Origin: Leisingera aquaemixtae
Lineage (GTDB): Bacteria > Pseudomonadota > Alphaproteobacteria > Rhodobacterales > Rhodobacteraceae
DNA: 61,210 nt
Reading direction: 5' to 3'
NCBI RefSeq assembly: GCF_001458395.1
Contig: NZ_CYSR01000005.1
Coordinates: 1 to 61,210, forward strand
The translations under genes were made by a program, and so were the position numbers. The notes beneath the pieces were generated by a model. It made no database searches and had not been told where the DNA came from. It saw only the letters and a program-made list of their open reading frames with translations. How positions within the stretch are numbered: position 1 is the stretch's first letter; the number at the start of each line of letters is the position of its first letter. Shown here one piece after another: positions 1 through 61,210 of this stretch.

Positions 1-178
1 GGCGTTTGCCAGCGATCTCCTTCATCTCCTGGCGGATCTCAGGATGGTCCGGCGGGCGTTCGCGCCGGACCGTCTTGGGGTCGACACCGGCAAGCCGGCA
101 GGCCCTGCGCTGCGAGATGTCATGATCCCGCATTGCATTGAGCGCTGCCTCTCGCCGCTCTTTCGGTGTCGTCAGCTT
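1..178 (-). CDS. IS3 transposase OrfB, N-terminal part (partial at window edge)
   Basis: Reading the minus strand in the -1 frame relative to OrfA from the A-run at 177-181 gives 59 codons with no stop, beginning KLTTPKERREAAL. This is a helix-turn-helix-type OrfB N-terminus with segments such as RRACRLAGV and PKTVRRERPPDHPEI. The catalytic DDE domain would lie outside the window. No independent start codon is needed if the product is an OrfAB fusion made by frameshifting. Confidence 0.7.
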
Positions 179-435
179 TTTCCCAGCAGGTCTTTCAAAA
201 CCACGTTGTCGAGCATCGTGTCTGCCAGCAGCCGCTTCAGCTTGGCATTCTCATCTTCCAGCGCCTTCAGCCGCGCGGCCTCCGATACCTCCATGCCGCC
301 ATACTTGGACTTCAGCTTGTAAAAGGTTGCCGGGCTCAGGCCGTGCCGGCGGCACACCTCCGCCGTCGGCATCCCGGCTTCCTGCTCTTTGATCATCCCG
401 ATGATTTGCGCCTCGGTGAAACGGCTCTTACGCAT
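172..435 (-). CDS. IS3-family transposase OrfA
   Basis: This 87-residue protein is a typical IS3 OrfA. It has an N-terminal helix-turn-helix (KSRFTEAQIIGMIKEQEAG, then VCRRHGLSPATFYKLKSKYGG) followed by a leucine-zipper-like segment (LKALEDENAKLKRLLADTML) used for multimerisation in this family. It binds the element ends and, fused to OrfB, makes the active transposase. The gene is intact and ends LLGKS-stop just after an A-rich slippery stretch, and OrfB continues in the -1 frame. The start at 435 follows a GGAGCAG stretch that may serve as the ribosome binding site. Confidence 0.85.
   Translation of the reverse strand: MRKSRFTEAQIIGMIKEQEAGMPTAEVCRRHGLSPATFYKLKSKYGGMEVSEAARLKALEDENAKLKRLLADTMLDNVVLKDLLGKS
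174..183 (-). other. Probable programmed -1 frameshift site of the IS3 element
   Basis: On the minus strand the OrfA frame reads GGA AAA AGC TGA. Slipping back one base on the run of five A residues gives AAG CTG ACG and opens the OrfB frame without interruption. IS3 elements use such A-runs to make the OrfAB fusion. The run here has only five As, shorter than the classic A-AAA-AAG heptamer. Confidence 0.55.
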
Positions 436-485
436 TCGTCTGCTCCTACATAGGTTGGACAGACTCTACTTCATGGTGAGGGATT

Positions 486-1064
486 TTGCGGGGGGCAGGT
501 CAGCAGACCGACTTTACCTACCTGAAGGTCGTCGGCTGGGGCTGGTTCTGCCTGTCCACGATCCTCGACGATTACAGCCGCTACATCATCGCCTGGAAAC
601 TTTGCACGACGATGAAGTCAGCCGATGTGACCGGCACGCTCGACCTGGCGCTGCAGGCTTCGGGTTGTGATCAGGCGACGGTTCTGCACAAGCCCCGCCT
701 GCTCAGTGACAACGGGTCAAGTTACATCTCGGGCGAGTTGGCCGGTTGGCTGGAAGACTGGCAGATGGATCATGTCCGCGGTGCCCCATACTACCCGCAA
801 ACCCAGGGCAAAATCGAGCGCTGGCACCAGACCCTGAAGAACCGCATCCTGCTGGAAAACTACTTTCTGCCCGGCGATTTCAGGCAGAAGATCGACGCCT
901 TCGTCGAGCATTACAACCACCGGCGATACCACGAGAGCCTGCAGAACCTCACCCCGGCAGATGTCTACCTCGGGCGCGGCCAGACCATCCTGAAACAACG
1001 AGAAAGGATCAAAGGAAAGACTATCGAACCCCGGCGCTTGCTTCACCGAAGATCCGCCGCATAA
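486..1064 (+). pseudogene. 5'-truncated IS3 OrfB (DDE integrase core)
   Basis: This is the C-terminal part of an IS3-type OrfB. It keeps the whole rve/DDE core: first Asp in QTDFTYLK, second in LLSDNGSSYIS, and Glu in QGKIERWHQTLKNR, with the usual C-terminal HYNHRRYHESL block. The N-terminal helix-turn-helix region is missing. Recognisable homology starts around 497, directly beside the end of the oppositely oriented IS3 element. The only upstream start is a TTG at 486 with no good ribosome binding site, so the fragment is probably not expressed. Its sequence differs from the left-hand element, so this is an older element broken by insertion or rearrangement. Confidence 0.8.
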
Positions 1065-1270
1065 TCAACCCAACCAGATGAGCCAGATCCTCTCTTAGCT
1101 CAGGCATCCATCTGTCCCAATATCCCTGACGACGGACACGATGGGCGCCGAAGCTGATAAAACGGTGAAAAGCAAAACAAATTATTCGATTGATAACGTA
1201 AACGGGAAGCTTTGGCTTGAGCGCCGCCTGAATTCAGTGGCACACTGCCGCCGGAACTTGGGGAAACGCG

Positions 1271-4200
1271 ATGGCAAATGACGAGACTTCAGCGCCGCCG
1301 GTGATCGGCGTCGGCGCTTCTGCAGGCGGGCTGGAAGCGATACGGGAAATGCTTTCCGCGGCGGGGCCTGACACGGGGCTCGCCTTCGTCATCGTTCAGC
1401 ATCTCGATCCGAATCACGAAAGCATGATGGCCGAGCTTTTGGGCCGGCAGACGCCGCTGCCGGTGAAGCAGGTTTCCGGCGGAGAGCGGGTGGATGCCAA
1501 CCACGTTTACGTGATCCCGCCCGGCCGCGGGCTCGCCATAAAGGATGGCTGCTTGCGCCTGCACGAGTTTAAGGAACCGCGGGGGCTGCGGCGGCCGATC
1601 GACGATTTCTTTGCCTCCTTGGCACGCGACCAGGAACACAACGCTGCCTGTGTGATCCTGTCGGGCACCGGGGCCGACGGTACCAGCGGGCTGCGCGCAA
1701 TCAAGGAACACGGCGGCCTCTGTGTCGCGCAGGAGCCAGATACTGCAGGCTATGACGGCATGCCGGTGTCGGCAATCGGCACCGGGCTGGTGGATTTTGT
1801 GCGCGATCCCGGCAGCATCGTCGCCTGCCTGCGCACGTTTTTCGATCGCAGCAGTGCCCGGGAAGAGCGCGAGAAGGCGGCCGAGGTGGTTGCCGATCAC
1901 GTCGACGAAATGTGCGCGAGTCTGCGAAAGACGGTGGGGCATGATTTCTCGGGCTACAAGAAATCTACGCTTGTACGCCGGATTGAGCGGCGCATGCAGG
2001 TGCTTGGGATCACTCAGCCTTCGGCCTATCTGGAGCGCATCGGCGACGACGCCGATGAATGCGAAGCGCTGTTTCGGGACCTGCTGATCAACGTTACCCG
2101 GTTTTTCCGGGATCCGGAGATGTTCGAGGAACTGAACCGGCGCGTCATTCTGCCGATGGTGGAGCGGGCCACGGCCGAGGACGAGATCCGTGTCTGGGTG
2201 CCGGGCTGTTCCAGCGGCGAAGAAGCCTATTCCATCGCGGTGCTGTTTGCCGATGCGCTGGCCTCGCGGATACCGCGGCCGCTGGTGCAGATCTTTGCCA
2301 CCGACATCGACGAAAGCATGCTGTCGCTGGCGCGCGAGGGGCGCTACCCGGTCTCAGCACTGGCCGACATCCCCGAACGGCTGCGCGAGCATTTTACCAT
2401 CGGCAAGGACGGGATCTTTCAGATGGCGCCGAAGGTGCGCGACCTGATCCGGTTTTCCTCGCACAGCTTGGTGAAGGACCCGCCGTTTTCCAAGCTGGAT
2501 CTGATCTCCTGCCGCAACCTGCTCATCTACATGGGCGACCGGCTGCAGCAGCAGGTGTTTCCGATCTTCCACTATGCGCTGAACCCGGGCGGGCACCTGT
2601 TTCTGGGCCCCTCCGAAAGCATCGGCCGCCACGAGGAACTGTTTTCGGTCACAGACCAGAAGTCCCGCATCTATAAGCGGCTGGAAGGGCGGCCGTTCTA
2701 CCCGTTCAATCTGCCAGCCAGCGTCGCACCTGCAAAAAAGCGCAGCTTCGAGCTTCCTCGCTTTGGCGAATCCTCGCGTCTCAGCTGGGAAGAGAGCGTG
2801 TCAGTCCGCCGCTTGGTGGAGCATTACACGCCTGCCTCGATGGTCGTTGATACCGATGGCGGCGTGATCAAAACCTACGGCAGGCTGGCGAAGTATTTCG
2901 AGTATCCCAGCCCGGGCCGGGATATCACCTTTGCTGTGTCGCTGGCCCGTCCCGGTCTGCGCGACGTGCTGCCGCAGATGATCCGGCAGGCAGCGACGGG
3001 GAAGAAGCGGGTGGTGGCCCGGGATGTGACTGTGCAAGCGGAGTTCGGCCAGCAGGTCGCCGATGTGGTGGCCGATCCGCTGCCGGACGGAAACGTGCTT
3101 TTGGTGTTTCGTGATGCTGCCCCGTTCGAGCCAGGCGCTGCAGACGACATGCTAGAGCTGGGACCGGCCGACAGCGAGCTGCAGGTGCTGCAGGACGAGC
3201 TGCGCCTGACCCGGCACCGGCTGCGCGGCACGGTCGAGGAGCTGGAGACCGCCAACGAAGAGCTGAAGAGCTCGAATGAAGAAATGATGTCGATGAACGA
3301 GGAACTGCAGTCGACAAACGAGGAATTGACCACAGTCAACGATGAGCTGAAGACCAAGGTCGACCAGTTGACGATGGCGAATTCGGATCTGCGCAACTTT
3401 TTTGAATCGACCCGCCTGGCGGTGGTGGTGCTGGACCGGAACTTGCAGATCCGCAGCTTTACCGAGGCCGCAAAATCCGTCTTCCCGCTCAAGGACAATG
3501 ACCGGGGCCGGCCGCTGACCGAGGTGGCGAGCCTGCTGGAAAACGCCCAGCATATCGAGGACGCCCGCACCGTGCTGATGGGCGATACCGTGCCTGCGCG
3601 CACGGTTGCCTCTGCCGACGGTGAGCGGCAATGGGCGCTGCGGGTGCTGCCATACCGGCTGCAGGATGGCACCATTGATGGTGCCACCGTCGTATTCAAC
3701 GACATCACCGAGGCGCTGCGCATGCAGCAGGATCTCGATCTGGAACGTGAGCGTCTGCAGCTGGCGGTAGAGGTCGCCCAGCTTGGCGTCTGGGAATACC
3801 ACGCAGAGAGCGGGGAAACCTTCCTGGACGAGCGCGAACTGGCGCTGTTCGGTGTCAGTGGGGGAGGGGACACCAGCATTGATACGCTGATGGAGCTCAT
3901 CCTTGATGAGGACCGACCCGGGGTGGAAGCCTCGCTGCGCCGCGCGATCGCCGGAGACGAGGACTTCTCGGCGGCATTCCGGATCCGCCTGCCGGATGGC
4001 AGCGTGAGGCATCTGCGGGGGCTGGGACGTCTCGTCGATGCCGCTAGCCCGGTCCGCATGATCGGCGTGAGCTTTGATGTCAGCCCCGAGGCACGGCTGG
4101 CCGAACAGCGGGAGCTGCTGATCCGGGAGATGAACCACCGGGTGAAAAACCTGTTCGCAATAATCGGCGGTTTTGTCAGCGGCGCTGCGCGCACCGCCAA

Positions 4201-4684
4201 TTCGCCGGCGGAGCTGGCCCGTGACGTCCGGGCCCGGATCGAGGCGCTTGGCCGCTCCCACAGCCTGACGCAGAGTCAAAACGGGACCGGCGGTGTGCAG
4301 TTGAAAGATCTTATCGAATGCGCGGTCCGGCCGCATGCCGGCAATGCCCGCACCGCACTGTCCGGCCCAGACATTGTGATTGACATCGAACAGCTCACCC
4401 CGCTGGCGCTTCTGTTCCACGAATGGACCACGAACAGTGCCAAATACGGTGCCTTCCGTCCCGAGGGCGGCCGGGTCGATGTGACCTGGGAGAAAGTGCC
4501 GGGCAATGCGCTGGAAATCGCCTGGAAGGAAGAACCGGAAGCGCAGCGAAAGGACAACCCGTCAAACGGCACCGGCTTCGGCAGTCTGTTGGTGAAACAT
4601 TCTGTCCGGCAGTTAGAGGGCAGGATTTCTGAGGCGCATACTCAGTCGAGCTGGCACAGCACTCTGACCATACCTCTCCCTTAG
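1271..4684 (+). CDS. CheB-CheR-PAS-HWE histidine kinase fusion protein
   Basis: This 1137-residue cytoplasmic protein has five parts. A CheB methylesterase domain (about 10-190) has its catalytic set visible: Ser17 in GASAGG, His in VQHLDP, Asp in GTGADGTSG. A CheR methyltransferase (about 215-475) has the SAM-binding VWVPGCSSGEEAYS and the ISCRNLLIYM motif. A long coiled coil (about 637-700) repeats NEEL. Two PAS-like domains follow (about 705-950). The C-terminal kinase is HWE type, with phospho-acceptor His956 in REMNHRVKNL, an N-box HEWTTNSAKYG and a late WKE motif. No receiver CheB N-terminus, membrane segment or neighbouring che gene is present. Such fusions are usually not part of the core chemotaxis pathway, and many regulate stress responses. 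The start follows GGGGAAA, a good ribosome binding site. A partner regulator is not visible nearby. Confidence 0.92.
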   Translation: MANDETSAPPVIGVGASAGGLEAIREMLSAAGPDTGLAFVIVQHLDPNHESMMAELLGRQTPLPVKQVSGGERVDANHVYVIPPGRGLAIKDGCLRLHEFKEPRGLRRPIDDFFASLARDQEHNAACVILSGTGADGTSGLRAIKEHGGLCVAQEPDTAGYDGMPVSAIGTGLVDFVRDPGSIVACLRTFFDRSSAREEREKAAEVVADHVDEMCASLRKTVGHDFSGYKKSTLVRRIERRMQVLGITQPSAYLERIGDDADECEALFRDLLINVTRFFRDPEMFEELNRRVILPMVERATAEDEIRVWVPGCSSGEEAYSIAVLFADALASRIPRPLVQIFATDIDESMLSLAREGRYPVSALADIPERLREHFTIGKDGIFQMAPKVRDLIRFSSHSLVKDPPFSKLDLISCRNLLIYMGDRLQQQVFPIFHYALNPGGHLFLGPSESIGRHEELFSVTDQKSRIYKRLEGRPFYPFNLPASVAPAKKRSFELPRFGESSRLSWEESVSVRRLVEHYTPASMVVDTDGGVIKTYGRLAKYFEYPSPGRDITFAVSLARPGLRDVLPQMIRQAATGKKRVVARDVTVQAEFGQQVADVVADPLPDGNVLLVFRDAAPFEPGAADDMLELGPADSELQVLQDELRLTRHRLRGTVEELETANEELKSSNEEMMSMNEELQSTNEELTTVNDELKTKVDQLTMANSDLRNFFESTRLAVVVLDRNLQIRSFTEAAKSVFPLKDNDRGRPLTEVASLLENAQHIEDARTVLMGDTVPARTVASADGERQWALRVLPYRLQDGTIDGATVVFNDITEALRMQQDLDLERERLQLAVEVAQLGVWEYHAESGETFLDERELALFGVSGGGDTSIDTLMELILDEDRPGVEASLRRAIAGDEDFSAAFRIRLPDGSVRHLRGLGRLVDAASPVRMIGVSFDVSPEARLAEQRELLIREMNHRVKNLFAIIGGFVSGAARTANSPAELARDVRARIEALGRSHSLTQSQNGTGGVQLKDLIECAVRPHAGNARTALSGPDIVIDIEQLTPLALLFHEWTTNSAKYGAFRPEGGRVDVTWEKVPGNALEIAWKEEPEAQRKDNPSNGTGFGSLLVKHSVRQLEGRISEAHTQSSWHSTLTIPLP

Positions 4685-4694
4685 CCGACTGGGC

Positions 4695-4718
4695 CGGCAC
4701 CGGGGTTCCGCGGTGCCG
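4695..4718 (+). terminator. Hairpin after the CheB-CheR kinase gene
   Basis: CGGCACCG (4695-4702) pairs perfectly with CGGTGCCG (4711-4718) across an 8-base loop, starting 10 bases after the stop codon. No clear T-run follows, so termination is inferred from position. Confidence 0.5.
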
Positions 4719-4865
4719 AGGCGGCGTTTGCGGTTCGAGGCTGTGGTGCGGCTGTAGGGTGCCAAGGCGCCTGCTAGAACCGTCAGCGCTGGGCTGGCCC
4801 GCCGCCGCAAGCTGCGCGGCCTGACGCGCACTGGCCTGAAATGCCTCTGCCTTTTCCGCGGGCAT
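4715..4865 (-). pseudogene. Decayed copy of a phasin-like small protein
   Basis: On the minus strand, 4865-4797 encodes MPAEKAEAFQASARQAAQLAAAG, and a different frame from 4792 to 4715 encodes SPALTVLAGALAPYSRTTAS and on to NRKRRLG. Together they match the intact protein at 7833-8141 (…EKVKAFQSSTQAAAQLAAAGK…, then VMTGAMAPYRRATASNYKRL). The copy is therefore broken by a frameshift near 4795, and its N-terminal third is missing or unrecognisable. No other gene is seen between 4866 and 5096. Confidence 0.6.
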
Positions 4866-5096
4866 CCGCGAGGTTAGGCTTTGCTGCGCGCCTCTCGATA
4901 CTGGCGCAAAATCCACAAGGAACCAGGCAGGCGGTTAGAGGCTGCCATACGCGAGCTTCGCGGCGTTTCAACATCGCCGGGTCTTGCCTCCGCACACGGC
5001 ATACCCGGCAATGAGGCTGCCGAATGACTAGAGCTGCCCTCCATTGCGGACAGCTCGGCCCTGCCGCGCTGGCTCACCTGTGCGCCGCGGCTGCGG

Positions 5097-5846
5097 TCAG
5101 TCCGTTACCACGTTCCACTCCGCCAGCTCTTCGGCGGTCAGGATATATATCTCGTCGGCGGGCGTGGCCATCGCCGGGCCCATAATCCGCAGGTCGATGC
5201 CCATGGTGTCCAGGTGCTCCAGCACACGGGCCTGGCCGCGCTGGATATCCTCGACCGCCAGGAAGGCGGGCAGGATGTCGGATTCCCCGAACCGGTGCTG
5301 ATGAACGCCGAGACGCGCAGTCTCCGCAACCCGCCGCCCGGTTCCGCCGGCAAAGATGTAAGGGCAGGCCGACAGGCAGACCGCCGCCTCCGCCAGGCGC
5401 GTCTCCGCGCCGGCCTCGCGGACCGCCCGGCCAATCTCCAGCGCGTCGGCGACACTGCCGCCGGAGCTATCGAGAAGGACAGTTACAGGCTTTAGCCGCC
5501 GCAGGTCCGCAACGATCCGCTCGCCGTCACCGGGCGAAATTGCGCCCCTCAGCAGCAGTGCCTGCCTGCCGTCCAGCGTGGTTTCTTCAGCCACCAGACG
5601 GCGCGGCATGTCGCGGTCGATACCGGGGCCAGGATTGGCGGGCCGGTCCGGCCGGTAATGCCGGGTCTGATCACCGGGCCGGGTGGGCTGGTCCAGCTCC
5701 GGCACCGATACCGGCGACAGCATCCGCGGCAGTGCCGGCCTGAGGTCAATCGCCACAAGCATGACCGCCAGACCGATCTGGCAGCCCAGCAGCCAGCGGA
5801 AGGGCGCCCCCGGACTGCGCCCGATAATCCTGCCGCCCCAGGTCAT
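5097..5846 (-). CDS. ClpP/SppA-fold membrane-anchored periplasmic protease-like protein
   Basis: This 249-residue protein has one N-terminal membrane segment (about residues 17-36, WLLGCQIGLAVMLVAIDL), a Pro-rich linker, and a C-terminal domain of the ClpP/crotonase fold (about 85-249). Visible hallmarks are the glycine-rich VLLDSSGGSVADALEIG strand-turn and the putative nucleophile Ser in CLSACPYIFAGG, followed by GVHQHRF, whose His residues could serve catalysis. This matches COG3904-type 'predicted periplasmic protein' families. It most likely acts outside the cytoplasmic membrane on an unknown substrate. Its ATG overlaps the stop of the upstream membrane-protein gene by four bases, so the two are translationally coupled. 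Proteolytic activity is inferred from fold and motif only. Confidence 0.7.
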   Translation of the reverse strand: MTWGGRIIGRSPGAPFRWLLGCQIGLAVMLVAIDLRPALPRMLSPVSVPELDQPTRPGDQTRHYRPDRPANPGPGIDRDMPRRLVAEETTLDGRQALLLRGAISPGDGERIVADLRRLKPVTVLLDSSGGSVADALEIGRAVREAGAETRLAEAAVCLSACPYIFAGGTGRRVAETARLGVHQHRFGESDILPAFLAVEDIQRGQARVLEHLDTMGIDLRIMGPAMATPADEIYILTAEELAEWNVVTD

Positions 5847-7153
5847 TCAACCGCTCTGGGTCCGGGGCGCGGCCCGGCAGCGCCGGGAGAACCGCTGCCG
5901 TCCTCCGCTTCGCTGGCGGTCTCCTCATCTTCCGGATCCCAAGCCGCGCCGGGAGCTGCGGCCTCAACCTCGCGCAGCGCCAGCACAGCGGCGCGCAGTT
6001 CGGCCACGGTCATCGAATCCTCGGGTTCCGCCGGGTCACGCCCGGCACGGACGGCGCCCTGCGCCACCGCAACAATCAGAACCAGGACCGCCGGCAGCAG
6101 GTCGATGGCAATGGCACCGGCCCAGGAAGGGGCGAAATTCCCCGCGTAGCGGATCACCGCATCGGCCTTGGAGATCGGCGTGTAGACAACTTCGGCAGCG
6201 GGTTCCAGCGCCAGAACCTCCGCCGCCGCGGCCTGCAAGGTCTCGGCCCGTTGCGCCAGGAGTTGGAGCAGCGAGGTGATGGTTGCCTGCTGAGCGGCCT
6301 GGCCGCCCGCATCCCCCGCGTCCAGACGCGGCAGGACGACGGATTCCGCCAGATCCCGCGCCGCACGGTCCACCATCGGCGCAACCGACAGCTGCCGCAG
6401 CTCTGCGATGATGCCTGCCAGACGCACGGATTCTTCGGAAAACTCGACGCCGCGGGCGGTAACAGGCCCCGGTGCGACTGTCAGCGCGCGCATCCGGCTG
6501 AGGATCGCGTTGCCTTCGGCAAAGGCCGCGGCGACCGGCGCCTCCTGTTCTGCGATCAGCCCCTCTAGGGCCGCCAGCTCATCGGATTTCTGCATCAGAA
6601 CCCGGAACACGGCGCCGCGCCCAGCCAGGCCGGACAGGCCGCCGCCTGCTTCCTGCTGCGACAGGTCCTCGAACCCTTGCCGCGCCCTGCCGACGTCCAG
6701 GCGCAGGGCCTGGCCCTGCAGCGCAAACGCATTCGCGCGCTCCAGCGAGGTTTGGTATTCCTGGACCGTGCGCGCCAGATGCTGCTCCACAGCCGCCGAC
6801 CCGGCCAAGGCGGCAGCGTTCAGCCAAGACGACATCGCAACGATCGCAGCCGACCCCAGCGCCATTGACAGAAACAGCCACATCCGCGCCGCCGCTGTCC
6901 GCATTGCCGGCAGCAGCCGCAACAGGTACGACCAGAATACATAGATCCCGGTCGACACCGCGGCGCTGTAGGATACGGCCGCAAACAGCGACAGAGCGCC
7001 ATCGTCATCCAGCAGCCCGCGCACGCCGAGATAAGTGTAGATGCCAGAGGCCACCGCAAGCACACCCAGCGCTGCCGAGGTGAAGCTGTCCAGCCACTGC
7101 AAATGCCCTTCGACTTCGCGCGCGTGGCGAAGGCCCTTGATATCACGTTTCAT
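5843..7153 (-). CDS. Membrane protein with large coiled-coil extracytoplasmic region, unknown function
   Basis: The 436-residue protein has three N-terminal hydrophobic segments (about 25-45, 55-75, 90-112), a long Ala/Glu/Leu-rich helical region (about 120-335) likely to form coiled coils, a further membrane segment (about 345-365, AIDLLPAVLVLIVAVAQGAV), and an acidic, Pro/Gly-rich cytoplasmic tail. I do not recognise the family. A strong ribosome binding site (AGGGGAGGTG) precedes the ATG. It overlaps the ClpP-like gene by four bases, and the pair probably forms a membrane complex in which this protein presents or scaffolds substrates for the protease-like partner; that is inference. Confidence 0.75.
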   Translation of the reverse strand: MKRDIKGLRHAREVEGHLQWLDSFTSAALGVLAVASGIYTYLGVRGLLDDDGALSLFAAVSYSAAVSTGIYVFWSYLLRLLPAMRTAAARMWLFLSMALGSAAIVAMSSWLNAAALAGSAAVEQHLARTVQEYQTSLERANAFALQGQALRLDVGRARQGFEDLSQQEAGGGLSGLAGRGAVFRVLMQKSDELAALEGLIAEQEAPVAAAFAEGNAILSRMRALTVAPGPVTARGVEFSEESVRLAGIIAELRQLSVAPMVDRAARDLAESVVLPRLDAGDAGGQAAQQATITSLLQLLAQRAETLQAAAAEVLALEPAAEVVYTPISKADAVIRYAGNFAPSWAGAIAIDLLPAVLVLIVAVAQGAVRAGRDPAEPEDSMTVAELRAAVLALREVEAAAPGAAWDPEDEETASEAEDGSGSPGAAGPRPGPRAVE

Positions 7154-7241
7154 ATTGGCACCTCCCCTCAGAACATGTTCCCTGCGGCGGGGAAAACAAG
7201 GCGGCGGCTGCCAAGTCTCCTCCAGCGGCTGCCGCAGCTGC

Positions 7242-7643
7242 CTATGGCACTGCCGCCAGCCCGGCCGGATTGCTGGCGGGGACAGCCGGCTGCCGGGCTG
7301 GTTCTTCCAGCTTGACCGCGGCCACCGGGGTGAAACCCGCCCGGAAGACTTCCACCCAGACCTGCGAAGGCCTCAGCCCGATTGGGCCAAGGGCCAAGCT
7401 GTCCTCAATGGCATAGATCTCTATCAGGCCTCCAAGGCCGTTTTCATCCGGGTCTGCGGTTTCCCACGGGGTCACCGGGCCAAAGCCATGCGTCCGCAGC
7501 ATCCAATGGCGCTGGATCGCCTCGGAGCCGCGGATTTCTTCAACCGCCTCCGGCAGGCTGCTGCCGCAAAAACCGAAAAGGGAAGTGTCTAAAACGCGCC
7601 ATTCGTGAAGCTCACGAAGGTAGTGAAAAAGGAGATGCCGCAC
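7242..7643 (-). CDS. Hypothetical protein upstream of the ClpP-like operon
   Basis: A minus-strand reading frame with GC-rich third codon positions encodes a soluble-looking protein of about 133 residues, with segments such as RTHGFGPVTPWETADPDENG and GLRPSQVWVEVFRAGFTPVA. It ends 88 bases before the membrane-protein start on the same strand and may be the first gene of that operon. The start is uncertain: GTG at 7643 is the most upstream position after which the sequence looks protein-like, with only a weak GGGG upstream. No family was recognised. The coding signal is clearest from about 7242 to 7570. Confidence 0.45.
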   Translation of the reverse strand: MRHLLFHYLRELHEWRVLDTSLFGFCGSSLPEAVEEIRGSEAIQRHWMLRTHGFGPVTPWETADPDENGLGGLIEIYAIEDSLALGPIGLRPSQVWVEVFRAGFTPVAAVKLEEPARQPAVPASNPAGLAAVP

Positions 7644-7832
7644 GTGTGCCCCGGAAATGTTTGATGTTTCTGGTTTTTCAGGGAGAACGCGGAACCTGCG
7701 GGTTCGTTCCCGCCCGCGCAGGATAATTCGGAAATACTTCGCACAGCGTCGGCGGGGGCGGGAACGGATGCGCCTTCGCCGGCGTTGTTCCTGTAAGGCC
7801 GGTGCCGCCGGCCATGGCTGAGGAGCCCGCTC

Positions 7833-8141
7833 ATGTTCTTGCATCTTCCCGCACAGATCCGGTTTGCCGCCAGCGTTGCGCGCATGGCGTTCGAAGCGCA
7901 AATCATCATTTCCATCCGCACCCTGGGCATGATGGGCGTTGTCCCCGCAGCGCCGGCTGAAAACAGGCGGATGGTCCTGGAAAAAGTGAAAGCGTTTCAA
8001 TCCAGCACCCAGGCGGCCGCGCAACTGGCGGCGGCTGGCAAGCCGATGGAGGCTGTCATGACCGGGGCGATGGCCCCTTACCGCCGTGCCACCGCTTCCA
8101 ACTACAAGCGCCTGACCCGGCCGCCCAAAAGCAGCCGCTGA
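7833..8141 (+). CDS. Phasin-like small protein (intact copy)
   Basis: This 102-residue, basic, largely helical protein resembles a small family common in Rhodobacteraceae, often labelled phasin-like or 'antifreeze protein'. It has an N-terminal helix with IISIRTLGMMGV, a central ENRRMVLEKVKAFQ, then an Ala-rich AAAQLAAAGK stretch and a conserved end APYRRATASNYKRL. A GAGGAG ribosome binding site lies upstream of the ATG. Members may coat polyhydroxyalkanoate granules, but function is not established from sequence. A frameshifted relative lies on the opposite strand at 4715-4865. Confidence 0.65.
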   Translation: MFLHLPAQIRFAASVARMAFEAQIIISIRTLGMMGVVPAAPAENRRMVLEKVKAFQSSTQAAAQLAAAGKPMEAVMTGAMAPYRRATASNYKRLTRPPKSSR

Positions 8142-8604
8142 CTTTAAGGCGGCAGCACTCGACGTAAACGCGGCCTGCCCGAAGTGGGCGGCCGGAAGCT
8201 CCCTGTTCACTGCTTGGGTACGCCATGCTAAGGGGATTTCGACGCTACCGGCGCATAACTCCTTCACGGTTATCTCCAGTTTCGGCTTTGCCGCCCGGTT
8301 TGCCGCTGTTACCCTGAGGAGAGGCTGTAAGCCGCTCCTTCACCGCGGTCCGCCAAGCGGAAGGGGGTGTCCGGCCATTGGGACCTCAATTCCAGAGCTA
8401 ATTTCTGAAACGGAAGCGCAGACAAGGCCTGGCGGAACAAGGAGAGGTCCGAACCTGGCTTACGGAGTGGCGGCGATGCGGTGTTCATCGTGCCGGGGGT
8501 GAATTGGGTGCCTGTTGGGGGCTGCGAGCCTCAACTGACGTGGCGGAAGACGGAACCCCTCTCGAAGCCCGCGGGTTGTTTTAGTGACCACCGAAGGAGC
8601 CATC
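8142..8604 (+). other. Intergenic region, no gene seen
   Basis: About 460 bases between the phasin-like gene and the aldehyde dehydrogenase. No convincing reading frame, RNA gene or strong hairpin was seen. It presumably holds the promoter for the 8605-11215 gene group. Confidence 0.4.
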
Positions 8605-9981
8605 ATGCCGACGATCACCACGAGGAATCCCGCAACTGGCGAAACGCTGAAAACCTATCCGTTCATGACAGATCAAGAGGCCATCCGGAAGCTGGAGGCC
8701 GCGCAGGAAGCGTTTCTTGAGTGGAGAAAGCTGTCCCATGCCGAGCGGGCGCCTTATTTAACCAAGATCGCGGAAAAGCTTCGCGCCAGCGCTGATGAGC
8801 TGTCGGCGCTGATGACGCGCGAGACCGGCAAATTGTTGAAAGACGGCAAGCGTGAGGTTGAGATCTGCGCGGCAATCTTGGACTACACTGCCAAACACGG
8901 TCCCGATGTCCTGGCCGACGAAGAGCGGACCCACGGAACCGGCGGCGCGCGGGGCATCGTCAGTTACCAGCCGATTGGCGTGATCTACTCTATCCAGCCG
9001 TGGAACTTTCCGCTGTATCAGCCGGTTCGCGTGCTCGCTGCAAACCTGATGGCGGGCAATGCTTGCGTGCTGAAACATGCCAGCATTTGCACCGGCTCGG
9101 GCTTGCGGCTGGGTGAGCTGTGCATCGAAGCAGGCCTGCCAAAGGACCTGTTTCAGGTCGTCCTGATCGATCACGGCACCAGCGACAAGCTCATCGCGCA
9201 CCCTCTTGTGCGCGGTGTGACGTTGACCGGCAGTGACGGCGCCGGCCGCCATGTCGGCAGTGTGGCCTCGAAGGCGCTGAAGAAAACGGTACTGGAGCTG
9301 GGCTCGAATGACGCTTACCTCGTGCTGGAGGACGCCGAGATCGAAACAGCGGTCAAATACTCGGTCATCGGGCGGCTCTACAACAACGGTGAAACCTGTG
9401 TGTCAGCCAAACGGTTCATCGTTGCGGACAAGGTCTATGACGCCTTTGTGTCGGCCTTTGTCGATCAGATGAAAGCCGTCAAGATGGGCGATCCGGCGGA
9501 CGAGGACACCCAGCTTGGCCCGCTGTCAAGCGACGCCCAGTTCGAAACCGTGAAAGAACAGGTGGACGAAAGCGTGGCTAAGGGTGCGAAGGCACTGTGC
9601 GGCGGTAAAGCGCCCGACCGTGCCGGCGCGTTCTATCCTGCAACGGTGCTGGCGGACGTGGCCCCTGGCATGCCCGCCTATGATGACGAGATATTCGGCC
9701 CAGTGGCCGCCGTGATCCGGGCAAAGGATGACGAAGACGCGATGCGCATTGCCAATGACAGCCGGTACGGCCTCGGCGGCGGGATCTTCTCTCAAAACGA
9801 AGAGCGCGCGCTGCAGTTGGCCCGCGACCATTTCGACACCGGGATGATCCGCATCAACTCTTTCGGAGCAGCCGATCCAAACATGCCCTTCGGCGGGGTT
9901 AAAGATTCAGGCTATGGGCGCGAACACGGCGGCTTTGGCATGAAGGAATTTGTCAACGTGAAAGCGATCTACCTGCCATGA
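8605..9981 (+). CDS. NAD(P)-dependent aldehyde dehydrogenase, succinate-semialdehyde dehydrogenase-like
   Basis: This enzyme oxidises an aldehyde to its carboxylate with NAD(P)+. The 458-residue length fits the shorter succinate-semialdehyde dehydrogenase branch (GabD2/YneI-like). Visible motifs are the Rossmann-entry PWNFPLYQ (catalytic Asn), LTGSDGAG, the general-base Glu in LELGSNDAYLVL, the nucleophile Cys in NNGETCVSAKRF, and EIFGPVAAV near the C-terminus. The usual ELGG is ELGS here. The ATG at 8605 is preferred over one at 8584 because AAGGAG lies eight bases upstream. Its stop overlaps the start of the glutathione transferase gene, suggesting coupled translation. The exact aldehyde is unknown. 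Confidence 0.9.
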   Translation: MPTITTRNPATGETLKTYPFMTDQEAIRKLEAAQEAFLEWRKLSHAERAPYLTKIAEKLRASADELSALMTRETGKLLKDGKREVEICAAILDYTAKHGPDVLADEERTHGTGGARGIVSYQPIGVIYSIQPWNFPLYQPVRVLAANLMAGNACVLKHASICTGSGLRLGELCIEAGLPKDLFQVVLIDHGTSDKLIAHPLVRGVTLTGSDGAGRHVGSVASKALKKTVLELGSNDAYLVLEDAEIETAVKYSVIGRLYNNGETCVSAKRFIVADKVYDAFVSAFVDQMKAVKMGDPADEDTQLGPLSSDAQFETVKEQVDESVAKGAKALCGGKAPDRAGAFYPATVLADVAPGMPAYDDEIFGPVAAVIRAKDDEDAMRIANDSRYGLGGGIFSQNEERALQLARDHFDTGMIRINSFGAADPNMPFGGVKDSGYGREHGGFGMKEFVNVKAIYLP

Positions 9982-10592
9982 TTACACTCCATGCACTGCA
10001 ATACTCTCGCGCCACCCGCGTCCTCTGGCTGCTGGCAGACTTGGGACAGCCCTGTAACCGGATCGACTATGACCGAACCGAGGCCTTCCGCGCCCCCGAA
10101 ACGCTGTCCAAGGTTCACCCTCTGGGAAAATCTCCGGTGATTGAGGACAACGGCGAGATGATCGCTGAATCATCCACGATCCTGCGATACCTCGCAGCCA
10201 AGTATGACGATGACACCCACACACCGCCGCGCGGCACGCCGGACTTCTGGCGGCACGAGGCGCTCTTCGACTACGTCGAAGCTTCGCTGGCCGAGGTAGC
10301 CTTGCAGGCGATCCTGCCCGCGTTTCGCGGCCAACCGGTGCCGGACGATGCGAAAGCCGCACTCGGCACCCACCTCGACTATGTCGCGAAGGCCATCGGC
10401 GACGGGCCTCTGCTGTTCGGCGGCAAGGCGATGCTCGCGGACATTCAGCTTTCCTACATCGTCGCGCTTTTGGCGCGGTTCGGCCTGCTGGCTGACCATC
10501 CGAAAGTCGCCGCCTATTGGGACGCCCTGCAAGAGCAGCCGGGCTATATCGCCGCGACGCGATCTGCGGGACCGATGGCACCGCCCGCTTAA
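9978..10592 (+). CDS. Glutathione S-transferase family protein
   Basis: This 204-residue protein has the N-terminal thioredoxin-fold GST domain (ITLHALQYSRATRVLWLLADLG, then the cis-Pro GKSPVIEDNG and glutathione-binding AESSTILRYLA) and an all-helical C-terminal domain (FGGKAMLADIQLSYIVALL). It would conjugate glutathione to electrophiles or act as a thiol peroxidase or isomerase in the cytoplasm. The ATG overlaps the aldehyde dehydrogenase stop by four bases. Linkage to an aldehyde dehydrogenase and an NAD(P)-binding protein suggests detoxification of reactive aldehydes or electrophiles. Confidence 0.9.
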   Translation: MITLHALQYSRATRVLWLLADLGQPCNRIDYDRTEAFRAPETLSKVHPLGKSPVIEDNGEMIAESSTILRYLAAKYDDDTHTPPRGTPDFWRHEALFDYVEASLAEVALQAILPAFRGQPVPDDAKAALGTHLDYVAKAIGDGPLLFGGKAMLADIQLSYIVALLARFGLLADHPKVAAYWDALQEQPGYIAATRSAGPMAPPA

Positions 10593-10612
10593 CCGAACAG
10601 AAAGGACTTCTC

Positions 10613-11215
10613 ATGCCGATGAACATCCTTATCGCCGGTGCAACCGGAAAAACCGGCCGGATTTTGACCCAAGACCTGCTGGATCAAGGCCATAGCCTGA
10701 CCGCCCTTGTACGGGAGAGTTCGGACACCAGCAGCCTGCCAGAAGGCACCAAGCTGCGGCATGGCGATTTGACCGACCTGCAACCGGGGGTGTGCGACGG
10801 TGCGGATGTGGTGATATTTGCCGCAGGCTCCGGAGGCGCGACCGGGCCGGAAATGACCGAGAAGGTGGATCGCGACGGCGCGATGCGGCTGATCGATCTC
10901 GCAAAGGACGCCGGTGCCGGCCGCTTCGTCATGCTCAGTTCCATCGGCGCGGACCAGTCCGACCCGTCGGGTGATCTGGCGCATTACCTGAAAGCCAAGC
11001 ACGCCGCCGATGAGCACCTCAAGAACTCCGGCCTGACCTACGCGATCTTGCGGCCCGTATCGTTGACAGACAGCGGTCGCAGCGCCGATGTCGTCCTTGG
11101 CGGCCAGGTCGACAAGTCTGCAAAGGCAAGCCGCGCCGATGTGGCAGCAGTGCTGGCAGAGGCCGCCACAACCGGCGGGTTGGACGGTCAGGCGCTAGAC
11201 ATGCAATCGGCCTGA
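10613..11215 (+). CDS. NAD(P)-binding NmrA/SDR-like protein
   Basis: The 200-residue protein begins MPMNILIAGATGKTGRI, the Rossmann dinucleotide motif GATGKTG of the NmrA/atypical SDR group, and has MLSSIGA and LTYAILRPVSLTD blocks typical of this family. These proteins act as NAD(P)H-dependent reductases or redox sensors. The start at 10613 follows AAAGGAC, and an in-frame ATG six bases later (10619) is also possible. It lies 20 bases after the GST gene and is probably in the same operon. No catalytic Tyr-x-x-x-Lys is evident. Confidence 0.8.
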   Translation: MPMNILIAGATGKTGRILTQDLLDQGHSLTALVRESSDTSSLPEGTKLRHGDLTDLQPGVCDGADVVIFAAGSGGATGPEMTEKVDRDGAMRLIDLAKDAGAGRFVMLSSIGADQSDPSGDLAHYLKAKHAADEHLKNSGLTYAILRPVSLTDSGRSADVVLGGQVDKSAKASRADVAAVLAEAATTGGLDGQALDMQSA

Positions 11216-11226
11216 GCGACAGATTG

Positions 11227-11249
11227 CCCCGGCGATGCTGTCGCCGGGG
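11227..11249 (+). terminator. Strong hairpin ending the aldehyde dehydrogenase operon
   Basis: CCCCGGCGA (11227-11235) pairs perfectly with TCGCCGGGG (11241-11249) around a five-base loop, starting 11 bases after the stop codon. A modest T-containing stretch follows. Confidence 0.75.
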
Positions 11250-12115
11250 GCACCGTGCTTTCATTTGCAGAAAGTTCTTACACCGCCTAAACGAAACCAC
11301 TTGCCGAGCATTCACTTTGGAAGGTTACCTTCATTTGCAAGGCGACCGGTGGAGCAGCCTGGATGATCTCGTCTTAGCTCTAACGTGAGGGCGGTTGCAT
11401 TGGCGCCGCGCGCCAAACTCGGGACCTGAGCTTGCTTTCGGTCCGCTCGCAGAGAAGGCGCGCTTTCCGCTTTGACTGCAGCTGAAGGCCTGCCTGACCG
11501 GTGGCCAGGCATGGGGCTGTGCCGGGTTGCCTGCCGACTTCCTGGACACTCCCGATAGCCGCTCAGATCCTCCGCGACGTGCCTCGCAGGGTTGTGCCGC
11601 AGGGCAGCTCCGAGCCTGGCTGTCGCCCCGGGGTGGCGGGTTTGGCGTGAGAGATCACCACGGGGCCTGCGTGCTGCTAGGCGGAAAAGCTGCAGCCTGC
11701 GGCACCGAATAATGCGTCCAGGCGCAGGCTCCCGAGTTAATTCCCCGGGATTTTTCCCGGCGCGCGATGGATTCCTGATTAAAACGCGCATTCAGGCCAA
11801 TTTGCCGGCCGGACAAGTAGGCCAGCCCCTTTACGCCCTCTGACCGGGCACCTTTTGCCAAGTGACGTCCGTACGCCAGCTGACCGCAGCCTTGCAAGAA
11901 TTCTAAGAAAACACTTTTCCCGGAGATCGGCCCCGGAAACATCAAGCCTCTGTAAAGTCATAGAAGCATTGGATAATCCAGGCCTGGTGGAAGCGCTCCC
12001 AATGCTTCCCCGCCCGGCAGCGGGACGCAAAAACTCCGTCAAGCTCCGCAATAAGCAACAATTAAGATTCGCCATCTAGCGTGCATGGATCACCACTTGC
12101 AGGAGCAGACAATAA
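11250..12115 (+). other. Gene-free region of about 870 bases
   Basis: The longest minus-strand frame here (about 160 codons from 11791) is Arg/Pro-rich with no recognisable motif or good ribosome binding site, and was judged spurious. The segment may contain decayed sequence. The last ~100 bases should contain the promoter of the binding-protein gene. Confidence 0.4.
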
Positions 12116-12892
12116 ATGAAGACCCGTATAGCAGCGCTTCTCTGCGCAGCTGCAGCCCTCATGTCAGAACACGCCAGCGCCGCCGAGGTTGAAGTCCTCG
12201 TTGGCGATCTGCCGCCAATGGTCAACAAGGATGGCTCTGGCCGGGAGGCGGAGATCATCGCAACCACTCTGGAGCGTTGCGGCCACACTGCCAAGTTCAC
12301 CATACAGCCATTCACGCGCCACTGGCAGTCGTTCGAGTCCGGAAAAGGGGACGCGGTCGCCACCGTGCCGGTCGGCATGCCGACCGCAGGCACGCAGACT
12401 GAACCCTACGTCTCCTATCAGAACGGGATTTCGTTCCTCAAGTCCTCGGGCGCGCAGGTGAGCACGCTTGGAGACCTGAACGGCATGAAGATTGTCGCTT
12501 TTGAAGGCGCTGCCAGCATTATTCCCGGGCTTTCCGACGCGACTGGCGGCTTCAAATCCTACCGCGAGATGGCCGATCAGGAAACACAGAGCAAGCTGCT
12601 GTACGGCAAGCGCGTGGATGGCATTGTCGGCGATGGCATGCTGTTTGCCGAATTCGCCCGGCACTTGCAGGAAGCCGGTGCCGCGTCGGGGGTGGATGCC
12701 AGCCAGCCGATCGAATTCCGTGCAATCTTTGAACCGACCCCCTACGGCATGAGTTTCCGCGACCCCGCCATGGCCGAAGGATTCAGCCGCTGCTTTGCCG
12801 AGCTCGAAGAAGAAGGCAAAATCGCTGAGATCAATACCCGTTGGACCGACAAATACCGCAGCGCGCTGTCGGACAACTACATGTCCTACTGA
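12116..12892 (+). CDS. Periplasmic solute-binding protein (amino-acid/SBP family 3 type)
   Basis: A 258-residue exported protein with signal peptide MKTRIAALLCAAAALMSEHASA, cleaved before AEVEVLVG. The mature part follows the SBP_bac_3 plan: an N-terminal lobe with DGSGREAEIIATTLERCG and a C-terminal lobe with LNGMKIVAFEGAASIIPG and ending WTDKYRSALS. It would bind a small ligand in the periplasm. No permease or ATPase gene is adjacent. Instead a methyl-accepting chemotaxis protein follows, suggesting a sensory receptor for the chemoreceptor rather than transport. An AGGAG ribosome binding site precedes the ATG. Confidence 0.8.
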   Translation: MKTRIAALLCAAAALMSEHASAAEVEVLVGDLPPMVNKDGSGREAEIIATTLERCGHTAKFTIQPFTRHWQSFESGKGDAVATVPVGMPTAGTQTEPYVSYQNGISFLKSSGAQVSTLGDLNGMKIVAFEGAASIIPGLSDATGGFKSYREMADQETQSKLLYGKRVDGIVGDGMLFAEFARHLQEAGAASGVDASQPIEFRAIFEPTPYGMSFRDPAMAEGFSRCFAELEEEGKIAEINTRWTDKYRSALSDNYMSY

Positions 12893-12942
12893 CCCCGGTT
12901 TGAACACACAGCGCCAGAGGGCCGTGGCGATGCCGGCAGCGG

Positions 12943-12964
12943 GCAGCCTGCAAAAGCAGGCTGC
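12943..12964 (+). terminator. Hairpin between binding protein and chemoreceptor genes
   Basis: GCAGCCTGC (12943-12951) and GCAGGCTGC (12956-12964) pair perfectly around AAAA. With the second hairpin downstream it could terminate partly or protect the upstream mRNA. Confidence 0.5.
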
Positions 12965-12996
12965 ACCAAGCCAGCCCGCCACTGCCTGATACCGCC

Positions 12997-13025
12997 TTTG
13001 GCACCGGGCCAGGACCGGTGCCAAA
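12997..13025 (+). terminator. Second hairpin upstream of the chemoreceptor gene
   Basis: TTTGGCACCGG (12997-13007) and CCGGTGCCAAA (13015-13025) are an exact 11-base inverted repeat with a seven-base loop. It ends 41 bases before the chemoreceptor start. A terminator or mRNA-stability element is likely, and an operator is possible. Confidence 0.5.
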
Positions 13026-13066
13026 GACAGCACAGGATTGTGCTTATTCACTAAGCGGAGTGTCAA

Positions 13067-14827
13067 ATGAGACGCTTGAAGAAACAGATTTTTGCGATGT
13101 CCATCAAAAAGCGGCTGCTGCTGCCGATCATCGCATGCATCTTCCTTTCGAATGCAGCTTACACAGTGTTCTGGGCGTCGAAACACTCCAGTGCGCTCCT
13201 TGAAGCTTTTGAGAGTGAAGTAAACTTGGCGCAGACTTTCATGGCGCCGCCGGTGGCGGCTGCGGTTTGGGATTTCAACAGCGACGCAGCGCTTGGAGCG
13301 GTTCAAGGGGTGACAGAGATGCAGGATGCGCTGTTTGCCCAGGTTCTGGTGGACGGCGAAGCATTCGCCGAGATTTTTGTGGATGAAAGCCAGCGCGAAA
13401 ACTGGACTGCCGCGGTCCCCGAACTGCTGGCAGCGGCCGATGGCACAACGAGCCTGCAGGCGGGCGCGCTTGCCTACGTCACCTTTCCGGTACTGCATCC
13501 CGAAGGAGGGCAGGTCGCGCAAATGGTGCTGGGGTTCAATAATGGCCGCGTGCAGGCGACGATCCAGCAGCTTTACCTGCAGTCGGCTGTCATCAGCCTT
13601 GCGGTCTGCCTGATCGTCGGCCTTATCGTGTTCTTCTCGGCGGCCTCGGTCACCAAACCGCTGCACCGGATCATCAATAGAATTACAGCGCTGCGGGAGG
13701 GCGATACCGTCAGCCCGGTGCCAGAGGAAGGCCGCAGCGACGAACTGGGGCACCTGGCCGGCGCTGTCGGCCAGTTCATCGAAGCGATGCGGGCCAATGC
13801 AGAGCTTGAAGAGCGGTCGCGCCGCGCTGCGGAGGAGCAGGCGGGTGTGGTGCAGGAACTGGCTGCCGGTTTGAACAATCTGGCCAAGGGATTGCTCTCG
13901 CACCGCATCACCCGGGAGATGAGCGGCGAATACACAACCCTTCGCGCGGACTTCAACCAGACGGCTGAATCGCTGGACGGGCTGATCGGGCGGGTGCTGC
14001 ACACCATCTCCGAGATCGAAGAGCAAACCAATCGCATGGCCCAAGGGTCCGACGACCTGTCGCGCCGCACGGAAACGCAGGCGGCGACCCTGGAACAGAC
14101 AGCCGCGGCGCTGGACCAGATCACCACCAACGTGCGCGACGCCACAGAGCAGACAGGCTCGGTCGAGCACACGGTATCGGACACCCGCGCGGAAGCCTTG
14201 CGCTGCGGTGAGATTGTCCAGCGGGCAGTCGAGGCAATGCGCGAAATTGACGCCTCAGCGGCCAAGATATCCGAAATCAACGGCGTGATCGAAGGCATCT
14301 CTTTCCAGACGAACCTGCTGGCGCTGAATGCCGGTGTCGAGGCGGCAAGAGCCGGTGAAGCGGGCCGCGGCTTTGCGGTCGTCGCCTCGGAAGTCCGTGC
14401 CCTCGCTCAGGCTTCTTCCAATTCCGCTAGCGAAATCAAAGGCCTGATCGACGCCAGTTCGGAGAAAGTGAAGGTGGGCGTGGGACTGGTCGACGAAGCG
14501 GGTCAAGCAATTACCCTGATCATCGACAAAATCCAGAGAGTGTCAGAATTGGCGGTTCAAATCGCGGTGTCCTCCCGTGACCAGGCTGCAACCATCAGCG
14601 AAATCAATTCGGGTGTGACTGAGCTCGATCGCGTCACCCAGGAAAATGCCAGCATGGTTGAGAGATCCAGCGAGCAAGGGCAGATGCTGAAGCAGGCTGC
14701 AGCCGAACTTGCGGAACTCGTGGCAAGTTTCAAGCCGTCGCAGGAAACTTCTGCCGTCTCGCTGCAGAGCGCGGCAACGGGGGCATGGGAGCCTCAGGCG
14801 TTAAGTGAAAGGCGCCTGGCAGGTTAA
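13067..14827 (+). CDS. Methyl-accepting chemotaxis protein
   Basis: The 586-residue receptor has a first membrane helix (about 17-35), a periplasmic sensing domain of about 150 residues (FMAPPVAAAVWDFNSDAALG region), a second membrane helix (about 175-195), a HAMP domain (VTKPLHRIINRITALREGD), and a long cytoplasmic signalling rod. The conserved hairpin tip is intact (EGISFQTNLLALNAGVEAARA, AGRGFAVVASEVRALA). The C-terminus lacks a CheR-tethering pentapeptide. It relays ligand information to the CheA/CheW kinase complex encoded elsewhere. The preceding periplasmic binding protein may deliver the ligand. GGAG lies upstream of the ATG. Confidence 0.93.
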   Translation: MRRLKKQIFAMSIKKRLLLPIIACIFLSNAAYTVFWASKHSSALLEAFESEVNLAQTFMAPPVAAAVWDFNSDAALGAVQGVTEMQDALFAQVLVDGEAFAEIFVDESQRENWTAAVPELLAAADGTTSLQAGALAYVTFPVLHPEGGQVAQMVLGFNNGRVQATIQQLYLQSAVISLAVCLIVGLIVFFSAASVTKPLHRIINRITALREGDTVSPVPEEGRSDELGHLAGAVGQFIEAMRANAELEERSRRAAEEQAGVVQELAAGLNNLAKGLLSHRITREMSGEYTTLRADFNQTAESLDGLIGRVLHTISEIEEQTNRMAQGSDDLSRRTETQAATLEQTAAALDQITTNVRDATEQTGSVEHTVSDTRAEALRCGEIVQRAVEAMREIDASAAKISEINGVIEGISFQTNLLALNAGVEAARAGEAGRGFAVVASEVRALAQASSNSASEIKGLIDASSEKVKVGVGLVDEAGQAITLIIDKIQRVSELAVQIAVSSRDQAATISEINSGVTELDRVTQENASMVERSSEQGQMLKQAAAELAELVASFKPSQETSAVSLQSAATGAWEPQALSERRLAG

Positions 14828-14831
14828 ACCC

Positions 14832-14869
14832 GGCAGCCGAGCGGGGCCGTTGTGCCCCGCTTGGCTGCC
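14832..14869 (+). terminator. Long hairpin after the chemoreceptor gene
   Basis: GGCAGCCGAGCGGGGC (14832-14847) pairs with GCCCCGCTTGGCTGCC (14854-14869) apart from one G-T position, with a six-base loop. It starts five bases after the stop codon. Confidence 0.8.
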
Positions 14870-15102
14870 TGCGGTACCGTCACATCCGGACAGTGACGTG
14901 AGCCACGATGTGCACGCGGCCCCGCAAAGGCGCGTTATCTGGCTGATATGATGGGGGCAGGCCAAGCGCGGCCGCAGGCGCCCTGATGCCTGCTAACCGG
15001 CCCGGCGTTCTCTTCTGAGGGAGCGCCTCATCCGCCCCGGCTGTGTAACCGCGGATGACCGCAGTGCAGTTCATCCGCCAATACGTTTCCTCCTGACAGC
15101 CC

Positions 15103-15876
15103 TTAGGGGGAACCAGTGCCGGTACGGCTGAGCGCGGCTGGTGCCCCATCAGGTGCTATAAGAAAGTATTCGCATGCTTCTGCGTACGGCACGGCAAAGC
15201 CCTCCGTCCAGGCTGCGCCAAGCGCCTCAGCGGCGTCCCGGGCGCTGCGGGGTGACGTGACCCGGATATTCGGCACCCAGCCCGGCCGGGACCCGGCAAG
15301 CGGTTCTGCTGTATAGTGAAGCGCGACCAAATCGCCGCTAGGCCCGAAGATGGGGAGAGCAGTCTGCTCCGGCGGCTGGACCGCCGGGAGCTGCCATCCG
15401 CAAACCCCGGCATAAAAGGCCGCGGGGAATTCCGCGCCGTGTGAAAGGTAGACCTCCGGGCCAAACTGCCGGCGCGGCGCGGGAAATCCGTGCCGCGACA
15501 GCGAGATGCCGAACAAAGCGCCCAGCGGATCGCGCAAAAGCGCATTGCGGCCGACGCCGGGAACCTCGAACGGAGGGCGGACGGTTTCCCCGCCAAGACG
15601 TTTGGCTAGCGCGGCAGCAGCATCTACATCGCTGACTTCGGCATAAGGTATCCAGCCGCCCGGCAGGCCCGCCGGTGTTTCGGCAAGACCTGCCCCCGCT
15701 TCGCCGTCCGACAGGGCAAGGACAAAATCCCTTGCCCCGCCGCCCCAGGCAAAATCTGCGGCCCGCTCAACCTGGTAGCTCCAGCCTGCGACCTTCTGAT
15801 AGAACGCCATTGAACCGTCCCGGTCCCCGGTGAACAGGTCATGCCATACGATCTGGCCGGTTTTCGCTGTCTGCAT
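15103..15876 (-). CDS. VOC-superfamily (glyoxalase/dioxygenase-like) protein
   Basis: A 257-residue cytoplasmic protein made of two tandem VOC modules. The first starts VWHDLFTGDRDGSMAFYQKV with GWSYQVE and ends with LLRDPLGALFGI; the second contains VYLSHGAEFPAAFYAGVCGW. The repeated 'F-T-x-D-x-x-x-A-x-x-F-Y' pattern is characteristic of glyoxalase/bleomycin-resistance-like proteins annotated as VOC family. Metal ligands are not certain and the substrate is unknown. The ATG at 15876 is chosen because AGGAGGTG lies just upstream. The gene starts four bases after the rsgA stop, so the two are probably cotranscribed. Confidence 0.8.
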   Translation of the reverse strand: MQTAKTGQIVWHDLFTGDRDGSMAFYQKVAGWSYQVERAADFAWGGGARDFVLALSDGEAGAGLAETPAGLPGGWIPYAEVSDVDAAAALAKRLGGETVRPPFEVPGVGRNALLRDPLGALFGISLSRHGFPAPRRQFGPEVYLSHGAEFPAAFYAGVCGWQLPAVQPPEQTALPIFGPSGDLVALHYTAEPLAGSRPGWVPNIRVTSPRSARDAAEALGAAWTEGFAVPYAEACEYFLIAPDGAPAALSRTGTGSP

Positions 15877-15880
15877 CGGC

Positions 15881-16960
15881 TCACCTCCTGTTATCTTTGA
15901 TTTTCTTGACTTCGCGGACCATCTTGCCAAAGGCCTTGTCCCGCGACCTGCGTTCGGCAAGGCTGGCGGAGTTGAAGGCATCTTCGGCCATCAGCTTGCG
16001 CCAACGCTCCAGCTGAGCCCTGTCAATCACCTCCTGTTCGACAGCCTGCAACACGGCGCAGCCCGGTTCGGTTTCGTGCCGGCAGTCGTTGAAACGGCAT
16101 CTAGCTGCCAATTCGCTGATCCCGGCAAACAGGCTGTTGATCCCGTCCGCAGCATCGGTCAGCTGCAATTCCCGCATCCCGGGCGTGTCGAGGATCAGGC
16201 AGCCATCCGGTGCTGAGTGGAGTTCGCGCCGCGTGGTCGTGTGCCGGCCTTTGTCGTCATCTTCGCGGATCGATTGCGTCTCGATCGACTGGCTGCCGAG
16301 CAGGGCATTCGTCAGCGTGGACTTTCCGACACCGGAAGAGCCCAGAAACGCAACCGTCCTGCCGGGTTTGCACCAGGGCGCGAGCGCGGTTTTCGGCGCC
16401 GGGCCGCGCGCATCCAGCGCGACCACTTCGGCCGCATCGGAAATGGCCCGGGCCGCATCGGCATAGCCGTGCGGGTCTTCTGCCAAATCCGTCTTGGTCA
16501 GCACGATGACCGGTGTGATCCGCGCTTCGAGTGCCAGTGCAAGGTAACGCTCCAGCCGGGCGATGTTGAAATCCTGATTGCAGGAAGTGACGATAAAGGC
16601 GGTGTCGATATTCGCCGCGATCAGCTGTTCCTGCCGGCCGGTGCCCGCCGCCCGCCGCCGGATAAGGCTGGAGCGCGCGAGGATCCTGCTGGATTGCGGC
16701 CGTGCGCTGTTCAGCATCAGCCAGTCGCCGACAGTCACGTCCTGCCGCGGCGGAAGTGCCGTGGCGAAATTGTCGCCAACTGCGTGCAACGCATTGCGAT
16801 GCACGGCCACGATGCGGACGGGCGGTGCCGCTGCCATCTCATCAGCGCTGATTTGCTGCGAAAAAAACGGCTGCCAGCCCAACGCTTGCAGCGCCGTGAG
16901 GCGCTTGGCCTGGCCGTCCAACGGGGTGGATGAAAAAAACTGGGAATAGTCCCGTGTCAT
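15881..16960 (-). CDS. rsgA: Ribosome small subunit-dependent GTPase A
   Basis: RsgA (YjeQ) is a circularly permuted GTPase that assists late maturation of the 30S subunit. The protein has an N-terminal OB-fold region (TVGDWLMLN), the GTPase motifs in permuted order: G4 (VLTKTDL), G1/P-loop (GSSGVGKST), the G2 region around GRHTTT and G3 (DTPGM), and a C-terminal zinc-binding segment CRFNDCRHETEPGC. The ATG at 16960 (MTRDYSQ) is preferred, with ATG at 16975 an alternative. A four-base gap links it to the downstream VOC gene. Confidence 0.93.
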   Translation of the reverse strand: MTRDYSQFFSSTPLDGQAKRLTALQALGWQPFFSQQISADEMAAAPPVRIVAVHRNALHAVGDNFATALPPRQDVTVGDWLMLNSARPQSSRILARSSLIRRRAAGTGRQEQLIAANIDTAFIVTSCNQDFNIARLERYLALALEARITPVIVLTKTDLAEDPHGYADAARAISDAAEVVALDARGPAPKTALAPWCKPGRTVAFLGSSGVGKSTLTNALLGSQSIETQSIREDDDKGRHTTTRRELHSAPDGCLILDTPGMRELQLTDAADGINSLFAGISELAARCRFNDCRHETEPGCAVLQAVEQEVIDRAQLERWRKLMAEDAFNSASLAERRSRDKAFGKMVREVKKIKDNRR

Positions 16961-17190
16961 TGGAGAAACTCTCATGTCTCGGCCACGAGCATCGCCCGGG
17001 CTTGTCAGGTGTGGGAAAAAGATGTGCAAAACAACAGGCCCGCTACTTCGTCAGAAGCGCAGCCATTTAATTGTCTGTATTGCACCGGGAGGCTTATTGC
17101 CTCCCTTCCTCACCGGGACATAAAATCTCCAATTTGTCTGACGCCAACATAGGACGAAGGCCCGCGCAGCACAACCTCCTGCGGCGAAGG

Positions 17191-17258
17191 GCGCCCGGGC
17201 GGGTTCACTTCCGCCAGCGGCACCGGGTCCGCTTGATCACGCGAACCCGCGCGGGCGC
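17191..17258 (+). repeat. Long inverted repeat between rsgA and the kinase gene
   Basis: GCGCCCGGGCGGGTTC (17191-17206) pairs with GAACCCGCGCGGGCGC (17243-17258) with one mismatch over 16 bases; the loop is 36 bases. It lies about 35 bases downstream of the histidine kinase stop (minus strand) and could terminate that transcript. Confidence 0.5.
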
Positions 17259-17292
17259 GCCAGATTGCATTCTCCCTAGCCCGGCAAGTGCA

Positions 17293-19791
17293 TCAGCCCG
17301 GCGCAAGCAGATCGCGCAGCATCCGTTCGGATACCGGCTTTGTCAGAGTTGCCAGCCGGGACACCCTCCTCAATGCGCTGGGGGTCCGGGTTGCCTCCCG
17401 CGTTGACATAAGAACGAGGCGGCATCCGGGGTGCAGGCTGTGCGCCATCTGCAACAGATCCCACCCGGACGCGCCGTCGTCGAGGTTGAGGTCGCTCAAT
17501 ACCAGATCCAGTTTGCGCTGTTGCTGGACCTGCGCGGCGGCTTCGCTGAAGTTTGCGGCCCGAACCGGGACATAGCCAAGCCGCTCCAGCGTGCTGGCTG
17601 CAGCGGCAAGGCTGGCCGGATCATCATCAACCACAAGCGCTGTTCCCGGGGGCAGCGTGCGCGCGCAAGGCCTTTCCTCCTCCGCCAGAGGAGGAAAGGC
17701 CATAGTCACGGTTGTGCCCCGATGCGGCTGCTCTGTCCGCGAAGCGATGGTAAGGTGTCCGCCGGACTGGTGAGCAAAGCCATCGACCATGGACAGCCCA
17801 AGCCCGGTCCCGTTGCCGTCATTGCGGTTGGTGAAAAAGGGCTCGGTTGCGCGCCGCAGCACGTCGGGCGGCATACCGCAGCCAGTGTCCTGGATGGACA
17901 CTTGCGCAGCTCCGTCTTCTCCGGTGGCAACGGAAATGCGGATGGTGCCAGGTCCGCTGATTGCCTGACCGGCATTGACGCAAAGGTTTAAAACAGCGCT
18001 TTCGAGCTGTCCCGGATCGACGCGTGCAAAGACAGCAGCGGCTGGCCGTTCGAATTCCAGGGAGACAGTATCGGGCAGGGCGATTTCCAGAAGGTCAGCC
18101 ATACCGTCAATCAGCATCCCGATGTCGGTCGCCTGCGGTTCCAGATGCTGTTTTCGTGCAAAGGCCAGCAGCCGTTCTGTCAGCGATACACCCAGATCCA
18201 CGGCAGACCTGATGCGGGCGCGGAAGTGCCGCGACTGGTCCGTGTCCGCGCCTTCCAGAAGGTGCAAGTTGCCGGAGATGCTCGACAGGATATTGCCGAA
18301 GTCATGTGCGACCTCGCCGGTGACTTTGCCCAGTGTCTCGACCCGGCGGATCTCCTCCAGCCGTTCTTCGATGCGCTTGCGTTCGGTGGTTTCCGACAGG
18401 AGCCAGACTGCGCCGCCGTCTGGCAGCGGCGAGTGGCGCAGTTCCAGCACGTGGCCGGCGGCATCGGCGTATTCCTCGAACCCGCCGCGTTCGCCGGCGC
18501 TGGCCTGCCGGATAAAAGGGGAGCGGGCGATCAGGGCCTGCATTCCCTCTGCGAGGCTGCTGTCCTCCCGCGGCAGGCGCAGGAGGGTGCGCAGGTTGTC
18601 GTTCTCCGCTTCGATCCGCCCGCTGGCGGACGTGATGGCGACGCCATCCTTGATGTTTCGGAAAACGCGGGAAAACAGGGCGTTCTGACGGCGGATTTCT
18701 CCGGTGCGGCGGTCGAGTTTGCGGGCATTGTCGCGAAAAACCTGAAAGGCCGCGAACAGCTGGCCGATCTCATCCTCGCCGGCGCGTGCGCGGGGCAGAT
18801 CGCTGCGGTGGTCGCCGGCGGCAAGCCTGCGCATGGCGTCGGCAACCCGGCGCAGGTTCCGGGCGACATAGCGCGAGACGTAAAGCGCAGAAGTCACCGC
18901 GACCAGAAGGCTGATCAGCGTCAGCGCAAAGAAGGAATTCTTGGCAATCCCGAGATTGTTTGAGGTTTCGGCGCGCGCCTGGCTGAGCCGGGCTTCTGCC
19001 TGTGCGACCTTTTCCTCGGCATAGGCGGTGATCCGGCCGGTCTCTTGCCGGATGCGGAAGAGGGCGTTTTCGGCGTCAAGCTGTGCTGCGATTTCGCGGT
19101 GTTTGAGCACAAACAGGCTGCCGCTGCGGATCAGGGCCTGTTGAATTTCATCAAAGGTGGCGCGGTGTACGGGCAGCAGGCGAGGCTCGATCTGGTCGCG
19201 GGCGGCGGCGTAGAGGCGGGTGTGCTCGCCAAGCTCGATCAGAGCAGTGGCCCGCGCGGCGCCGATGGCGCTGGCCGTCAGCTGCTGCAGCCCGGCCCAG
19301 ATCTCGCGCTCGGCCAGCGGCAGCGATGTGTCGCCCGCCAGCCGCCGGACCCGCTGATTAAGCCGCAGCATGTCGCGGCCGGTAGCGGTCAATACGGCCT
19401 TGCGCGCGGTTTGCGGTCCCAGTGCGGCGGTCAGATCGTCAATTGCCAGCCGCAACCGCGCAAGCGGCAGGTCAAGGGCCTGATCGCTTGCGGCGTGCGC
19501 TTCGAGGCGGCGCAGGTTTTCGCGGACGTTTTGCGCTTCCTGCTCCAGCTGAAAGGGCGGAAAGAGCGCGTAGAGAAAGGGGGCCGAAGTCGCCAGGCCG
19601 GCCGCGCGGCGGGACAGGTCGAGCGCGTCGGAGACCTCCGTCAGCGTGTCCTGGTGCAGAACGTTCATCCACAGCTCAGTCCGGTTCAGCACCCGCATGC
19701 CGATGAGGCTGACCAGCAGGATCAGCCCGAACAGCACCGCAATGGCGGCGGACAGGCGGAAGCGGACGCTGAGTCGGGAGAGCGCAGGCAT
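17293..19791 (-). CDS. Hybrid sensor histidine kinase (TorS-like sensor region)
   Basis: This 832-residue inner-membrane kinase has an N-terminal membrane helix (about 13-34), a helical periplasmic sensor of roughly 260 residues resembling TorS-type sensors, a second membrane helix (about 285-308), HAMP, a PAS-like region (NGVAITSASGRIEAENDNL-type), HisKA with phospho-acceptor His in GEVAHDFGNILSS, HATPase (N-box LNLCVNAGQAI, G boxes DTGCGM and GTGLGLSMV), and a C-terminal receiver domain with Asp in LVLSDLNLDDG. It forms an operon with the following response regulator gene (six bases away) and is divergent from phnD. It may use the PhnD-like binding protein as a ligand sensor, as TorS uses TorT; that link is inference. 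Confidence 0.9.
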   Translation of the reverse strand: MPALSRLSVRFRLSAAIAVLFGLILLVSLIGMRVLNRTELWMNVLHQDTLTEVSDALDLSRRAAGLATSAPFLYALFPPFQLEQEAQNVRENLRRLEAHAASDQALDLPLARLRLAIDDLTAALGPQTARKAVLTATGRDMLRLNQRVRRLAGDTSLPLAEREIWAGLQQLTASAIGAARATALIELGEHTRLYAAARDQIEPRLLPVHRATFDEIQQALIRSGSLFVLKHREIAAQLDAENALFRIRQETGRITAYAEEKVAQAEARLSQARAETSNNLGIAKNSFFALTLISLLVAVTSALYVSRYVARNLRRVADAMRRLAAGDHRSDLPRARAGEDEIGQLFAAFQVFRDNARKLDRRTGEIRRQNALFSRVFRNIKDGVAITSASGRIEAENDNLRTLLRLPREDSSLAEGMQALIARSPFIRQASAGERGGFEEYADAAGHVLELRHSPLPDGGAVWLLSETTERKRIEERLEEIRRVETLGKVTGEVAHDFGNILSSISGNLHLLEGADTDQSRHFRARIRSAVDLGVSLTERLLAFARKQHLEPQATDIGMLIDGMADLLEIALPDTVSLEFERPAAAVFARVDPGQLESAVLNLCVNAGQAISGPGTIRISVATGEDGAAQVSIQDTGCGMPPDVLRRATEPFFTNRNDGNGTGLGLSMVDGFAHQSGGHLTIASRTEQPHRGTTVTMAFPPLAEEERPCARTLPPGTALVVDDDPASLAAAASTLERLGYVPVRAANFSEAAAQVQQQRKLDLVLSDLNLDDGASGWDLLQMAHSLHPGCRLVLMSTREATRTPSALRRVSRLATLTKPVSERMLRDLLAPG

Positions 19792-19797
19792 CCGGGT

Positions 19798-20520
19798 TCA
19801 GCCGGGCGTCAGCTGGAACAGGTAACCCTGCGCACGGCGGGTCTGCAGGTGGACGGGTTTGGAGGGCACCGCTTCGATCTTGCGCCGCAAGCGCAGGATC
19901 AGCACGTCTATAGTGCGGTCCACATAGCGCTGCATGTCGGATCCCAGCTCCTCCAGCAGCTCCGGGCGCGGGATCACCCGGTTGGGGTTGCGGGCGAAAT
20001 ACTCCAGCAGCCGGTATTCGGCGTTGGTAAGCGGAATCTCCTCGCCGTCCTTGTCCAAAAGGCGGCGGGACTGGACGTCCAGACGCAGGTCGCCAAAGCC
20101 GATTTCCTGCCCCGGAGCCGCGCTTGGCCTGGCGGCTCCATGGCCATAGCGGCGCAGCACCGCGCGGATGCGGGCGACAAGCTCGCGCGGGTTGAAAGGC
20201 TTGATCATGTAATCGTCGGCGCCGGTTTCCAGCCCGATGATCTTGTCGATCTCATCGCCAATGCCGGTGAGCATGACAATGGGGAGCTGATAGCGCTCGC
20301 GAATGTGAATGGCCAAGGTCAGGCCGGATTCCCCGCGCAAGCGCAAGTCGATCAGCGCCAGATCCACCGGCGGCGGATCGCCAAGCGCATGAAACGCGGC
20401 GATACCGGCGCAACAGACAGCGTCAAACCCGCTCTCTTGCATCAGGGCGGAAAGCGTCTCACGCACGTTCGGGTCATCGTCCACGATGGCGATGAGCGGC
20501 TGCGCCCTATCTGCCTGCAT
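19798..20520 (-). CDS. OmpR-family response regulator
   Basis: The 240-residue protein has an N-terminal receiver domain (acidic pair VDDD, phospho-acceptor Asp in LALIDLRLRGESG, Thr in MLTGIGDE, Lys in MIKPFNPREL) and a C-terminal winged-helix DNA-binding domain (LTNAEYRLLEYFARNPNRVI, VDRTIDVLILRLRRKIE, RAQGYLF). It is the first gene of the operon, upstream of the hybrid kinase, and is transcribed away from phnD across a 263-base gap, so it probably controls the transporter genes. Confidence 0.93.
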   Translation of the reverse strand: MQADRAQPLIAIVDDDPNVRETLSALMQESGFDAVCCAGIAAFHALGDPPPVDLALIDLRLRGESGLTLAIHIRERYQLPIVMLTGIGDEIDKIIGLETGADDYMIKPFNPRELVARIRAVLRRYGHGAARPSAAPGQEIGFGDLRLDVQSRRLLDKDGEEIPLTNAEYRLLEYFARNPNRVIPRPELLEELGSDMQRYVDRTIDVLILRLRRKIEAVPSKPVHLQTRRAQGYLFQLTPG

Positions 20521-20633
20521 GCAACCCTCCTCCTGTTACATCACGCGGCATCCTGCTTTGCGGCCTGGCAGAACGGCCGCCCTACTTTCAGTGCCGCAAA
20601 ACACCGCTTTGTTTAAGGGGATGAGACAGCGAT

Positions 20634-20680
20634 TGTAACACTGTTAACATTAAACCGCGCTATTGCGGGTTCCGTTAACA
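20634..20680. promoter_or_regulatory. Possible operator repeats between the response regulator and phnD
   Basis: The divergent intergenic region contains TGTAACACTGTTAAC (from 20634) and a second GTTAAC at 20674-20679, whose start is 31 bases (about three helical turns) after the first GTTAAC at 20643. Each GTTAAC is followed by a similar A-rich ACC-ending stretch (GTTAACATTAAACC and GTTAACAAAAACC). Binding by the neighbouring regulator or a PhoB-type protein is possible; neither is demonstrated. Confidence 0.35.
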
Positions 20681-20783
20681 AAAACCTGGCTCGCTTTCCT
20701 TCGGCTGCCGTCTCTATCCTCAGCCTGCAAGCGCCGCAATAGACGGGAGCCAGTCCCGGGGCGGCGTTCAAAGGGAGGAAAAC

Positions 20784-21767
20784 ATGGTAGATATTTGGAC
20801 CCGTGCCGCGGCGGCACTGGGCGTTCTGTCACTGAGCGCCGTGGCTGCAACCGCAGGCGAAGACTGCGCGGACCGTGGCGCGCTGGACGTTCTGTATTGC
20901 GACGCAAACGGCGATCTTGTTGCTGACACGCCCGCCGATCCGGCAAAGCTGAGCAACCCCGACACGCTGGTCTTTGCTTATACCCCGGTCGAAGACCCCG
21001 CCGTTTATGCCGACATCTGGGAGCCGTTCATCGCGCATCTGGAACAGGTGACCGGCAAGGACGTTCAGTTCTTCGCGGTGCAGTCGAACTCTGCCGAGGT
21101 TGAGGCGATGCGCTCCGGCCGGTTGCATGTGGCGGGCTTCTCCACCGGGCCGACGCCGTTTGCCGTGAACCTCGCCGGGGCGGTGCCCTTTGCCATCATG
21201 GGCGCAGAAGACGGCCAGTTCGGCTATAAGCTGCAAGTCTTCACCCAGGCCGATTCCGATATTGAGAAGGTGAAGGACCTGGCCGGCCGCCGTGTGGCGC
21301 ATACCTCGCCCACTTCGAACTCCGGCAACCAGGCGCCGCGGGCGCTGTTCCCCGACTTGGGCGTGGTGCCCGATCAGGACTACGAGGTGATCTATTCCGG
21401 CTCGCACGACCAGTCGATGCTGGGCGTGGTTGCGGGCGACTACGACGCGGCGCCGGTGGCGTCCGAAGTGGTGGACCGTATGGCAGAGCGTGGTCTGTAC
21501 GACCCGGCCGACGTCCGCAAGATCTGGGAGAGCGATCCCTTCCCGACCACGTCCTTCACTGTCGCGCACAACCTCGACCCCGATCTGGCCGAGAAAATCA
21601 AGGAAGCCTTCTTCTCCTTTGAATTTGCAGGCACCAAGCTGGGTGAGGAGTTCGACGGCGTCAGCAAGTTCATTCCGATCACCTACAAGGATCAATGGGC
21701 AGTGATCCGCCAGATCCAGAAGTCCAACGGTGTCGAGTACACGCCGCAGGGCCTCGCCGGGAAATAA
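20784..21767 (+). CDS. phnD: Phosphonate-type ABC transporter substrate-binding protein
   Basis: A 327-residue exported protein: hydrophobic signal region ALGVLSLSAVAATAG, then a PhnD/THI-like periplasmic binding fold. Typical PhnD features include VEAMRSGRLHVAGFSTGPT, GRRVAHTSPTSNSG (phosphonate-binding Ser/Thr loop), YSGSHDQSMLGVVAGDYDAAPVAS and a C-terminal KFIPITYKDQWAVIR. It delivers phosphonate, phosphite or a related phosphorus compound to PhnE; the ligand cannot be fixed from sequence. GGGAGG lies upstream of the ATG. First gene of phnDCEE. Confidence 0.9.
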   Translation: MVDIWTRAAAALGVLSLSAVAATAGEDCADRGALDVLYCDANGDLVADTPADPAKLSNPDTLVFAYTPVEDPAVYADIWEPFIAHLEQVTGKDVQFFAVQSNSAEVEAMRSGRLHVAGFSTGPTPFAVNLAGAVPFAIMGAEDGQFGYKLQVFTQADSDIEKVKDLAGRRVAHTSPTSNSGNQAPRALFPDLGVVPDQDYEVIYSGSHDQSMLGVVAGDYDAAPVASEVVDRMAERGLYDPADVRKIWESDPFPTTSFTVAHNLDPDLAEKIKEAFFSFEFAGTKLGEEFDGVSKFIPITYKDQWAVIRQIQKSNGVEYTPQGLAGK

Positions 21768-21777
21768 CCCGCTTTAA

Positions 21778-21807
21778 CGCCCGGCCGGCCAGCACATCGG
21801 CCGGGCG
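21778..21807 (+). terminator. Hairpin between phnD and phnC
   Basis: CGCCCGGCCG (21778-21787) and CGGCCGGGCG (21798-21807) are an exact inverted repeat with a ten-base loop, 10 bases after the phnD stop. Such a hairpin often allows higher expression of the binding protein than of the membrane parts. Confidence 0.6.
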
Positions 21808-21884
21808 CGCCCGTGGCCGCCCGCAGGCCGCCGCCCCCAAGCAGCGCGGCACAGCCGCAGCTGAGCTATGCTTGAAAGTCCGCA

Positions 21885-22658
21885 ATGCTAAAAATCTCCA
21901 AACTGACCAAGCGCTACGGATCGGGCGATCCGGTGCTGAAAGAACTGGACCTGACCGTCGAAGGCGATCAGCTTACGTCGGTCATCGGGTCTTCCGGTGC
22001 CGGCAAGAGCACGCTGCTGCGCTGCATCAACCGCCTGGTGGAGCCCACCTCAGGGTCCATCGACCTCAACGGCACCGAGTTCACCACGTTGAACCGCCGC
22101 AGCCTGCGCATCGCGCGCCGCCGGATCGGCATGGTTTTCCAGGGCTTTAACCTCATCGACCGGCTGACGGTAATGGAAAATGTCCAGTCGGGGCGCCTGG
22201 GGTATATCTCTACCTGGGCCGCGCTGACCCGGCGCTACCCGCGCGAGGATATCCGCCACGCCTACGAACTGATGGAGCGGGTCGGCATCGCCCATTACGC
22301 CAACAAGCGGGCGGATGAGCTGTCCGGCGGCGAACGCCAGCGGGTCGGCGTGGTGCGCGCGCTGATGCAGCGGCCGGAGATCCTGCTGGCGGATGAGCCG
22401 ACGGCCTCTCTCGACCCCAAGACCTCAGAGCAGATCATGTCGCTGCTGCGTGATCTGGCATCCGAGCTGAAGCTGCCGGTCATCATCAACATTCACAACG
22501 TGGCGGAAGCCAAGGAGTACAGCGACCGCATCGTCGGCATGCGCTACGGGCGGATCATTTTTGACGGCCTGCCTTCGCGGCTTGGCAAGGCCGAAATGGA
22601 CGAGATCTATGCGGGCGTGCCAGCACAGGACCGGGCGCAGGCAGGGGCGGCGGCATGA
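21885..22658 (+). CDS. phnC: Phosphonate ABC transporter ATP-binding protein
   Basis: A 257-residue ABC ATPase with Walker A GSSGAGKST, Q-loop (GMVFQGFNLIDRLTV), signature LSGGERQRVGV, Walker B ILLADEPTASLD and a switch His in NIHNV. The sequence pattern (GRLGYISTWAAL, HNVAEAKEYSDRIVGMRYGRI) fits PhnC closely. It energises import through the two PhnE subunits. Its stop overlaps the first phnE start by four bases. Confidence 0.93.
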   Translation: MLKISKLTKRYGSGDPVLKELDLTVEGDQLTSVIGSSGAGKSTLLRCINRLVEPTSGSIDLNGTEFTTLNRRSLRIARRRIGMVFQGFNLIDRLTVMENVQSGRLGYISTWAALTRRYPREDIRHAYELMERVGIAHYANKRADELSGGERQRVGVVRALMQRPEILLADEPTASLDPKTSEQIMSLLRDLASELKLPVIINIHNVAEAKEYSDRIVGMRYGRIIFDGLPSRLGKAEMDEIYAGVPAQDRAQAGAAA

Positions 22659-23449
22659 GCGCGGGCAAGGACACCTGGCGCAAGCCGCCCTTTATTGCCA
22701 GCCCGGCGCTACGCTATGGGCTGTATGCCGTTGCGGCGGTTTACTTTGTCGTCACCCTGGCAACCCTGCCAATCGACTGGGAGCGGGTTTCCGACGGCTT
22801 GACCCGCGCGCAGAGGATCTTCAGCGGCGCATTTCCACCCAGTTTCGACCGCGCCGGGCTGCTTTTTGACGGATTTATGGAAAGCCTAAAGATTGCCATT
22901 CTTGCCACGGCGGGGGGGATTGCGGTCTCTGTGCCGCTGGCATTTATGGCGGCGGGCAATATTTCGGTGAAACCCGTCTATCTGCTGGGCCGCGGCATCA
23001 TCATTGTTGCGCGCAGTTTCCACCCGGTGATCGTGGCGATCATATTTGTGAAAGCCGTGGGCTTTGGCCCCTTTGCGGGCGCTTTGACACTGCTGGTCTA
23101 TTCCATCGGCTTTGTCGCCAAGCTGCTTGCGGAGCGGATCGAGGAAATCGACTTTGGCCAGGTGGAAGCCATGCGCGCGGCCGGGGCGGGGTTCATCGCC
23201 ACGCTGGCCTATGCGGTGCTGCCGCAGATCATGCCGCGCCTTGTGGGACTGGGGATCTATCAGTTGGACAGCAACCTGCGGGCCTCTGCCGTGGTTGGCA
23301 TCGTCGGGGCGGGCGGCATCGGCGCGACATTGGCCAATGCCTTTGGCCGGTATGACTACGACTTCGCGCTTGCCATCACCATGGTCATCGTCGGTGTCAT
23401 CCTCGTGTCCGAGGCGGTGAGCGGATTTGTCAGGAAGCGGATCGCATGA
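22655..23449 (+). CDS. phnE: Phosphonate ABC transporter permease, first PhnE
   Basis: A 264-residue inner-membrane protein with about six hydrophobic segments and the permease coupling-loop region EAMRAAGAGFIATLAYAVLPQ, typical of PhnE. It pairs with the second PhnE to form the channel. Start overlaps phnC by four bases and its stop overlaps the next gene by four bases. Confidence 0.92.
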   Translation: MSAGKDTWRKPPFIASPALRYGLYAVAAVYFVVTLATLPIDWERVSDGLTRAQRIFSGAFPPSFDRAGLLFDGFMESLKIAILATAGGIAVSVPLAFMAAGNISVKPVYLLGRGIIIVARSFHPVIVAIIFVKAVGFGPFAGALTLLVYSIGFVAKLLAERIEEIDFGQVEAMRAAGAGFIATLAYAVLPQIMPRLVGLGIYQLDSNLRASAVVGIVGAGGIGATLANAFGRYDYDFALAITMVIVGVILVSEAVSGFVRKRIA

Positions 23450-24258
23450 TGAGCACAGAAACCTTGCACGGCGCACAGGACCACTGGTCGCGTTTCACTC
23501 TGCGCCAGCGTCTGCTGCGGTATGGCGGGCTGGCCCTGACGCTTCTGGTTGTCGGCTGGGCGCTGCGCAGTATCGACGTGATCTGGGCCTGGGTTTGGGA
23601 TGCCCCGTCGCAGATGGCAGACCTGTTCGGCCGCATGATGCCGCCGGACCCCAGCAACCTGCCGTCGATCCTGGAGGCAATCTGGCAGACGGTGAACATC
23701 GCCACGCTGGCGACAATGATCGCGGTCGTGGTGTCCCTGCCGGTTGCCTATATCGCGGCGCAGAACACCACGCCGAACAGGGCGGCTCTGTGGGTTGGGC
23801 GGTTCATCCTCGTGTCCTCGCGCTCGGTGAACACCATTATCTGGGCGCTTCTGTTCGTGGCGATCTTTGGCCCCGGCATCGTGGCGGGGATTGCGGCAAT
23901 CATGTTCCGCTCCATCGGCTTTCTTGGAAAGCTGCTGGGGGAGGCGATTGAGGAGATCGACCGCAAGCCAGTGGAGGCGCTGGAGGCCGTCGGCGCGTCG
24001 CAGTTCAAAATTGTGCTCTATGCCATCGTGCCGCAAGTTATGCCCGCCTTTTTCGCGGTCGCCATTCTGCGCTGGGATATCAACCTACGGGAATCCACGG
24101 TGCTGGGCCTTGTGGGGGCTGGCGGCATCGGGATGATCCTGCAAGGCGCTATCGACACGTTCAATTGGCCCGAGGTCTCCATGGTGCTGCTGACGATCCT
24201 TGCGCTGGTGGTCTTTGGCGAAGTGGTGTCTACCTATCTGCGCAAAAAGATCCTGTGA
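23446..24258 (+). CDS. phnE: Phosphonate ABC transporter permease, second PhnE
   Basis: A 270-residue membrane protein homologous to the preceding permease, with coupling-loop region VEALEAVGASQFKIVLYAIVPQ and the conserved RESTVLGLVGAGGIG segment. Two PhnE subunits indicate a heterodimeric channel. ATG codons at 23446 and 23449 are both possible. A GC-rich gap of about 150 bases separates it from the HAD gene. Confidence 0.92.
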   Translation: MMSTETLHGAQDHWSRFTLRQRLLRYGGLALTLLVVGWALRSIDVIWAWVWDAPSQMADLFGRMMPPDPSNLPSILEAIWQTVNIATLATMIAVVVSLPVAYIAAQNTTPNRAALWVGRFILVSSRSVNTIIWALLFVAIFGPGIVAGIAAIMFRSIGFLGKLLGEAIEEIDRKPVEALEAVGASQFKIVLYAIVPQVMPAFFAVAILRWDINLRESTVLGLVGAGGIGMILQGAIDTFNWPEVSMVLLTILALVVFGEVVSTYLRKKIL

Positions 24259-24409
24259 CCGTACCGGGGCGGCAAACAAGTACCCAAGCCGCAATACCTT
24301 AGCGTGCTGGTATCCTATGCAGCGCGGGCAAGCGGGGGGGGGAAGGGCGCGGGGACGCGCGTGTGCCTGTCCGGGGCTAGCAGGATGATTGAAGAGGAAA
24401 AGGGCCACG

Positions 24410-25312
24410 ATGATCGGCACGGATTGGGCGTTTGACAGGTACGAAAGCGTGCGGGCGGCCCTGCCGCAGGCAGAGTTTCCGCCGGTTTCAAAGTCCGGCC
24501 ATGACCTGGGCGATACGGCCGCAGATTATGACGCCTATATCCTGGACGCCTTTGGCGTGCTGAACCGTGGCGAAACCGCGATCAGCGGCGCCGTGGAGCG
24601 TATGGCCGCCCTTCGCGCCTTGGGAAAAAGGCTGGTCGTCCTGACCAATGCGGCCAGCTACACCCGTGCAGGTGTGTTGGCCAAGTATCACAGACTAGGG
24701 TTTGATTTTTCTCCGTCCGAGGTGGTCTCCAGCCGTGATGTAGCCTTTGCTGCGCTGCCAAAGCTGCTGCAGGGCAAGGTTTGGGCCGCGGCGGCGGCGG
24801 AAGGCGATGATTTCAGCGACGCGCCCGACGCGGTCCGGATCGCACAGCTCGCTGAAAACCCTGAGCTGCTGCGCGCTGCCGGCGGGTTTTTGCTATTGTC
24901 CTCGGCACGCTGGAGCGAAGAGGACACTGCCGCCGTGACACGCGCGCTGCTCGCGGACCCAAGGCCGCTTGTTGTTGCCAACCCGGATCTTGTGGCGCCG
25001 CGCGAAATCGGGTTGTCGGTTGAGCCGGGGCTGATCGCGCATGAGATCACCGGGCGCACCGGCGGGCGGGCCGTGTTCTTCGGCAAGCCCTTCGGCAATG
25101 CCTTCGAGACCGCCCTGGCCCGGCTGGAGGGCATACCGCGGCACCGGGTCGCGATGGTGGGGGATACGCTGCATACAGATGTGCTGGGCGGGGCCGCGGC
25201 AGGCATCGGCACAATTCTCATCAGTGAGCACGGTCTGTTCCGGGGGCATGATGTTGCGCCCTATATCGCCAAATGCGCGATCCGGCCTGACTGGATTGTC
25301 GCCACGACCTAG
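24410..25312 (+). CDS. HAD-superfamily class IIA hydrolase (TIGR01459-like)
   Basis: A 300-residue cytoplasmic HAD protein with a class IIA cap. Motif I is YILDAFGVL, motif II VVLTNAAS, motif III Lys in VFFGKPFGN, motif IV MVGDTLHTDVLGG. The nucleophilic Asp is present but the usual second Asp two residues later is Phe. Phosphonatase-type and haloacid-dehalogenase-type HADs also lack that residue, so C-P or similar chemistry is conceivable, although proteins of this subfamily often show DxW here. The start at 24410 follows AAAAGGG. Its position after phnDCEE suggests a role in processing the imported compound. Confidence 0.8.
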   Translation: MIGTDWAFDRYESVRAALPQAEFPPVSKSGHDLGDTAADYDAYILDAFGVLNRGETAISGAVERMAALRALGKRLVVLTNAASYTRAGVLAKYHRLGFDFSPSEVVSSRDVAFAALPKLLQGKVWAAAAAEGDDFSDAPDAVRIAQLAENPELLRAAGGFLLLSSARWSEEDTAAVTRALLADPRPLVVANPDLVAPREIGLSVEPGLIAHEITGRTGGRAVFFGKPFGNAFETALARLEGIPRHRVAMVGDTLHTDVLGGAAAGIGTILISEHGLFRGHDVAPYIAKCAIRPDWIVATT

Positions 25313-25333
25313 ACCGCTCAACGGCTGCCGGAC

Positions 25334-25354
25334 TTCGCCGCGGAACCCGGCGAA
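25334..25354. terminator. Hairpin between convergent HAD and MTHFR genes
   Basis: TTCGCCG (25334-25340) and CGGCGAA (25348-25354) pair perfectly with a seven-base loop, midway between two convergent genes, so it may serve both strands. Confidence 0.5.
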
Positions 25355-25384
25355 AGAGCCGGGCAGGTCAGCTCAACCCGGTAA

Positions 25385-26353
25385 TCAGGTCCGTTTGCGG
25401 GACGCCAAAACTCCGGACTCCTGGATGATCTCAGAAACCTGATGCTCCTTCCGGTAAGCCATGACATGCACCCCGGAGACGCCGGCGATCTCACGCATCT
25501 GCTGGATAAGCTCTACGCAGATTTTCTTGCCTTCCTGTCCGGGTTTGTCAGCTTTCTCCATCCGGTCGATAACTGCGTCCGGAATATGGATCCCCGGCAC
25601 GTTCGAGCGCATCCACCGTGCCGCCCGCGCCGACGCCAGCGGTCCGACACCGGCCAGGATAAAGACTTTCTTGTCCAAGCCCATATCCCGAACCCGGGCC
25701 ATGAACTTTTCGAACAGGGGCACGTCGTAGATATAGTTTGTCTGGATGTATTCCGCCCCGGCCTCGACCTTTTTGGCCAGCCGTTCCGGGCGCCACTCAT
25801 AAGGCGGGATGCAGGGGTTTTCAGCCGCCCCCAGAAACAGCAGCGGCGGATTGGTTATGGTGCGCCCGGAGAGGAACTTCCGCTCATCCCGCATGGTCCT
25901 GATGGTGCGCAGCAGCGACAAGGAGTCGAAATCGAATACCGGCTTGGCGCCCGGCTGGTCCCCCACGCCGACACCATCACCCGTCAGGCACAGAACGTTG
26001 CTGACCCCCATGGCGGCAGCACCCAGCACATCCCCCTGAATGGCGATCCGGTTCCGGTCCCGGCAGGAGATCTGGTAGACTGGAGAATACCCAGCCCGGG
26101 TGAGCAGCGCGCTGATCCCGATCGAGGACATATGGCAGTTCGCGCCCGAGGCATCCGTGGCATTGATGGCGTCGGCAACCTCCCCAAGCGGGCGTGCGGC
26201 ATCGTAGACATCCGCAGGGTCAGCGCTGTCGGGCGGGTTCAGTTCCGCCGTGATGGCAAAGCGGCCGGAGCGGAGCACCCGTTCCAGCCGGCTGTGCGAA
26301 ACATGGCCTTCGGGCGGCGGTGAATAGGGCTGGGGCAAACTGAGGTCCATCAT
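25385..26353 (-). CDS. Methylenetetrahydrofolate reductase (catalytic domain)
   Basis: A 322-residue FAD-dependent TIM-barrel protein of the MetF family, which interconverts 5,10-methylene- and 5-methyl-tetrahydrofolate. Recognisable blocks are FAITAELNPP, AINATDASGANCHMSSIGISALL, VLCLTGDGVGVGDQPGAKPVFDFDS and a C-terminal ISGVHVMAYRKEHQ-like stretch. It is the sister type of MetF that occurs with a separate C-terminal-domain protein, whose gene lies just upstream and overlaps by four bases. AAAGGGG precedes the start. Such pairs often serve methyl-group oxidation in C1 catabolism rather than methionine synthesis; the direction here is inferred. Confidence 0.88.
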   Translation of the reverse strand: MMDLSLPQPYSPPPEGHVSHSRLERVLRSGRFAITAELNPPDSADPADVYDAARPLGEVADAINATDASGANCHMSSIGISALLTRAGYSPVYQISCRDRNRIAIQGDVLGAAAMGVSNVLCLTGDGVGVGDQPGAKPVFDFDSLSLLRTIRTMRDERKFLSGRTITNPPLLFLGAAENPCIPPYEWRPERLAKKVEAGAEYIQTNYIYDVPLFEKFMARVRDMGLDKKVFILAGVGPLASARAARWMRSNVPGIHIPDAVIDRMEKADKPGQEGKKICVELIQQMREIAGVSGVHVMAYRKEHQVSEIIQESGVLASRKRT

Positions 26354-26922
26354 TTCGCCCCTTTCTGAGCTTGTGCGGGCTCCTCCGCCAGCGGCGCGGC
26401 GGAGGGTTCATTCTTGCGGGCGCCGGGAAAGGCGTCGGCGATGGCGGTGCGGCGTTTTTCCCGGGCTTCACGCAGATGGGCTGCTTTTTCGCGGCTCACC
26501 CGCAGCCAGGACGAAGACCCTTCGAGATTGCGTTCCACCGGTGGCAGCACAGTTGCAATCTGCGCGCCGCCCTTCATCCGCGAGGCGCCGTCCCAGGCCA
26601 GCACCCAAACGCATTTCATTTCCGGTTTGACCTCACAATACCCGCCTGGCCGCACCCCGCCGCAGGGGCCGTTGCGCAGCTGCTTGGGGCAGTTCATCGG
26701 GCAGGACATGCCGGTCGAGGACAGCACGCACTGCCCGCACATTTTGCAATCGAACAGCACAGTCTTGACGCATTTCTCGACAAAGGCGACGGGACGCTCG
26801 ACCCGGTCATAGCCTATTTTTCTCAGGACCGGGTCCAGGGCGATCATGACCTGCTCCACCCGCTTGTATATCCACTCAAAACTGCGGGAGTGACGAATAG
26901 CGAACAGGCGAATCCGGTACAT
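26350..26922 (-). CDS. Methylenetetrahydrofolate reductase C-terminal-domain protein (Cys-rich)
   Basis: A 190-residue soluble protein with a central Cys-rich MTHFR_C-type domain: CKMCGQCVLSSTGMSCPMNCPK, then RNGPCGGVRPGGYCEV and KCVW. The ten or so cysteines suggest zinc or iron-sulfur binding. The N-terminus has a basic helix; the C-terminus is Ala/Glu/Lys-rich. The ATG at 26922 is chosen because AAAGGGAA lies just upstream; a much longer in-frame extension to 27300 has no coding character. It overlaps the MTHFR gene by four bases and presumably forms a complex with it, linking the flavin enzyme to another electron carrier. Confidence 0.85.
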   Translation of the reverse strand: MYRIRLFAIRHSRSFEWIYKRVEQVMIALDPVLRKIGYDRVERPVAFVEKCVKTVLFDCKMCGQCVLSSTGMSCPMNCPKQLRNGPCGGVRPGGYCEVKPEMKCVWVLAWDGASRMKGGAQIATVLPPVERNLEGSSSWLRVSREKAAHLREAREKRRTAIADAFPGARKNEPSAAPLAEEPAQAQKGAK

Positions 26923-27307
26923 TGAGTTTCCCTTTCTCCAGGCACTTACAGCGTCTTGTCCATTTGCGCAGGCCGCACTGGTATCGAAATAGTCTTTGCG
27001 CCCCGGGTCTCCATGTTTTGGCCTGTATCCGGACCGGCGATACCCGCCGGATGTTTCCGCTGCGGACCGCGGCCGCGGATTGGACCAAGCCTGAGCCTGC
27101 GGCCGCACTAGAAAGGCTCGAACAATTGTTAGTGCATGACAGGCCTTCGGTCCATCGGGACGATGGATGAAGCCATACCCGCTTGCCCCGGCAAACCCCT
27201 TCGCTTGCGGCCGTTTCTTAACACCCCGTTGGGGCCTGTGCCTTAGTGCAGCCGTCTTTTCTGGCCGGCGGCACGGGCCTGCACGGCAGTGCTGGAACAT
27301 CCCTGCA

Positions 27308-27338
27308 TTGACATGAATGTTGATTCATGTTTCATATT
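27308..27338 (+). promoter_or_regulatory. Promoter with overlapping palindromic operator for the Liv/CoA operon
   Basis: TTGACA (27308-27313) resembles a -35 box and CATATT (27333-27338) a -10 box with 19-base spacing. A perfect inverted repeat, ACATGAAT (27311-27318), GTTG, ATTCATGT (27323-27330), covers the -35 and spacer. Its layout is that of a repressor site, and the ATGAAT…ATTCAT core resembles sites of acyl-CoA-responsive TetR regulators. The TetR gene at 32964 is the natural candidate. Confidence 0.65.
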
Positions 27339-27367
27339 CTGCAGGGAGAAATCAGGGAGGAGCCCTC

Positions 27368-28543
27368 ATGCTGCGCTTGTTTGCGTTGACGGTTGCTGGT
27401 GCATTGATGTCGTCTGCAGCCGCTGCCGAAATCCGGATTGCCCATGTTTATGGCAAAACCGGCCCGTTTGAGGCCTATGCGGCCCAGTCGCACATTGGCC
27501 TGCAGCTGGGGCTGGAATATGCCACTGGCGGCACGATGGAGATCAACGGCGAGAAGATCGTTGTGATCGAAAAGGACACGCAGCTGAAGCCGGATATCGG
27601 CCGTGCCCAGCTGGAAGAAGCTTTCGGCGATGATGACGCGCACATCGCTGTTGGCCCGGTAAGTTCCGGCGTGGCATTGGCCATGCTGCCGGTTGCCGAA
27701 GAGTACGAGCGCATTCTGATCGTCGAACCCGCGGTCGCGGACTCGATCACTGGCACCAACTGGAACCCCTACATTTTCCGCACTGGCCGCAATTCCTCGC
27801 AGGACGCAATCGCAAATGCGGTGGCGCTGGGCGGGGAGGGCGTGACCATTGCGACCCTGGCGCAGGACTATGCCTTCGGCCGTGACGGCGTCGCAGCCTT
27901 CAAGGAAGCGCTGGAAGCGACCGGGGCCTCAATCGCCCACGAGGAGTATGTACCGACCGACACCACCGATTTCACGGCGGCGGCTGAGCGTATTTTCACC
28001 AGGATGGGCGAGGTCGAGGGCGAGAAGAAGCTCTTCATCATCTGGGCCGGCGGCGGCAACCCCATGGGCAAGATCAATGCCATGGAGCCTGAGCGCTTCG
28101 GCATCGAGATTGCGACCGGCGGCAACATTCTGGCCGCGCTGAAGGCCTACAAAGAACTGCCGGGCATGGAGGGGGCGACCTATTACTACTACGAGATCCC
28201 TCAGAACCCGGTGAACGAATGGCTGGTGAAAACCCATTTCGAGCGGTTTGACAGCCCGCCGGACTTCTTCACCGCCGGCGGCATGGCGTCCGGGCTTGCG
28301 ATTGTCGAAGCAATCAAGAAGGCTGGCGGCGCAGAGGACACCGAGGCGTTGATCAAGGCAATGGAAGGCATGTCCTGGGAGACCCCGAAAGGCACCATGC
28401 AGTTCCGGGCCGAGGATCATCAGGCCATGCAGCCCATGTACCACTTCCGCACCGAGGTCCAGGACGGCAAGGACTATGGCGTGCCGGTGCTCGTGCGCGA
28501 GATCGGCATGGACGAAATGAATATCCCGATCCGCAATCAGTAA
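27368..28543 (+). CDS. Branched-chain amino acid-type ABC transporter substrate-binding protein
   Basis: A 391-residue exported protein with signal peptide MLRLFALTVAGALMSSAAAA before EIRIAHVYGKTGPFEAYA. It has the Peripla_BP_6 (Leu/Ile/Val receptor) fold: GLEYATGG, AHIAVGPVSSGVALAMLPVAEEY, TLAQDYAFGRDGVAAFKE. Family members bind hydrophobic amino acids but also aromatic or aliphatic carboxylates and amides; the CoA ligase downstream favours a carboxylic acid. The start at 27368 has GGGAGGAG upstream. First gene of the operon. Confidence 0.9.
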   Translation: MLRLFALTVAGALMSSAAAAEIRIAHVYGKTGPFEAYAAQSHIGLQLGLEYATGGTMEINGEKIVVIEKDTQLKPDIGRAQLEEAFGDDDAHIAVGPVSSGVALAMLPVAEEYERILIVEPAVADSITGTNWNPYIFRTGRNSSQDAIANAVALGGEGVTIATLAQDYAFGRDGVAAFKEALEATGASIAHEEYVPTDTTDFTAAAERIFTRMGEVEGEKKLFIIWAGGGNPMGKINAMEPERFGIEIATGGNILAALKAYKELPGMEGATYYYYEIPQNPVNEWLVKTHFERFDSPPDFFTAGGMASGLAIVEAIKKAGGAEDTEALIKAMEGMSWETPKGTMQFRAEDHQAMQPMYHFRTEVQDGKDYGVPVLVREIGMDEMNIPIRNQ

Positions 28544-28569
28544 GCTGCGGGATGTTTCCCGCCGATACT

Positions 28570-28596
28570 CCGGGGCGGCCGCTGCGGCCGTCCCGG
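28570..28596 (+). terminator. Hairpin between binding-protein gene and livG
   Basis: CCGGGGCGGCCG (28570-28581) pairs with CGGCCGTCCCGG (28585-28596) with one G-T pair and a three-base loop, 26 bases after the binding-protein stop. It is probably a partial terminator or mRNA stabiliser raising binding-protein output. Confidence 0.6.
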
Positions 28597-28612
28597 GCAG
28601 GGATAGAGATCA

Positions 28613-29377
28613 ATGACCCAGACACTTCTTGAAACGGACGCGCTGACCGTGCGGTTTGGCGGCCATGTGGCTGTCGACGCGGTGTCCTGCAGCTTTCACG
28701 CGGGCGAACTAACCGCCATCGTCGGGCCGAATGGTGCAGGCAAGACCACCTATTTCAACCTGATTTCGGGCCAGATCCCGGCCAGTTCCGGCACGGTGAA
28801 GCTGATGGGCGAGGACATCACCCGCCTTGGCGTGGCTGGCCGCTGCCGCCGGGGGCTGGGGCGGGCGTTTCAGCTCACCAATCTGTTCCCCAGCCTGACA
28901 GTTCTCGAAAACGTGCGCCTGGTGATCCAGTCGCGCCAGCACAAAGGCTTCGGGCTGTTCTCGATGGCGGACAGCCACACGGAACTGACCGTGGCGGCGA
29001 TGGCCATCCTGGAACGGGTGCGGCTGGACACTCAGAAAGACCAGCTGGTGTCCGAGCTGCCGCACGGCGATCAGCGCAAGCTGGAAGTGGCGCTGCTGAT
29101 CGGGCTGGACCCGACGGTTTACATGTTCGACGAGCCGACGGCGGGGATGAGCGTTGATGAAGCGCCGGTGATTTTGGATCTGATTGCGGAAATCAAGGCG
29201 GACCGGGAGCGCACGGTTCTGCTGGTCGAGCACAAGCTGGACGTGATCCGCAGCCTCGCCGACCGCATCATCGTTTTGCACAATGGCGCGCTGGCTGCCG
29301 ACGGCCCGCCTGCCGAAGTCATGGCGTCAGCCGTGGTGCAGGAAGCCTATATGGGTAAGGAGCTGGATCATGTCTGA
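28613..29377 (+). CDS. livG: Liv-type ABC transporter ATP-binding protein LivG
   Basis: A 254-residue ABC ATPase with Walker A GPNGAGKTT, Q-loop FQLTNLFPSLTVLENVRL, signature region SELPHGDQRKLEVA, Walker B VYMFDEPTAGMS and H-loop VEHKLDVI, matching LivG. The signature is altered (LPHGDQ rather than LSGGQQ), as is common in LivG. It forms a heterodimer with LivF to power uptake. The last eight bases overlap livF. Confidence 0.92.
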   Translation: MTQTLLETDALTVRFGGHVAVDAVSCSFHAGELTAIVGPNGAGKTTYFNLISGQIPASSGTVKLMGEDITRLGVAGRCRRGLGRAFQLTNLFPSLTVLENVRLVIQSRQHKGFGLFSMADSHTELTVAAMAILERVRLDTQKDQLVSELPHGDQRKLEVALLIGLDPTVYMFDEPTAGMSVDEAPVILDLIAEIKADRERTVLLVEHKLDVIRSLADRIIVLHNGALAADGPPAEVMASAVVQEAYMGKELDHV

Positions 29378-30092
29378 CCCGATCCTGTCGCTGCAGGCGG
29401 TGCATACCGACATCGCGCAGTATCACATCCTCCAAGGGGTGGACCTTGAGGTGCCGCGCGGCCAGGTGACCATGCTGCTGGGCCGGAACGGCGTTGGGAA
29501 AACCACGACGCTGAAGACCATCATGGGCCAGTGGACCGCCAAATCGGGCAAAATTCTGTACGACGGCCAAGACATTACCCGCCTGCCCGTATCGGCGCGC
29601 GCAAGGGGCGGGATCGGCTTTGTGCCCGAAGACATGGGTATCTTCAGCGATCTGACGGTGGAGGAGAACATGCTGCTGGGCTGCACCTCCGGGCCGCTGG
29701 ATAGCGCGCGCAAGGAATGGCTTCTGGGGGCATTTCCGGCTTTGGGGACCTTCTGGAACAGCGAGGCGGGCAACCTGTCAGGCGGGCAGAAGCAAATGCT
29801 GTCGATTGCCCGCGCGATGGCCGAAGACCGCCAGCTGTACCTGATTGATGAGCCGACCAAGGGGCTTGCACCGGCGATCGTCTCGACCATGGCCCAGGCG
29901 CTGCGGGAGCTGAAAGGGCAGGGAGCCTCGATCTTGCTGGTGGAGCAGAATTTTTCGGTCGCCAGGGCGCTGGGCGACAGCGCCGCGGTTATGGATGACG
30001 GCCGGGTGATCTGGACGGGGCCGATGGCGGAGCTGGCAGAAAACAAAGACCTTCAGGAACGCCTGATGGGTCTTAGCATGGAGGCGCACTAA
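29370..30092 (+). CDS. livF: Liv-type ABC transporter ATP-binding protein LivF
   Basis: A 240-residue ABC ATPase: Walker A GRNGVGKTT, Q-loop FVPEDMGIFSDLTVEENM, signature LSGGQKQMLSIA, Walker B LYLIDEPTKGLAP, H-loop VEQNFSVAR; these are LivF hallmarks. The ATG at 29370 follows AAGGAG and is preferred to an upstream in-frame GTG/ATG extension lying within livG. Confidence 0.92.
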   Translation: MSDPILSLQAVHTDIAQYHILQGVDLEVPRGQVTMLLGRNGVGKTTTLKTIMGQWTAKSGKILYDGQDITRLPVSARARGGIGFVPEDMGIFSDLTVEENMLLGCTSGPLDSARKEWLLGAFPALGTFWNSEAGNLSGGQKQMLSIARAMAEDRQLYLIDEPTKGLAPAIVSTMAQALRELKGQGASILLVEQNFSVARALGDSAAVMDDGRVIWTGPMAELAENKDLQERLMGLSMEAH

Positions 30093-30093
30093 G

Positions 30094-31125
30094 ATGACCG
30101 CAGCCCCTGATCATAGACCGAATTTTGCCAGCGTCAGCCTGGCAGAGCGGTTGGATGGCGCGTTGCCGGTACTGCTGGTCCCGGTACTGGTTGTTTTCGG
30201 CTTTTTCGCCATTGGCGTGCCCTCATCCTGGCTGACATTGACTGTCTCCGGGCTGGCCATGGGAATGATGATCTTCATCATGGCTTCGGGGCTGACCCTG
30301 GTTTTCGGACTGATGGACGTGATCAACTTCGGCCACGGGGCCTTTATATCGGTCGGTGCTTTTGTTGGGGTGTCCGTGCTCATCGCGCTGGGCGAGTGGA
30401 CCGGGGCGGCATCGCTGCTTTTGAACATGTCCGCTGTCTTCCTGGCCGTCGTTGCCGCGATGACAGTGACTGGCGCCCTGGGCTGGGGATTTGAACGGAT
30501 CATCGTCAAGCCGGTTTACGGCGCGCACCTGAAGCAGATCCTGGTGACGGTTGGCGGGCTGATTGTTATCGAGCAACTGATCCACGTGATCTGGGGCCCG
30601 GATGAGATCTTCTTCAACCGTCCGGAAACCCTGAAGGGGGCCGTCACCTTTGCCGGGGCCGCAATGGAGAAATACCGCCTGCTGGCGGTGGCGGTCGGGC
30701 TGGCCCTGTTCATTGCCATGCGCATGGTTCTGCGCCGCACCAAGATCGGCCTGATTGTCCGGGCCGGGGTGGAGAACGGGCCCATGGTTGAGGCTCTCGG
30801 CTACCGGCTGCGCCTGGTCTTTGTCGGGGTGTTCATCGCCGGATCGGCCCTGGCCGGGCTGGGCGGCGTTATGTGGGGCCTCTACCAGGAGGTCATCACC
30901 GCCGGGATGGGCGAAAAGATGATGGTTCTGGTCTTTATCGTCGCCATCATTGGCGGGTTGGGGTCGGTCGAAGGGGCCTTTATCGGCGCGCTTCTGGTCG
31001 GGCTGATGCAGAACTACGTGGCCTTTCTGGAACCGAAGCTGGCACTGGTGTCAAACATCGCGCTGATGACCGCAATCCTGATGTGGCGGCCGCAAGGCAT
31101 GCTGCCTGTCGTGAAGGCGAAATAA
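30094..31125 (+). CDS. livH: Liv-type ABC transporter permease LivH
   Basis: A 343-residue inner-membrane permease with eight or so hydrophobic segments and the LivH blocks ASGLTLVFGLMDVINFGHGAFI, RAGVENGPMVEALGYRLR (coupling region) and GGLGSVEGAFIGALLVG. It starts one base after livF stops and ends one base before livM, so the whole unit is tightly packed. Confidence 0.92.
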   Translation: MTAAPDHRPNFASVSLAERLDGALPVLLVPVLVVFGFFAIGVPSSWLTLTVSGLAMGMMIFIMASGLTLVFGLMDVINFGHGAFISVGAFVGVSVLIALGEWTGAASLLLNMSAVFLAVVAAMTVTGALGWGFERIIVKPVYGAHLKQILVTVGGLIVIEQLIHVIWGPDEIFFNRPETLKGAVTFAGAAMEKYRLLAVAVGLALFIAMRMVLRRTKIGLIVRAGVENGPMVEALGYRLRLVFVGVFIAGSALAGLGGVMWGLYQEVITAGMGEKMMVLVFIVAIIGGLGSVEGAFIGALLVGLMQNYVAFLEPKLALVSNIALMTAILMWRPQGMLPVVKAK

Positions 31126-31126
31126 G

Positions 31127-32185
31127 ATGATCGTCAAACTACTCTCCGGCGACAAGCCGCGCTCCGCGGTTCTGACCGCAGTGCTGCTGGTGATCCTGAT
31201 CTGCCTGGCCGGTGCGCCGTTCATCTTTGACGGCGTGCGCCCGCTGGATACCGCCGCGCGGATCTGCATCTTCATCCTGCTGGTGGCGAGCTATGATCTG
31301 CTGCTGGGCTACGGCGGGATCGTCAGCTTTGCCCACACGATGTTCTTTGGCCTCGGCGCCTATGGTGTAGCGCTTGCATCCACCCACATGGGGCGCGGCT
31401 TTGACGCGCTTTTGGCCGGATCGCTGGCGGGTGCCTTGGCGGCGGTTGTCCTGGCGCTGCTGATCGGCCTGTTCAGCCTGCGGGTGCGTGCGATCTTCTT
31501 TGCCATGATCACGCTGGCCGTGGCGTCGGCTGTTGCGGTCCTTGTGTCGCAGTTTTCGGGCATCACCGGCGGCGAGGATGGTTTGACCTACAAAATCCCG
31601 CGGGTTCTGACCTCGGCCAACCGCATGGGCGAATTCCTGGGCACACGCATCACCGGCAAGACCCTGAACTATTACCTGGTGTTTTTTGCCTCGCTTATCC
31701 TGTTCCTGCTGCTGCTGCGCATCGTGAATTCGCCGTTCGGCCGCGTGCTGCAGGCGATCCGCGAAAATGATTTCCGGGCCGAGGCGATCGGGTACCGCGT
31801 GGTGTGGTACCGCACCGCCGCCACCTGCCTGTCGGCGGCGGCGGCGGCGCTGGCGGGCAGCCTTTTCGCTATCTGGCTGCGCTATGTCGGGCCGGATACC
31901 ACGCTCAGCTTCGAGATCATGCTCGACATCCTCCTGATGGTCGTGATCGGCGGCATGGGAACGATGTATGGCGCTGTGATCGGGGCGGCCCTGTTCATCT
32001 TGGCGCAAACCTATCTGCAAAATCTGATGGGCAGCGCCTCTGAGGCAACCGCCGGCCTGCCGCTGATCCCCGATCTGCTGAACCCGAACCGTTGGCTGAT
32101 GTGGCTGGGCATCCTGTTCATCCTCAGCGTCTATTTCTTCCCGTCTGGCATTGTCGGCCGGCTGCGCCAACGGCGCGCGTCATGA
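31127..32185 (+). CDS. livM: Liv-type ABC transporter permease LivM
   Basis: A 352-residue membrane permease with LivM blocks YDLLLGYGGIVSFAHTMFFGLGAYG, VLQAIRENDFRAEAIGYRV and MVVIGGMGTMYGAVIGAAL. It completes the permease heterodimer. The final four bases overlap the alpha/beta hydrolase start. Confidence 0.92.
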   Translation: MIVKLLSGDKPRSAVLTAVLLVILICLAGAPFIFDGVRPLDTAARICIFILLVASYDLLLGYGGIVSFAHTMFFGLGAYGVALASTHMGRGFDALLAGSLAGALAAVVLALLIGLFSLRVRAIFFAMITLAVASAVAVLVSQFSGITGGEDGLTYKIPRVLTSANRMGEFLGTRITGKTLNYYLVFFASLILFLLLLRIVNSPFGRVLQAIRENDFRAEAIGYRVVWYRTAATCLSAAAAALAGSLFAIWLRYVGPDTTLSFEIMLDILLMVVIGGMGTMYGAVIGAALFILAQTYLQNLMGSASEATAGLPLIPDLLNPNRWLMWLGILFILSVYFFPSGIVGRLRQRRAS

Positions 32186-32964
32186 CAATTCCCGTTCTTT
32201 TTCTCCATGGCTGGGCGATGAACGGAGCAATGTTCAAGGACACGGCACAGCGGCTGGGAGCAGAGTATGACTGCTACGCCCCCGATCTGCCGGGGCACGG
32301 GGGCCGGCTGGCGGACGAAGCCAGTCTCGACGCCTGCGCGGCCGTTGCAAAGCGGTGGATCGACAGCCTGGACCGGCCCATCCTGGCCGGCTGGTCATTG
32401 GGGGCAGGAGCCGCGTGGCGTTATGTGGCGCGGCATGGAACGGCTGGCCTGCGCGGGCTGATCACCATCGACATGAGCCCCCGGATGCTGCCGAAGGAGG
32501 ATTGGGACCTGGGTCTGATCGGGCAAAGCGCAGAAGCCATTCTGGCAACCTCTGGTAAAATCGTGCCGCAGTGGCCCCGCATGGCCAGCAGTATTGCGCG
32601 CAATATGTATGCTCTCTCCAGCGATCCGGTCCCAAGCCGGGAGGACATCGTTGACCTGCTGCTGGCGCAAGACCCCGCACGCCTGCGCCCGCTGTGGAAC
32701 GATCTGGTAGCAATGGATGAGCGGGAAACGATTGCAAAAATCGCTGTCCCCTACCTTGTCTGCTCGGGCGCGCGCAGCAGGCTTTACAGCCAGGATGCAG
32801 CGCACTGGATCGCGTCGCAGGCCAAGCGGGCGCGGGTGGAGAGTTTCGCGTTCTCGGGACACTCGCCCCATCTGGAAGAGCCTGAGGCCTTTTGCGATGC
32901 CATCCGGCGCTTTGTTGCTGCCGAAGGGCTCTCGACGCCAAATCAAGACCAAGAAGTGACCTGA
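32182..32964 (+). CDS. Alpha/beta-fold hydrolase (BioH-like esterase or thioesterase)
   Basis: A 260-residue cytoplasmic hydrolase. Oxyanion-region motif VLFLHGWAMNGAMF, nucleophile elbow GWSLGAG (Ser) and a C-terminal catalytic His in FSGHSPHLEEP are visible; a catalytic acid is likely near VPYLVCSGARS. It resembles pimeloyl-ACP methyl esterase-type enzymes. In this operon it could release a carboxylic acid from an imported ester or amide, or act as a thioesterase. The ATG overlaps the livM stop by four bases. Confidence 0.82.
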   Translation: MTIPVLFLHGWAMNGAMFKDTAQRLGAEYDCYAPDLPGHGGRLADEASLDACAAVAKRWIDSLDRPILAGWSLGAGAAWRYVARHGTAGLRGLITIDMSPRMLPKEDWDLGLIGQSAEAILATSGKIVPQWPRMASSIARNMYALSSDPVPSREDIVDLLLAQDPARLRPLWNDLVAMDERETIAKIAVPYLVCSGARSRLYSQDAAHWIASQAKRARVESFAFSGHSPHLEEPEAFCDAIRRFVAAEGLSTPNQDQEVT

Positions 32965-33560
32965 TGACCAAGCCGACAACTGCGAAGCCAAAAACCAAAC
33001 GCGGAAAGGAGCGCCGGGCCAAAATCCTGGCTGCCGCCGAACAGGTGATCGGCCAAAAGGGCTTTGCCGCAGCCTCCATCGCGGACATTACCCGTGCCGC
33101 CGACACCGCGCTGGGCACTTTCTACATCTATTTCTCGGGCAAGGACGAAGTCTTTCGAGAGCTGGTGCAGGACATGGGCCACGCCACCCGGTCCCAGGCT
33201 GCGGAGCGGATCGCCGGGGCCGCAAACCGGCTGGAGGCTGAGCGCGCAGGTTTGGAAGCCTATCTGACCGTGGTGCGCGACCGCCCCTTGCAATACCGCA
33301 TCGTCGAGGAGGCCCGCTTTGTCGACCCGGAAGCCTACCGCGAGTATTACACCGAGTTTGGCAAGGCTTATGCGGATCAGCTGGATCAAGCAGCCGGCAG
33401 GGGAGAGATTTCGCAGGGCGACGCCGAAGTGCGCGCCTGGGCCCTGATGGGGATCGCCAAGACCCTGGGCGAGCGGTTTGTGCTTTGGGAAGACGAGGCC
33501 GACATCGAACGGGTTGTTGCCGAGGCCCACAAATTCATTTGCAACGGATTGGCGCCATGA
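32964..33560 (+). CDS. TetR-family transcriptional regulator
   Basis: A 198-residue repressor: N-terminal helix-turn-helix (ILAAAEQVIGQKGFAAASIADITRAADTALGTFYIYFSGKDEVFRELV) after a basic tail, then a helical ligand-binding domain ending around VVAEAHKFICNGLAP. The start overlaps the hydrolase stop (TGATG). It sits inside the operon it probably controls. The palindrome at 27311-27330 is the best operator candidate, and a CoA thioester made by the neighbouring ligase is a plausible inducer. Confidence 0.9.
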   Translation: MTKPTTAKPKTKRGKERRAKILAAAEQVIGQKGFAAASIADITRAADTALGTFYIYFSGKDEVFRELVQDMGHATRSQAAERIAGAANRLEAERAGLEAYLTVVRDRPLQYRIVEEARFVDPEAYREYYTEFGKAYADQLDQAAGRGEISQGDAEVRAWALMGIAKTLGERFVLWEDEADIERVVAEAHKFICNGLAP

Positions 33561-34324
33561 GCGGATTAGTCTTCTGCGACCAAATAGACTTGGCAGGCGG
33601 GGAGCCTTGCTTCCGGATCACGATGAAGGCTCCGCGCGCCAATGCGCTGGAGCCCGGTTTGTTGCGGGACTTGCACCAAGCATTTGATACGCTGGAGAAA
33701 TCGGGCGTCCGGAAAGCACTGATCCTCGGCGGGCGCAATTTTTCAACCGGGGGAGATGTCAGCCGGTTCCATGAGGCGGCACGAAATGGCCGCGCGGAGC
33801 AATACGCCGAAGCGGTGGTCCCGGTGCTGCAGGACCTGATCATGCGGATGATCACGATGCCCGCGGTGATAGCGTCAGCGGTGCGCGGGGCTGCTACCGG
33901 CGGGTCGGCAGGCATCTTATTTGCGTCCGGCATTGCTGCCGCTGAACCGGGCGCCTTTGTGCAACCCTACTACGGCGTCATGGGATTTGCCCCGGACGGC
34001 GGGTGGACGGCCCTTTTGCCAGAATTGATTGGCGCCGGGCCGGCCCAAGGCTGGCTGATGGCAAACTGCCGCCACGGCGCGGGCGAATTGCAGCGCCTCG
34101 GGCTGGTTCAGGCAGTTGATGCCGATCCGGAAACCCGGGCAGCAGAGCTGTTGGGCAGCATCGACGCGGGGTCTGCCCTGGCAGCCAAGTCGCTGGTCTG
34201 GAACGGCGAACGGCTGGCCCGTGTCCGCGCGGGGCTGGACGCGGAAACCGCCGCATTCCGCACATTGATCGGGCGGCAGGAGACCCTGTCTCGGATGGCA
34301 CAGTTTCTTCAATCAACCGGATAG
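33557..34324 (+). CDS. Enoyl-CoA hydratase/isomerase family protein
   Basis: A 255-residue crotonase-fold protein. The CoA-binding/oxyanion segments are LILGGRNFSTGGDVSRF and ASAVRGAATGGSAG, followed by PYYGVMGFAPDGGWTALLPELIG. The region where classical hydratases carry two catalytic Glu residues shows no Glu at the first position, while Asp in APDGG may replace the second, so an isomerase or other crotonase reaction is as likely as hydration. ATG overlaps the tetR stop by four bases. Confidence 0.85.
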   Translation: MSGLVFCDQIDLAGGEPCFRITMKAPRANALEPGLLRDLHQAFDTLEKSGVRKALILGGRNFSTGGDVSRFHEAARNGRAEQYAEAVVPVLQDLIMRMITMPAVIASAVRGAATGGSAGILFASGIAAAEPGAFVQPYYGVMGFAPDGGWTALLPELIGAGPAQGWLMANCRHGAGELQRLGLVQAVDADPETRAAELLGSIDAGSALAAKSLVWNGERLARVRAGLDAETAAFRTLIGRQETLSRMAQFLQSTG

Positions 34325-34329
34325 ATGCG

Positions 34330-35820
34330 ATGTTCGATGTGATCCCGGATATGGCCGCTAAACGGGCGGCATTAACCCCCGATGCTTTGGCTTTTCACGA
34401 CACCTCCACCGGCGAGGACTGGAGTTTTGCCCGGATCAATGCCGCGGCAAACGCAGTTGCTGCGGGGGTCAAAGCACAAGGCCTGGCAGAAGGCGACCGT
34501 GCCGCCATCATCTGCCAGAACCGGGTGGAGTTCTTCATTGCCTTGTTTGCCTGCCAAAAGACCGGGATCGTTCTGTGCCCGCTGAACTGGCGCCAGCCAG
34601 CACCGGAGCTGGTGGAAACCCTGGACCAGGTTGGCATCTCTTTGCTGCTGACAGACGCGGAGTTTCAGGCCACGGCCCGCGAAGCCGCGGCAGATATCGG
34701 CGCAACGGTTCTGACAATCGAGGAAGATCTTGCCGGCTGGATCAGGGACGGCGGCCCCGCTCTCAACGCTCCGGTGCCAGCCGGACAGCCCTGGTATCTG
34801 CTGTTCACCTCCGGCACCACCGGCTTGCCCAAGGCGGTCATCCAAACGGCAGGCATGGCCTGGGCCAATGCCGTGAATATCGGGCAGGCCATAGATATTG
34901 CATCAACCGACCGCGCCTTGTGCTTTCTGCCACTGTTTCACACCGCGGGTATCAACCTTTACACTTTACCGGTTTTCCTGACCGGCGGCAGCTCAACCAT
35001 TCTGCCGAAATTCGAGCCGGAAACCGTGCGGAGCCTTTTGGCGTCCGGGCAGATCAATCAGTTCTTCGGCGTGCCGGCGGTTTATCAGGCGCTGGCGCTG
35101 CTGCCTGGCATCGGAGACCTGGATTGGACACCGATCCATTGCGGCTGCGGCGGGGCGCCGCTGCCCGAACCCTTGATCCGCTTTTTTGCGGCTAGGGGCG
35201 CCAATGTGCTGAACGGAATGGGGATGACCGAAACCGGTCCTACCGTTTTCCTGATGGATCCGGCCCGCGCGGCAGAGAAGATCGGGTCGGTGGGGAAGCC
35301 GCAAAGCCTTGTCGACGTGCGGCTGGCCGGCGTGGCCGAGGGGGCCGAAGGGGCGGGCGAGCTGCAGCTTCGCGGTCCGGGCGTCACGCCGGGATATTTC
35401 GGCAACCCCGAAGCAACGGCCAAGACCTTTACCCGGGATGGCTGGCTCGCCACCGGCGATGTCGCGCGGCGGGACGCGGACGGCTATTACTACATCGTCG
35501 ACCGCATCAAGGACATGTTCATTTCAGGCGGCGAAAACGTCCATCCGGCGGAGGTGGAGCGGGTGCTGAACGCCCATCCCGCTATTCTGGAAGCAGCGGT
35601 TGTGGGGGTTCCCGACGCCAAGTGGGGCGAAGCGGGCGCGGCCTTTGTGATGCTGCGCCCTGGCCAGACCGTCAGCCCCGAAACATTGCGTCCGTGGTGC
35701 CGGGAACGGCTGGCCGGGTACAAGGTGCCCGCGCATGTGCGGATTGTTCAGGACTTCCCACGCACGGCCGCAGGCAAAGTATGCAAACCCAAGCTGCGCA
35801 AGGATTTCACCGATGATTGA
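34330..35820 (+). CDS. Acyl-CoA synthetase (AMP-dependent ligase)
   Basis: A 496-residue ANL-superfamily ligase that adenylates a carboxylic acid and transfers it to CoA. Motifs: P-loop YLLFTSGTTGLPKAV, A5 motif GMGMTETGPTVF, A7 WLATGDVARRD, A8 hinge YYYIVDRIKDMFISGGENVHPAEVE, and the C-terminal catalytic Lys in TAAGKVCKPKLRKD. It resembles medium/long-chain or aromatic acyl-CoA ligases; the chain specificity cannot be read. It is the activating enzyme for the imported substrate. Confidence 0.93.
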   Translation: MFDVIPDMAAKRAALTPDALAFHDTSTGEDWSFARINAAANAVAAGVKAQGLAEGDRAAIICQNRVEFFIALFACQKTGIVLCPLNWRQPAPELVETLDQVGISLLLTDAEFQATAREAAADIGATVLTIEEDLAGWIRDGGPALNAPVPAGQPWYLLFTSGTTGLPKAVIQTAGMAWANAVNIGQAIDIASTDRALCFLPLFHTAGINLYTLPVFLTGGSSTILPKFEPETVRSLLASGQINQFFGVPAVYQALALLPGIGDLDWTPIHCGCGGAPLPEPLIRFFAARGANVLNGMGMTETGPTVFLMDPARAAEKIGSVGKPQSLVDVRLAGVAEGAEGAGELQLRGPGVTPGYFGNPEATAKTFTRDGWLATGDVARRDADGYYYIVDRIKDMFISGGENVHPAEVERVLNAHPAILEAAVVGVPDAKWGEAGAAFVMLRPGQTVSPETLRPWCRERLAGYKVPAHVRIVQDFPRTAAGKVCKPKLRKDFTDD

Positions 35821-36169
35821 ACTGGAGGAGCGCTGGACCCCGACACAGGCAGATTTCGACGCCTTTGCCAAAGTGTCAGGCGATGACAACGCGATCCATG
35901 TTGACCCGGAGTTTTGCGTCGAAACGGCCTTTGGCCGGACGGTGAGCCACGGGATGCTGATCTATGCCAAGCTTTGGGGAATGCTGAAGCGCCATGACGC
36001 CGGGCTGTCTCAGGTCAGCCAAAGCCTGATGTTCCCGAACCCGGCCTTTGCAGGCGAAGAACTGAGATTACGGATCGCCCAAGAGGCCCCCGGCCTGGTG
36101 AGGATGCTGGTCACACGGGTGGCGGATGGCGCGGAGTGCCTGACCGGAGAGGCAGAGATCACATGCTGA
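35813..36169 (+). CDS. MaoC-family dehydratase (hot-dog fold)
   Basis: A 118-residue MaoC-like hydratase. The catalytic Asp/His pair is evident in FAKVSGDDNAIHVDPEF, followed by GRTVSHGMLIYAKLWGML. It would hydrate an enoyl-CoA to a 3-hydroxyacyl-CoA. The ATG at 35813 overlaps the ligase gene by eight bases. Confidence 0.88.
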   Translation: MIELEERWTPTQADFDAFAKVSGDDNAIHVDPEFCVETAFGRTVSHGMLIYAKLWGMLKRHDAGLSQVSQSLMFPNPAFAGEELRLRIAQEAPGLVRMLVTRVADGAECLTGEAEITC

Positions 36170-36531
36170 GGACAGGGCAGACGGCGCGGATAGCGCGCAG
36201 CTACACCCGGGACGATCTGGCGGCCTATGCGGCCTTGAGCGGCGCCAGTGCCGGCTGTGTGCCGGAACCGCTGATCGCGGCTCTGTTCTCCTATCTGTTG
36301 GGGGTGGAGTTGCCGGGATCTGGCACCAACTATCTGAAGCAGGATCTGGCTTTCAAAGCGCCCGCACCGCTGGATACTTCACTGGAGGCCAAAGTGGAAA
36401 TCATCCGGCTGCGGCCGGAAAAGCATCTTGTGGACCTTTGGGCCAGTTGCACTGCGCCGGATGGAACGGTCATCTGCGAAGGCCGCAGTCTGGTCAAAGC
36501 CAAAGACGTTCCGGGCGCCTTCTCCGCCTGA
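36163..36531 (+). CDS. Second hot-dog-fold protein (MaoC/FAS1-like, lacking the Asp-His motif)
   Basis: A 122-residue protein with hot-dog features (YTRDDLAAYAALSGASAG at the position of the substrate helix, then FKAPAPLDTSLEAKVEIIRL and VICEGRSLVKAK). Compared with the preceding MaoC protein, the D-x-N-x-x-H motif is replaced (SGASAGCVPEPLIAALFSY), so it is probably a non-catalytic partner of a heterodimeric hydratase. The ATG overlaps the upstream stop by seven bases. Last gene of the operon. Confidence 0.75.
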   Translation: MLRTGQTARIARSYTRDDLAAYAALSGASAGCVPEPLIAALFSYLLGVELPGSGTNYLKQDLAFKAPAPLDTSLEAKVEIIRLRPEKHLVDLWASCTAPDGTVICEGRSLVKAKDVPGAFSA

Positions 36532-36684
36532 GTGACAGAGGACGGGTCCGGTCCGGGCTGTTCGGACTGGGCACTGTTTTACTGATTCCGGGCGGCCTGG
36601 AGCGGTGCCCTGGGCAATTGGGGCGCGGCCGCTCCGGATACCAAGGGTGCGCGGGCCGAAACGTTGAGAGAAATCCGCCCAGCA

Positions 36685-36870
36685 ATGCGAATGGTCACGC
36701 GCATTGCTCAACTGGTGGCCCGGACCGTGAAACGCGTCCTCGCCATAGAACGGCAAAAGCTGAAGCAGGACGCGGATTATGTTCGCGCCCTGCGTCAGAA
36801 ATGGGAACCGGAAGATGCAGCGCGGCTGTCGAGGATCTCGCTCGGTGGGATAGACAGCGGACCGAAATAG
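36685..36870 (+). CDS. Small hypothetical protein
   Basis: A 61-codon frame begins MRMVTRIAQLVARTVKRVLA and continues as a charged, helical sequence (IERQKLKQDADYVRALRQKW). No good ribosome binding site and no recognisable family. It could be chance; it is listed because its amino acid pattern is protein-like. Confidence 0.25.
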   Translation: MRMVTRIAQLVARTVKRVLAIERQKLKQDADYVRALRQKWEPEDAARLSRISLGGIDSGPK

Positions 36871-37252
36871 GGCCGATTGCTGCCTTTTGCTGCGTGAAAA
36901 GCCAAGGTTTGCTGTGCCGGACAAAACCGACCTTGGATTTTTCTCTTCGCTGGCGCAGCATCGCTCTGCGCATGCGGCGGGCTTCTCGCTGCATTGCAAC
37001 CCTAGTCACGGAAGCGGTCATTGCTTGCTGGGTTCGAACGGTAGATCGAAACCGCGCTTTCTCTGCATGGCGTTTGGACACGAAAGACGCGGGACTAATT
37101 GCCGATCGGTGCAACTATTCAAACGACCGCCTTTTTAGCATGTGTACGCAGTGACGCGTTATGAGAGTGGAAGACCTACTCCATTGCGATTGGCGAAAGT
37201 GAAAGAATATTTCCGAGCCAACTTCAGGGTTGATCTGACGCTTTGCTGGCTT
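36871..37252. other. Non-coding, AT-richer stretch
   Basis: No convincing gene on either strand. Base composition and word use differ from flanking operons. It may be an intergenic repeat or an edge of transferred DNA; no terminal repeats were found. Confidence 0.35.
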
Positions 37253-37612
37253 TCAGGATGTTGCTGTTGTGCAGAGCATAGCCCAAAGGTCGTGCTGCCA
37301 ATCGCCGTTGGAGGTGGCTGTGTTGATCATGAATCTTTTGAGACCAGTGTCGACATATGCTGGTTCTCCGCATTTAACACGAACCGGGTGTTTCCTAGTG
37401 TCGTCGTAGAGAACTGTGCCGTTCGCATCTGTTTGAACCAGTTTGATGGCCACTTCAAAGTCGAAGTCTTCCTCGCTGGTGACCTGGTAATGGGTCACGC
37501 TCAATTGAACCATGGTGGCGTCCGGGAAATTGGCTGTGTGAAAGACTGTCTGTTGACCCGCGCTAGGCGTGGCAACAAGAAGAAGGCCAAACACTATTGG
37601 AAGGATATACAT
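37253..37612 (-). CDS. Hypothetical secreted protein
   Basis: A 119-residue protein with signal peptide MYILPIVFGLLLVATPSAG. The mature part is beta-rich (TMVQLSVTHYQVTSEEDFDFEVAIKLVQ, then NGTVLYDDTRKHPVRVKCGEPAYV) with two cysteines. No family recognised. The ATG at 37612 is preceded by GGGAG. Codon use is more AT-rich than in neighbours, suggesting acquisition. No operon partner. Confidence 0.65.
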   Translation of the reverse strand: MYILPIVFGLLLVATPSAGQQTVFHTANFPDATMVQLSVTHYQVTSEEDFDFEVAIKLVQTDANGTVLYDDTRKHPVRVKCGEPAYVDTGLKRFMINTATSNGDWQHDLWAMLCTTATS

Positions 37613-38131
37613 ATCCCAACTCCCGCAGCGCTCGCCTCGTGACAAAAATAGCACAAGTTGCCGCTGCGCACGATTCGAAAATTTGAAACGTAATGAGCTG
37701 TTCCTATCTCCGATGCGCCCCGCGTTGGACCCAGATGCCGCAGGCCAGCGCCAGAATGTTTAACAAACGTAGCATTTTAGAGCTTTCGCGCCGACAGGTC
37801 GGATGAGCTGTCCGGAAAGACGTGACGGCCGGCAATCTGCTCCACGGTCCACCGGGAACGCGTCCAGCAGCTGCGTGTTTCCGCGTCTCGGAAACGGTGC
37901 GAATGCATCATTTGCGGAAATGACACGGGTACGGTTATGGGGCGACAAAAGGGATCTACTTTGCATTAGCAATCTGCAAGCGAGTAGCTGTTCGATCACC
38001 CGCCCCAAGCTTGCCGCTGCTTAGAAGTACAGCAAAGATGCCCAGCTTTTAGGGGATACGTTGAGATACTTGCCCCTAGAAAGGATGCCGTCAGGCTGTG
38101 CCAGATGGCATCCAGAAAAGTGTCTTGAGGA
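37613..38131. other. Gene-free region
   Basis: About 520 bases without a supportable gene. Short frames on both strands lack motifs or ribosome binding sites. Confidence 0.35.
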
Positions 38132-38701
38132 TCAGTTATCCTTTGGCTGGTCCATCATGCCGTCGCCAGGCTGATCGCTTTCGGCTTGCGGGCCGCTGTG
38201 GGCCATACCGGATCCTGCCATCATCTGCTTCATGCGGGCAGTCTGGGCAGAGATCTCTTCCTCAGACACCGCGCCGTCGCCGTCCGCATCCAGGTGTTGA
38301 AAACGGTCTACCATCTGTTCGCGGATCATAGCGCTGTGGAATGTTTCGAACTCATCAATCGAAAGCGTGCCGTTGCTGTCCGCGTCGTACTCTTTCAGGG
38401 CGGATTGAAGTTTGTCCGTCAGCATGCCGGGTTTGCCCATACCCATGCCCATCATCTGCCGGTCCATCATGGCGTTGCCCATGCTGTGCTGCCCGTGCAT
38501 CTGCATCATCCTGCCGTGCATGCGCTTCATGTTGGACATCATACCGCCGCCCTTCATCTGCGAATCCGCATTCTGCTGCATCATGCCTGATGTATTGGCG
38601 CCGGCTGTGCCGCCGTGGCCGTGGCTGGCCTGTGCCAGTGCCGCACCCGCCATTGAGCCGGATACCGCGAGAGTGAGCGCAAGAAGTTTCAAATTCGTCA
38701 T
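38132..38701 (-). CDS. Met/His-rich periplasmic EF-hand protein
   Basis: A 189-residue exported protein with signal peptide MTNLKLLALTLAVSGSMAGA, cleaved near ALAQA. The middle (about 35-90) is extremely rich in Met and His (MMSNMKRMHGRMMQMHGQHS, then MMGMGMGKPGM), a pattern found in periplasmic copper-binding proteins. Two EF-hand calcium loops follow (DADSNGTLSIDEFE and DADGDGAVSEEEIS). The last part is acidic. It is divergent from the copper-type two-component operon and shares its intergenic dyad. The ATG at 38701 follows AAGG. Copper buffering is inferred from composition. Confidence 0.8.
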   Translation of the reverse strand: MTNLKLLALTLAVSGSMAGAALAQASHGHGGTAGANTSGMMQQNADSQMKGGGMMSNMKRMHGRMMQMHGQHSMGNAMMDRQMMGMGMGKPGMLTDKLQSALKEYDADSNGTLSIDEFETFHSAMIREQMVDRFQHLDADGDGAVSEEEISAQTARMKQMMAGSGMAHSGPQAESDQPGDGMMDQPKDN

Positions 38702-38781
38702 GTCCAGACCTTTCCCAGAGTGTTTGGATAAAGCCAATCTGGGATGCGGGGCGTGAGCTTGCCAGTGCGCCGGGCTGGGGA

Positions 38782-38817
38782 ATTGTATCGCTCTGTCACA
38801 GCTGAAACAGTTGATAC
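38782..38817. promoter_or_regulatory. Dyad operator between the EF-hand gene and the two-component operon
   Basis: TTGTATCGCTCTGTCACAG (38782-38800) faces an inverted arm ending GATACA (38812-38817), giving TGTATC-N23-GATACA. A closely similar arm pair is at 45084-45130. Shared occurrence in two regulatory gaps of the same island suggests a binding site, perhaps for the response regulator at 38868. Confidence 0.5.
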
Positions 38818-38867
38818 ATTCTGCGACAAAACTCTGCAGAACCACTTGCGGCAATAACCTATTATCG

Positions 38868-39599
38868 ATGCAAATGAATGAAATGCCACATATTCTCGTC
38901 GTTGACGATCACCGTGAAATCCGGGCCGCGGTCACACGGTACCTGGAAAAGAACGGCATGCGCGCAACTGCGGCGCAAGACGCGGCGGAGATGGATGCGA
39001 AACTGGCAACCGGGCATTTCGATCTGATCGTTCTGGACGTGATGATGCCGGGCGAAGACGGATTGTCAGTCTGCCGAAGATTGTCTGGCGAAGGCGGTCT
39101 CCCAATTCTGATGCTGACGGCCCTGGGGCAGGAAACCGACCGGATCGTTGGCCTGGAGATAGGCGCAGATGACTATTTGCCCAAGCCTTTCAACCCGCGC
39201 GAACTGTTGGCGCGCATCAAAGCTATCTTGCGGCGATCCGACCGCTCCGAGCCGCTGGCGGGAAGCCTGGCCGGCAAAAAGGTCCGGTTTGCCCAGTGGG
39301 TACTGGACAGCGACCGCCGCGTCCTCATTGACGGCAACGGGCAGGAAACTGCCCTGACCGGGGCCGACTTCAAGCTGCTGACGGTTTTGCTGGAGCGGGC
39401 GCGCCTGGTCCTGAGCCGGGATCAGCTCATGGACTTAACCGCAGGCCGGCGTGCAGCGCCCCTGGATCGGACGATAGATAACCAGATCAGCCGCTTGCGC
39501 CGCAAGATCGAGAAGGACCCCATGCAGCCGCGGCTGATCATCACCGTGCGCAACGGCGGCTACAGCCTGGCGGCAGATGTGGAGGTAATGAACGAATGA
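38868..39599 (+). CDS. OmpR-family response regulator of the copper island
   Basis: A 243-residue regulator: receiver domain (ILVVDDHREIRAAVTRYLE, phospho-acceptor Asp in LIVLDVMMPGEDG, Lys in YLPKPFNPREL) plus winged-helix domain (LTGADFKLLTVLLERARLVLSRDQLMD, then RTIDNQISRLRRKIE). Start choice is unsure: ATGs at 38868, 38874 and 38883 lie close together with no strong ribosome binding site. The stop overlaps the kinase start by four bases. The neighbouring genes indicate a response to metal or periplasmic stress. Confidence 0.9.
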   Translation: MQMNEMPHILVVDDHREIRAAVTRYLEKNGMRATAAQDAAEMDAKLATGHFDLIVLDVMMPGEDGLSVCRRLSGEGGLPILMLTALGQETDRIVGLEIGADDYLPKPFNPRELLARIKAILRRSDRSEPLAGSLAGKKVRFAQWVLDSDRRVLIDGNGQETALTGADFKLLTVLLERARLVLSRDQLMDLTAGRRAAPLDRTIDNQISRLRRKIEKDPMQPRLIITVRNGGYSLAADVEVMNE

Positions 39600-40996
39600 G
39601 GCGCGCCCTCAACAGCCTGCACAGCCAGTTGGTGCTGCTGGTTATCCTCGCTCTGGCCACCGCTCAGGCGATCAGTCTTTGGCTCTTTGTCGACGAGCGC
39701 AGTTTGGCGGTACGCGCGGCGCTCGGAGCGGAAACTGCTGGACGTGCCGCCAATGTGGCCCGGCTGATCGAAGAAGCGCCTGCCAGCCTGCACGCCTCGA
39801 TTTTGCGCGCTGCGAATTCGCCGCTGGTACGGTTCGCCATCGCGCCGGAGCCCGAAGTCGGGCATACGTCGCACGACGGAAGCGGGATTGTCGAAGAGCG
39901 TGTGCGCGCACTGCTGGACGGTAATTTCAACCGCGAAATCCGGGTGGAACTGCATGAGGTTGACAGTGCGGGGCTGCCGCTGCCGCATCTCAACCAGGAA
40001 ATGGCCGCCATGCACCGGGAGATGATGCGCGGGCATATGTCGGCCATTGAATTGAAGCTGTCCATCGCGTTGTCCGGCAGCCAATGGCTGAATGTTGGTA
40101 CCCGCTTCGAACGGCCGCCATTGCAATGGCCGCTTTATTCGACCCTGACTTTTGCGCTTACCGCCGGCTTTATGCTCATTGTCGTGTTCTGGTTCCTGAT
40201 GAGCCGGGTAACCGGGCCGCTGCGCAGGCTTTCCGTTGCTGCCGACCGGTTGGGGAGGGGGGAAGAGTTGGCTACGCTACCTGCGGTGGGGCCATGTGAG
40301 GTACAGGATCTGACCGCGGCGTTCAACCGGATGCAAGAGCGGCTGACACGTTTCGTTGCAGATCGCACCCGGCTTCTGGCGGCACTGGGCCATGACCTTC
40401 GCTCGCCTTTGACGGCCATGCGGGTCAGGGCGGAATTTGTCGACGAGGAGGAAACCCGGGACAGCCTCATTTCCTCAATCGAGGAAATGCAGAGCATGGT
40501 GGACGCGGTCTTGGCGTTCTCCCGGGGGCTGGCGGTGTCCGAGCCGCTGGAAACGTGTGAACTGGGCAGTTTCCTGGAACGGCTGCAAGCTGACATGCTG
40601 GATCGCTTCGATTTGCGTCCAGGGGCGGAGACAGTGGTCGGCCTGCAGCCGAATGCGATGCGGCGGGCCTTGCGCAACGTGATCGACAATGCGCTGCGCT
40701 ATGGCGGCTGGGCGCGGGTTGGATATGGCAACGACGGAAAAAGCGCGTTGATCACGGTTGCGGACTCCGGCCCTGGCATCCCTGCGGAAGATTTGGAGCG
40801 GGTGTTTGACCCCTTTCTGCGGCTGGAGACGTCGCGGTCTTTGGAAACCGGCGGCTACGGGCTTGGCTTATCCATCGCCCGTACGATTGCGCGTACCCAT
40901 GGCGGCGACATCACCTTGGCCAACCGCCCGGATGGCGGGCTGCTGGCGACGCTCTCAATCCCTCTTGCGGGCGGTGAACCCGAAATAGAAACGTGA
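39596..40996 (+). CDS. Sensor histidine kinase
   Basis: A 466-residue membrane kinase: TM1 (about 10-30), a periplasmic domain of about 150 residues with a Met/His cluster (HLNQEMAAMHREMMRGHMSAIE, likely metal-sensing), TM2 (about 180-203), HAMP, HisKA with phospho-acceptor His in LAALGHDLRSPLTAMR, and HATPase (N-box RNVIDNALRYGG, G boxes DSGPGIP and GYGLGLSIA). Translationally coupled to the response regulator. The Met/His cluster suggests copper or silver as signal. Confidence 0.92.
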   Translation: MRRALNSLHSQLVLLVILALATAQAISLWLFVDERSLAVRAALGAETAGRAANVARLIEEAPASLHASILRAANSPLVRFAIAPEPEVGHTSHDGSGIVEERVRALLDGNFNREIRVELHEVDSAGLPLPHLNQEMAAMHREMMRGHMSAIELKLSIALSGSQWLNVGTRFERPPLQWPLYSTLTFALTAGFMLIVVFWFLMSRVTGPLRRLSVAADRLGRGEELATLPAVGPCEVQDLTAAFNRMQERLTRFVADRTRLLAALGHDLRSPLTAMRVRAEFVDEEETRDSLISSIEEMQSMVDAVLAFSRGLAVSEPLETCELGSFLERLQADMLDRFDLRPGAETVVGLQPNAMRRALRNVIDNALRYGGWARVGYGNDGKSALITVADSGPGIPAEDLERVFDPFLRLETSRSLETGGYGLGLSIARTIARTHGGDITLANRPDGGLLATLSIPLAGGEPEIET

Positions 40997-41009
40997 AATG
41001 GAGACCAAG

Positions 41010-41336
41010 ATGAAACGACAGGTTGCAACGCTGGCGATTATGCTTCTGCCCTTGGCGTCTGCTGCGGCTTGGGCGGATGCGTCCGGTAATTGGGAGCAGG
41101 GGTATGGCCACATGATGTGGTCTGGCGGGTTCGGCATGCTCGGGGCGCTGATGATGTTGCTGTTTTGGGGCGGCATTGTCGCGCTGATCGTGGTGGCTGT
41201 GCGGTGGCTGGCCGATAACCGCAACGCAGGCACGGACGCCTCCGCCGATGCACTGCAGGTGCTGCGCAGCAGGTTTGCCCGCGGAGAAATCGATGAAGAG
41301 GAGTTCAGGCGCCGCAAGGCCGCACTTGATGAATGA
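41010..41336 (+). CDS. SHOCT-domain membrane protein
   Basis: A 108-residue protein with an N-terminal signal or membrane segment (VATLAIMLLPLASAAAWA), a Gly/Met-rich linker, a membrane helix (about 47-66, ALMMLLFWGGIVALIVVAV) and a C-terminal SHOCT motif (ALQVLRSRFARGEIDEEEFRRRKAAL). Such proteins are common in metal-resistance operons. GGAG precedes the ATG at 41010. It follows the kinase gene by 13 bases. Confidence 0.8.
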   Translation: MKRQVATLAIMLLPLASAAAWADASGNWEQGYGHMMWSGGFGMLGALMMLLFWGGIVALIVVAVRWLADNRNAGTDASADALQVLRSRFARGEIDEEEFRRRKAALDE

Positions 41337-41471
41337 CTCTCATGCTTCGCGGTTTGCGGCGCAGGCCATGGGCTGAGCCGGAAGCCGCGGCTCGCGGAAC
41401 AATGGAAGGCATCCGGGTGTTCTAGTTCTTGAAGTCACAGGGCGGTGGGAAATCTCTGCCCGGGGCCTGGA

Positions 41472-41496
41472 GAATTGTACGGCACAGGTGAAACAA
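41472..41496. promoter_or_regulatory. Related partial copy of the island dyad
   Basis: GAATTGTACGG followed by CACAGGTGAAACAA resembles the site at 38780-38808 (GAATTGTATCG…CACAGCTGAAACAG) but lacks six spacer bases. It lies just upstream of the L,D-transpeptidase gene. Weak evidence on its own. Confidence 0.3.
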
Positions 41497-41511
41497 CCAA
41501 AAGGAGGCAAT

Positions 41512-42099
41512 ATGCAGAGGCGGGATTTCATTGCTGGGGCAGGAGCGTTGACCGTGCTGGGCTCGCGGGGCAGCGCGCATACGACAAAGCTGCCGGTCTA
41601 CAACATGCCCGAAGAATTTTTGCCGCGCCAGGTGCGCATCCGGAACAGCTTCGCGCCCTACGAGGTGCATGTGGATCCGGGCCAGTTCGCGCTGTACTGG
41701 ACACTGCCTGAGGGCCGCGCGATCCGGTATTCAGTCGGGATTGGCCGACCTGGCCTGTATGAGGCGGGCGAATTCTATATCGGCGCGAAGAAGGAGTGGC
41801 CCAGCTGGACGCCGACCCCAGATATGATACGGCGCGAACCGCATCGTTATGCCAAGTTCGCCGATGGCATGCCCGGCGGTCTCGGCAACCCTTTGGGGTC
41901 GCGTGCGCTTTACCTGTTTCAGCCCGGGCGCGGGGATACATTTCTGCGTATTCACGGCACCAACGAACCGGACACAATCGGGCGGCGCGTGTCGAATGGC
42001 TGTGCCAGGCTGGTGAATGACCAGATGATCGATCTCTACGGCAGGGTGCCGATGGACACCCGGGTCGTGCTGCACCCGGTGGCAACTCTGCCTGCCTGA
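41512..42099 (+). CDS. L,D-transpeptidase (YkuD family), exported
   Basis: A 195-residue protein with a Tat-like leader (MQRRDFIAGAGALTVLG) and a YkuD catalytic domain: RYSVGIGRPG, LRIHGTNEPDTIG and the nucleophile Cys in VSNGCARL. Such enzymes form 3-3 peptidoglycan cross-links or attach proteins to the wall, from the periplasm. In metal islands a wall-remodelling role is likely. AAAGGAGG lies upstream of the ATG. Confidence 0.88.
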   Translation: MQRRDFIAGAGALTVLGSRGSAHTTKLPVYNMPEEFLPRQVRIRNSFAPYEVHVDPGQFALYWTLPEGRAIRYSVGIGRPGLYEAGEFYIGAKKEWPSWTPTPDMIRREPHRYAKFADGMPGGLGNPLGSRALYLFQPGRGDTFLRIHGTNEPDTIGRRVSNGCARLVNDQMIDLYGRVPMDTRVVLHPVATLPA

Positions 42100-42115
42100 T
42101 GCGGCTGCGCGAAGG

Positions 42116-42132
42116 GCCGGCGCTTTGCCGGC
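42116..42132 (+). terminator. Hairpin after the L,D-transpeptidase gene
   Basis: GCCGGC (42116-42121) pairs with GCCGGC (42127-42132) around GCTTT, 17 bases after the stop codon. About 280 further bases before the multicopper oxidase gene contain no other gene. Confidence 0.4.
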
Positions 42133-42413
42133 ACGGAGCGTTTGGACCGGGTTGCGGCGGCACCTCCCGCAAACTGCCGCCGGGCGCGCCAAGACCGCGT
42201 TCGGAAGCGGGGCGGGTAACCGGGAAGCCGATAGCGGGCAGACAGCCGCCCGCGTCCACCCTGGGCACGTGCGCGGTCACGCCAAGGATACATATGGTTA
42301 CAATGCTGATGGTGGGCCGCCATTGACCTTCCTGTGCTGGAAGGTGGCAGGTCACAGGCAAGTAATGACCAGGTTTGGAGGCAGGAGGTTCGCCTGCCTG
42401 AGAGGAAGTGGAA

Positions 42414-43808
42414 ATGTTTTCAAGGCGAAGGTTTCTGACAGCGGCGGGCGCTGCTGGCGTGCTGGCGCAGCTGCCGGTCCGGGGCAGCGCCCTGGAGCCG
42501 GACCTGATGGAATTGCACGCCACCGTCAATCCGGTGCAGCTCTTGCCGCCGGACTACCCGAAAACAGAGATCTGGGGGTATGCGGGCGGCACGCCGGGGC
42601 CGGAAATCCGGGTGCCCCAGGGCGGTCGGGTGCAGCGGCGATTTGTTAACGGCCTGCCGCAGGCAAGCACAGTCCATTGGCACGGCATCCGTGCGGCGAA
42701 TTCGATGGATGGGGTGGCCGGGCTGACCCAGGCTCCGGTGCCGCCGGGCGGCAGCTTCGACTATGACTTCACCGTTCGGGATGCAGGCACCTTTTGGTAC
42801 CACGCCCACAACCGGTCGGCCGAGCAGGTGGCGCGCGGGCTCCACGGCCCGCTGATCGTAGACGAAAAGACGCCGCCGGATATCGACCGGGATGTTACAC
42901 TTGTGCTTGACGACTGGCTGCTGGAGCCGGATGGCGGGCAGCTGTATCCGGGCTTCGAGTCGCGCCACGACCGCTCCCATGCCGGACGGTTGGGCAATTT
43001 CATTTCGACCAACGGACAGTCAGCCTGGACCCAATCGGTCAAGCGGCATGAGCGGCTCCGGCTTCGGCTGATCAATGCCTCCAACGCCAGGATCTTCATG
43101 CTGGCGCTGGTCAACTTGGAGGGCTGGGTGATGGCGCTGGACGGAATGCCGCTGCCAGCCTCCGAGGCAGTTTCGGAAGATCTGCTGCTCGGCCCCGGCC
43201 AGCGTGCTGATCTCATTGTCGATGTCACAGCCGGAGACGGCGAAGAGGCGTTTCTCGCACGGATCGAGGACAGTCAAGGCTATGCCCAGGCTGCCTTCCC
43301 GGTGCGCGGCGTGTCCAGTAGCGCCCGGCGCGGCTCCCCGGCGCCGCTTCCGCCGAACCCGGCGATGGAGATGACGGGGTTGGATGCCGCGAAGGAGCTG
43401 CGGCTCGACATGGCTGGCGGAGCAATGGGTTCGCTGCGCAGTGCTGTTCTTAACGGGCAGAGCACCGGGTTCCGGCAATTGGTGGAGGCGAACCAGTTCT
43501 GGGCCTTCAATGGAACAGTCGGCATGACGCAGGCACCGCTGACGACGTTGGCGCGGGGCGAGACTGTCCGGGTCACAGTGTCCAACGACACAGCATTCCC
43601 GCACGCTATGCATCTGCACGGGATGCATTTCCGCACCGTAAATGCCGATGGCTCAATGGGCCACCTGCGCGACACGCTTCTCAGCTTTGCCGGCGAAAGC
43701 CACGAGATTGCTTTTATTGCCGATAATCCCGGCGATTGGGCTTTCCACTGTCACATGCTTTCGCATGCGGCCTCTGGCATGATGACCTGGATCCGGGTGC
43801 AGGCATGA
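42414..43808 (+). CDS. Multicopper oxidase (Tat-exported, CueO/CopA-like)
   Basis: A 464-residue three-domain multicopper oxidase. The leader FSRRRFLTAAGAAGVLA is Tat-type. The four copper-ligand motifs are complete: HWHG, WYHAH, HAMHLHGMHF and HCHMLSHAASGMM (type 1 site with a Met axial ligand). It probably oxidises Cu(I) to less toxic Cu(II) in the periplasm, or oxidises phenols. ATG at 42414 has GAGGAA upstream. Its stop overlaps the cytochrome c start by four bases. Confidence 0.93.
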   Translation: MFSRRRFLTAAGAAGVLAQLPVRGSALEPDLMELHATVNPVQLLPPDYPKTEIWGYAGGTPGPEIRVPQGGRVQRRFVNGLPQASTVHWHGIRAANSMDGVAGLTQAPVPPGGSFDYDFTVRDAGTFWYHAHNRSAEQVARGLHGPLIVDEKTPPDIDRDVTLVLDDWLLEPDGGQLYPGFESRHDRSHAGRLGNFISTNGQSAWTQSVKRHERLRLRLINASNARIFMLALVNLEGWVMALDGMPLPASEAVSEDLLLGPGQRADLIVDVTAGDGEEAFLARIEDSQGYAQAAFPVRGVSSSARRGSPAPLPPNPAMEMTGLDAAKELRLDMAGGAMGSLRSAVLNGQSTGFRQLVEANQFWAFNGTVGMTQAPLTTLARGETVRVTVSNDTAFPHAMHLHGMHFRTVNADGSMGHLRDTLLSFAGESHEIAFIADNPGDWAFHCHMLSHAASGMMTWIRVQA

Positions 43809-44287
43809 CGCGGGCGGCCATCAGTGCGGCGGCGGTGCTGGCTGTCGCCGCACTGATGGCGGCGTGGATTTTCCGGCCCTCTTTCCCGTTCGTGCCAACG
43901 GCTGATGCGGTGTCAGTTGCACAGGGAAAGGTGCTCTATGCGGAGTACTGTGCGTCTTGCCACGGGGCAAATCTGGAGGGCCAGCCGAATTGGCGCAGCC
44001 CAGGAGAGGATGGCCGTCTGCCGGCGCCTCCGCATGATGAGACGGGCCACACTTGGCACCATTCTGACCGAATGCTGTTCGAGTATACCAAATTGGGGGG
44101 GCAGGCTGCGCTAGCAAACAGCGGAGTCGCCTTGGACAGCGGCATGCCAGGCTTTGGCAGCCAGCTGAGTGATGCGCAAATTCGCGGTATCCTGAATTTC
44201 ATAAAATCAGCTTGGCCCGAGCGCGAGCAGCGGTACCAAGCAGAAAGAACAGAAGTAGAAGCCCAGCAAGAAGGAAGAAACCAATGA
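43805..44287 (+). CDS. Membrane-anchored c-type cytochrome
   Basis: A 160-residue protein with an N-terminal membrane anchor (AAVLAVAALMAAWIF) and one haem site, Cys-x-x-Cys-His in CASCHGANLEGQ. The distal Met is likely in SGMPGFGSQLSD. The tail is charged. It probably carries electrons from the multicopper oxidase to the respiratory chain or a terminal acceptor. It overlaps the neighbouring genes on both sides by four bases, so it belongs to one translational unit with the multicopper oxidase and the DsbA-like protein. Confidence 0.88.
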   Translation: MTRAAISAAAVLAVAALMAAWIFRPSFPFVPTADAVSVAQGKVLYAEYCASCHGANLEGQPNWRSPGEDGRLPAPPHDETGHTWHHSDRMLFEYTKLGGQAALANSGVALDSGMPGFGSQLSDAQIRGILNFIKSAWPEREQRYQAERTEVEAQQEGRNQ

Positions 44288-45015
44288 TCCGTCCTAAACG
44301 TATATTGCCGGTACTTTGTCTTACCTTTTTGCCTTTGCCCGGCCTGACCAAAGAATTGACAGAGGAGGAGATCAAGCAACTGGTCTATGAGGCAATCCTG
44401 GAGCGGCCCGAAATCATCATGCAGGCGGTCGAAATGCTGCAGCGTGACCAGGACGCCGCCAAAGCTGAAGCTGCTCGGGTGGTTCTTGACAACAACCGTG
44501 CCACGCTGGAACGCGATCCCAACGCCCCGGTTCTGGGCAATCCCGAAGGGGATGTAACGGTTGTCGAGTTCTTCGACTACAACTGCCCCTATTGCCGCCG
44601 TGCGATGGCTTCAGTGCAGGGGCTGCTGAAAGATGATGCCAATATCCGGCTGGTCTACCGCGAGTGGCCCATCCTGGGTGACGGGTCTGTCTTTGCCGCG
44701 CGTGCCGCTCTGGCTTCGCGCAAACAAGGAAAGTACGAAGAATTCCATTGGGCTCTGATGGGAATGCAGGGCAGGGCTACGGAGGCTGCGGTCATCCGTA
44801 TCGCACGTGAAACCGGGCTGGACGTGGAACAGTTGCGCCAGGACATGGACGCGCCAGAGGTGGAGGAGCATATTGCCACTTCTATGGCGCTGTCGCGCAA
44901 GTTGGGCTTCAACGGCACGCCGTCTTTCGTGATCGGCGAAAACTTGATTCCCGGTTTTGTTGAGCAACCGCAACTGCAAGAACTGGTAAAACAGGCACGC
45001 GAAGCTGCCGAGTGA
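44284..45015 (+). CDS. DsbA-family thioredoxin-fold protein
   Basis: A 243-residue exported protein: hydrophobic leader (RILPVLCLTFLPLPGL), an N-terminal helical region typical of the DsbA/ScsC group (LTEEEIKQLVYEAILERPEIIM), and a thioredoxin fold with active site CPYC in FFDYNCPYCRRAMAS and cis-Pro in NGTPSFVIG. It acts on periplasmic disulfides. Linkage to copper genes resembles suppressor-of-copper-sensitivity (Scs) clusters. Start overlaps the cytochrome stop by four bases. Confidence 0.9.
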   Translation: MIRPKRILPVLCLTFLPLPGLTKELTEEEIKQLVYEAILERPEIIMQAVEMLQRDQDAAKAEAARVVLDNNRATLERDPNAPVLGNPEGDVTVVEFFDYNCPYCRRAMASVQGLLKDDANIRLVYREWPILGDGSVFAARAALASRKQGKYEEFHWALMGMQGRATEAAVIRIARETGLDVEQLRQDMDAPEVEEHIATSMALSRKLGFNGTPSFVIGENLIPGFVEQPQLQELVKQAREAAE

Positions 45016-45083
45016 CGACGATTGCTCTATCGCGGGCAACAGCACTCAGGGCCGGTGCAATATTGCTTGGAAAGCTCGCCTAT

Positions 45084-45130
45084 TTGTATCGAGCTGTCGC
45101 AAAGCGCTTCGCTACGACTGAGCGATACAA
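45084..45130. promoter_or_regulatory. Dyad operator upstream of the TVP38 gene
   Basis: TTGTATCG (45084-45091) and CGATACAA (45123-45130) are an exact inverted repeat 31 bases apart, each arm extended by a similar GCTGTCGCA/GCTCAGTCGTA sequence. The right arm (minus strand) matches the left arm at 38782 over ATTGTATCGCTC-GTC. A further GATACA occurs at 45191. Confidence 0.5.
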
Positions 45131-45233
45131 TTGCCCATCCGGGCGAGGTGGATCGGCCAATCCTGAATGCCCTAGTCTATGGAAGATGGCGATACATCAA
45201 TAAACGCGCCAACGATTTCGACGAGGAAGGCAC

Positions 45234-45914
45234 ATGCTGCGCACAGGACGATTACCGGATTTCCGTCGCCGCCACAGGTCGGTGCTAGCGGTTGTGGCCG
45301 TCGCTTTGTTGCTGGTGCTTGTTCTTTGGAGGGCTGATGCTTTGCCGCCTGCAATGACGCGTGCAGACATTACAGCTTGGGTCGATGCGGCTGGCATCTT
45401 GGGGCCGCTGGTGATCGTAGGGCTCATGACTATGGCGATCGTTGCCAGCCCTTTGCCTTCAGCTCCTGTAGCGGTGGCAGCCGGGGCGGTCTACGGGCAT
45501 GTGCTGGGCACCGGTCTCGTTGCACTGGGGGCCGAGTTGGGAGCGATCATCGCCTTTCTGATTGCCCGGCGGTTGGGGCGCTCGGCTATTCAGCGCTATC
45601 TGGGTGCTAAGCTTGAGACAGGTCTCATGGGATCGCAGAATGCACTGATGCTGACGGTGTTTGGCAGCCGTCTTTTGCCCTTCGTTTCATTTGACTTGAT
45701 CAGCTATGCAGCAGGGCTGACTGCATTGCGGTTCTGGCGCTTCGCACTCGCAACTGCGGCGGGCATTTTGCCAGCGAGCTTCATCCTGGCGCATCTTGGC
45801 AGTGAGCTGGTCGGGCCTGATGGACCTAGTGCCATCTGGGCAGTGCTGGGGCTAGGGCTGCTGACCGGAGCACCTCTTCTTTGGGCAGCCTGGAAGCGAG
45901 AGCAAGGCGGTTGA
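45234..45914 (+). CDS. TVP38/TMEM64-family membrane protein
   Basis: A 226-residue inner-membrane protein of the DedA-like/SNARE-associated fold. It has an N-terminal helix (about 18-35), paired re-entrant regions with PVAVAAGAVYGHVLGTGLVALGAELGAIIAFLIARRLGR, and ...GSRLLPFVSFDLISYAAGLTALRFWRF, the family signature. Members move lipids or ions, and many sit in metal operons. GGAAGG precedes the ATG. A motif-bearing 218-base gap separates it from dsbA, so it probably has its own promoter. Confidence 0.85.
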   Translation: MLRTGRLPDFRRRHRSVLAVVAVALLLVLVLWRADALPPAMTRADITAWVDAAGILGPLVIVGLMTMAIVASPLPSAPVAVAAGAVYGHVLGTGLVALGAELGAIIAFLIARRLGRSAIQRYLGAKLETGLMGSQNALMLTVFGSRLLPFVSFDLISYAAGLTALRFWRFALATAAGILPASFILAHLGSELVGPDGPSAIWAVLGLGLLTGAPLLWAAWKREQGG

Positions 45915-45977
45915 GGCAAATCAAGGCCTCCGGGTAAATAACATGTAGACTTGAGTAGTCATTTGGAGAAGCGGATC

Positions 45978-46379
45978 GTGGGAGTTGCAGGAGTAACGTA
46001 CAGGAGAATTGGACTGCGGCGCCTTCGCTCGGCGCTTCACCTGACCCTGGTCCTGCTGTTGTCTGCAATTCTGATGGCGTCTGCGGGGTCGGACCGAACG
46101 GTAGGTGCAGAGCATTCAATGCCTGGCTATAGCCATGTTCAGGCCTTAGCTGCGGATTTTGGGCAGCAAGAGTCTATTCAGCACGATCAGAACCTCTATA
46201 GCGTGCCTGCGTCTTTGGGTGACTGTGGACTGCATGCAATGTGTCACGCTTTGGCTCTACTCCCAATTGTCCTGATGCCTGAATGGAAGCCGGAAATGTC
46301 GGTTGCCGTACTCAATATCCGGCTGCTTGCGGACGGAATAGCCCTTTCACCGTCTCCACACCCTCCGAATTTTTCCTGA
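45978..46379 (+). CDS. Small exported His/Cys protein (CopL-like?)
   Basis: A 133-residue protein with a hydrophobic leader (ALHLTLVLLLSAILMASAG), a middle region with scattered His and Asp, and a Cys/His patch CGLHAMCHALALL. It resembles in layout the protein at 59973 (leader, His-rich middle, Cys cluster, hydrophobic tail) and small CopL-type metal-regulatory proteins. The likely start is GTG at 45978 with GGAG upstream; a TTG at 45951 is the longer alternative. Function unproved. Confidence 0.45.
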   Translation: MGVAGVTYRRIGLRRLRSALHLTLVLLLSAILMASAGSDRTVGAEHSMPGYSHVQALAADFGQQESIQHDQNLYSVPASLGDCGLHAMCHALALLPIVLMPEWKPEMSVAVLNIRLLADGIALSPSPHPPNFS

Positions 46380-46458
46380 ACCAACCACCCGGTCCAGTTG
46401 AGCGCCCAGCCAAGCGGCCCGGTTCACATGCTGTGTGGTGTGTTCAGGAGTTCGAGAA

Positions 46459-46833
46459 GTGTTTGCCATACTCTATTTTGCGACTGCAGCTCTGCTAGTC
46501 TTTGCTGTGCTGCGGCTTGGATGCGGCCCTTGCGCAACCGGTCAAGTTTCTGAGGTCGACCCCGAAAACGTGATGGCGCCCCCGCGTATCCCTGTCGTCA
46601 AGCTGGGCTGGGCGCTGAGCATTTTCCTGGCCGTGACTTATATGCTGTGTGTCGGCTTCGATCTGATCTTTCCGCAGTATGCGATGTACCGCGCTTGGAT
46701 CTCGCTGATGCCTGGCATGACGTGGCTCACAGCAACTTCCTTCCTGATCGGTCTAGCAGAAGCCTTTGCCTACGGTTGGTTCGTGGCACTCGTATTTGGG
46801 CCAATTTTCAACGTGATCGCCGCGCGTGGATGA
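46459..46833 (+). CDS. DUF5676-type membrane protein
   Basis: A 124-residue membrane protein with three hydrophobic segments and the DUF5676 core (VKLGWALSIFLAVTYMLCVGFD, MPGMTWLTATSFLIGLAEAFAYG, then VALVFGPIFNVIA). An extra N-terminal helix contains CGPC. The likely start is GTG at 46459 with AGGAG upstream. The family is widespread in metal-resistance islands; its role is not established. Confidence 0.75.
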   Translation: MFAILYFATAALLVFAVLRLGCGPCATGQVSEVDPENVMAPPRIPVVKLGWALSIFLAVTYMLCVGFDLIFPQYAMYRAWISLMPGMTWLTATSFLIGLAEAFAYGWFVALVFGPIFNVIAARG

Positions 46834-46893
46834 GGCGCAACAAGTCACCTTGCTACCCTAAAGCGTTCGGAGCAATAGAAGAGGAGACGTGCA

Positions 46894-48279
46894 ATGAGCA
46901 AGTCGCAGCAACCGACCCTGCGCTTCCTCGGGGCCACCGGGACCGTCACTGGATCCCGCTACCTCGTTGAATGGCGCAGTCGCAGGATCCTGATCGATTG
47001 CGGACTGTTTCAAGGGTTCAAGCAGCTCCGCTTACGCAATCGGAAGCCTTTTCCGGTTCGGCCTCGATCTATCGATACTGTTCTCCTGACACATGCACAT
47101 CTCGATCATTCCGGCTATATCCCTGCGCTGGTTAAGGCAGAGTTCGCGGGCAAGGTCATTTGCACACAATCGACTAAGGAATTGTGCGGCTTGATCCTGC
47201 CCGACAGTGGACATCTGCAGGAGGAAGAGGCGTCCTTTGCCCGCCGTAAGAAGTATTCGGTCCATGCCCGCCCGACCCCCCTTTACACGCGAAAGGATGC
47301 GCAGAAGGCGCTGAGCAAGCTGGAAACTGTGCCATTCGACATGCCAGTCGATTTAGGCGACGGGATCACGGCCAACTTCATCCCGGCAGGGCATTTGCTC
47401 GGAGCGGCGCAAATACGATTATGCCTTGGTAGCACGGAATTGCATTTCAGCGGTGACCTCGGCCGTCAAAGCGACCCTTTGATGCGCTCTCCAACCCCGT
47501 TTGCGGGGGCGGACGTCCTCGTGTGTGAATCCACCTATGGCAACCGCCAGCATGAGCCTGTCGATGCCGAAGCGCAGCTCTCCCGTGTTATCCGCCGAGT
47601 TATCGGGCGGGGCGGAACAATCCTAATCCCGGCCTTTGCGGTAGGGCGGGCACAGGGGCTGATGTATCACATCGCGCGGCTTCGCAAACGCGGTGATATT
47701 CCCGAAGTGCCGGTCTTTCTAAACAGCCCGATGGCAACAAATGCCACCGAGATTTATCACCGCCATCACAAGGAGCATAAGGTCAGCTGGGCCGAATGCT
47801 CGGATATGTTTGAGCTCGCCAAGCGTGTGCGTTCTGTCGAAGAATCCAAGCAGCTCAACACCATGCCTTTCCCCAAAATCATCATTTCAGCCAGCGGCAT
47901 GCTGACTGGAGGACGTATTCTGCATCACGTTCTTTCATATGGAGGAGACCGCCGGAACGCGATCCTGTTGTCGGGGTTCCAGGTCGGCGGCACGCGCGGT
48001 GCCGCGCTTGCCGCCGGAGCGGATCACTTGCGCATCTTTGGGCGTGACATCCCGATCGAGGCCGAGGTGATCTCTCTAGGCAGCTTGTCCGGCCATGCCG
48101 ATGCCGACGAGCTGCTTGAATGGCTGGGCGCTGCGCCGGTTCCTCCCCGGATGACCTATGTGACTCACGGTGAGCCAGAAGCGGCGGACGCGCTGCGTTT
48201 TCGCGTCAACCATGAACTGGGCTGGAAAGCGAGGGTGCCAGAGCACCTCGAAACAATCCGTTTGGAGACGCCGCGATGA
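46894..48279 (+). CDS. Beta-CASP metallo-beta-lactamase-fold RNA-processing nuclease
   Basis: A 461-residue cytoplasmic zinc nuclease. Metallo-beta-lactamase motifs: FLGATGTVTGSRY, HAHLDHSGYIP (HxHxDH), AGHLLGAAQI and HFSGDLG. The beta-CASP motifs follow: CESTYGN, PAFAVGRAQGLMY, SASGMLTGGR and SLSGHADADELL. It likely cleaves or trims RNA, giving 5'-nucleotides. Its stop overlaps the phosphorylase start by four bases. AGAGGAG precedes the ATG. Confidence 0.92.
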   Translation: MSKSQQPTLRFLGATGTVTGSRYLVEWRSRRILIDCGLFQGFKQLRLRNRKPFPVRPRSIDTVLLTHAHLDHSGYIPALVKAEFAGKVICTQSTKELCGLILPDSGHLQEEEASFARRKKYSVHARPTPLYTRKDAQKALSKLETVPFDMPVDLGDGITANFIPAGHLLGAAQIRLCLGSTELHFSGDLGRQSDPLMRSPTPFAGADVLVCESTYGNRQHEPVDAEAQLSRVIRRVIGRGGTILIPAFAVGRAQGLMYHIARLRKRGDIPEVPVFLNSPMATNATEIYHRHHKEHKVSWAECSDMFELAKRVRSVEESKQLNTMPFPKIIISASGMLTGGRILHHVLSYGGDRRNAILLSGFQVGGTRGAALAAGADHLRIFGRDIPIEAEVISLGSLSGHADADELLEWLGAAPVPPRMTYVTHGEPEAADALRFRVNHELGWKARVPEHLETIRLETPR

Positions 48280-49781
48280 CACGTGAGAGACATTGCCTTC
48301 CGCTAGTACGGGCAGAAATAGACACTTACAGCCAGCCTGTCGTCTTCATGCATCAGGACTGCCATGTTTGCCGCGCCGAAGGATTTCGTGCGCTGACCCG
48401 GGTGCGGATCGCCTGCGGCGGACGGTCGGTGATTGCATCGCTGAACGTTGTCACCGGGGCAGGATGGCTGGGGCCGGAAGCGGCAGCGCTATCCGACGCA
48501 GCTTGGGCTGCATTGCGGCCAAGGCTGGGTGATATGGGCCAGTTCTCCCACCCCGAACTGCCAGAGGCGGCTTCGTTAATCCGCGCCAAGGTCTATGGTG
48601 AGCGGCTGCACCAAGCGCAATTCGCCACGATCATAAAAGATGCGCTGGCACACCGGCTGTCGGATTTGGATCTGGCTGCCTTCGTAACGGCTTGTGCAGG
48701 AGAGCATCTGAGTACCTGTGAAACCATCGCTTTGACCCGTGCCATGCAGGAGGCTGGCAGATCACTGGAATGGGGCGAAGGGCCTGTGCCGGACAAGCAT
48801 TGCGTTGGCGGATTGCCCGGGAACCGCACCACACCGATCGTAGTGGCCATCGTCGCGGCAGCAGGGCTTGTGATCCCCAAGACATCCAGCCGTGCCATTA
48901 CTTCGCCTTCAGGGACCGCTGACACAATGGAGGTAATGGCTCCGGTGGCGCTCGATACTGCTGCCATGCGCAAGGTTGTCGAAGCGCAGGGTGGCTGCAT
49001 CGTTTGGGGCGGTGCCTTGGGGCTTAGCCCGGCCGACGACATACTGATCCGCATTGAGCGGCCTCTCGACTTTGACAGCGACGGGCAATTGGTTGCCAGC
49101 ATTCTCTCCAAAAAGGCGGCGGCCGGATCGGACCGTGTCGTGATCGACATCCCTGTGGGCCCCACCGCGAAAGTGCGTTCGGAAAATGCGGCCGAAGCCC
49201 TGTCGGCGCGGCTGCGCGCCACAGCCCGGGCGATTGGATTGGACCTGGCGATTCATGTCAGCGACGGCAGCCAGCCAGTAGGGTGCGGGATCGGTCCGGC
49301 ACTCGAGGCAATCGATGTGCTGAAGGTGCTGCGCCGTACACCGGATGCGCCGGGCGATCTGAGAGAACGGGCGCTGGTACTGGCTGGGCTCCTGCTGGAA
49401 ATGAGCGGAGAAACCGCAGGCGTTGAGCGGGCGAGGGTTTTGCTCGACAGCGGCGCAGCGGAGCATCGGTTCATGGCGATATGCGCGGCTCAGGGCGGGT
49501 TCGCCGAGCCTGCTGAGGCCCCCTACCGGATACCTGTTGAAGCCCCTCGCGATGGAGTGATCACAGCTATCGACAACCGCCTTATTGCCCGGGTGGCAAA
49601 ACTGGCCGGCGCCCCGCAGCAGGCCCGCGCAGGGGTGTTGCTTATGGCGCGGCCCGGGACACTGGTCCAGCGCGGACAACCCCTGTTCGAAATATGGGCT
49701 GAGACGCCGGGCGAATTGGCCTATGCCCGCGATTTTGCCAGCGCGCAGAAAGAGATTTTCCGCATTGAGGTGCCAAAATGA
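48276..49781 (+). CDS. AMP/thymidine phosphorylase family enzyme (archaeal DeoA-like)
   Basis: A 501-residue enzyme of the pyrimidine nucleoside phosphorylase family, longer than bacterial DeoA and resembling archaeal AMP phosphorylases. Diagnostic block: DKHCVGGLPGNRTTPIVVAI followed by IPKTSSRAITSPSGTADTME, with Lys, Ser and Thr residues of the phosphate and base site. An N-terminal about 90-residue extension precedes the catalytic part. It would cleave a nucleoside monophosphate (or nucleoside) with phosphate to base and ribose-1,5-bisphosphate (or ribose-1-phosphate). Start and stop both overlap their neighbours by four bases. Confidence 0.88.
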   Translation: MTRERHCLPLVRAEIDTYSQPVVFMHQDCHVCRAEGFRALTRVRIACGGRSVIASLNVVTGAGWLGPEAAALSDAAWAALRPRLGDMGQFSHPELPEAASLIRAKVYGERLHQAQFATIIKDALAHRLSDLDLAAFVTACAGEHLSTCETIALTRAMQEAGRSLEWGEGPVPDKHCVGGLPGNRTTPIVVAIVAAAGLVIPKTSSRAITSPSGTADTMEVMAPVALDTAAMRKVVEAQGGCIVWGGALGLSPADDILIRIERPLDFDSDGQLVASILSKKAAAGSDRVVIDIPVGPTAKVRSENAAEALSARLRATARAIGLDLAIHVSDGSQPVGCGIGPALEAIDVLKVLRRTPDAPGDLRERALVLAGLLLEMSGETAGVERARVLLDSGAAEHRFMAICAAQGGFAEPAEAPYRIPVEAPRDGVITAIDNRLIARVAKLAGAPQQARAGVLLMARPGTLVQRGQPLFEIWAETPGELAYARDFASAQKEIFRIEVPK

Positions 49782-50680
49782 GACCCGTTCTGATCCCATT
49801 TCACAATATGCGTCCACTGGCAGATCAACTGGCGGCGCTGATCGGGGCTGAAGTGGCGCCAGTGGACTGGCACCGGTTTCCGGATGGCGAGAGCCGGATA
49901 ACCCTGCATGGTGATCTCGAAGGCCGCGAGTCGGTGATCCTGTGTTCTTTGTGTGACCCGGACCGGCATGCGATGCCGCTGCGCTTTGCCGCTGATACGG
50001 CGCGCGAGATGGGCGCTGTACACGCCGGTCTAATTGCGCCCTATCTGGGGTACATGCGCCAGGACCGGAGGTTCCACTCTGGAGAGGCGGTTAGCGCCAG
50101 ATTGTTCGCCCGTTTCCTCGAGGAAAGCTTTGACTGGCTTGTGACGGTGGATCCGCATCTGCATCGGATCCAGGCCCTTGATGAGTTGTTTGCCATTCCC
50201 GCTGGCCGGGTTTCTGCTGCGCCACTGCTGGCACAGTGGATCGCGGAGACCGTTGAAAATCCGGTGTTGGTTGGCCCCGATCGCGAAAGCCGGCAATGGG
50301 TTGCGGAGGTCGCTTCGCTCGTCGGCTGTCCATACGAGGTTTTGCGCAAGGTGCGTTCCGGCGACCGCAGAGTTGAGGTTAGCAATTCCGGCCGCCAGTG
50401 GAGATGTTCCGGCACACCAGTTCTGGTCGATGATATTGCGTCCTCGGGGAGAACATTGGTCGGAGCAATCGAAAGGCTGGTGGAAGCCGGGGCCAAGCCG
50501 CCCCTGTGTGCGGTAATCCATGCAGTCTTTGCCGGGCAAGCTCACGCCGAGATTCTGGCCGCCGGGGCAAGCCAAGTCGTGACCACCGATACGATTCCTC
50601 ATGAAAGCAATGCTATCGGCATCGCCCCGCTTCTAGCCGAGGCGGCAATTCATACGCTGACTGCGTTGACCTTACAGTGA
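49778..50680 (+). CDS. prs: Ribose-phosphate pyrophosphokinase (PRPP synthase)
   Basis: A 300-residue PRPP synthetase-type protein. Motifs: FPDGESRITL, APYLGYMRQDRRFHSGEAV (ATP-binding loop), DPHLHRIQAL, and the PRPP loop VLVDDIASSGRTLVGAI. It makes PRPP from ribose-5-phosphate and ATP. A second chromosomal prs is expected for housekeeping; this copy is diverged and coupled to the phosphorylase gene, so it may serve salvage of phosphorolysis products. Whether it accepts ribose-1,5-bisphosphate is unknown. Confidence 0.88.
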   Translation: MRPVLIPFHNMRPLADQLAALIGAEVAPVDWHRFPDGESRITLHGDLEGRESVILCSLCDPDRHAMPLRFAADTAREMGAVHAGLIAPYLGYMRQDRRFHSGEAVSARLFARFLEESFDWLVTVDPHLHRIQALDELFAIPAGRVSAAPLLAQWIAETVENPVLVGPDRESRQWVAEVASLVGCPYEVLRKVRSGDRRVEVSNSGRQWRCSGTPVLVDDIASSGRTLVGAIERLVEAGAKPPLCAVIHAVFAGQAHAEILAAGASQVVTTDTIPHESNAIGIAPLLAEAAIHTLTALTLQ

Positions 50681-50727
50681 CTTGAAAACTCACGATGGCA
50701 GCATTCCCCAACCGGAAGGGCATTAAC

Positions 50728-53088
50728 ATGAACGAACTTCCCAACAAGAAAAGCTCCAGTTTAGCAGACGAAGACAAATTTGTTTGCCCGATGCATCCGC
50801 ACATTCGGAGCTCTGAAACTGAAAGCTGCCCGATTTGCGGCATGCACCTTGTCCCAGAAACTGGCAAGGAAACGGCCAGTCATGATCACCACCATGGGCA
50901 CGCAGCTTTCGGGCATGGAAAAACTGCTCTGAGTGGAGGTTATGACAAGGTTCCCATTGGCTGGGAAGGCCCTGTGTATACTTGCCCAATGCACCCGGAA
51001 GTTCGGCAAACCGAACCGGGCGCGTGCCCTCTTTGCGGGATGGGGCTGGAGCGAGAAGCAGGTTCTGCTGCGGAGGAGGGGCCAAACCCAGAACTCACCG
51101 ATTTCACCCGGCGGCTCTGGGCCGGTGCGATACTTACAGTTCCACTATTGGTTCTTACCATGGGGCCCTTTGCCGGCCTGGCAGGTGTCCGGGATATTTT
51201 CGGGGAACGTAACACACTCTGGATTGAACTGCTTCTTGGCTCGCCGGTTGTCTGGTGGAGCGGCTGGCCGTTTCTTGTTCGCGGCTGGAACTCGTTCCGC
51301 ACCATGAACCTCAATATGTTCAGCTTGATCAGCATGGGAGTGGCGGCGGCCTGGCTATTCAGCGTTGCAGCAGTACTTGCACCGGGCATGTTCCCTGACG
51401 GCTTCCGTGACGCCGAAGGGCATGTCGGCGTCTATTTTGAGGCTGCGGCAGTGATTGTCACGCTTGTTCTGTTGGGGCAGGTGATGGAATTGCGGGCCCG
51501 GGAAGGGACCGGGCGGGCGATCCGTGCGCTACTGGATATGGCGCCCAAGACCGCACGGGTGATCCGCATCGGTGGACAGGAAGAAGAGATCCCCCTGGAT
51601 GAGGTGCAGGTGGGAGACCGGCTGAGGGTAAGGCCGGGAGACAAGGTGCCGGTGGACGGCACGGTGTTGGAGGGACGTTCCTCGGTCGACGAAAGCATGA
51701 TTTCCGGAGAGCCTGTCCCGGTCGAGAAGGTCGAGGGTTCCAGTGTTACAGGTGCGACGATCAATGGCACCGGGTCATTGGTGATTGAAGCCACGAGAGT
51801 CGGGGCCGACACGATGTTGTCCCAGATCGTCGATATGGTGGCTAAGGCGCAGAAAAGCCGCGCACCAATCCAGAAGTATGCCGACAAGGTGGCAGGCTGG
51901 TTTGTTCCGGCCGTGATTGCTGTTGCGGTTCTGGCTTTTGCCGGATGGGCGATCTGGGGTCCGGCTCCTGCGCTGAGCTATGGCCTGGTCGCGGCGGTCG
52001 CCGTATTGATCATCGCCTGTCCCTGCGCGCTTGGCTTGGCGACGCCGATGTCGATCATGACCGCGACCGGCCGGGGTGCGCAGGCCGGTGTGCTCATCAA
52101 GAACGCCGAGGCGCTTGAGCGGTTCGAAAAGGTGGACACGCTGATTGTCGACAAGACAGGTACCCTGACCGAGGGCAAGCCGCGCCTGATCGCGGTTGTG
52201 CCCGAGCCGGGCCATGAAGAAGCAGAAGTGCTGCGGCTGGCGGCGACGTTGGAGAAAGGCTCGGAGCACCCTTTGGCCGAGGCCATCGTGACCGGAGCGC
52301 TGGAACGGGGCATCAAACTCGGTGAGGCCACGGAATTTGATGCAGTCACCGGGAAGGGGGTGCAGGGGCGTGTGGACGGCCATGCGGTGGCGCTTGGCAA
52401 CCTCCGCCTGGTAGCGGACCTGGGGCTGGAGGCTGCCGGTCTTGCTTCTACGGCCGATGCCCGTCGGGATCAGGGTGAAACCGTAATGTTCGTGGTACTA
52501 TATGGCGCCGTGGCCGGCCTGGCGGCCGTTGCCGATCCGGTGAAGGAAACGACCCCTTCCGCGCTGAAGGCGCTGCATGATCTGGGCTTCCGCATCATCA
52601 TGGCCACCGGCGACAATGAGCGCACGGCCCGCGCCGTGGCCGGGAAGCTGGGTATCGACGAGATCCGCGCGGATGTGCTGCCGCAGGACAAAGCCCGAAT
52701 TATCCGCGAGTTGCAGGAACAGGGGTGCAGCGTCGCCATGGCCGGGGACGGCGTGAATGACGCGCCCGCGCTGGCACAGGCGGATGTCGGTATCGCCATG
52801 GGCACCGGCGCCGACGTGGCCATCGAAAGTGCGGGTTTCACTCTGGTCAAGGGCAACCTGGACGGCATTGTGCGGGCCCGGCGCTTGGCGCGCGCGACCA
52901 TGCGCAACATCCGCCAGAACCTGTTCTTTGCGTTGATCTACAATGCCTCCGGGGTGCCGGTCGCGGCCGGGGTACTGTTTCCGTTCTTCGGCATTCTGAT
53001 CAGTCCGATGTTTGCCGCTTTTGCAATGAGCGCGTCATCAGTTTCCGTGGTGCTCAATTCCCTGCGCCTACGCGGGGTAAAGATATGA
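50728..53088 (+). CDS. copA: Copper-transporting P1B-type ATPase with tandem heavy-metal-binding domains
   Basis: A 786-residue metal-exporting ATPase. Two CPMHP…CPICGM-type heavy-metal-binding domains (about 20-45 and 85-115) flank a His-rich linker ([14 protein letters not shown]). Eight membrane helices follow the P1B plan with transmembrane metal site CPCALG, phosphorylation site DKTGTLT, HP motif [11 protein letters not shown]-binding [10 protein letters not shown] and hinge [10 protein letters not shown]. The final helix has [17 protein letters not shown] plus the NAS-Y and SxxS patterns indicate Cu+ or Ag+ export. ATG at 50728 has AAGGG upstream; 50695 is an alternative. Confidence 0.93.
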
Positions 53089-53333
53089 CCGGGCATACTC
53101 TCCTTTTCCTCGCCTCTCTGTACGGTGTTGCAAGCGCAGCCAGGTATGGTCGCCGCGTTCAGAGCCAGACGGCCGCAGGCAGCTGTTTCGACACTAGGCG
53201 AGTGAACAGCCGGGGCCGGGCCGTGAGCGGAGAGCGTGGTGGTGCAGGAGGTTGGGGAGGCCCGCGCCGGATCTCAGGCGCAAAAGCAAACCGCAATGAA
53301 ACCAGGCAATTAGTTCATAGGAGCCCGCGATGA
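53085..53333 (+). CDS. Small hypothetical protein, doubtful
   Basis: An 82-codon frame whose ATG overlaps the copA stop by four bases and whose end overlaps the permease start. The first 20 residues look like a signal sequence ([19 protein letters not shown]); the rest is basic, Gly/Arg-rich and featureless. The overlap geometry is the only strong support. Confidence 0.3.
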
Positions 53334-54715
53334 GCGAGGAAGGTGAAGGACACCCCCAGGCCGCGGACTATAGGTCCGGGTCGATTTCCCTGACCGGGGC
53401 TGTTTCGATGGGCACCGGCGTGATGATCGGGGCTGGAATCTTTGCGCTAACGGGGCAGATTGCGGGGTTGGCTGGGCCCTGGTTCCCTCTGTCGTTCGCC
53501 GCAGGTGCGCTGGTCACGATGTTCAGCGCCTACAGCTATATTGCGATGTCCAACGCCTGGCCCTCCGCCGGCGGAATCGCGATGATCCTGACCAAGGCAT
53601 ATGGTCCGGGTACGGTGGCGGCTGCGGCCTCGGTTCTTATGGCGCTGTCGATGGTGATCAACGAAAGCCTGGTGGCGCGCACCTTTGCGACTTACGCGCT
53701 TCGGCCTTTCGGTATCGATGGCGGACCGTTGGTGCCGTTAATCGGCGTGGCGCTGATCGTCTTCGCGTATATGGTCAATGTTTCCGGAAACCGTTCGGTC
53801 GGTCGCTGGTCGATGGTGATGGCCGCCGTAAAGATCGCAGGGATCGCGTTGTTCGGCATTGCGGCACTCTGGGCCAGCGGCGGTGAATGGCAATCAGGGA
53901 ACGGCGGTGCAGAAACCAGCGGACTGGGCTTCGCTGCCTCGGTGGCCCTGTCCATCCTGGCGTTCAAGGGCTTCACCACGATAACCAACAGCGGTGCTGA
54001 AATCACCGATCCGCACCGCAGTGTCGGCAGGACTATCCTGATCTCAATCGCCATTTGTACCGCAGTGTATCTGCTGGTGGCCTTGGCTGTCGGCGCCAGC
54101 CTCAGCACAGAGGAGATCCGTGCAGCGCAGGATTACGCCCTTGCCGAGGCCGCGGGCCCGGTGCTCGGGCAGGTTGGCTTCTACCTGACCGTGGCACTGG
54201 CGATGGTGGCAACTGCGTCGGGGCTGATCGCCAGTATCTTCGCCGTTTCCCGCATGCTCACCATGCTGACCGACATGGAGATGATCCCGCACAGCCATTT
54301 CGGCATGTCCGGCTCCATCCGGTCGCACATGCTGATTTATACCGTGTTTGTTGCCGGTGCATTGACCGTGCTGTTTGACCTTGGGCGCATCGCCTCGCTG
54401 GGGGCGTTCTTCTATCTGGTCATGGATATGGCAGTGCATTGGGGCGTCTGGCGGAACTTGCGGCACAAGATCGAAGTGCGTGGCTGGGTCCTGCTGATTG
54501 CATTGGCTCTCGACGCGGCGGTTCTGGCGGCATTTTCAGCGATCAAGTGGCAGTCGGATCCATTGATTGTGGTGATTGCCCTGGCGGCCATCGCCTTGGT
54601 GCTGCTGGCTGAGCGGTTGTTTCTTGCCCGCAACGGGCAGCGCGACAATGCAGTCGGCACACACAGCCAACACCCCCAGCCATCTGAACATAAAGAAGAA
54701 AGGAACCTGCAATGA
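53330..54715 (+). CDS. APC-superfamily amino acid permease
   Basis: A 461-residue inner-membrane transporter with about 12 hydrophobic segments. The first helix region has the APC signature GTGVMIGAGIFALTG, and later blocks include AYSYIAMSNAWPSAGGIAMILTKAYGPG and FKGFTTITNSGAEITDPHRSVGR. The substrate is unknown; amino acid, polyamine or metal-linked transport are possible. AGGAG precedes the ATG; the stop overlaps the next gene by four bases. Confidence 0.85.
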   Translation: MSEEGEGHPQAADYRSGSISLTGAVSMGTGVMIGAGIFALTGQIAGLAGPWFPLSFAAGALVTMFSAYSYIAMSNAWPSAGGIAMILTKAYGPGTVAAAASVLMALSMVINESLVARTFATYALRPFGIDGGPLVPLIGVALIVFAYMVNVSGNRSVGRWSMVMAAVKIAGIALFGIAALWASGGEWQSGNGGAETSGLGFAASVALSILAFKGFTTITNSGAEITDPHRSVGRTILISIAICTAVYLLVALAVGASLSTEEIRAAQDYALAEAAGPVLGQVGFYLTVALAMVATASGLIASIFAVSRMLTMLTDMEMIPHSHFGMSGSIRSHMLIYTVFVAGALTVLFDLGRIASLGAFFYLVMDMAVHWGVWRNLRHKIEVRGWVLLIALALDAAVLAAFSAIKWQSDPLIVVIALAAIALVLLAERLFLARNGQRDNAVGTHSQHPQPSEHKEERNLQ

Positions 54716-55002
54716 GTAGCGAAACCGGACAGGACAGCATCGTTCGAAACACCCCGAAGCCATCCATCTGGCGCAAATGGGGGCCATTGGCTGGGTCACT
54801 TGCCCTTGGCGCACTTGTACTGGGATGGGAATACCGTGAGTTCGTATTGCCGCTTATCTGGTCGCCGGCCTCACTTTTGGTTGCCTGCCTGGCAATGCAT
54901 TTCTTGATGCACCGGGGGCATCGGGGCCACGCGGGGACACACAGTTCCGGAAGGCGCGAAAAGGAAGGGGAGGGCGCAGATGGGCCCGGCGATCCATCAT
55001 AA
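54712..55002 (+). CDS. DUF2933-type small membrane protein
   Basis: A 96-residue protein with two hydrophobic segments (PLAGSLALGALVLGWEYRE, then IWSPASLLVACLAMHFLMH) and a His-rich cytoplasmic end (HRGHRGHAGTHSSG). The helix-His arrangement matches DUF2933 proteins found beside copper and other metal ATPases. ATG overlaps the permease stop by four bases. The next 320 bases before the Rieske gene hold no recognised gene. Confidence 0.7.
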   Translation: MSSETGQDSIVRNTPKPSIWRKWGPLAGSLALGALVLGWEYREFVLPLIWSPASLLVACLAMHFLMHRGHRGHAGTHSSGRREKEGEGADGPGDPS

Positions 55003-55321
55003 GGGTCATCTCCGGGCGCTGTATCGGGTCAATTTTGGAGAGCGGTCCGTTGCTCCCGGGCCAACGGGGGCGGTGTGCCGGACCGTCTTGAGCTCCCGTC
55101 CGGGACCGACGGACAGATGGATGGGTGCCGTCTCACGGCATCTTGAAAGTAAGCGGAAGCTCCTTCGAAAATTGCCATACCCAGACATGGGATGAGCACG
55201 ATGCGTCGCCAAGGCGAAGCCAATCGAAGCACAAAAAGGACTGGAGAGGGGGGCACTATGACAGTTGGGCACAGCCGCTGAAGCTCGCCCGGCTGTCACT
55301 CAAATGGAAGGGAGATTGACA

Positions 55322-55870
55322 ATGGTACAGGACAATGCCCATCCGGAACATTCCGGCCCCGGCACCCGGCGCGACATCCTTTACTATGCAACGGGAGGGA
55401 CCGCAGCCGTGGCAGCAGGAGCCGTCGTCTGGCCACTGATCGACAGCATGAACCCGAGTGCAGATGTATCGGCGCTTTCGGTTGTGCAGGTCGACCTTGA
55501 GGGTGTCGAGCCAGGCAGCCGGATCACGTTGAAATGGAAAGGCAAACCCGTCTTCATCGACCACCGGACCGAAGTCCGGATTGCTCAGGCGCGCGCGGAT
55601 GACGCAGAGACGCTGATAGATCCGGAATTGGACGCCGAGCGGGTACAGAAGCCCGAGTGGCTGATAGTGGTCGGCGTGTGTACTCACTTGGGCTGTATCC
55701 CGTTAGGCCAGGGAAGTGGCGATCCGACTGGCGGATACGGGGGATGGTTTTGCCCCTGTCACGGCTCGCACTATGATACTTCCGGCCGTATCCGAAAGGG
55801 CCCGGCTCCGCGCAACCTGGATGTGCCGACCTACGAATTTGTTACCGACACGCTGGTGAAGATCGGCTGA
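55322..55870 (+). CDS. petA: Rieske iron-sulfur protein (petA-like), orphan copy
   Basis: A 182-residue protein of the cytochrome bc1 Rieske family: Tat-like leader region ([20 protein letters not shown], one membrane anchor), then the Rieske fold with the cluster motifs CTHLGC and CPCHGSHYD. Length and layout match ubiquinol-cytochrome c reductase iron-sulfur subunits. The ATG at 55322 has AAGGGAG upstream. No cytochrome b or c1 genes are adjacent, so this is an extra copy or works with another partner in copper stress. Confidence 0.88.
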
Positions 55871-56018
55871 TGCCGCGGAATTCTGCTGTGGTGCTTTTGC
55901 CTGTTGTGCGAAGGGCAACGGAACTGTCGAAGGACTGATGGCTGCCCGGAAGGCGCTGGCGAAACCATGGCTTGTCCGGCAGCGGAAACGCGGGAAAAAT
56001 GTGTCCCTAGCCAAAAAC

Positions 56019-56045
56019 AAGGGTGCCGCAGTTAGCGGCACCCTT
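56019..56045. terminator. Bidirectional terminator hairpin between Rieske gene and copZ
   Basis: AAGGGTGCCGC (56019-56029) and GCGGCACCCTT (56035-56045) pair perfectly around a five-base loop, between convergent genes; it ends nine bases past the copZ stop and fits a two-way terminator. Confidence 0.8.
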
Positions 56046-56053
56046 GAACAGTG

Positions 56054-56251
56054 TCAGCAAACTTCGGACGCGTAGCCTTCCGCTTTGAGCGCCGCCTGGA
56101 TGCTCTCACGAGCAGCTTTGCTTTCGATCCGGACTTTCCGCGCACCCATATCAAACTCCAGTGTCGCGCTGCTGTCCAGGTTGGTGACTGCTTTCTCAAT
56201 TGCCGCTTTGCAATGGCCGCAGCTCATGTCGTTGATCTTGAATGTGATCAT
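56054..56251 (-). CDS. copZ: Copper chaperone CopZ (HMA domain)
   Basis: A 65-residue single HMA domain with the metal-binding motif MSCGHCKAAIEKAV near the N-terminus and the domain end EGYASEVC. It carries Cu+ in the cytoplasm to the P-type ATPase. Divergent from the second copA, with MerR-type promoters for each between them. AAGGAGA precedes the ATG. Confidence 0.93.
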   Translation of the reverse strand: MITFKINDMSCGHCKAAIEKAVTNLDSSATLEFDMGARKVRIESKAARESIQAALKAEGYASEVC

Positions 56252-56278
56252 GCTTGGTTCTCCTTGGTTCCCTGCCTG

Positions 56279-56309
56279 CTGCTACCGGATTACCGCGCGG
56301 TAAGGTCAA
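56279..56309 (-). promoter_or_regulatory. MerR/CueR-type promoter of copZ
   Basis: On the minus strand a -35 TTGACC (56309-56304) and a -10-like TAGCAG (56284-56279) are 19 bases apart, the long spacing activated by MerR-family proteins. The spacer begins with the 14-base palindrome TTACCGCGCGGTAA (56290-56303). The cueR gene lies downstream of the divergent copA. Confidence 0.6.
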
Positions 56310-56370
56310 GCCGGCAATGCACTGTCAATCACCGGATGAAATTTTCGCAAGCAGCCAGAGTGAACGACCC

Positions 56371-56401
56371 TTGACCTTCCAGTCACTGGAAGCTCCATTT
56401 T
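56371..56401 (+). promoter_or_regulatory. MerR/CueR-type promoter of the second copA
   Basis: TTGACC (56371-56376) is followed at 19 bases by CATTTT (56396-56401). The spacer carries the dyad CTTCCAGTCACTGGAAG, very like CueR operators (ACCTTCC…GGAAGG). The layout matches copper-activated copA promoters. Confidence 0.75.
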
Positions 56402-56429
56402 GCTGCAAACAACCAGCTTTGGTGATGAA

Positions 56430-58940
56430 ATGACACAGAACGAAACAGTCCGATTCCAAGTTGAAGGCATGAGCTGCGCATCCTGCGTGGAACGCGTGGA
56501 ACGCGCGCTGCAGGCCTTGCCCGAAGTCACTGGTGCCACGGTCAATCTCGCGAACGAGACTGCGCAGGTCAGCCACGACGGGTCGCTCTCTGCCGCTGGC
56601 CTAGCTGCAGTGCTGAAGGAGGCCGGATATCCCGCTGTGACCGATGAAGCCACACTGGAAGTCCAAAACATGACCTGCGCCTCCTGTGTCGGCCGCGTGG
56701 AACGGGCACTGAAGGAGGGAGCGGGGGTTTTGGACGCCGCCGTTAACCTGGCCACTGAAACCGCGACGGTGCGGTTTGCAGCAGGCGCCACGACACCTGC
56801 CGAACTTGCAGCGCTGGCTACGGCAGCTGGGTATCCCGCGCAGCCGAAATCAAGTGAGCAGAACAACGCAGAAAAGCGCAAAGCTGAGGAAACCCGGCAA
56901 CTGGCCCGGCGGACGCTCTTTGCGGCCGTTCTTGCCCTGCCGGTGTTCCTGATCGAGATGGGCAGCCATGTGATTCCAGGCATGCATGAATTCGTAGCGG
57001 GCGCAATCGGAATGCAGACCAGCTATCTACTGCAATTCCTGTTGACCACAATCGTCCTGTTCGGGCCGGGCCTACAATTCTACACCAAGGGCTTTCCGGC
57101 CCTCCTCAAAGGCGCGCCTGACATGAATTCGCTGGTGGCGCTGGGCACATCGGCGGCCTACGGGTTCTCGCTGGTGTCGACTTTCGCGCCCTCATGGCTG
57201 CCTTCGGGGACGGCCAATGTCTATTACGAGGCCGCCGCAGTGATCGTCGTGCTGATCCTGCTGGGCCGGCTGCTGGAAGCCCGGGCCAAGGGCCGCACGG
57301 GCGAGGCGATCCGTAAACTTGTCGGGCTGCAGGCGAAAACCGCACGGGTTGAGCGTGGCGGCGAAATTGAGGAGCGCGCGGTCGAGGACATCGCGGTGGG
57401 CGATATCATCCACGTGCGACCGGGCGAAAAGATCGCGGTCGATGGGGTGGTTTTGAGCGGCTCCTCCTATGTCGATGAAAGCATGATCACAGGTGAGCCC
57501 ATTCCAGTGCAGAAAACCGAAGGCTCCGAGCTCGTAGGTGCCACTGTGAACGGAACCGGCGCTTTGACTTTCCAGGCGGCGAAGGTGGGCAGTGACACGA
57601 TGCTGGCTCAGATTATTCGGATGGTCGAGCAGGCGCAGGGCGCGAAGCTTCCGATCCAGGGGCTGGTGGACCAGATTACCACCTGGTTCGTGCCCGCCGT
57701 AATAGCGGTTGCGGCGTTGACCGTCGCTGCCTGGTTTCTGTTCGGCCCCGAGCCCGCGCTCAGCCTCGCTTTGGTCGCAGGGGTGGCGGTACTGATTATC
57801 GCCTGCCCCTGTGCAATGGGCCTTGCGACACCGACCTCGATCATGGTTGGAACCGGCCGTGCCGCCGAAATGGGCGTGCTGTTCCGCAAGGGAGATGCGC
57901 TGCAGCTGCTGCAGGAAAGCACGGTGGTTGCGCTCGACAAGACCGGCACGCTTACCGCTGGCCGGCCGGAATTGACTGACCTGATCCTGGCCGGGGGTCA
58001 GACCGAAGATGAGGTGCTGCGGCTGGTCGCCGCCGTGGAACAAAGTTCGGAGCATCCAATTGCCAAGGCTATCGTTGCAGCAGCGGAAGCGCGGGAGATC
58101 AAGCTGCCGGACGCCGACAGCTTTGACTCGATCACCGGCTTTGGCGTCCAGGCATCGGTTGGAGGCCGTCAGGTGCTGATCGGCGCGGACCGGTTTATGG
58201 AACGCGAAGGCGTGGATCTTGGTGCGCTGGCCGGGAAAAGCGGTTCGCTGGCCAGCAAGGGCAAGACACCGCTTTACGCTGCTGTTGACGGACAGATTGC
58301 CGCGGTGATTGCCGTGGCCGATCCGGTCAAGCCGACAACGCCTGGTGCCATTGAGGTGCTGCACAGGATGGGCCTCAAGGTTGCTATGATCACCGGCGAC
58401 AACGCCGTGACGGCCCAAGCGATCGCCGACGATCTCGGGATTGACCATGTGGTTGCCGAAGTGCTGCCAGAAGGCAAAGTTGCTGCGCTCAACAACCTGC
58501 GTGCGGATGGCGGCAAGCTGGCCTTTGTCGGGGACGGTATCAATGATGCACCGGCCCTTGCTGCTGCGGACGTAGGTATCGCTATCGGCACTGGAACCGA
58601 TGTGGCTATTGAGACCGCCGATGTCGTGTTGATGTCCGGTGACCTCAATGGAGTTGTCAACGCCTTTGCGGTCAGCCAGCGCACCATGCGCAACATCCGG
58701 GAAAACCTGTTCTGGGCGTTCGGCTACAATACTCTCCTGATCCCTGTCGCAGCGGGGGTGCTATACCCATTCGGTGGGCCGTTGTTGTCACCGGTGCTAG
58801 CAGCAGGCGCTATGGCACTGTCCAGCGTATTTGTTCTGACCAATGCGTTGCGCCTGCGCTGGATTAAGCCAGCGGCAGGAAAGCACCATGTGGTAATCAG
58901 AGGGCCGAAAGCCGCATTGCAGTCCGCGCCGGCTGAATAA
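56430..58940 (+). CDS. copA: Copper-exporting P1B ATPase with two HMA domains
   Basis: An 836-residue Cu+ efflux ATPase. Two N-terminal HMA domains have [14 protein letters not shown] and [14 protein letters not shown]. The core has membrane metal motif CPCAMG, phosphorylation [18 protein letters not shown]-binding [10 protein letters not shown] and [10 protein letters not shown]; the last helices carry the [17 protein letters not shown] metal ligands. It exports Cu+ to the periplasm, with CopZ as donor. The start at 56430 is preferred; ATG at 56400 overlaps the promoter. Expression is probably CueR-dependent. Confidence 0.95.
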
Positions 58941-58963
58941 GGCTGACCGAAGGGAGAAATAGC

Positions 58964-59365
58964 ATGAATATCGGGGATGTTGCAGAACGGTCGGGCGTGC
59001 CGGCCAAAACCATCCGATATTATGAGGATATCGGATTAGTCAAACCCACGCGCGGTCGCAATGGATATCGCGAATTCGAAGAGCGAGAACTGCACCGTCT
59101 TGCATTTATCGGTCGGGCCCGGTCACTTGGGTTCACGATTGAGGACTGCCGTGACCTATTGGCGCTTTATGATGACGAGTCCCGCGCCAGCGCCGAAGTA
59201 AAGCGCGTTGCGGAACAAAATCTGCAAGAGATCGACGCAAAAATATCAGGTCTGAAAGCCATGCGAGACACACTCAGGTACCTTGTTGAGCAATGCTCTG
59301 GCGACCATCGGCCCGATTGCCCGATCCTGAAATCGCTCAGCAACGGCCCCGCTCACAACTTATGA
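58964..59365 (+). CDS. cueR: Copper-responsive MerR-family regulator CueR
   Basis: A 133-residue MerR-type activator: winged helix (MNIGDVAERSGVPAKTIRYYEDIGLVKP, NGYREF), dimerisation helix, and a C-terminal metal loop CSGDHRPDC whose two cysteines are spaced as in CueR. It would sense Cu+ and activate the copZ and copA promoters. Located 23 bases after copA with a GGGAGA ribosome binding site. Confidence 0.93.
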   Translation: MNIGDVAERSGVPAKTIRYYEDIGLVKPTRGRNGYREFEERELHRLAFIGRARSLGFTIEDCRDLLALYDDESRASAEVKRVAEQNLQEIDAKISGLKAMRDTLRYLVEQCSGDHRPDCPILKSLSNGPAHNL

Positions 59366-59381
59366 CAAAATCAAAGGGCGT

Positions 59382-59399
59382 CCCGCGCTAAACCGCGGG
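59382..59399 (+). terminator. Hairpin after cueR
   Basis: CCCGCG (59382-59387) pairs with CGCGGG (59394-59399) with a six-base loop, 16 bases after the stop codon. Between here and about 59670 there is no recognised gene. Confidence 0.45.
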
Positions 59400-59671
59400 C
59401 ACTAGTGATGGGCCCACAGGGCCGCAAGGGTCATAAAGCCTGTCATGCGCCAGACTACTGCCTGCCGGTCTTAGGCCTGTGATCAGTGTGGAAATTACTT
59501 CGGTCATGCAGCAGCAATCAAGCCAACCTAGGGTACACCCGGCATTAGTCCTCGAAATGCATGTCAAATTTGCTGCGCAGCTCACTCCGGCTAAATTTTC
59601 TGTAGAGTAGTGATCGAAGCCGACCTTGTCTCCAGCCGCTGGCAGACAGGGCTTACCATCTGGAAGCTAGC

Positions 59672-60079
59672 TTGAAAGCAAGCCGGTTAGGCCACATTTT
59701 GCATGATATTATGTGTGAGGCGTCGAGGCATGCACAGTCTCCGAAAGCTGACGGATCTCTGCGGTTGTTTCGCACCCTTCACTTAACTGTTGGTTCTCAA
59801 ATGTTTCCGGTTTCGGTCACCCCTCCCGCGCGGGAAGGTTTGCTGGAAGCAATGCATGCATTGGCGGAATGTTGCGCAAAATCCAGAATTTCCTTAGAGG
59901 CACGGAAATTTGTGCAATTGATGCATCATTCCTGCCTTGACGCGGGCTACTCCCCTTGTGAGAAATGTCCGCATGGCGTGTTTGGCACATATCTTCCGGC
60001 TGGTCAGGGTGGCTGCTGTATTTACAGTGATCCTTGCGCTGGGGTTTTCATTGCCATCCGCTGCGCATTCCCTCGCTGA
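59672..60079 (+). CDS. Hypothetical protein, doubtful
   Basis: A 135-codon frame starting at TTG. It contains LLEAMHALAECCAKSRISLEA and a Cys-rich end (MHHSC, SPCEKCPHG), but it is AT-richer at third positions and overlaps the next frame by about 100 bases. Cys residues could bind metal. May be spurious. Confidence 0.25.
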   Translation: MKASRLGHILHDIMCEASRHAQSPKADGSLRLFRTLHLTVGSQMFPVSVTPPAREGLLEAMHALAECCAKSRISLEARKFVQLMHHSCLDAGYSPCEKCPHGVFGTYLPAGQGGCCIYSDPCAGVFIAIRCAFPR

Positions 60080-60365
60080 CCATCACGGCAATGCTGCGGT
60101 TTCGCAGAATGGGCACAGCCATGCCGATGCTGCCATCTCAGACGTAGCGCATGGCGCTTCCCAGACCGGCGCACACGATTCCCCGGGCGACCCCGGGAAC
60201 GCCGCCGACGCGGGGAACTGCTGCGCAGGTGCCTGTATGGCACTGGCCGTGCTGTCCTTGCAACCGGGTGAGTTTGTCCTGAAGCGCCCTGTCCGTTGGA
60301 AGCTGGCGCATGCTCAGCTGCCCTCCCATCCCCGGCTTGCGCTGCTGCGTCCCCCGAGAACCTGA
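59973..60365 (+). CDS. Small exported His/Cys-rich protein (CopL-like?)
   Basis: A 130-residue protein: membrane or signal segment (VRVAAVFTVILALGFSLPSAA), a His-rich middle (HSLADHHGNAAV, NGHSHADAAI), then a Cys cluster NCCAGACMALAVL and a basic Pro-rich tail. Layout parallels the protein at 45978. Start is uncertain: ATG at 59973 with a weak site. Likely metal binding, and possibly regulatory for downstream efflux genes. Confidence 0.5.
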   Translation: MACLAHIFRLVRVAAVFTVILALGFSLPSAAHSLADHHGNAAVSQNGHSHADAAISDVAHGASQTGAHDSPGDPGNAADAGNCCAGACMALAVLSLQPGEFVLKRPVRWKLAHAQLPSHPRLALLRPPRT

Positions 60366-60447
60366 GTTTCTGAACCGTTTATGCGGGCACTAACCAACTC
60401 CTGCAGGCAAGTGCAGGAAACGTGCAGATATTCCTCAGGAACACCAC

Positions 60448-60672
60448 ATGAAATCTTTCTTTCTGGCCGGGGCGGGTGCCCTGCTGCTGGGGGCGTGCGC
60501 CAAAGCACCGGCGGCGCTGCCTGATACCGCAGCCTTGCAAAGTGCCGCCGCGCAATCCGGCCCTTACCGCACATTGAATTATCAGTCCCCCCTCGCAGGA
60601 TTTGAAACCTACGAGCCGAGCGGCCCCGCGTCCTGGCGCGGCGTCAACGAGCAGCAGCAGGAGCGCCACTGA
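60448..60672 (+). CDS. Small lipoprotein
   Basis: A 74-residue lipoprotein with signal and lipobox LLLGAC (Cys at residue 17), then an Ala/Pro-rich linker and YRTLNYQSPLAGFETYEP. Such small lipoproteins precede outer-membrane efflux genes in copper islands. Its stop overlaps the following start (TGATG). AGGA lies upstream of the ATG. Confidence 0.75.
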   Translation: MKSFFLAGAGALLLGACAKAPAALPDTAALQSAAAQSGPYRTLNYQSPLAGFETYEPSGPASWRGVNEQQQERH

Positions 60673-61210
60673 TGACAGCGAAAACTTGGCGCGTTCTTTT
60701 GGCGTCGCCCCTGGTGCTGGCCGCCTGTTCGGCGGCGGTGCCGGAGAAATACACCAGCCCGCAGGCCGGGTTTCAGGAAGTCGCCAGCCAGACTTCGGCC
60801 GCCATCGGCAAGCGTACCGCCTTTGCCCAGACACAAGCCCAGAACGAAGCGCTGGCCAAGGAAGTCCGGCAGATGGTGCAGGGCAAGACGATCTCTGCCG
60901 ATACCGCGGTGCAGGCGGCGCTTTTGAACAACAAGGGGCTGCAGGCGTCTTATGCCGCAGTCGGGCTGTCGGCGGCGGAGGCCTGGCAGCAGATGACGCC
61001 GGAGAACCCGGTGGTCGCTATCGGCCTGATGGGGATCGGCGCGCCGGAACTGGGCCTGTACCGGGCGCTGGAATCCACCATCGCCGTGAACCTGCTGGAC
61101 GTGAAGACCCGAAAGCAGCGCATTGCCGTGGCTGAGACGCAGTTCCAGCAGGCGCAGCTGAATGCGGTGAACGATACGCTGGCATTGGCGGGGCAGACCC
61201 GGCTGGCCTG
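60672..61210 (+). CDS. TolC-family outer-membrane efflux lipoprotein (partial at right edge)
   Basis: The frame is open from ATG 60672 to the window edge (179 complete codons). It starts with a lipoprotein signal (VLLASPLVLAACSA, lipobox LAAC) and continues into TolC-like sequence: ISADTAVQAALLNNKGLQASYAAVGLS, LESTIAVNLLDV, RIAVAETQFQQAQLNAVNDT. It is probably the outer-membrane channel of a CusCBA-type copper/silver pump. The rest lies outside the window. Confidence 0.85.
   Translation, partial: MTAKTWRVLLASPLVLAACSAAVPEKYTSPQAGFQEVASQTSAAIGKRTAFAQTQAQNEALAKEVRQMVQGKTISADTAVQAALLNNKGLQASYAAVGLSAAEAWQQMTPENPVVAIGLMGIGAPELGLYRALESTIAVNLLDVKTRKQRIAVAETQFQQAQLNAVNDTLALAGQTRLA

Follow-up and report, generated by a model that had tools for sequence, protein, structure and literature searches.

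Archaeal AMP phosphorylase converts NMPs to ribose-1,5-bisphosphate (R15P), and PhnN is the R15P kinase of phosphonate metabolism. In the window analysed here, a 61,210-nucleotide stretch of Leisingera aquaemixtae contig NZ_CYSR01000005.1, three consecutive genes on the forward strand encode a β-CASP metallo-β-lactamase nuclease (46894..48279; 461 aa; Beta-Casp, RMMBL and Lactamase_B domains), an AMP-phosphorylase-type nucleotide phosphorylase that we call TP2 (48276..49781; 501 aa; NF003338) and a homologue of PRPP synthase belonging to subfamily NF005537/PRK07199 (49778..50680; 300 aa), which has an altered pyrophosphate loop, PD-x-E-S-x-Q-W. The first-pass annotation had described four-base overlaps among the three genes; the overlap is ATGA, and it occurs at two junctions rather than three, nuclease/TP2 and TP2/PRPP-synthase homologue. 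With modest confidence, we lean toward reading the locus as a bacterial module that salvages ribose from nucleotides, with R15P at its centre. What is observed directly for this module is only its gene content, gene order, protein families and residues.

The proposed AMP-type identity of the phosphorylase had been based on two signature peptides, both of which are present in the second ORF (48276-49781). TP2 scored 624.4 bits against NF003338 (PRK04350), above the curated cut-off of 434, and 433.3 bits against TIGR03327, the equivalog of archaeal AMP phosphorylase, under the cut-off of 535; the latter model gave 506.5 for the Criblamydia copy and 338 for a Pacificitalea fusion. The TIGR03327 shortfall (433 versus 535 bits) counts against the module. 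TP2-like proteins are annotated in plasmid records as thymidine phosphorylase family proteins, and this annotation, together with the name of the NF003338 model, would make TP2 a thymidine or pyrimidine-nucleoside phosphorylase. We consider this highly improbable, because TP2 remained under the cut-offs of all four DeoA/PyNP models that it matched (PRK05820, 186 versus 269; TIGR02643, 136 versus 571; TIGR02644, 176 versus 409; PRK06078, 134 versus 559), position 261 is Glu instead of Arg, the same genome carries a separate DeoA-like gene, and the PhnN fusions described below make most sense if R15P is the product.

Residue 261 was Glu in all 54 TP2 sequences and both archaeal rows, but Arg in the three DeoA/PyNP rows, and 36 further positions, including Ser205, Thr209 and Ser210, were common to TP2, six fusions and the two archaeal rows as opposed to DeoA/PyNP. 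In a tree built from 18 of the 54 TP2 rows and six fusions with their first 200 residues removed (fusion L153 was omitted from alignment and tree), TP2, the fusions and the two archaeal AMP phosphorylases split at 100/100 from the three rows of DeoA/PyNP. Flags were raised in this tree for one long fusion row and for three rows whose composition is odd, and TP2 excluding the fusions did not form one single branch in it. On profile scores, residue 261 and the tree together, we rejected the thymidine phosphorylase assignment. By sequence, TP2 groups with archaeal AMP phosphorylases and not with thymidine phosphorylases, and the AMP-type reading is backed by the clade, the active-site residues and the PhnN fusions.

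Among the 80 nearest relatives retained of 227 confirmed, the PRPP synthase lies immediately 3' of TP2 in all 80 and the nuclease immediately 5' in 76, so the arrangement of the trio is not due to chance. The four loci without an upstream nuclease are L005, L006, L078 and L080, of which L006 has just 568 bases before TP2. ORF calls are approximate in GC-rich loci. Of 397 Pseudomonadota genomes, 46 contained TP2 and 44 contained the PRPP-synthase subfamily (E<=1e-60); they occurred together in 42 genomes carrying 20 family labels, adjacent and on the same strand in 41 of these. Left out of the 46 was G210, in which TP2 is below the cut-off, contains one internal stop and has neither partner alongside. 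That TP2 or the PRPP synthase is sometimes found alone counts against the module: genomes G329 and G361 have the subfamily without TP2, and TP2 lacks an adjoining PRPP synthase at L094, L096, L154 and L151 (the second TP2 copy of G250), as well as at L222 within the 1.4 kb available. In a second TP2 sample, the best 30 loci were checked of 76 matching genomes, and at least two of these 30 (G254 and G378) were already in the first sample.

The nuclease is a looser partner than the PRPP synthase, being linked to the pair in 20 of the 42 genomes and placed either 5' or 3' of it. The expectation of a conserved three-gene unit is thus borne out for TP2 with the PRPP synthase and only loosely for the nuclease. 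A nuclease-TP2 fusion suspected in G145 from a long open frame was rejected, as the coordinates place the two in different frames. The TP2/PRPP-synthase pair occurs on many plasmids and represents a common bacterial gene pair that is probably misnamed.

All four TP2 genomes without the PRPP-synthase subfamily have PhnN in frame before TP2. Seven PhnN-TP2 fusions were found in total, each with nadC immediately upstream. Both parts exceeded their cut-offs in five of the seven, namely L095 and the fusions of the four genomes, on which the profiles were run; L152 and L153 are based on tblastn and an open frame, L152 additionally on the record annotation. PhnN and the PRPP-synthase homologue appear to be used in complementary fashion as the partner of TP2. 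Among the 42 genomes of the PRPP-synthase type, PhnN was above the cut-off in 13, including that of the window, where it sits in a C-P lyase operon, and was not found above the cut-off in 29 (at most 56 candidates scored per genome); G204 has a weaker, probable PhnN below the cut-off. R15P isomerase (TIGR00511) was above the cut-off in none of 47 genomes, a search that returned 23 weaker matches which we take to be MtnA-like. On this ground the archaeal RuBisCO route was rejected, and given that PhnN was also not found above the cut-off in the 29 genomes, another exit for R15P is needed. Because PhnN is fused to TP2 where the PRPP synthase is missing, and R15P isomerase was not found above the cut-off in the 47 genomes, R15P is the probable product shared by both types of loci, which supports the earlier reading of R15P as the likely product of the phosphorylase.

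The PRPP-synthase homologue scored 377 bits against NF005537 (cut-off 322), and the main catalytic motifs are retained in the family alignment. This alignment contained 41 rows, of which 40 are TP2-linked; the remaining row is a second copy in L144, 6.6 kb from TP2, which falls outside the TP2-linked set and has the classical loop. In the pyrophosphate loop of the TP2-linked copies, Glu170 was found in 40/40 and Ser171 in 38/40, and the classical PD-x-G loop was not found, whereas the loop Gly is present in the housekeeping PRPP synthase of the genome and in each of the five PDB chains for which an alignment was displayed. Based on the mutual exclusion with PhnN fusions, the lack of R15P isomerase above the cut-off and the altered loop, we infer that the PRPP-synthase homologue probably handles R15P.

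The retained motifs mean that the homologue could be an ordinary PRPP synthase, a point that counts against the module. It would then work in the forward direction (R5P + ATP to PRPP) and salvage the bases released by TP2, while R15P would go to phosphatases or to PhnN elsewhere, which the 13 genomes with PhnN, the window's among them, would allow. We regard this as unlikely in view of the 29 genomes in which no PhnN was found above the cut-off, the invariant Glu170 of the aligned TP2-linked copies and the linked phosphoketolases, which would vie for pentose phosphate.

In the R15P-centred module that we favour, the nuclease, where present, would trim RNA to 5'-nucleotides, and TP2 would convert NMP and phosphate to base and R15P, as suggested by its family, its residues and the PhnN fusions. 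R15P would then be linked to the R5P/PRPP pool by the PRPP-synthase homologue that is inherited along with TP2, and R5P would enter the pentose pathway; the least certain step is that this homologue converts R15P directly. Of 139 loci, 16 have phosphoketolase in the vicinity of TP2, 14 have acetate kinase there and 12 have both. Where they are linked, R5P might be converted to acetyl-phosphate and ATP, and these neighbours suggest that the ribose of RNA can be burned to ATP. The flow ending in PRPP that had been proposed is inferred for the PhnN fusions only; the phosphoketolase and acetate kinase neighbours of the PRPP-synthase loci fit a flow to R5P and ATP at least as well as one to PRPP. 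Counting against the module, the window's own genome has PhnN, and no phosphoketolase was found in it. If the module is real, surplus RNA could serve cells as a source of ribose phosphate or ATP. As a more speculative possibility, which we hold to be doubtful, the NF005537 subfamily might be a new R15P enzyme (e.g. R15P + AMP to R5P + ADP, or R15P + ADP to R5P + ATP) that, together with TP2, nuclease, phosphoketolase and acetate kinase, would form an unrecognised low-oxygen or stress pathway from RNA ribose to ATP, which would parallel the archaeal AMP pathway but do without RuBisCO.

The metal-resistance setting noted in the first-pass annotation is real, in that copper genes flank the trio. 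The PRPP-synthase homologue is adjoined on its 3' side by an HMBD-type copper-translocating P-type ATPase (50695..53088, forward strand), whose start codon is uncertain, a near-identical plasmid being annotated with a later start. A DUF5676 two-TM membrane protein (46435..46833, forward strand) ends 60 bases 5' of the nuclease; of the 80 close loci, 31 contain relatives of it (>=35% identity). It is conceivable that the trio serves copper resistance proper and becomes necessary only upon damage to RNA or ribosomes by copper. Of the 73 close loci with room, 52 have a P-type ATPase of >=50% identity no more than 1.6 kb downstream, and three plasmids carrying copper genes next to the trio were typed as mobilizable or conjugative; however, among 46 diverse loci clustering found P-type ATPases in just 12, and tblastn at 1e-25 in 9, and the Criblamydia locus consists mainly of sugar metabolism despite one listed cation P-type ATPase. 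The co-occurrence with copper genes is therefore strong in close relatives but lineage-dependent, and a copper-specific function appears very unlikely.

A putative FNR-like palindrome, TTGAGGCAAATCAA, with one mismatch, lies at 45911..45924, about 980 bases 5' of the nuclease. In 51 loci, FNR-like sites ranked top among 20 half-site permutations (62 versus 27 for the runner-up), a weak hint that oxygen might control the trio. A promoter scan was uninformative, with 1 match where 2.1 were expected.

Compared with known systems, TP2 resembles archaeal AMP phosphorylase in matching full-length archaeal-type profiles from residue 12-14, in its 301-bit match to 4ga4 (we take PDB 4ga4/4ga5 to be TkAMPpase, listed there as putative thymidine phosphorylase) and in agreeing with two haloarchaeal relatives at Glu261 and at the 36 other positions; it differs in its TIGR03327 score and in being partnered with a PRPP-synthase homologue or PhnN. 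The nuclease, whose nearest solved relative by sequence is RNase TTHA0252 (2dkf), shares MBL, β-CASP and RMMBL domains and the HAHLDH motif with this RNase and with aCPSF1, but Pfam found no KH domain in it, and it scored 250.8 bits against the aCPSF1 model (cut-off 580). With the archaeal-type PRPP synthase 1u9y, presumably from Methanocaldococcus, the PRPP-synthase homologue shares FPD-x-E, Y-x-RQD and DDI-x-S-x-G-x-T (139 bits), whereas the TP2-linked subfamily has the PD-x-E-S loop and a DPHLHR motif. PhnN fills the same partner slot in the in-frame fusions, although the partner in the window belongs to another family. The archaeal pathway from AMP to RuBisCO differs in its R15P isomerase, which none of the 47 genomes here has above the cut-off; if our reading is true, R15P gains a RuBisCO-free fate in bacteria.

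The three genes lie on the forward strand of the window, which is contig C5 of a 4.61-Mb genome, and by family match encode a beta-CASP nuclease (46894–48279), TP2, an AMP-phosphorylase-type enzyme of NCBIfam NF003338 (48276–49781), and a PRPP-synthase homologue of subfamily NF005537 (49778–50680). The four-base overlaps claimed in the first-pass annotation were confirmed as ATGA, although there are two such junctions and not three. Upstream of the trio are genes for a multicopper oxidase, a DsbA-like protein, a VTT-domain membrane protein and a DUF5676 protein, while a copper P-type ATPase and an amino-acid permease are encoded downstream. Among named relatives, the closest found is a plasmid of Leisingera aquaemixtae, which has identical gene order and a 98.2% identical TP2. 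The TP2 inside the window is the only one above the curated cut-off in this genome, which also encodes a separate DeoA-like phosphorylase and, elsewhere, a second, housekeeping-type PRPP synthase. The same genome holds a second beta-CASP nuclease (G000, contig C4, 37135–38493; locus L187), 61% identical, close to genes for a sulfate permease and an RbbA-like ABC protein.

The trio is real and conserved, and it is probably misnamed. Of 227 relatives confirmed in genome contigs, the best 80, which are close ones, have the synthase directly 3' of TP2 in every case and the nuclease directly 5' in 76. Among 397 sampled Pseudomonadota genomes, TP2 passed the cut-off in 46 and the synthase subfamily was found in 44 at E≤1e-60 (42 of these above cut-off); both occur together in 42 genomes spanning 20 family labels (hypergeometric 1.4e-49, a figure that ignores relatedness). 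In 41 of the 42 the synthase directly follows TP2 on its strand; in G239 it is found about 4 kb upstream of TP2. Of 369 genomes in a second sample, 76 match TP2, and the best 30 loci have the synthase beside TP2 in 28 (exceptions: the fusion L194, and L222). The synthase is also not adjacent to TP2 at L094, L096, L154 and L151, the last a second TP2 copy of genome G250; genome G210 has a sub-cut-off TP2 with one internal stop and neither the synthase nor PhnN, the ribose-1,5-bisphosphate (R15P) kinase, adjoining. Linkage of the nuclease is seen in 20 of the 42 genomes, from 11 families, and its position varies between upstream and downstream; conservation as a unit holds for TP2 and the synthase, with the nuclease as a looser partner.

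Archaeal AMP phosphorylases convert NMPs to R15P. A tree branch at 100/100 separates TP2, PhnN-TP2 fusions and two haloarchaeal AMP phosphorylases from three thymidine/pyrimidine-nucleoside phosphorylases (DeoA/PyNP), and 36 alignment positions are common to the former against the latter. Position 261 is Glu in 54/54 TP2 and both archaeal sequences, Arg in all three DeoA/PyNP sequences (the pyrimidine-binding residue of E. coli thymidine phosphorylase), and Thr, Asn or Val in six fusions. The AMP-type identity initially assigned to TP2 is well supported.

The four genomes with TP2 above cut-off but no synthase (G338, G328, G254, G206) all carry PhnN, which converts R15P to PRPP, in frame before TP2. 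Adding the Pacificitalea, Variovorax SRS16 and Paraburkholderia 22B1P plasmids brings the fusions of this kind to seven (loci L095, L132–L135, L152, L153), each with nadC immediately 5' on the same strand. A coherent reading is a predicted quinolinate-to-nicotinate decarboxylation in which PRPP is recycled: NadC would form NaMN from quinolinate and PRPP, the TP2 part would convert NaMN to nicotinate and R15P, and PhnN would regenerate PRPP. Asn245, His250 and Asn258 are invariant in six aligned fusions, whereas TP2 has Gly (54/54), Leu (52) and Ile (52), changes as predicted by a different base. Locus L134 also contains molybdenum-hydroxylase-type, FAD-binding monooxygenase-type and MFS transporter genes. 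Because of the PhnN fusions and their nadC context, R15P is the probable product of the TP2 family, and a node at R15P is strongly implied.

Recycling of ribose toward PRPP, as first suggested, fits this reading of the fusions, but loci with a linked phosphoketolase fit another flow better. Near TP2, among 139 loci, phosphoketolase occurs in 16, acetate kinase in 14 and both in 12. Seven Xanthomonadales loci (L066, L067, L074–L077, L079) encode, on a single strand, nuclease, TP2, synthase, phosphoketolase and, last, acetate kinase; six have a P-type ATPase gene upstream, and in L066 an ABC1-type kinase gene precedes acetate kinase; other such loci, L070 and L080, fall outside the 16. Operon-like runs joining these five genes occur in L184, L185, L066 and others. 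Leisingera aquimarina (L032, one of the 16), from the genus of the window's closest relative, has nuclease, TP2, synthase, P-type ATPase and phosphoketolase; the order in genome G145 is synthase, phosphoketolase, nuclease, TP2, phosphate acetyltransferase-like and acetate kinase, and in Criblamydia, from another phylum, phosphoketolase, alpha-glucan phosphorylase, ATP-cone protein, trio and acetate kinase. Across the 397 genomes, phosphoketolase is present in 15/46 with TP2 versus 54/351 others (p 0.007), and in five cases it is no farther than about 12 kb from TP2 where roughly 0.1 would be expected, an estimate that ignores relatedness. Since phosphoketolase needs pentose phosphate, flow towards ribose-5-phosphate (R5P) fits these loci better than R5P to PRPP. 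A search of the window's own genome found no phosphoketolase, so ribose phosphate there would join the ordinary pentose pathway.

The suggested association with copper genes was recovered in close relatives, where 52 of 73 loci with room have a P-type ATPase (at least 50% identity) no more than 1.6 kb downstream, but not generally in diverse loci (12/46 by clustering, 9 by tblastn at 1e-25). Among the close relatives, most of them alphaproteobacterial, the trio is commonly found in a copper setting, but that setting does not define it. FNR-like palindromes, one of them (with one mismatch) at 45911–45924 of the window, are enriched over permuted half-sites in 51 loci (62 versus at most 27), a weak hint of low-oxygen control.

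Of the 42 synthase-type genomes, 13 have a PhnN above its cut-off, and an R15P isomerase above cut-off was found in none of 47 genomes, which leaves the synthase homologue as the sole co-inherited R15P-handling candidate seen. Its family alignment keeps the FPDGE, RQD, DDI-S-G-T and K-R motifs. The 40 aligned TP2-linked copies have Glu170 in the pyrophosphate loop and His129-Arg130 throughout, with Ser171 in 38 and Trp174 in 39. The E-S loop is also present in both subfamily members without TP2 (genomes G329 and G361). Loci L136 and L137 carry synthase homologues with this loop and have no TP2 above cut-off in the genome, L136 adjoining a chemoreceptor-like gene with a protoglobin domain. The altered loop is a lead to new chemistry, short of proof: in the genome's housekeeping copy and in the five PDB chains compared (1u9y, 4twb, 1dkr, 7pn0 and 5t3o), residue 170 is Gly.
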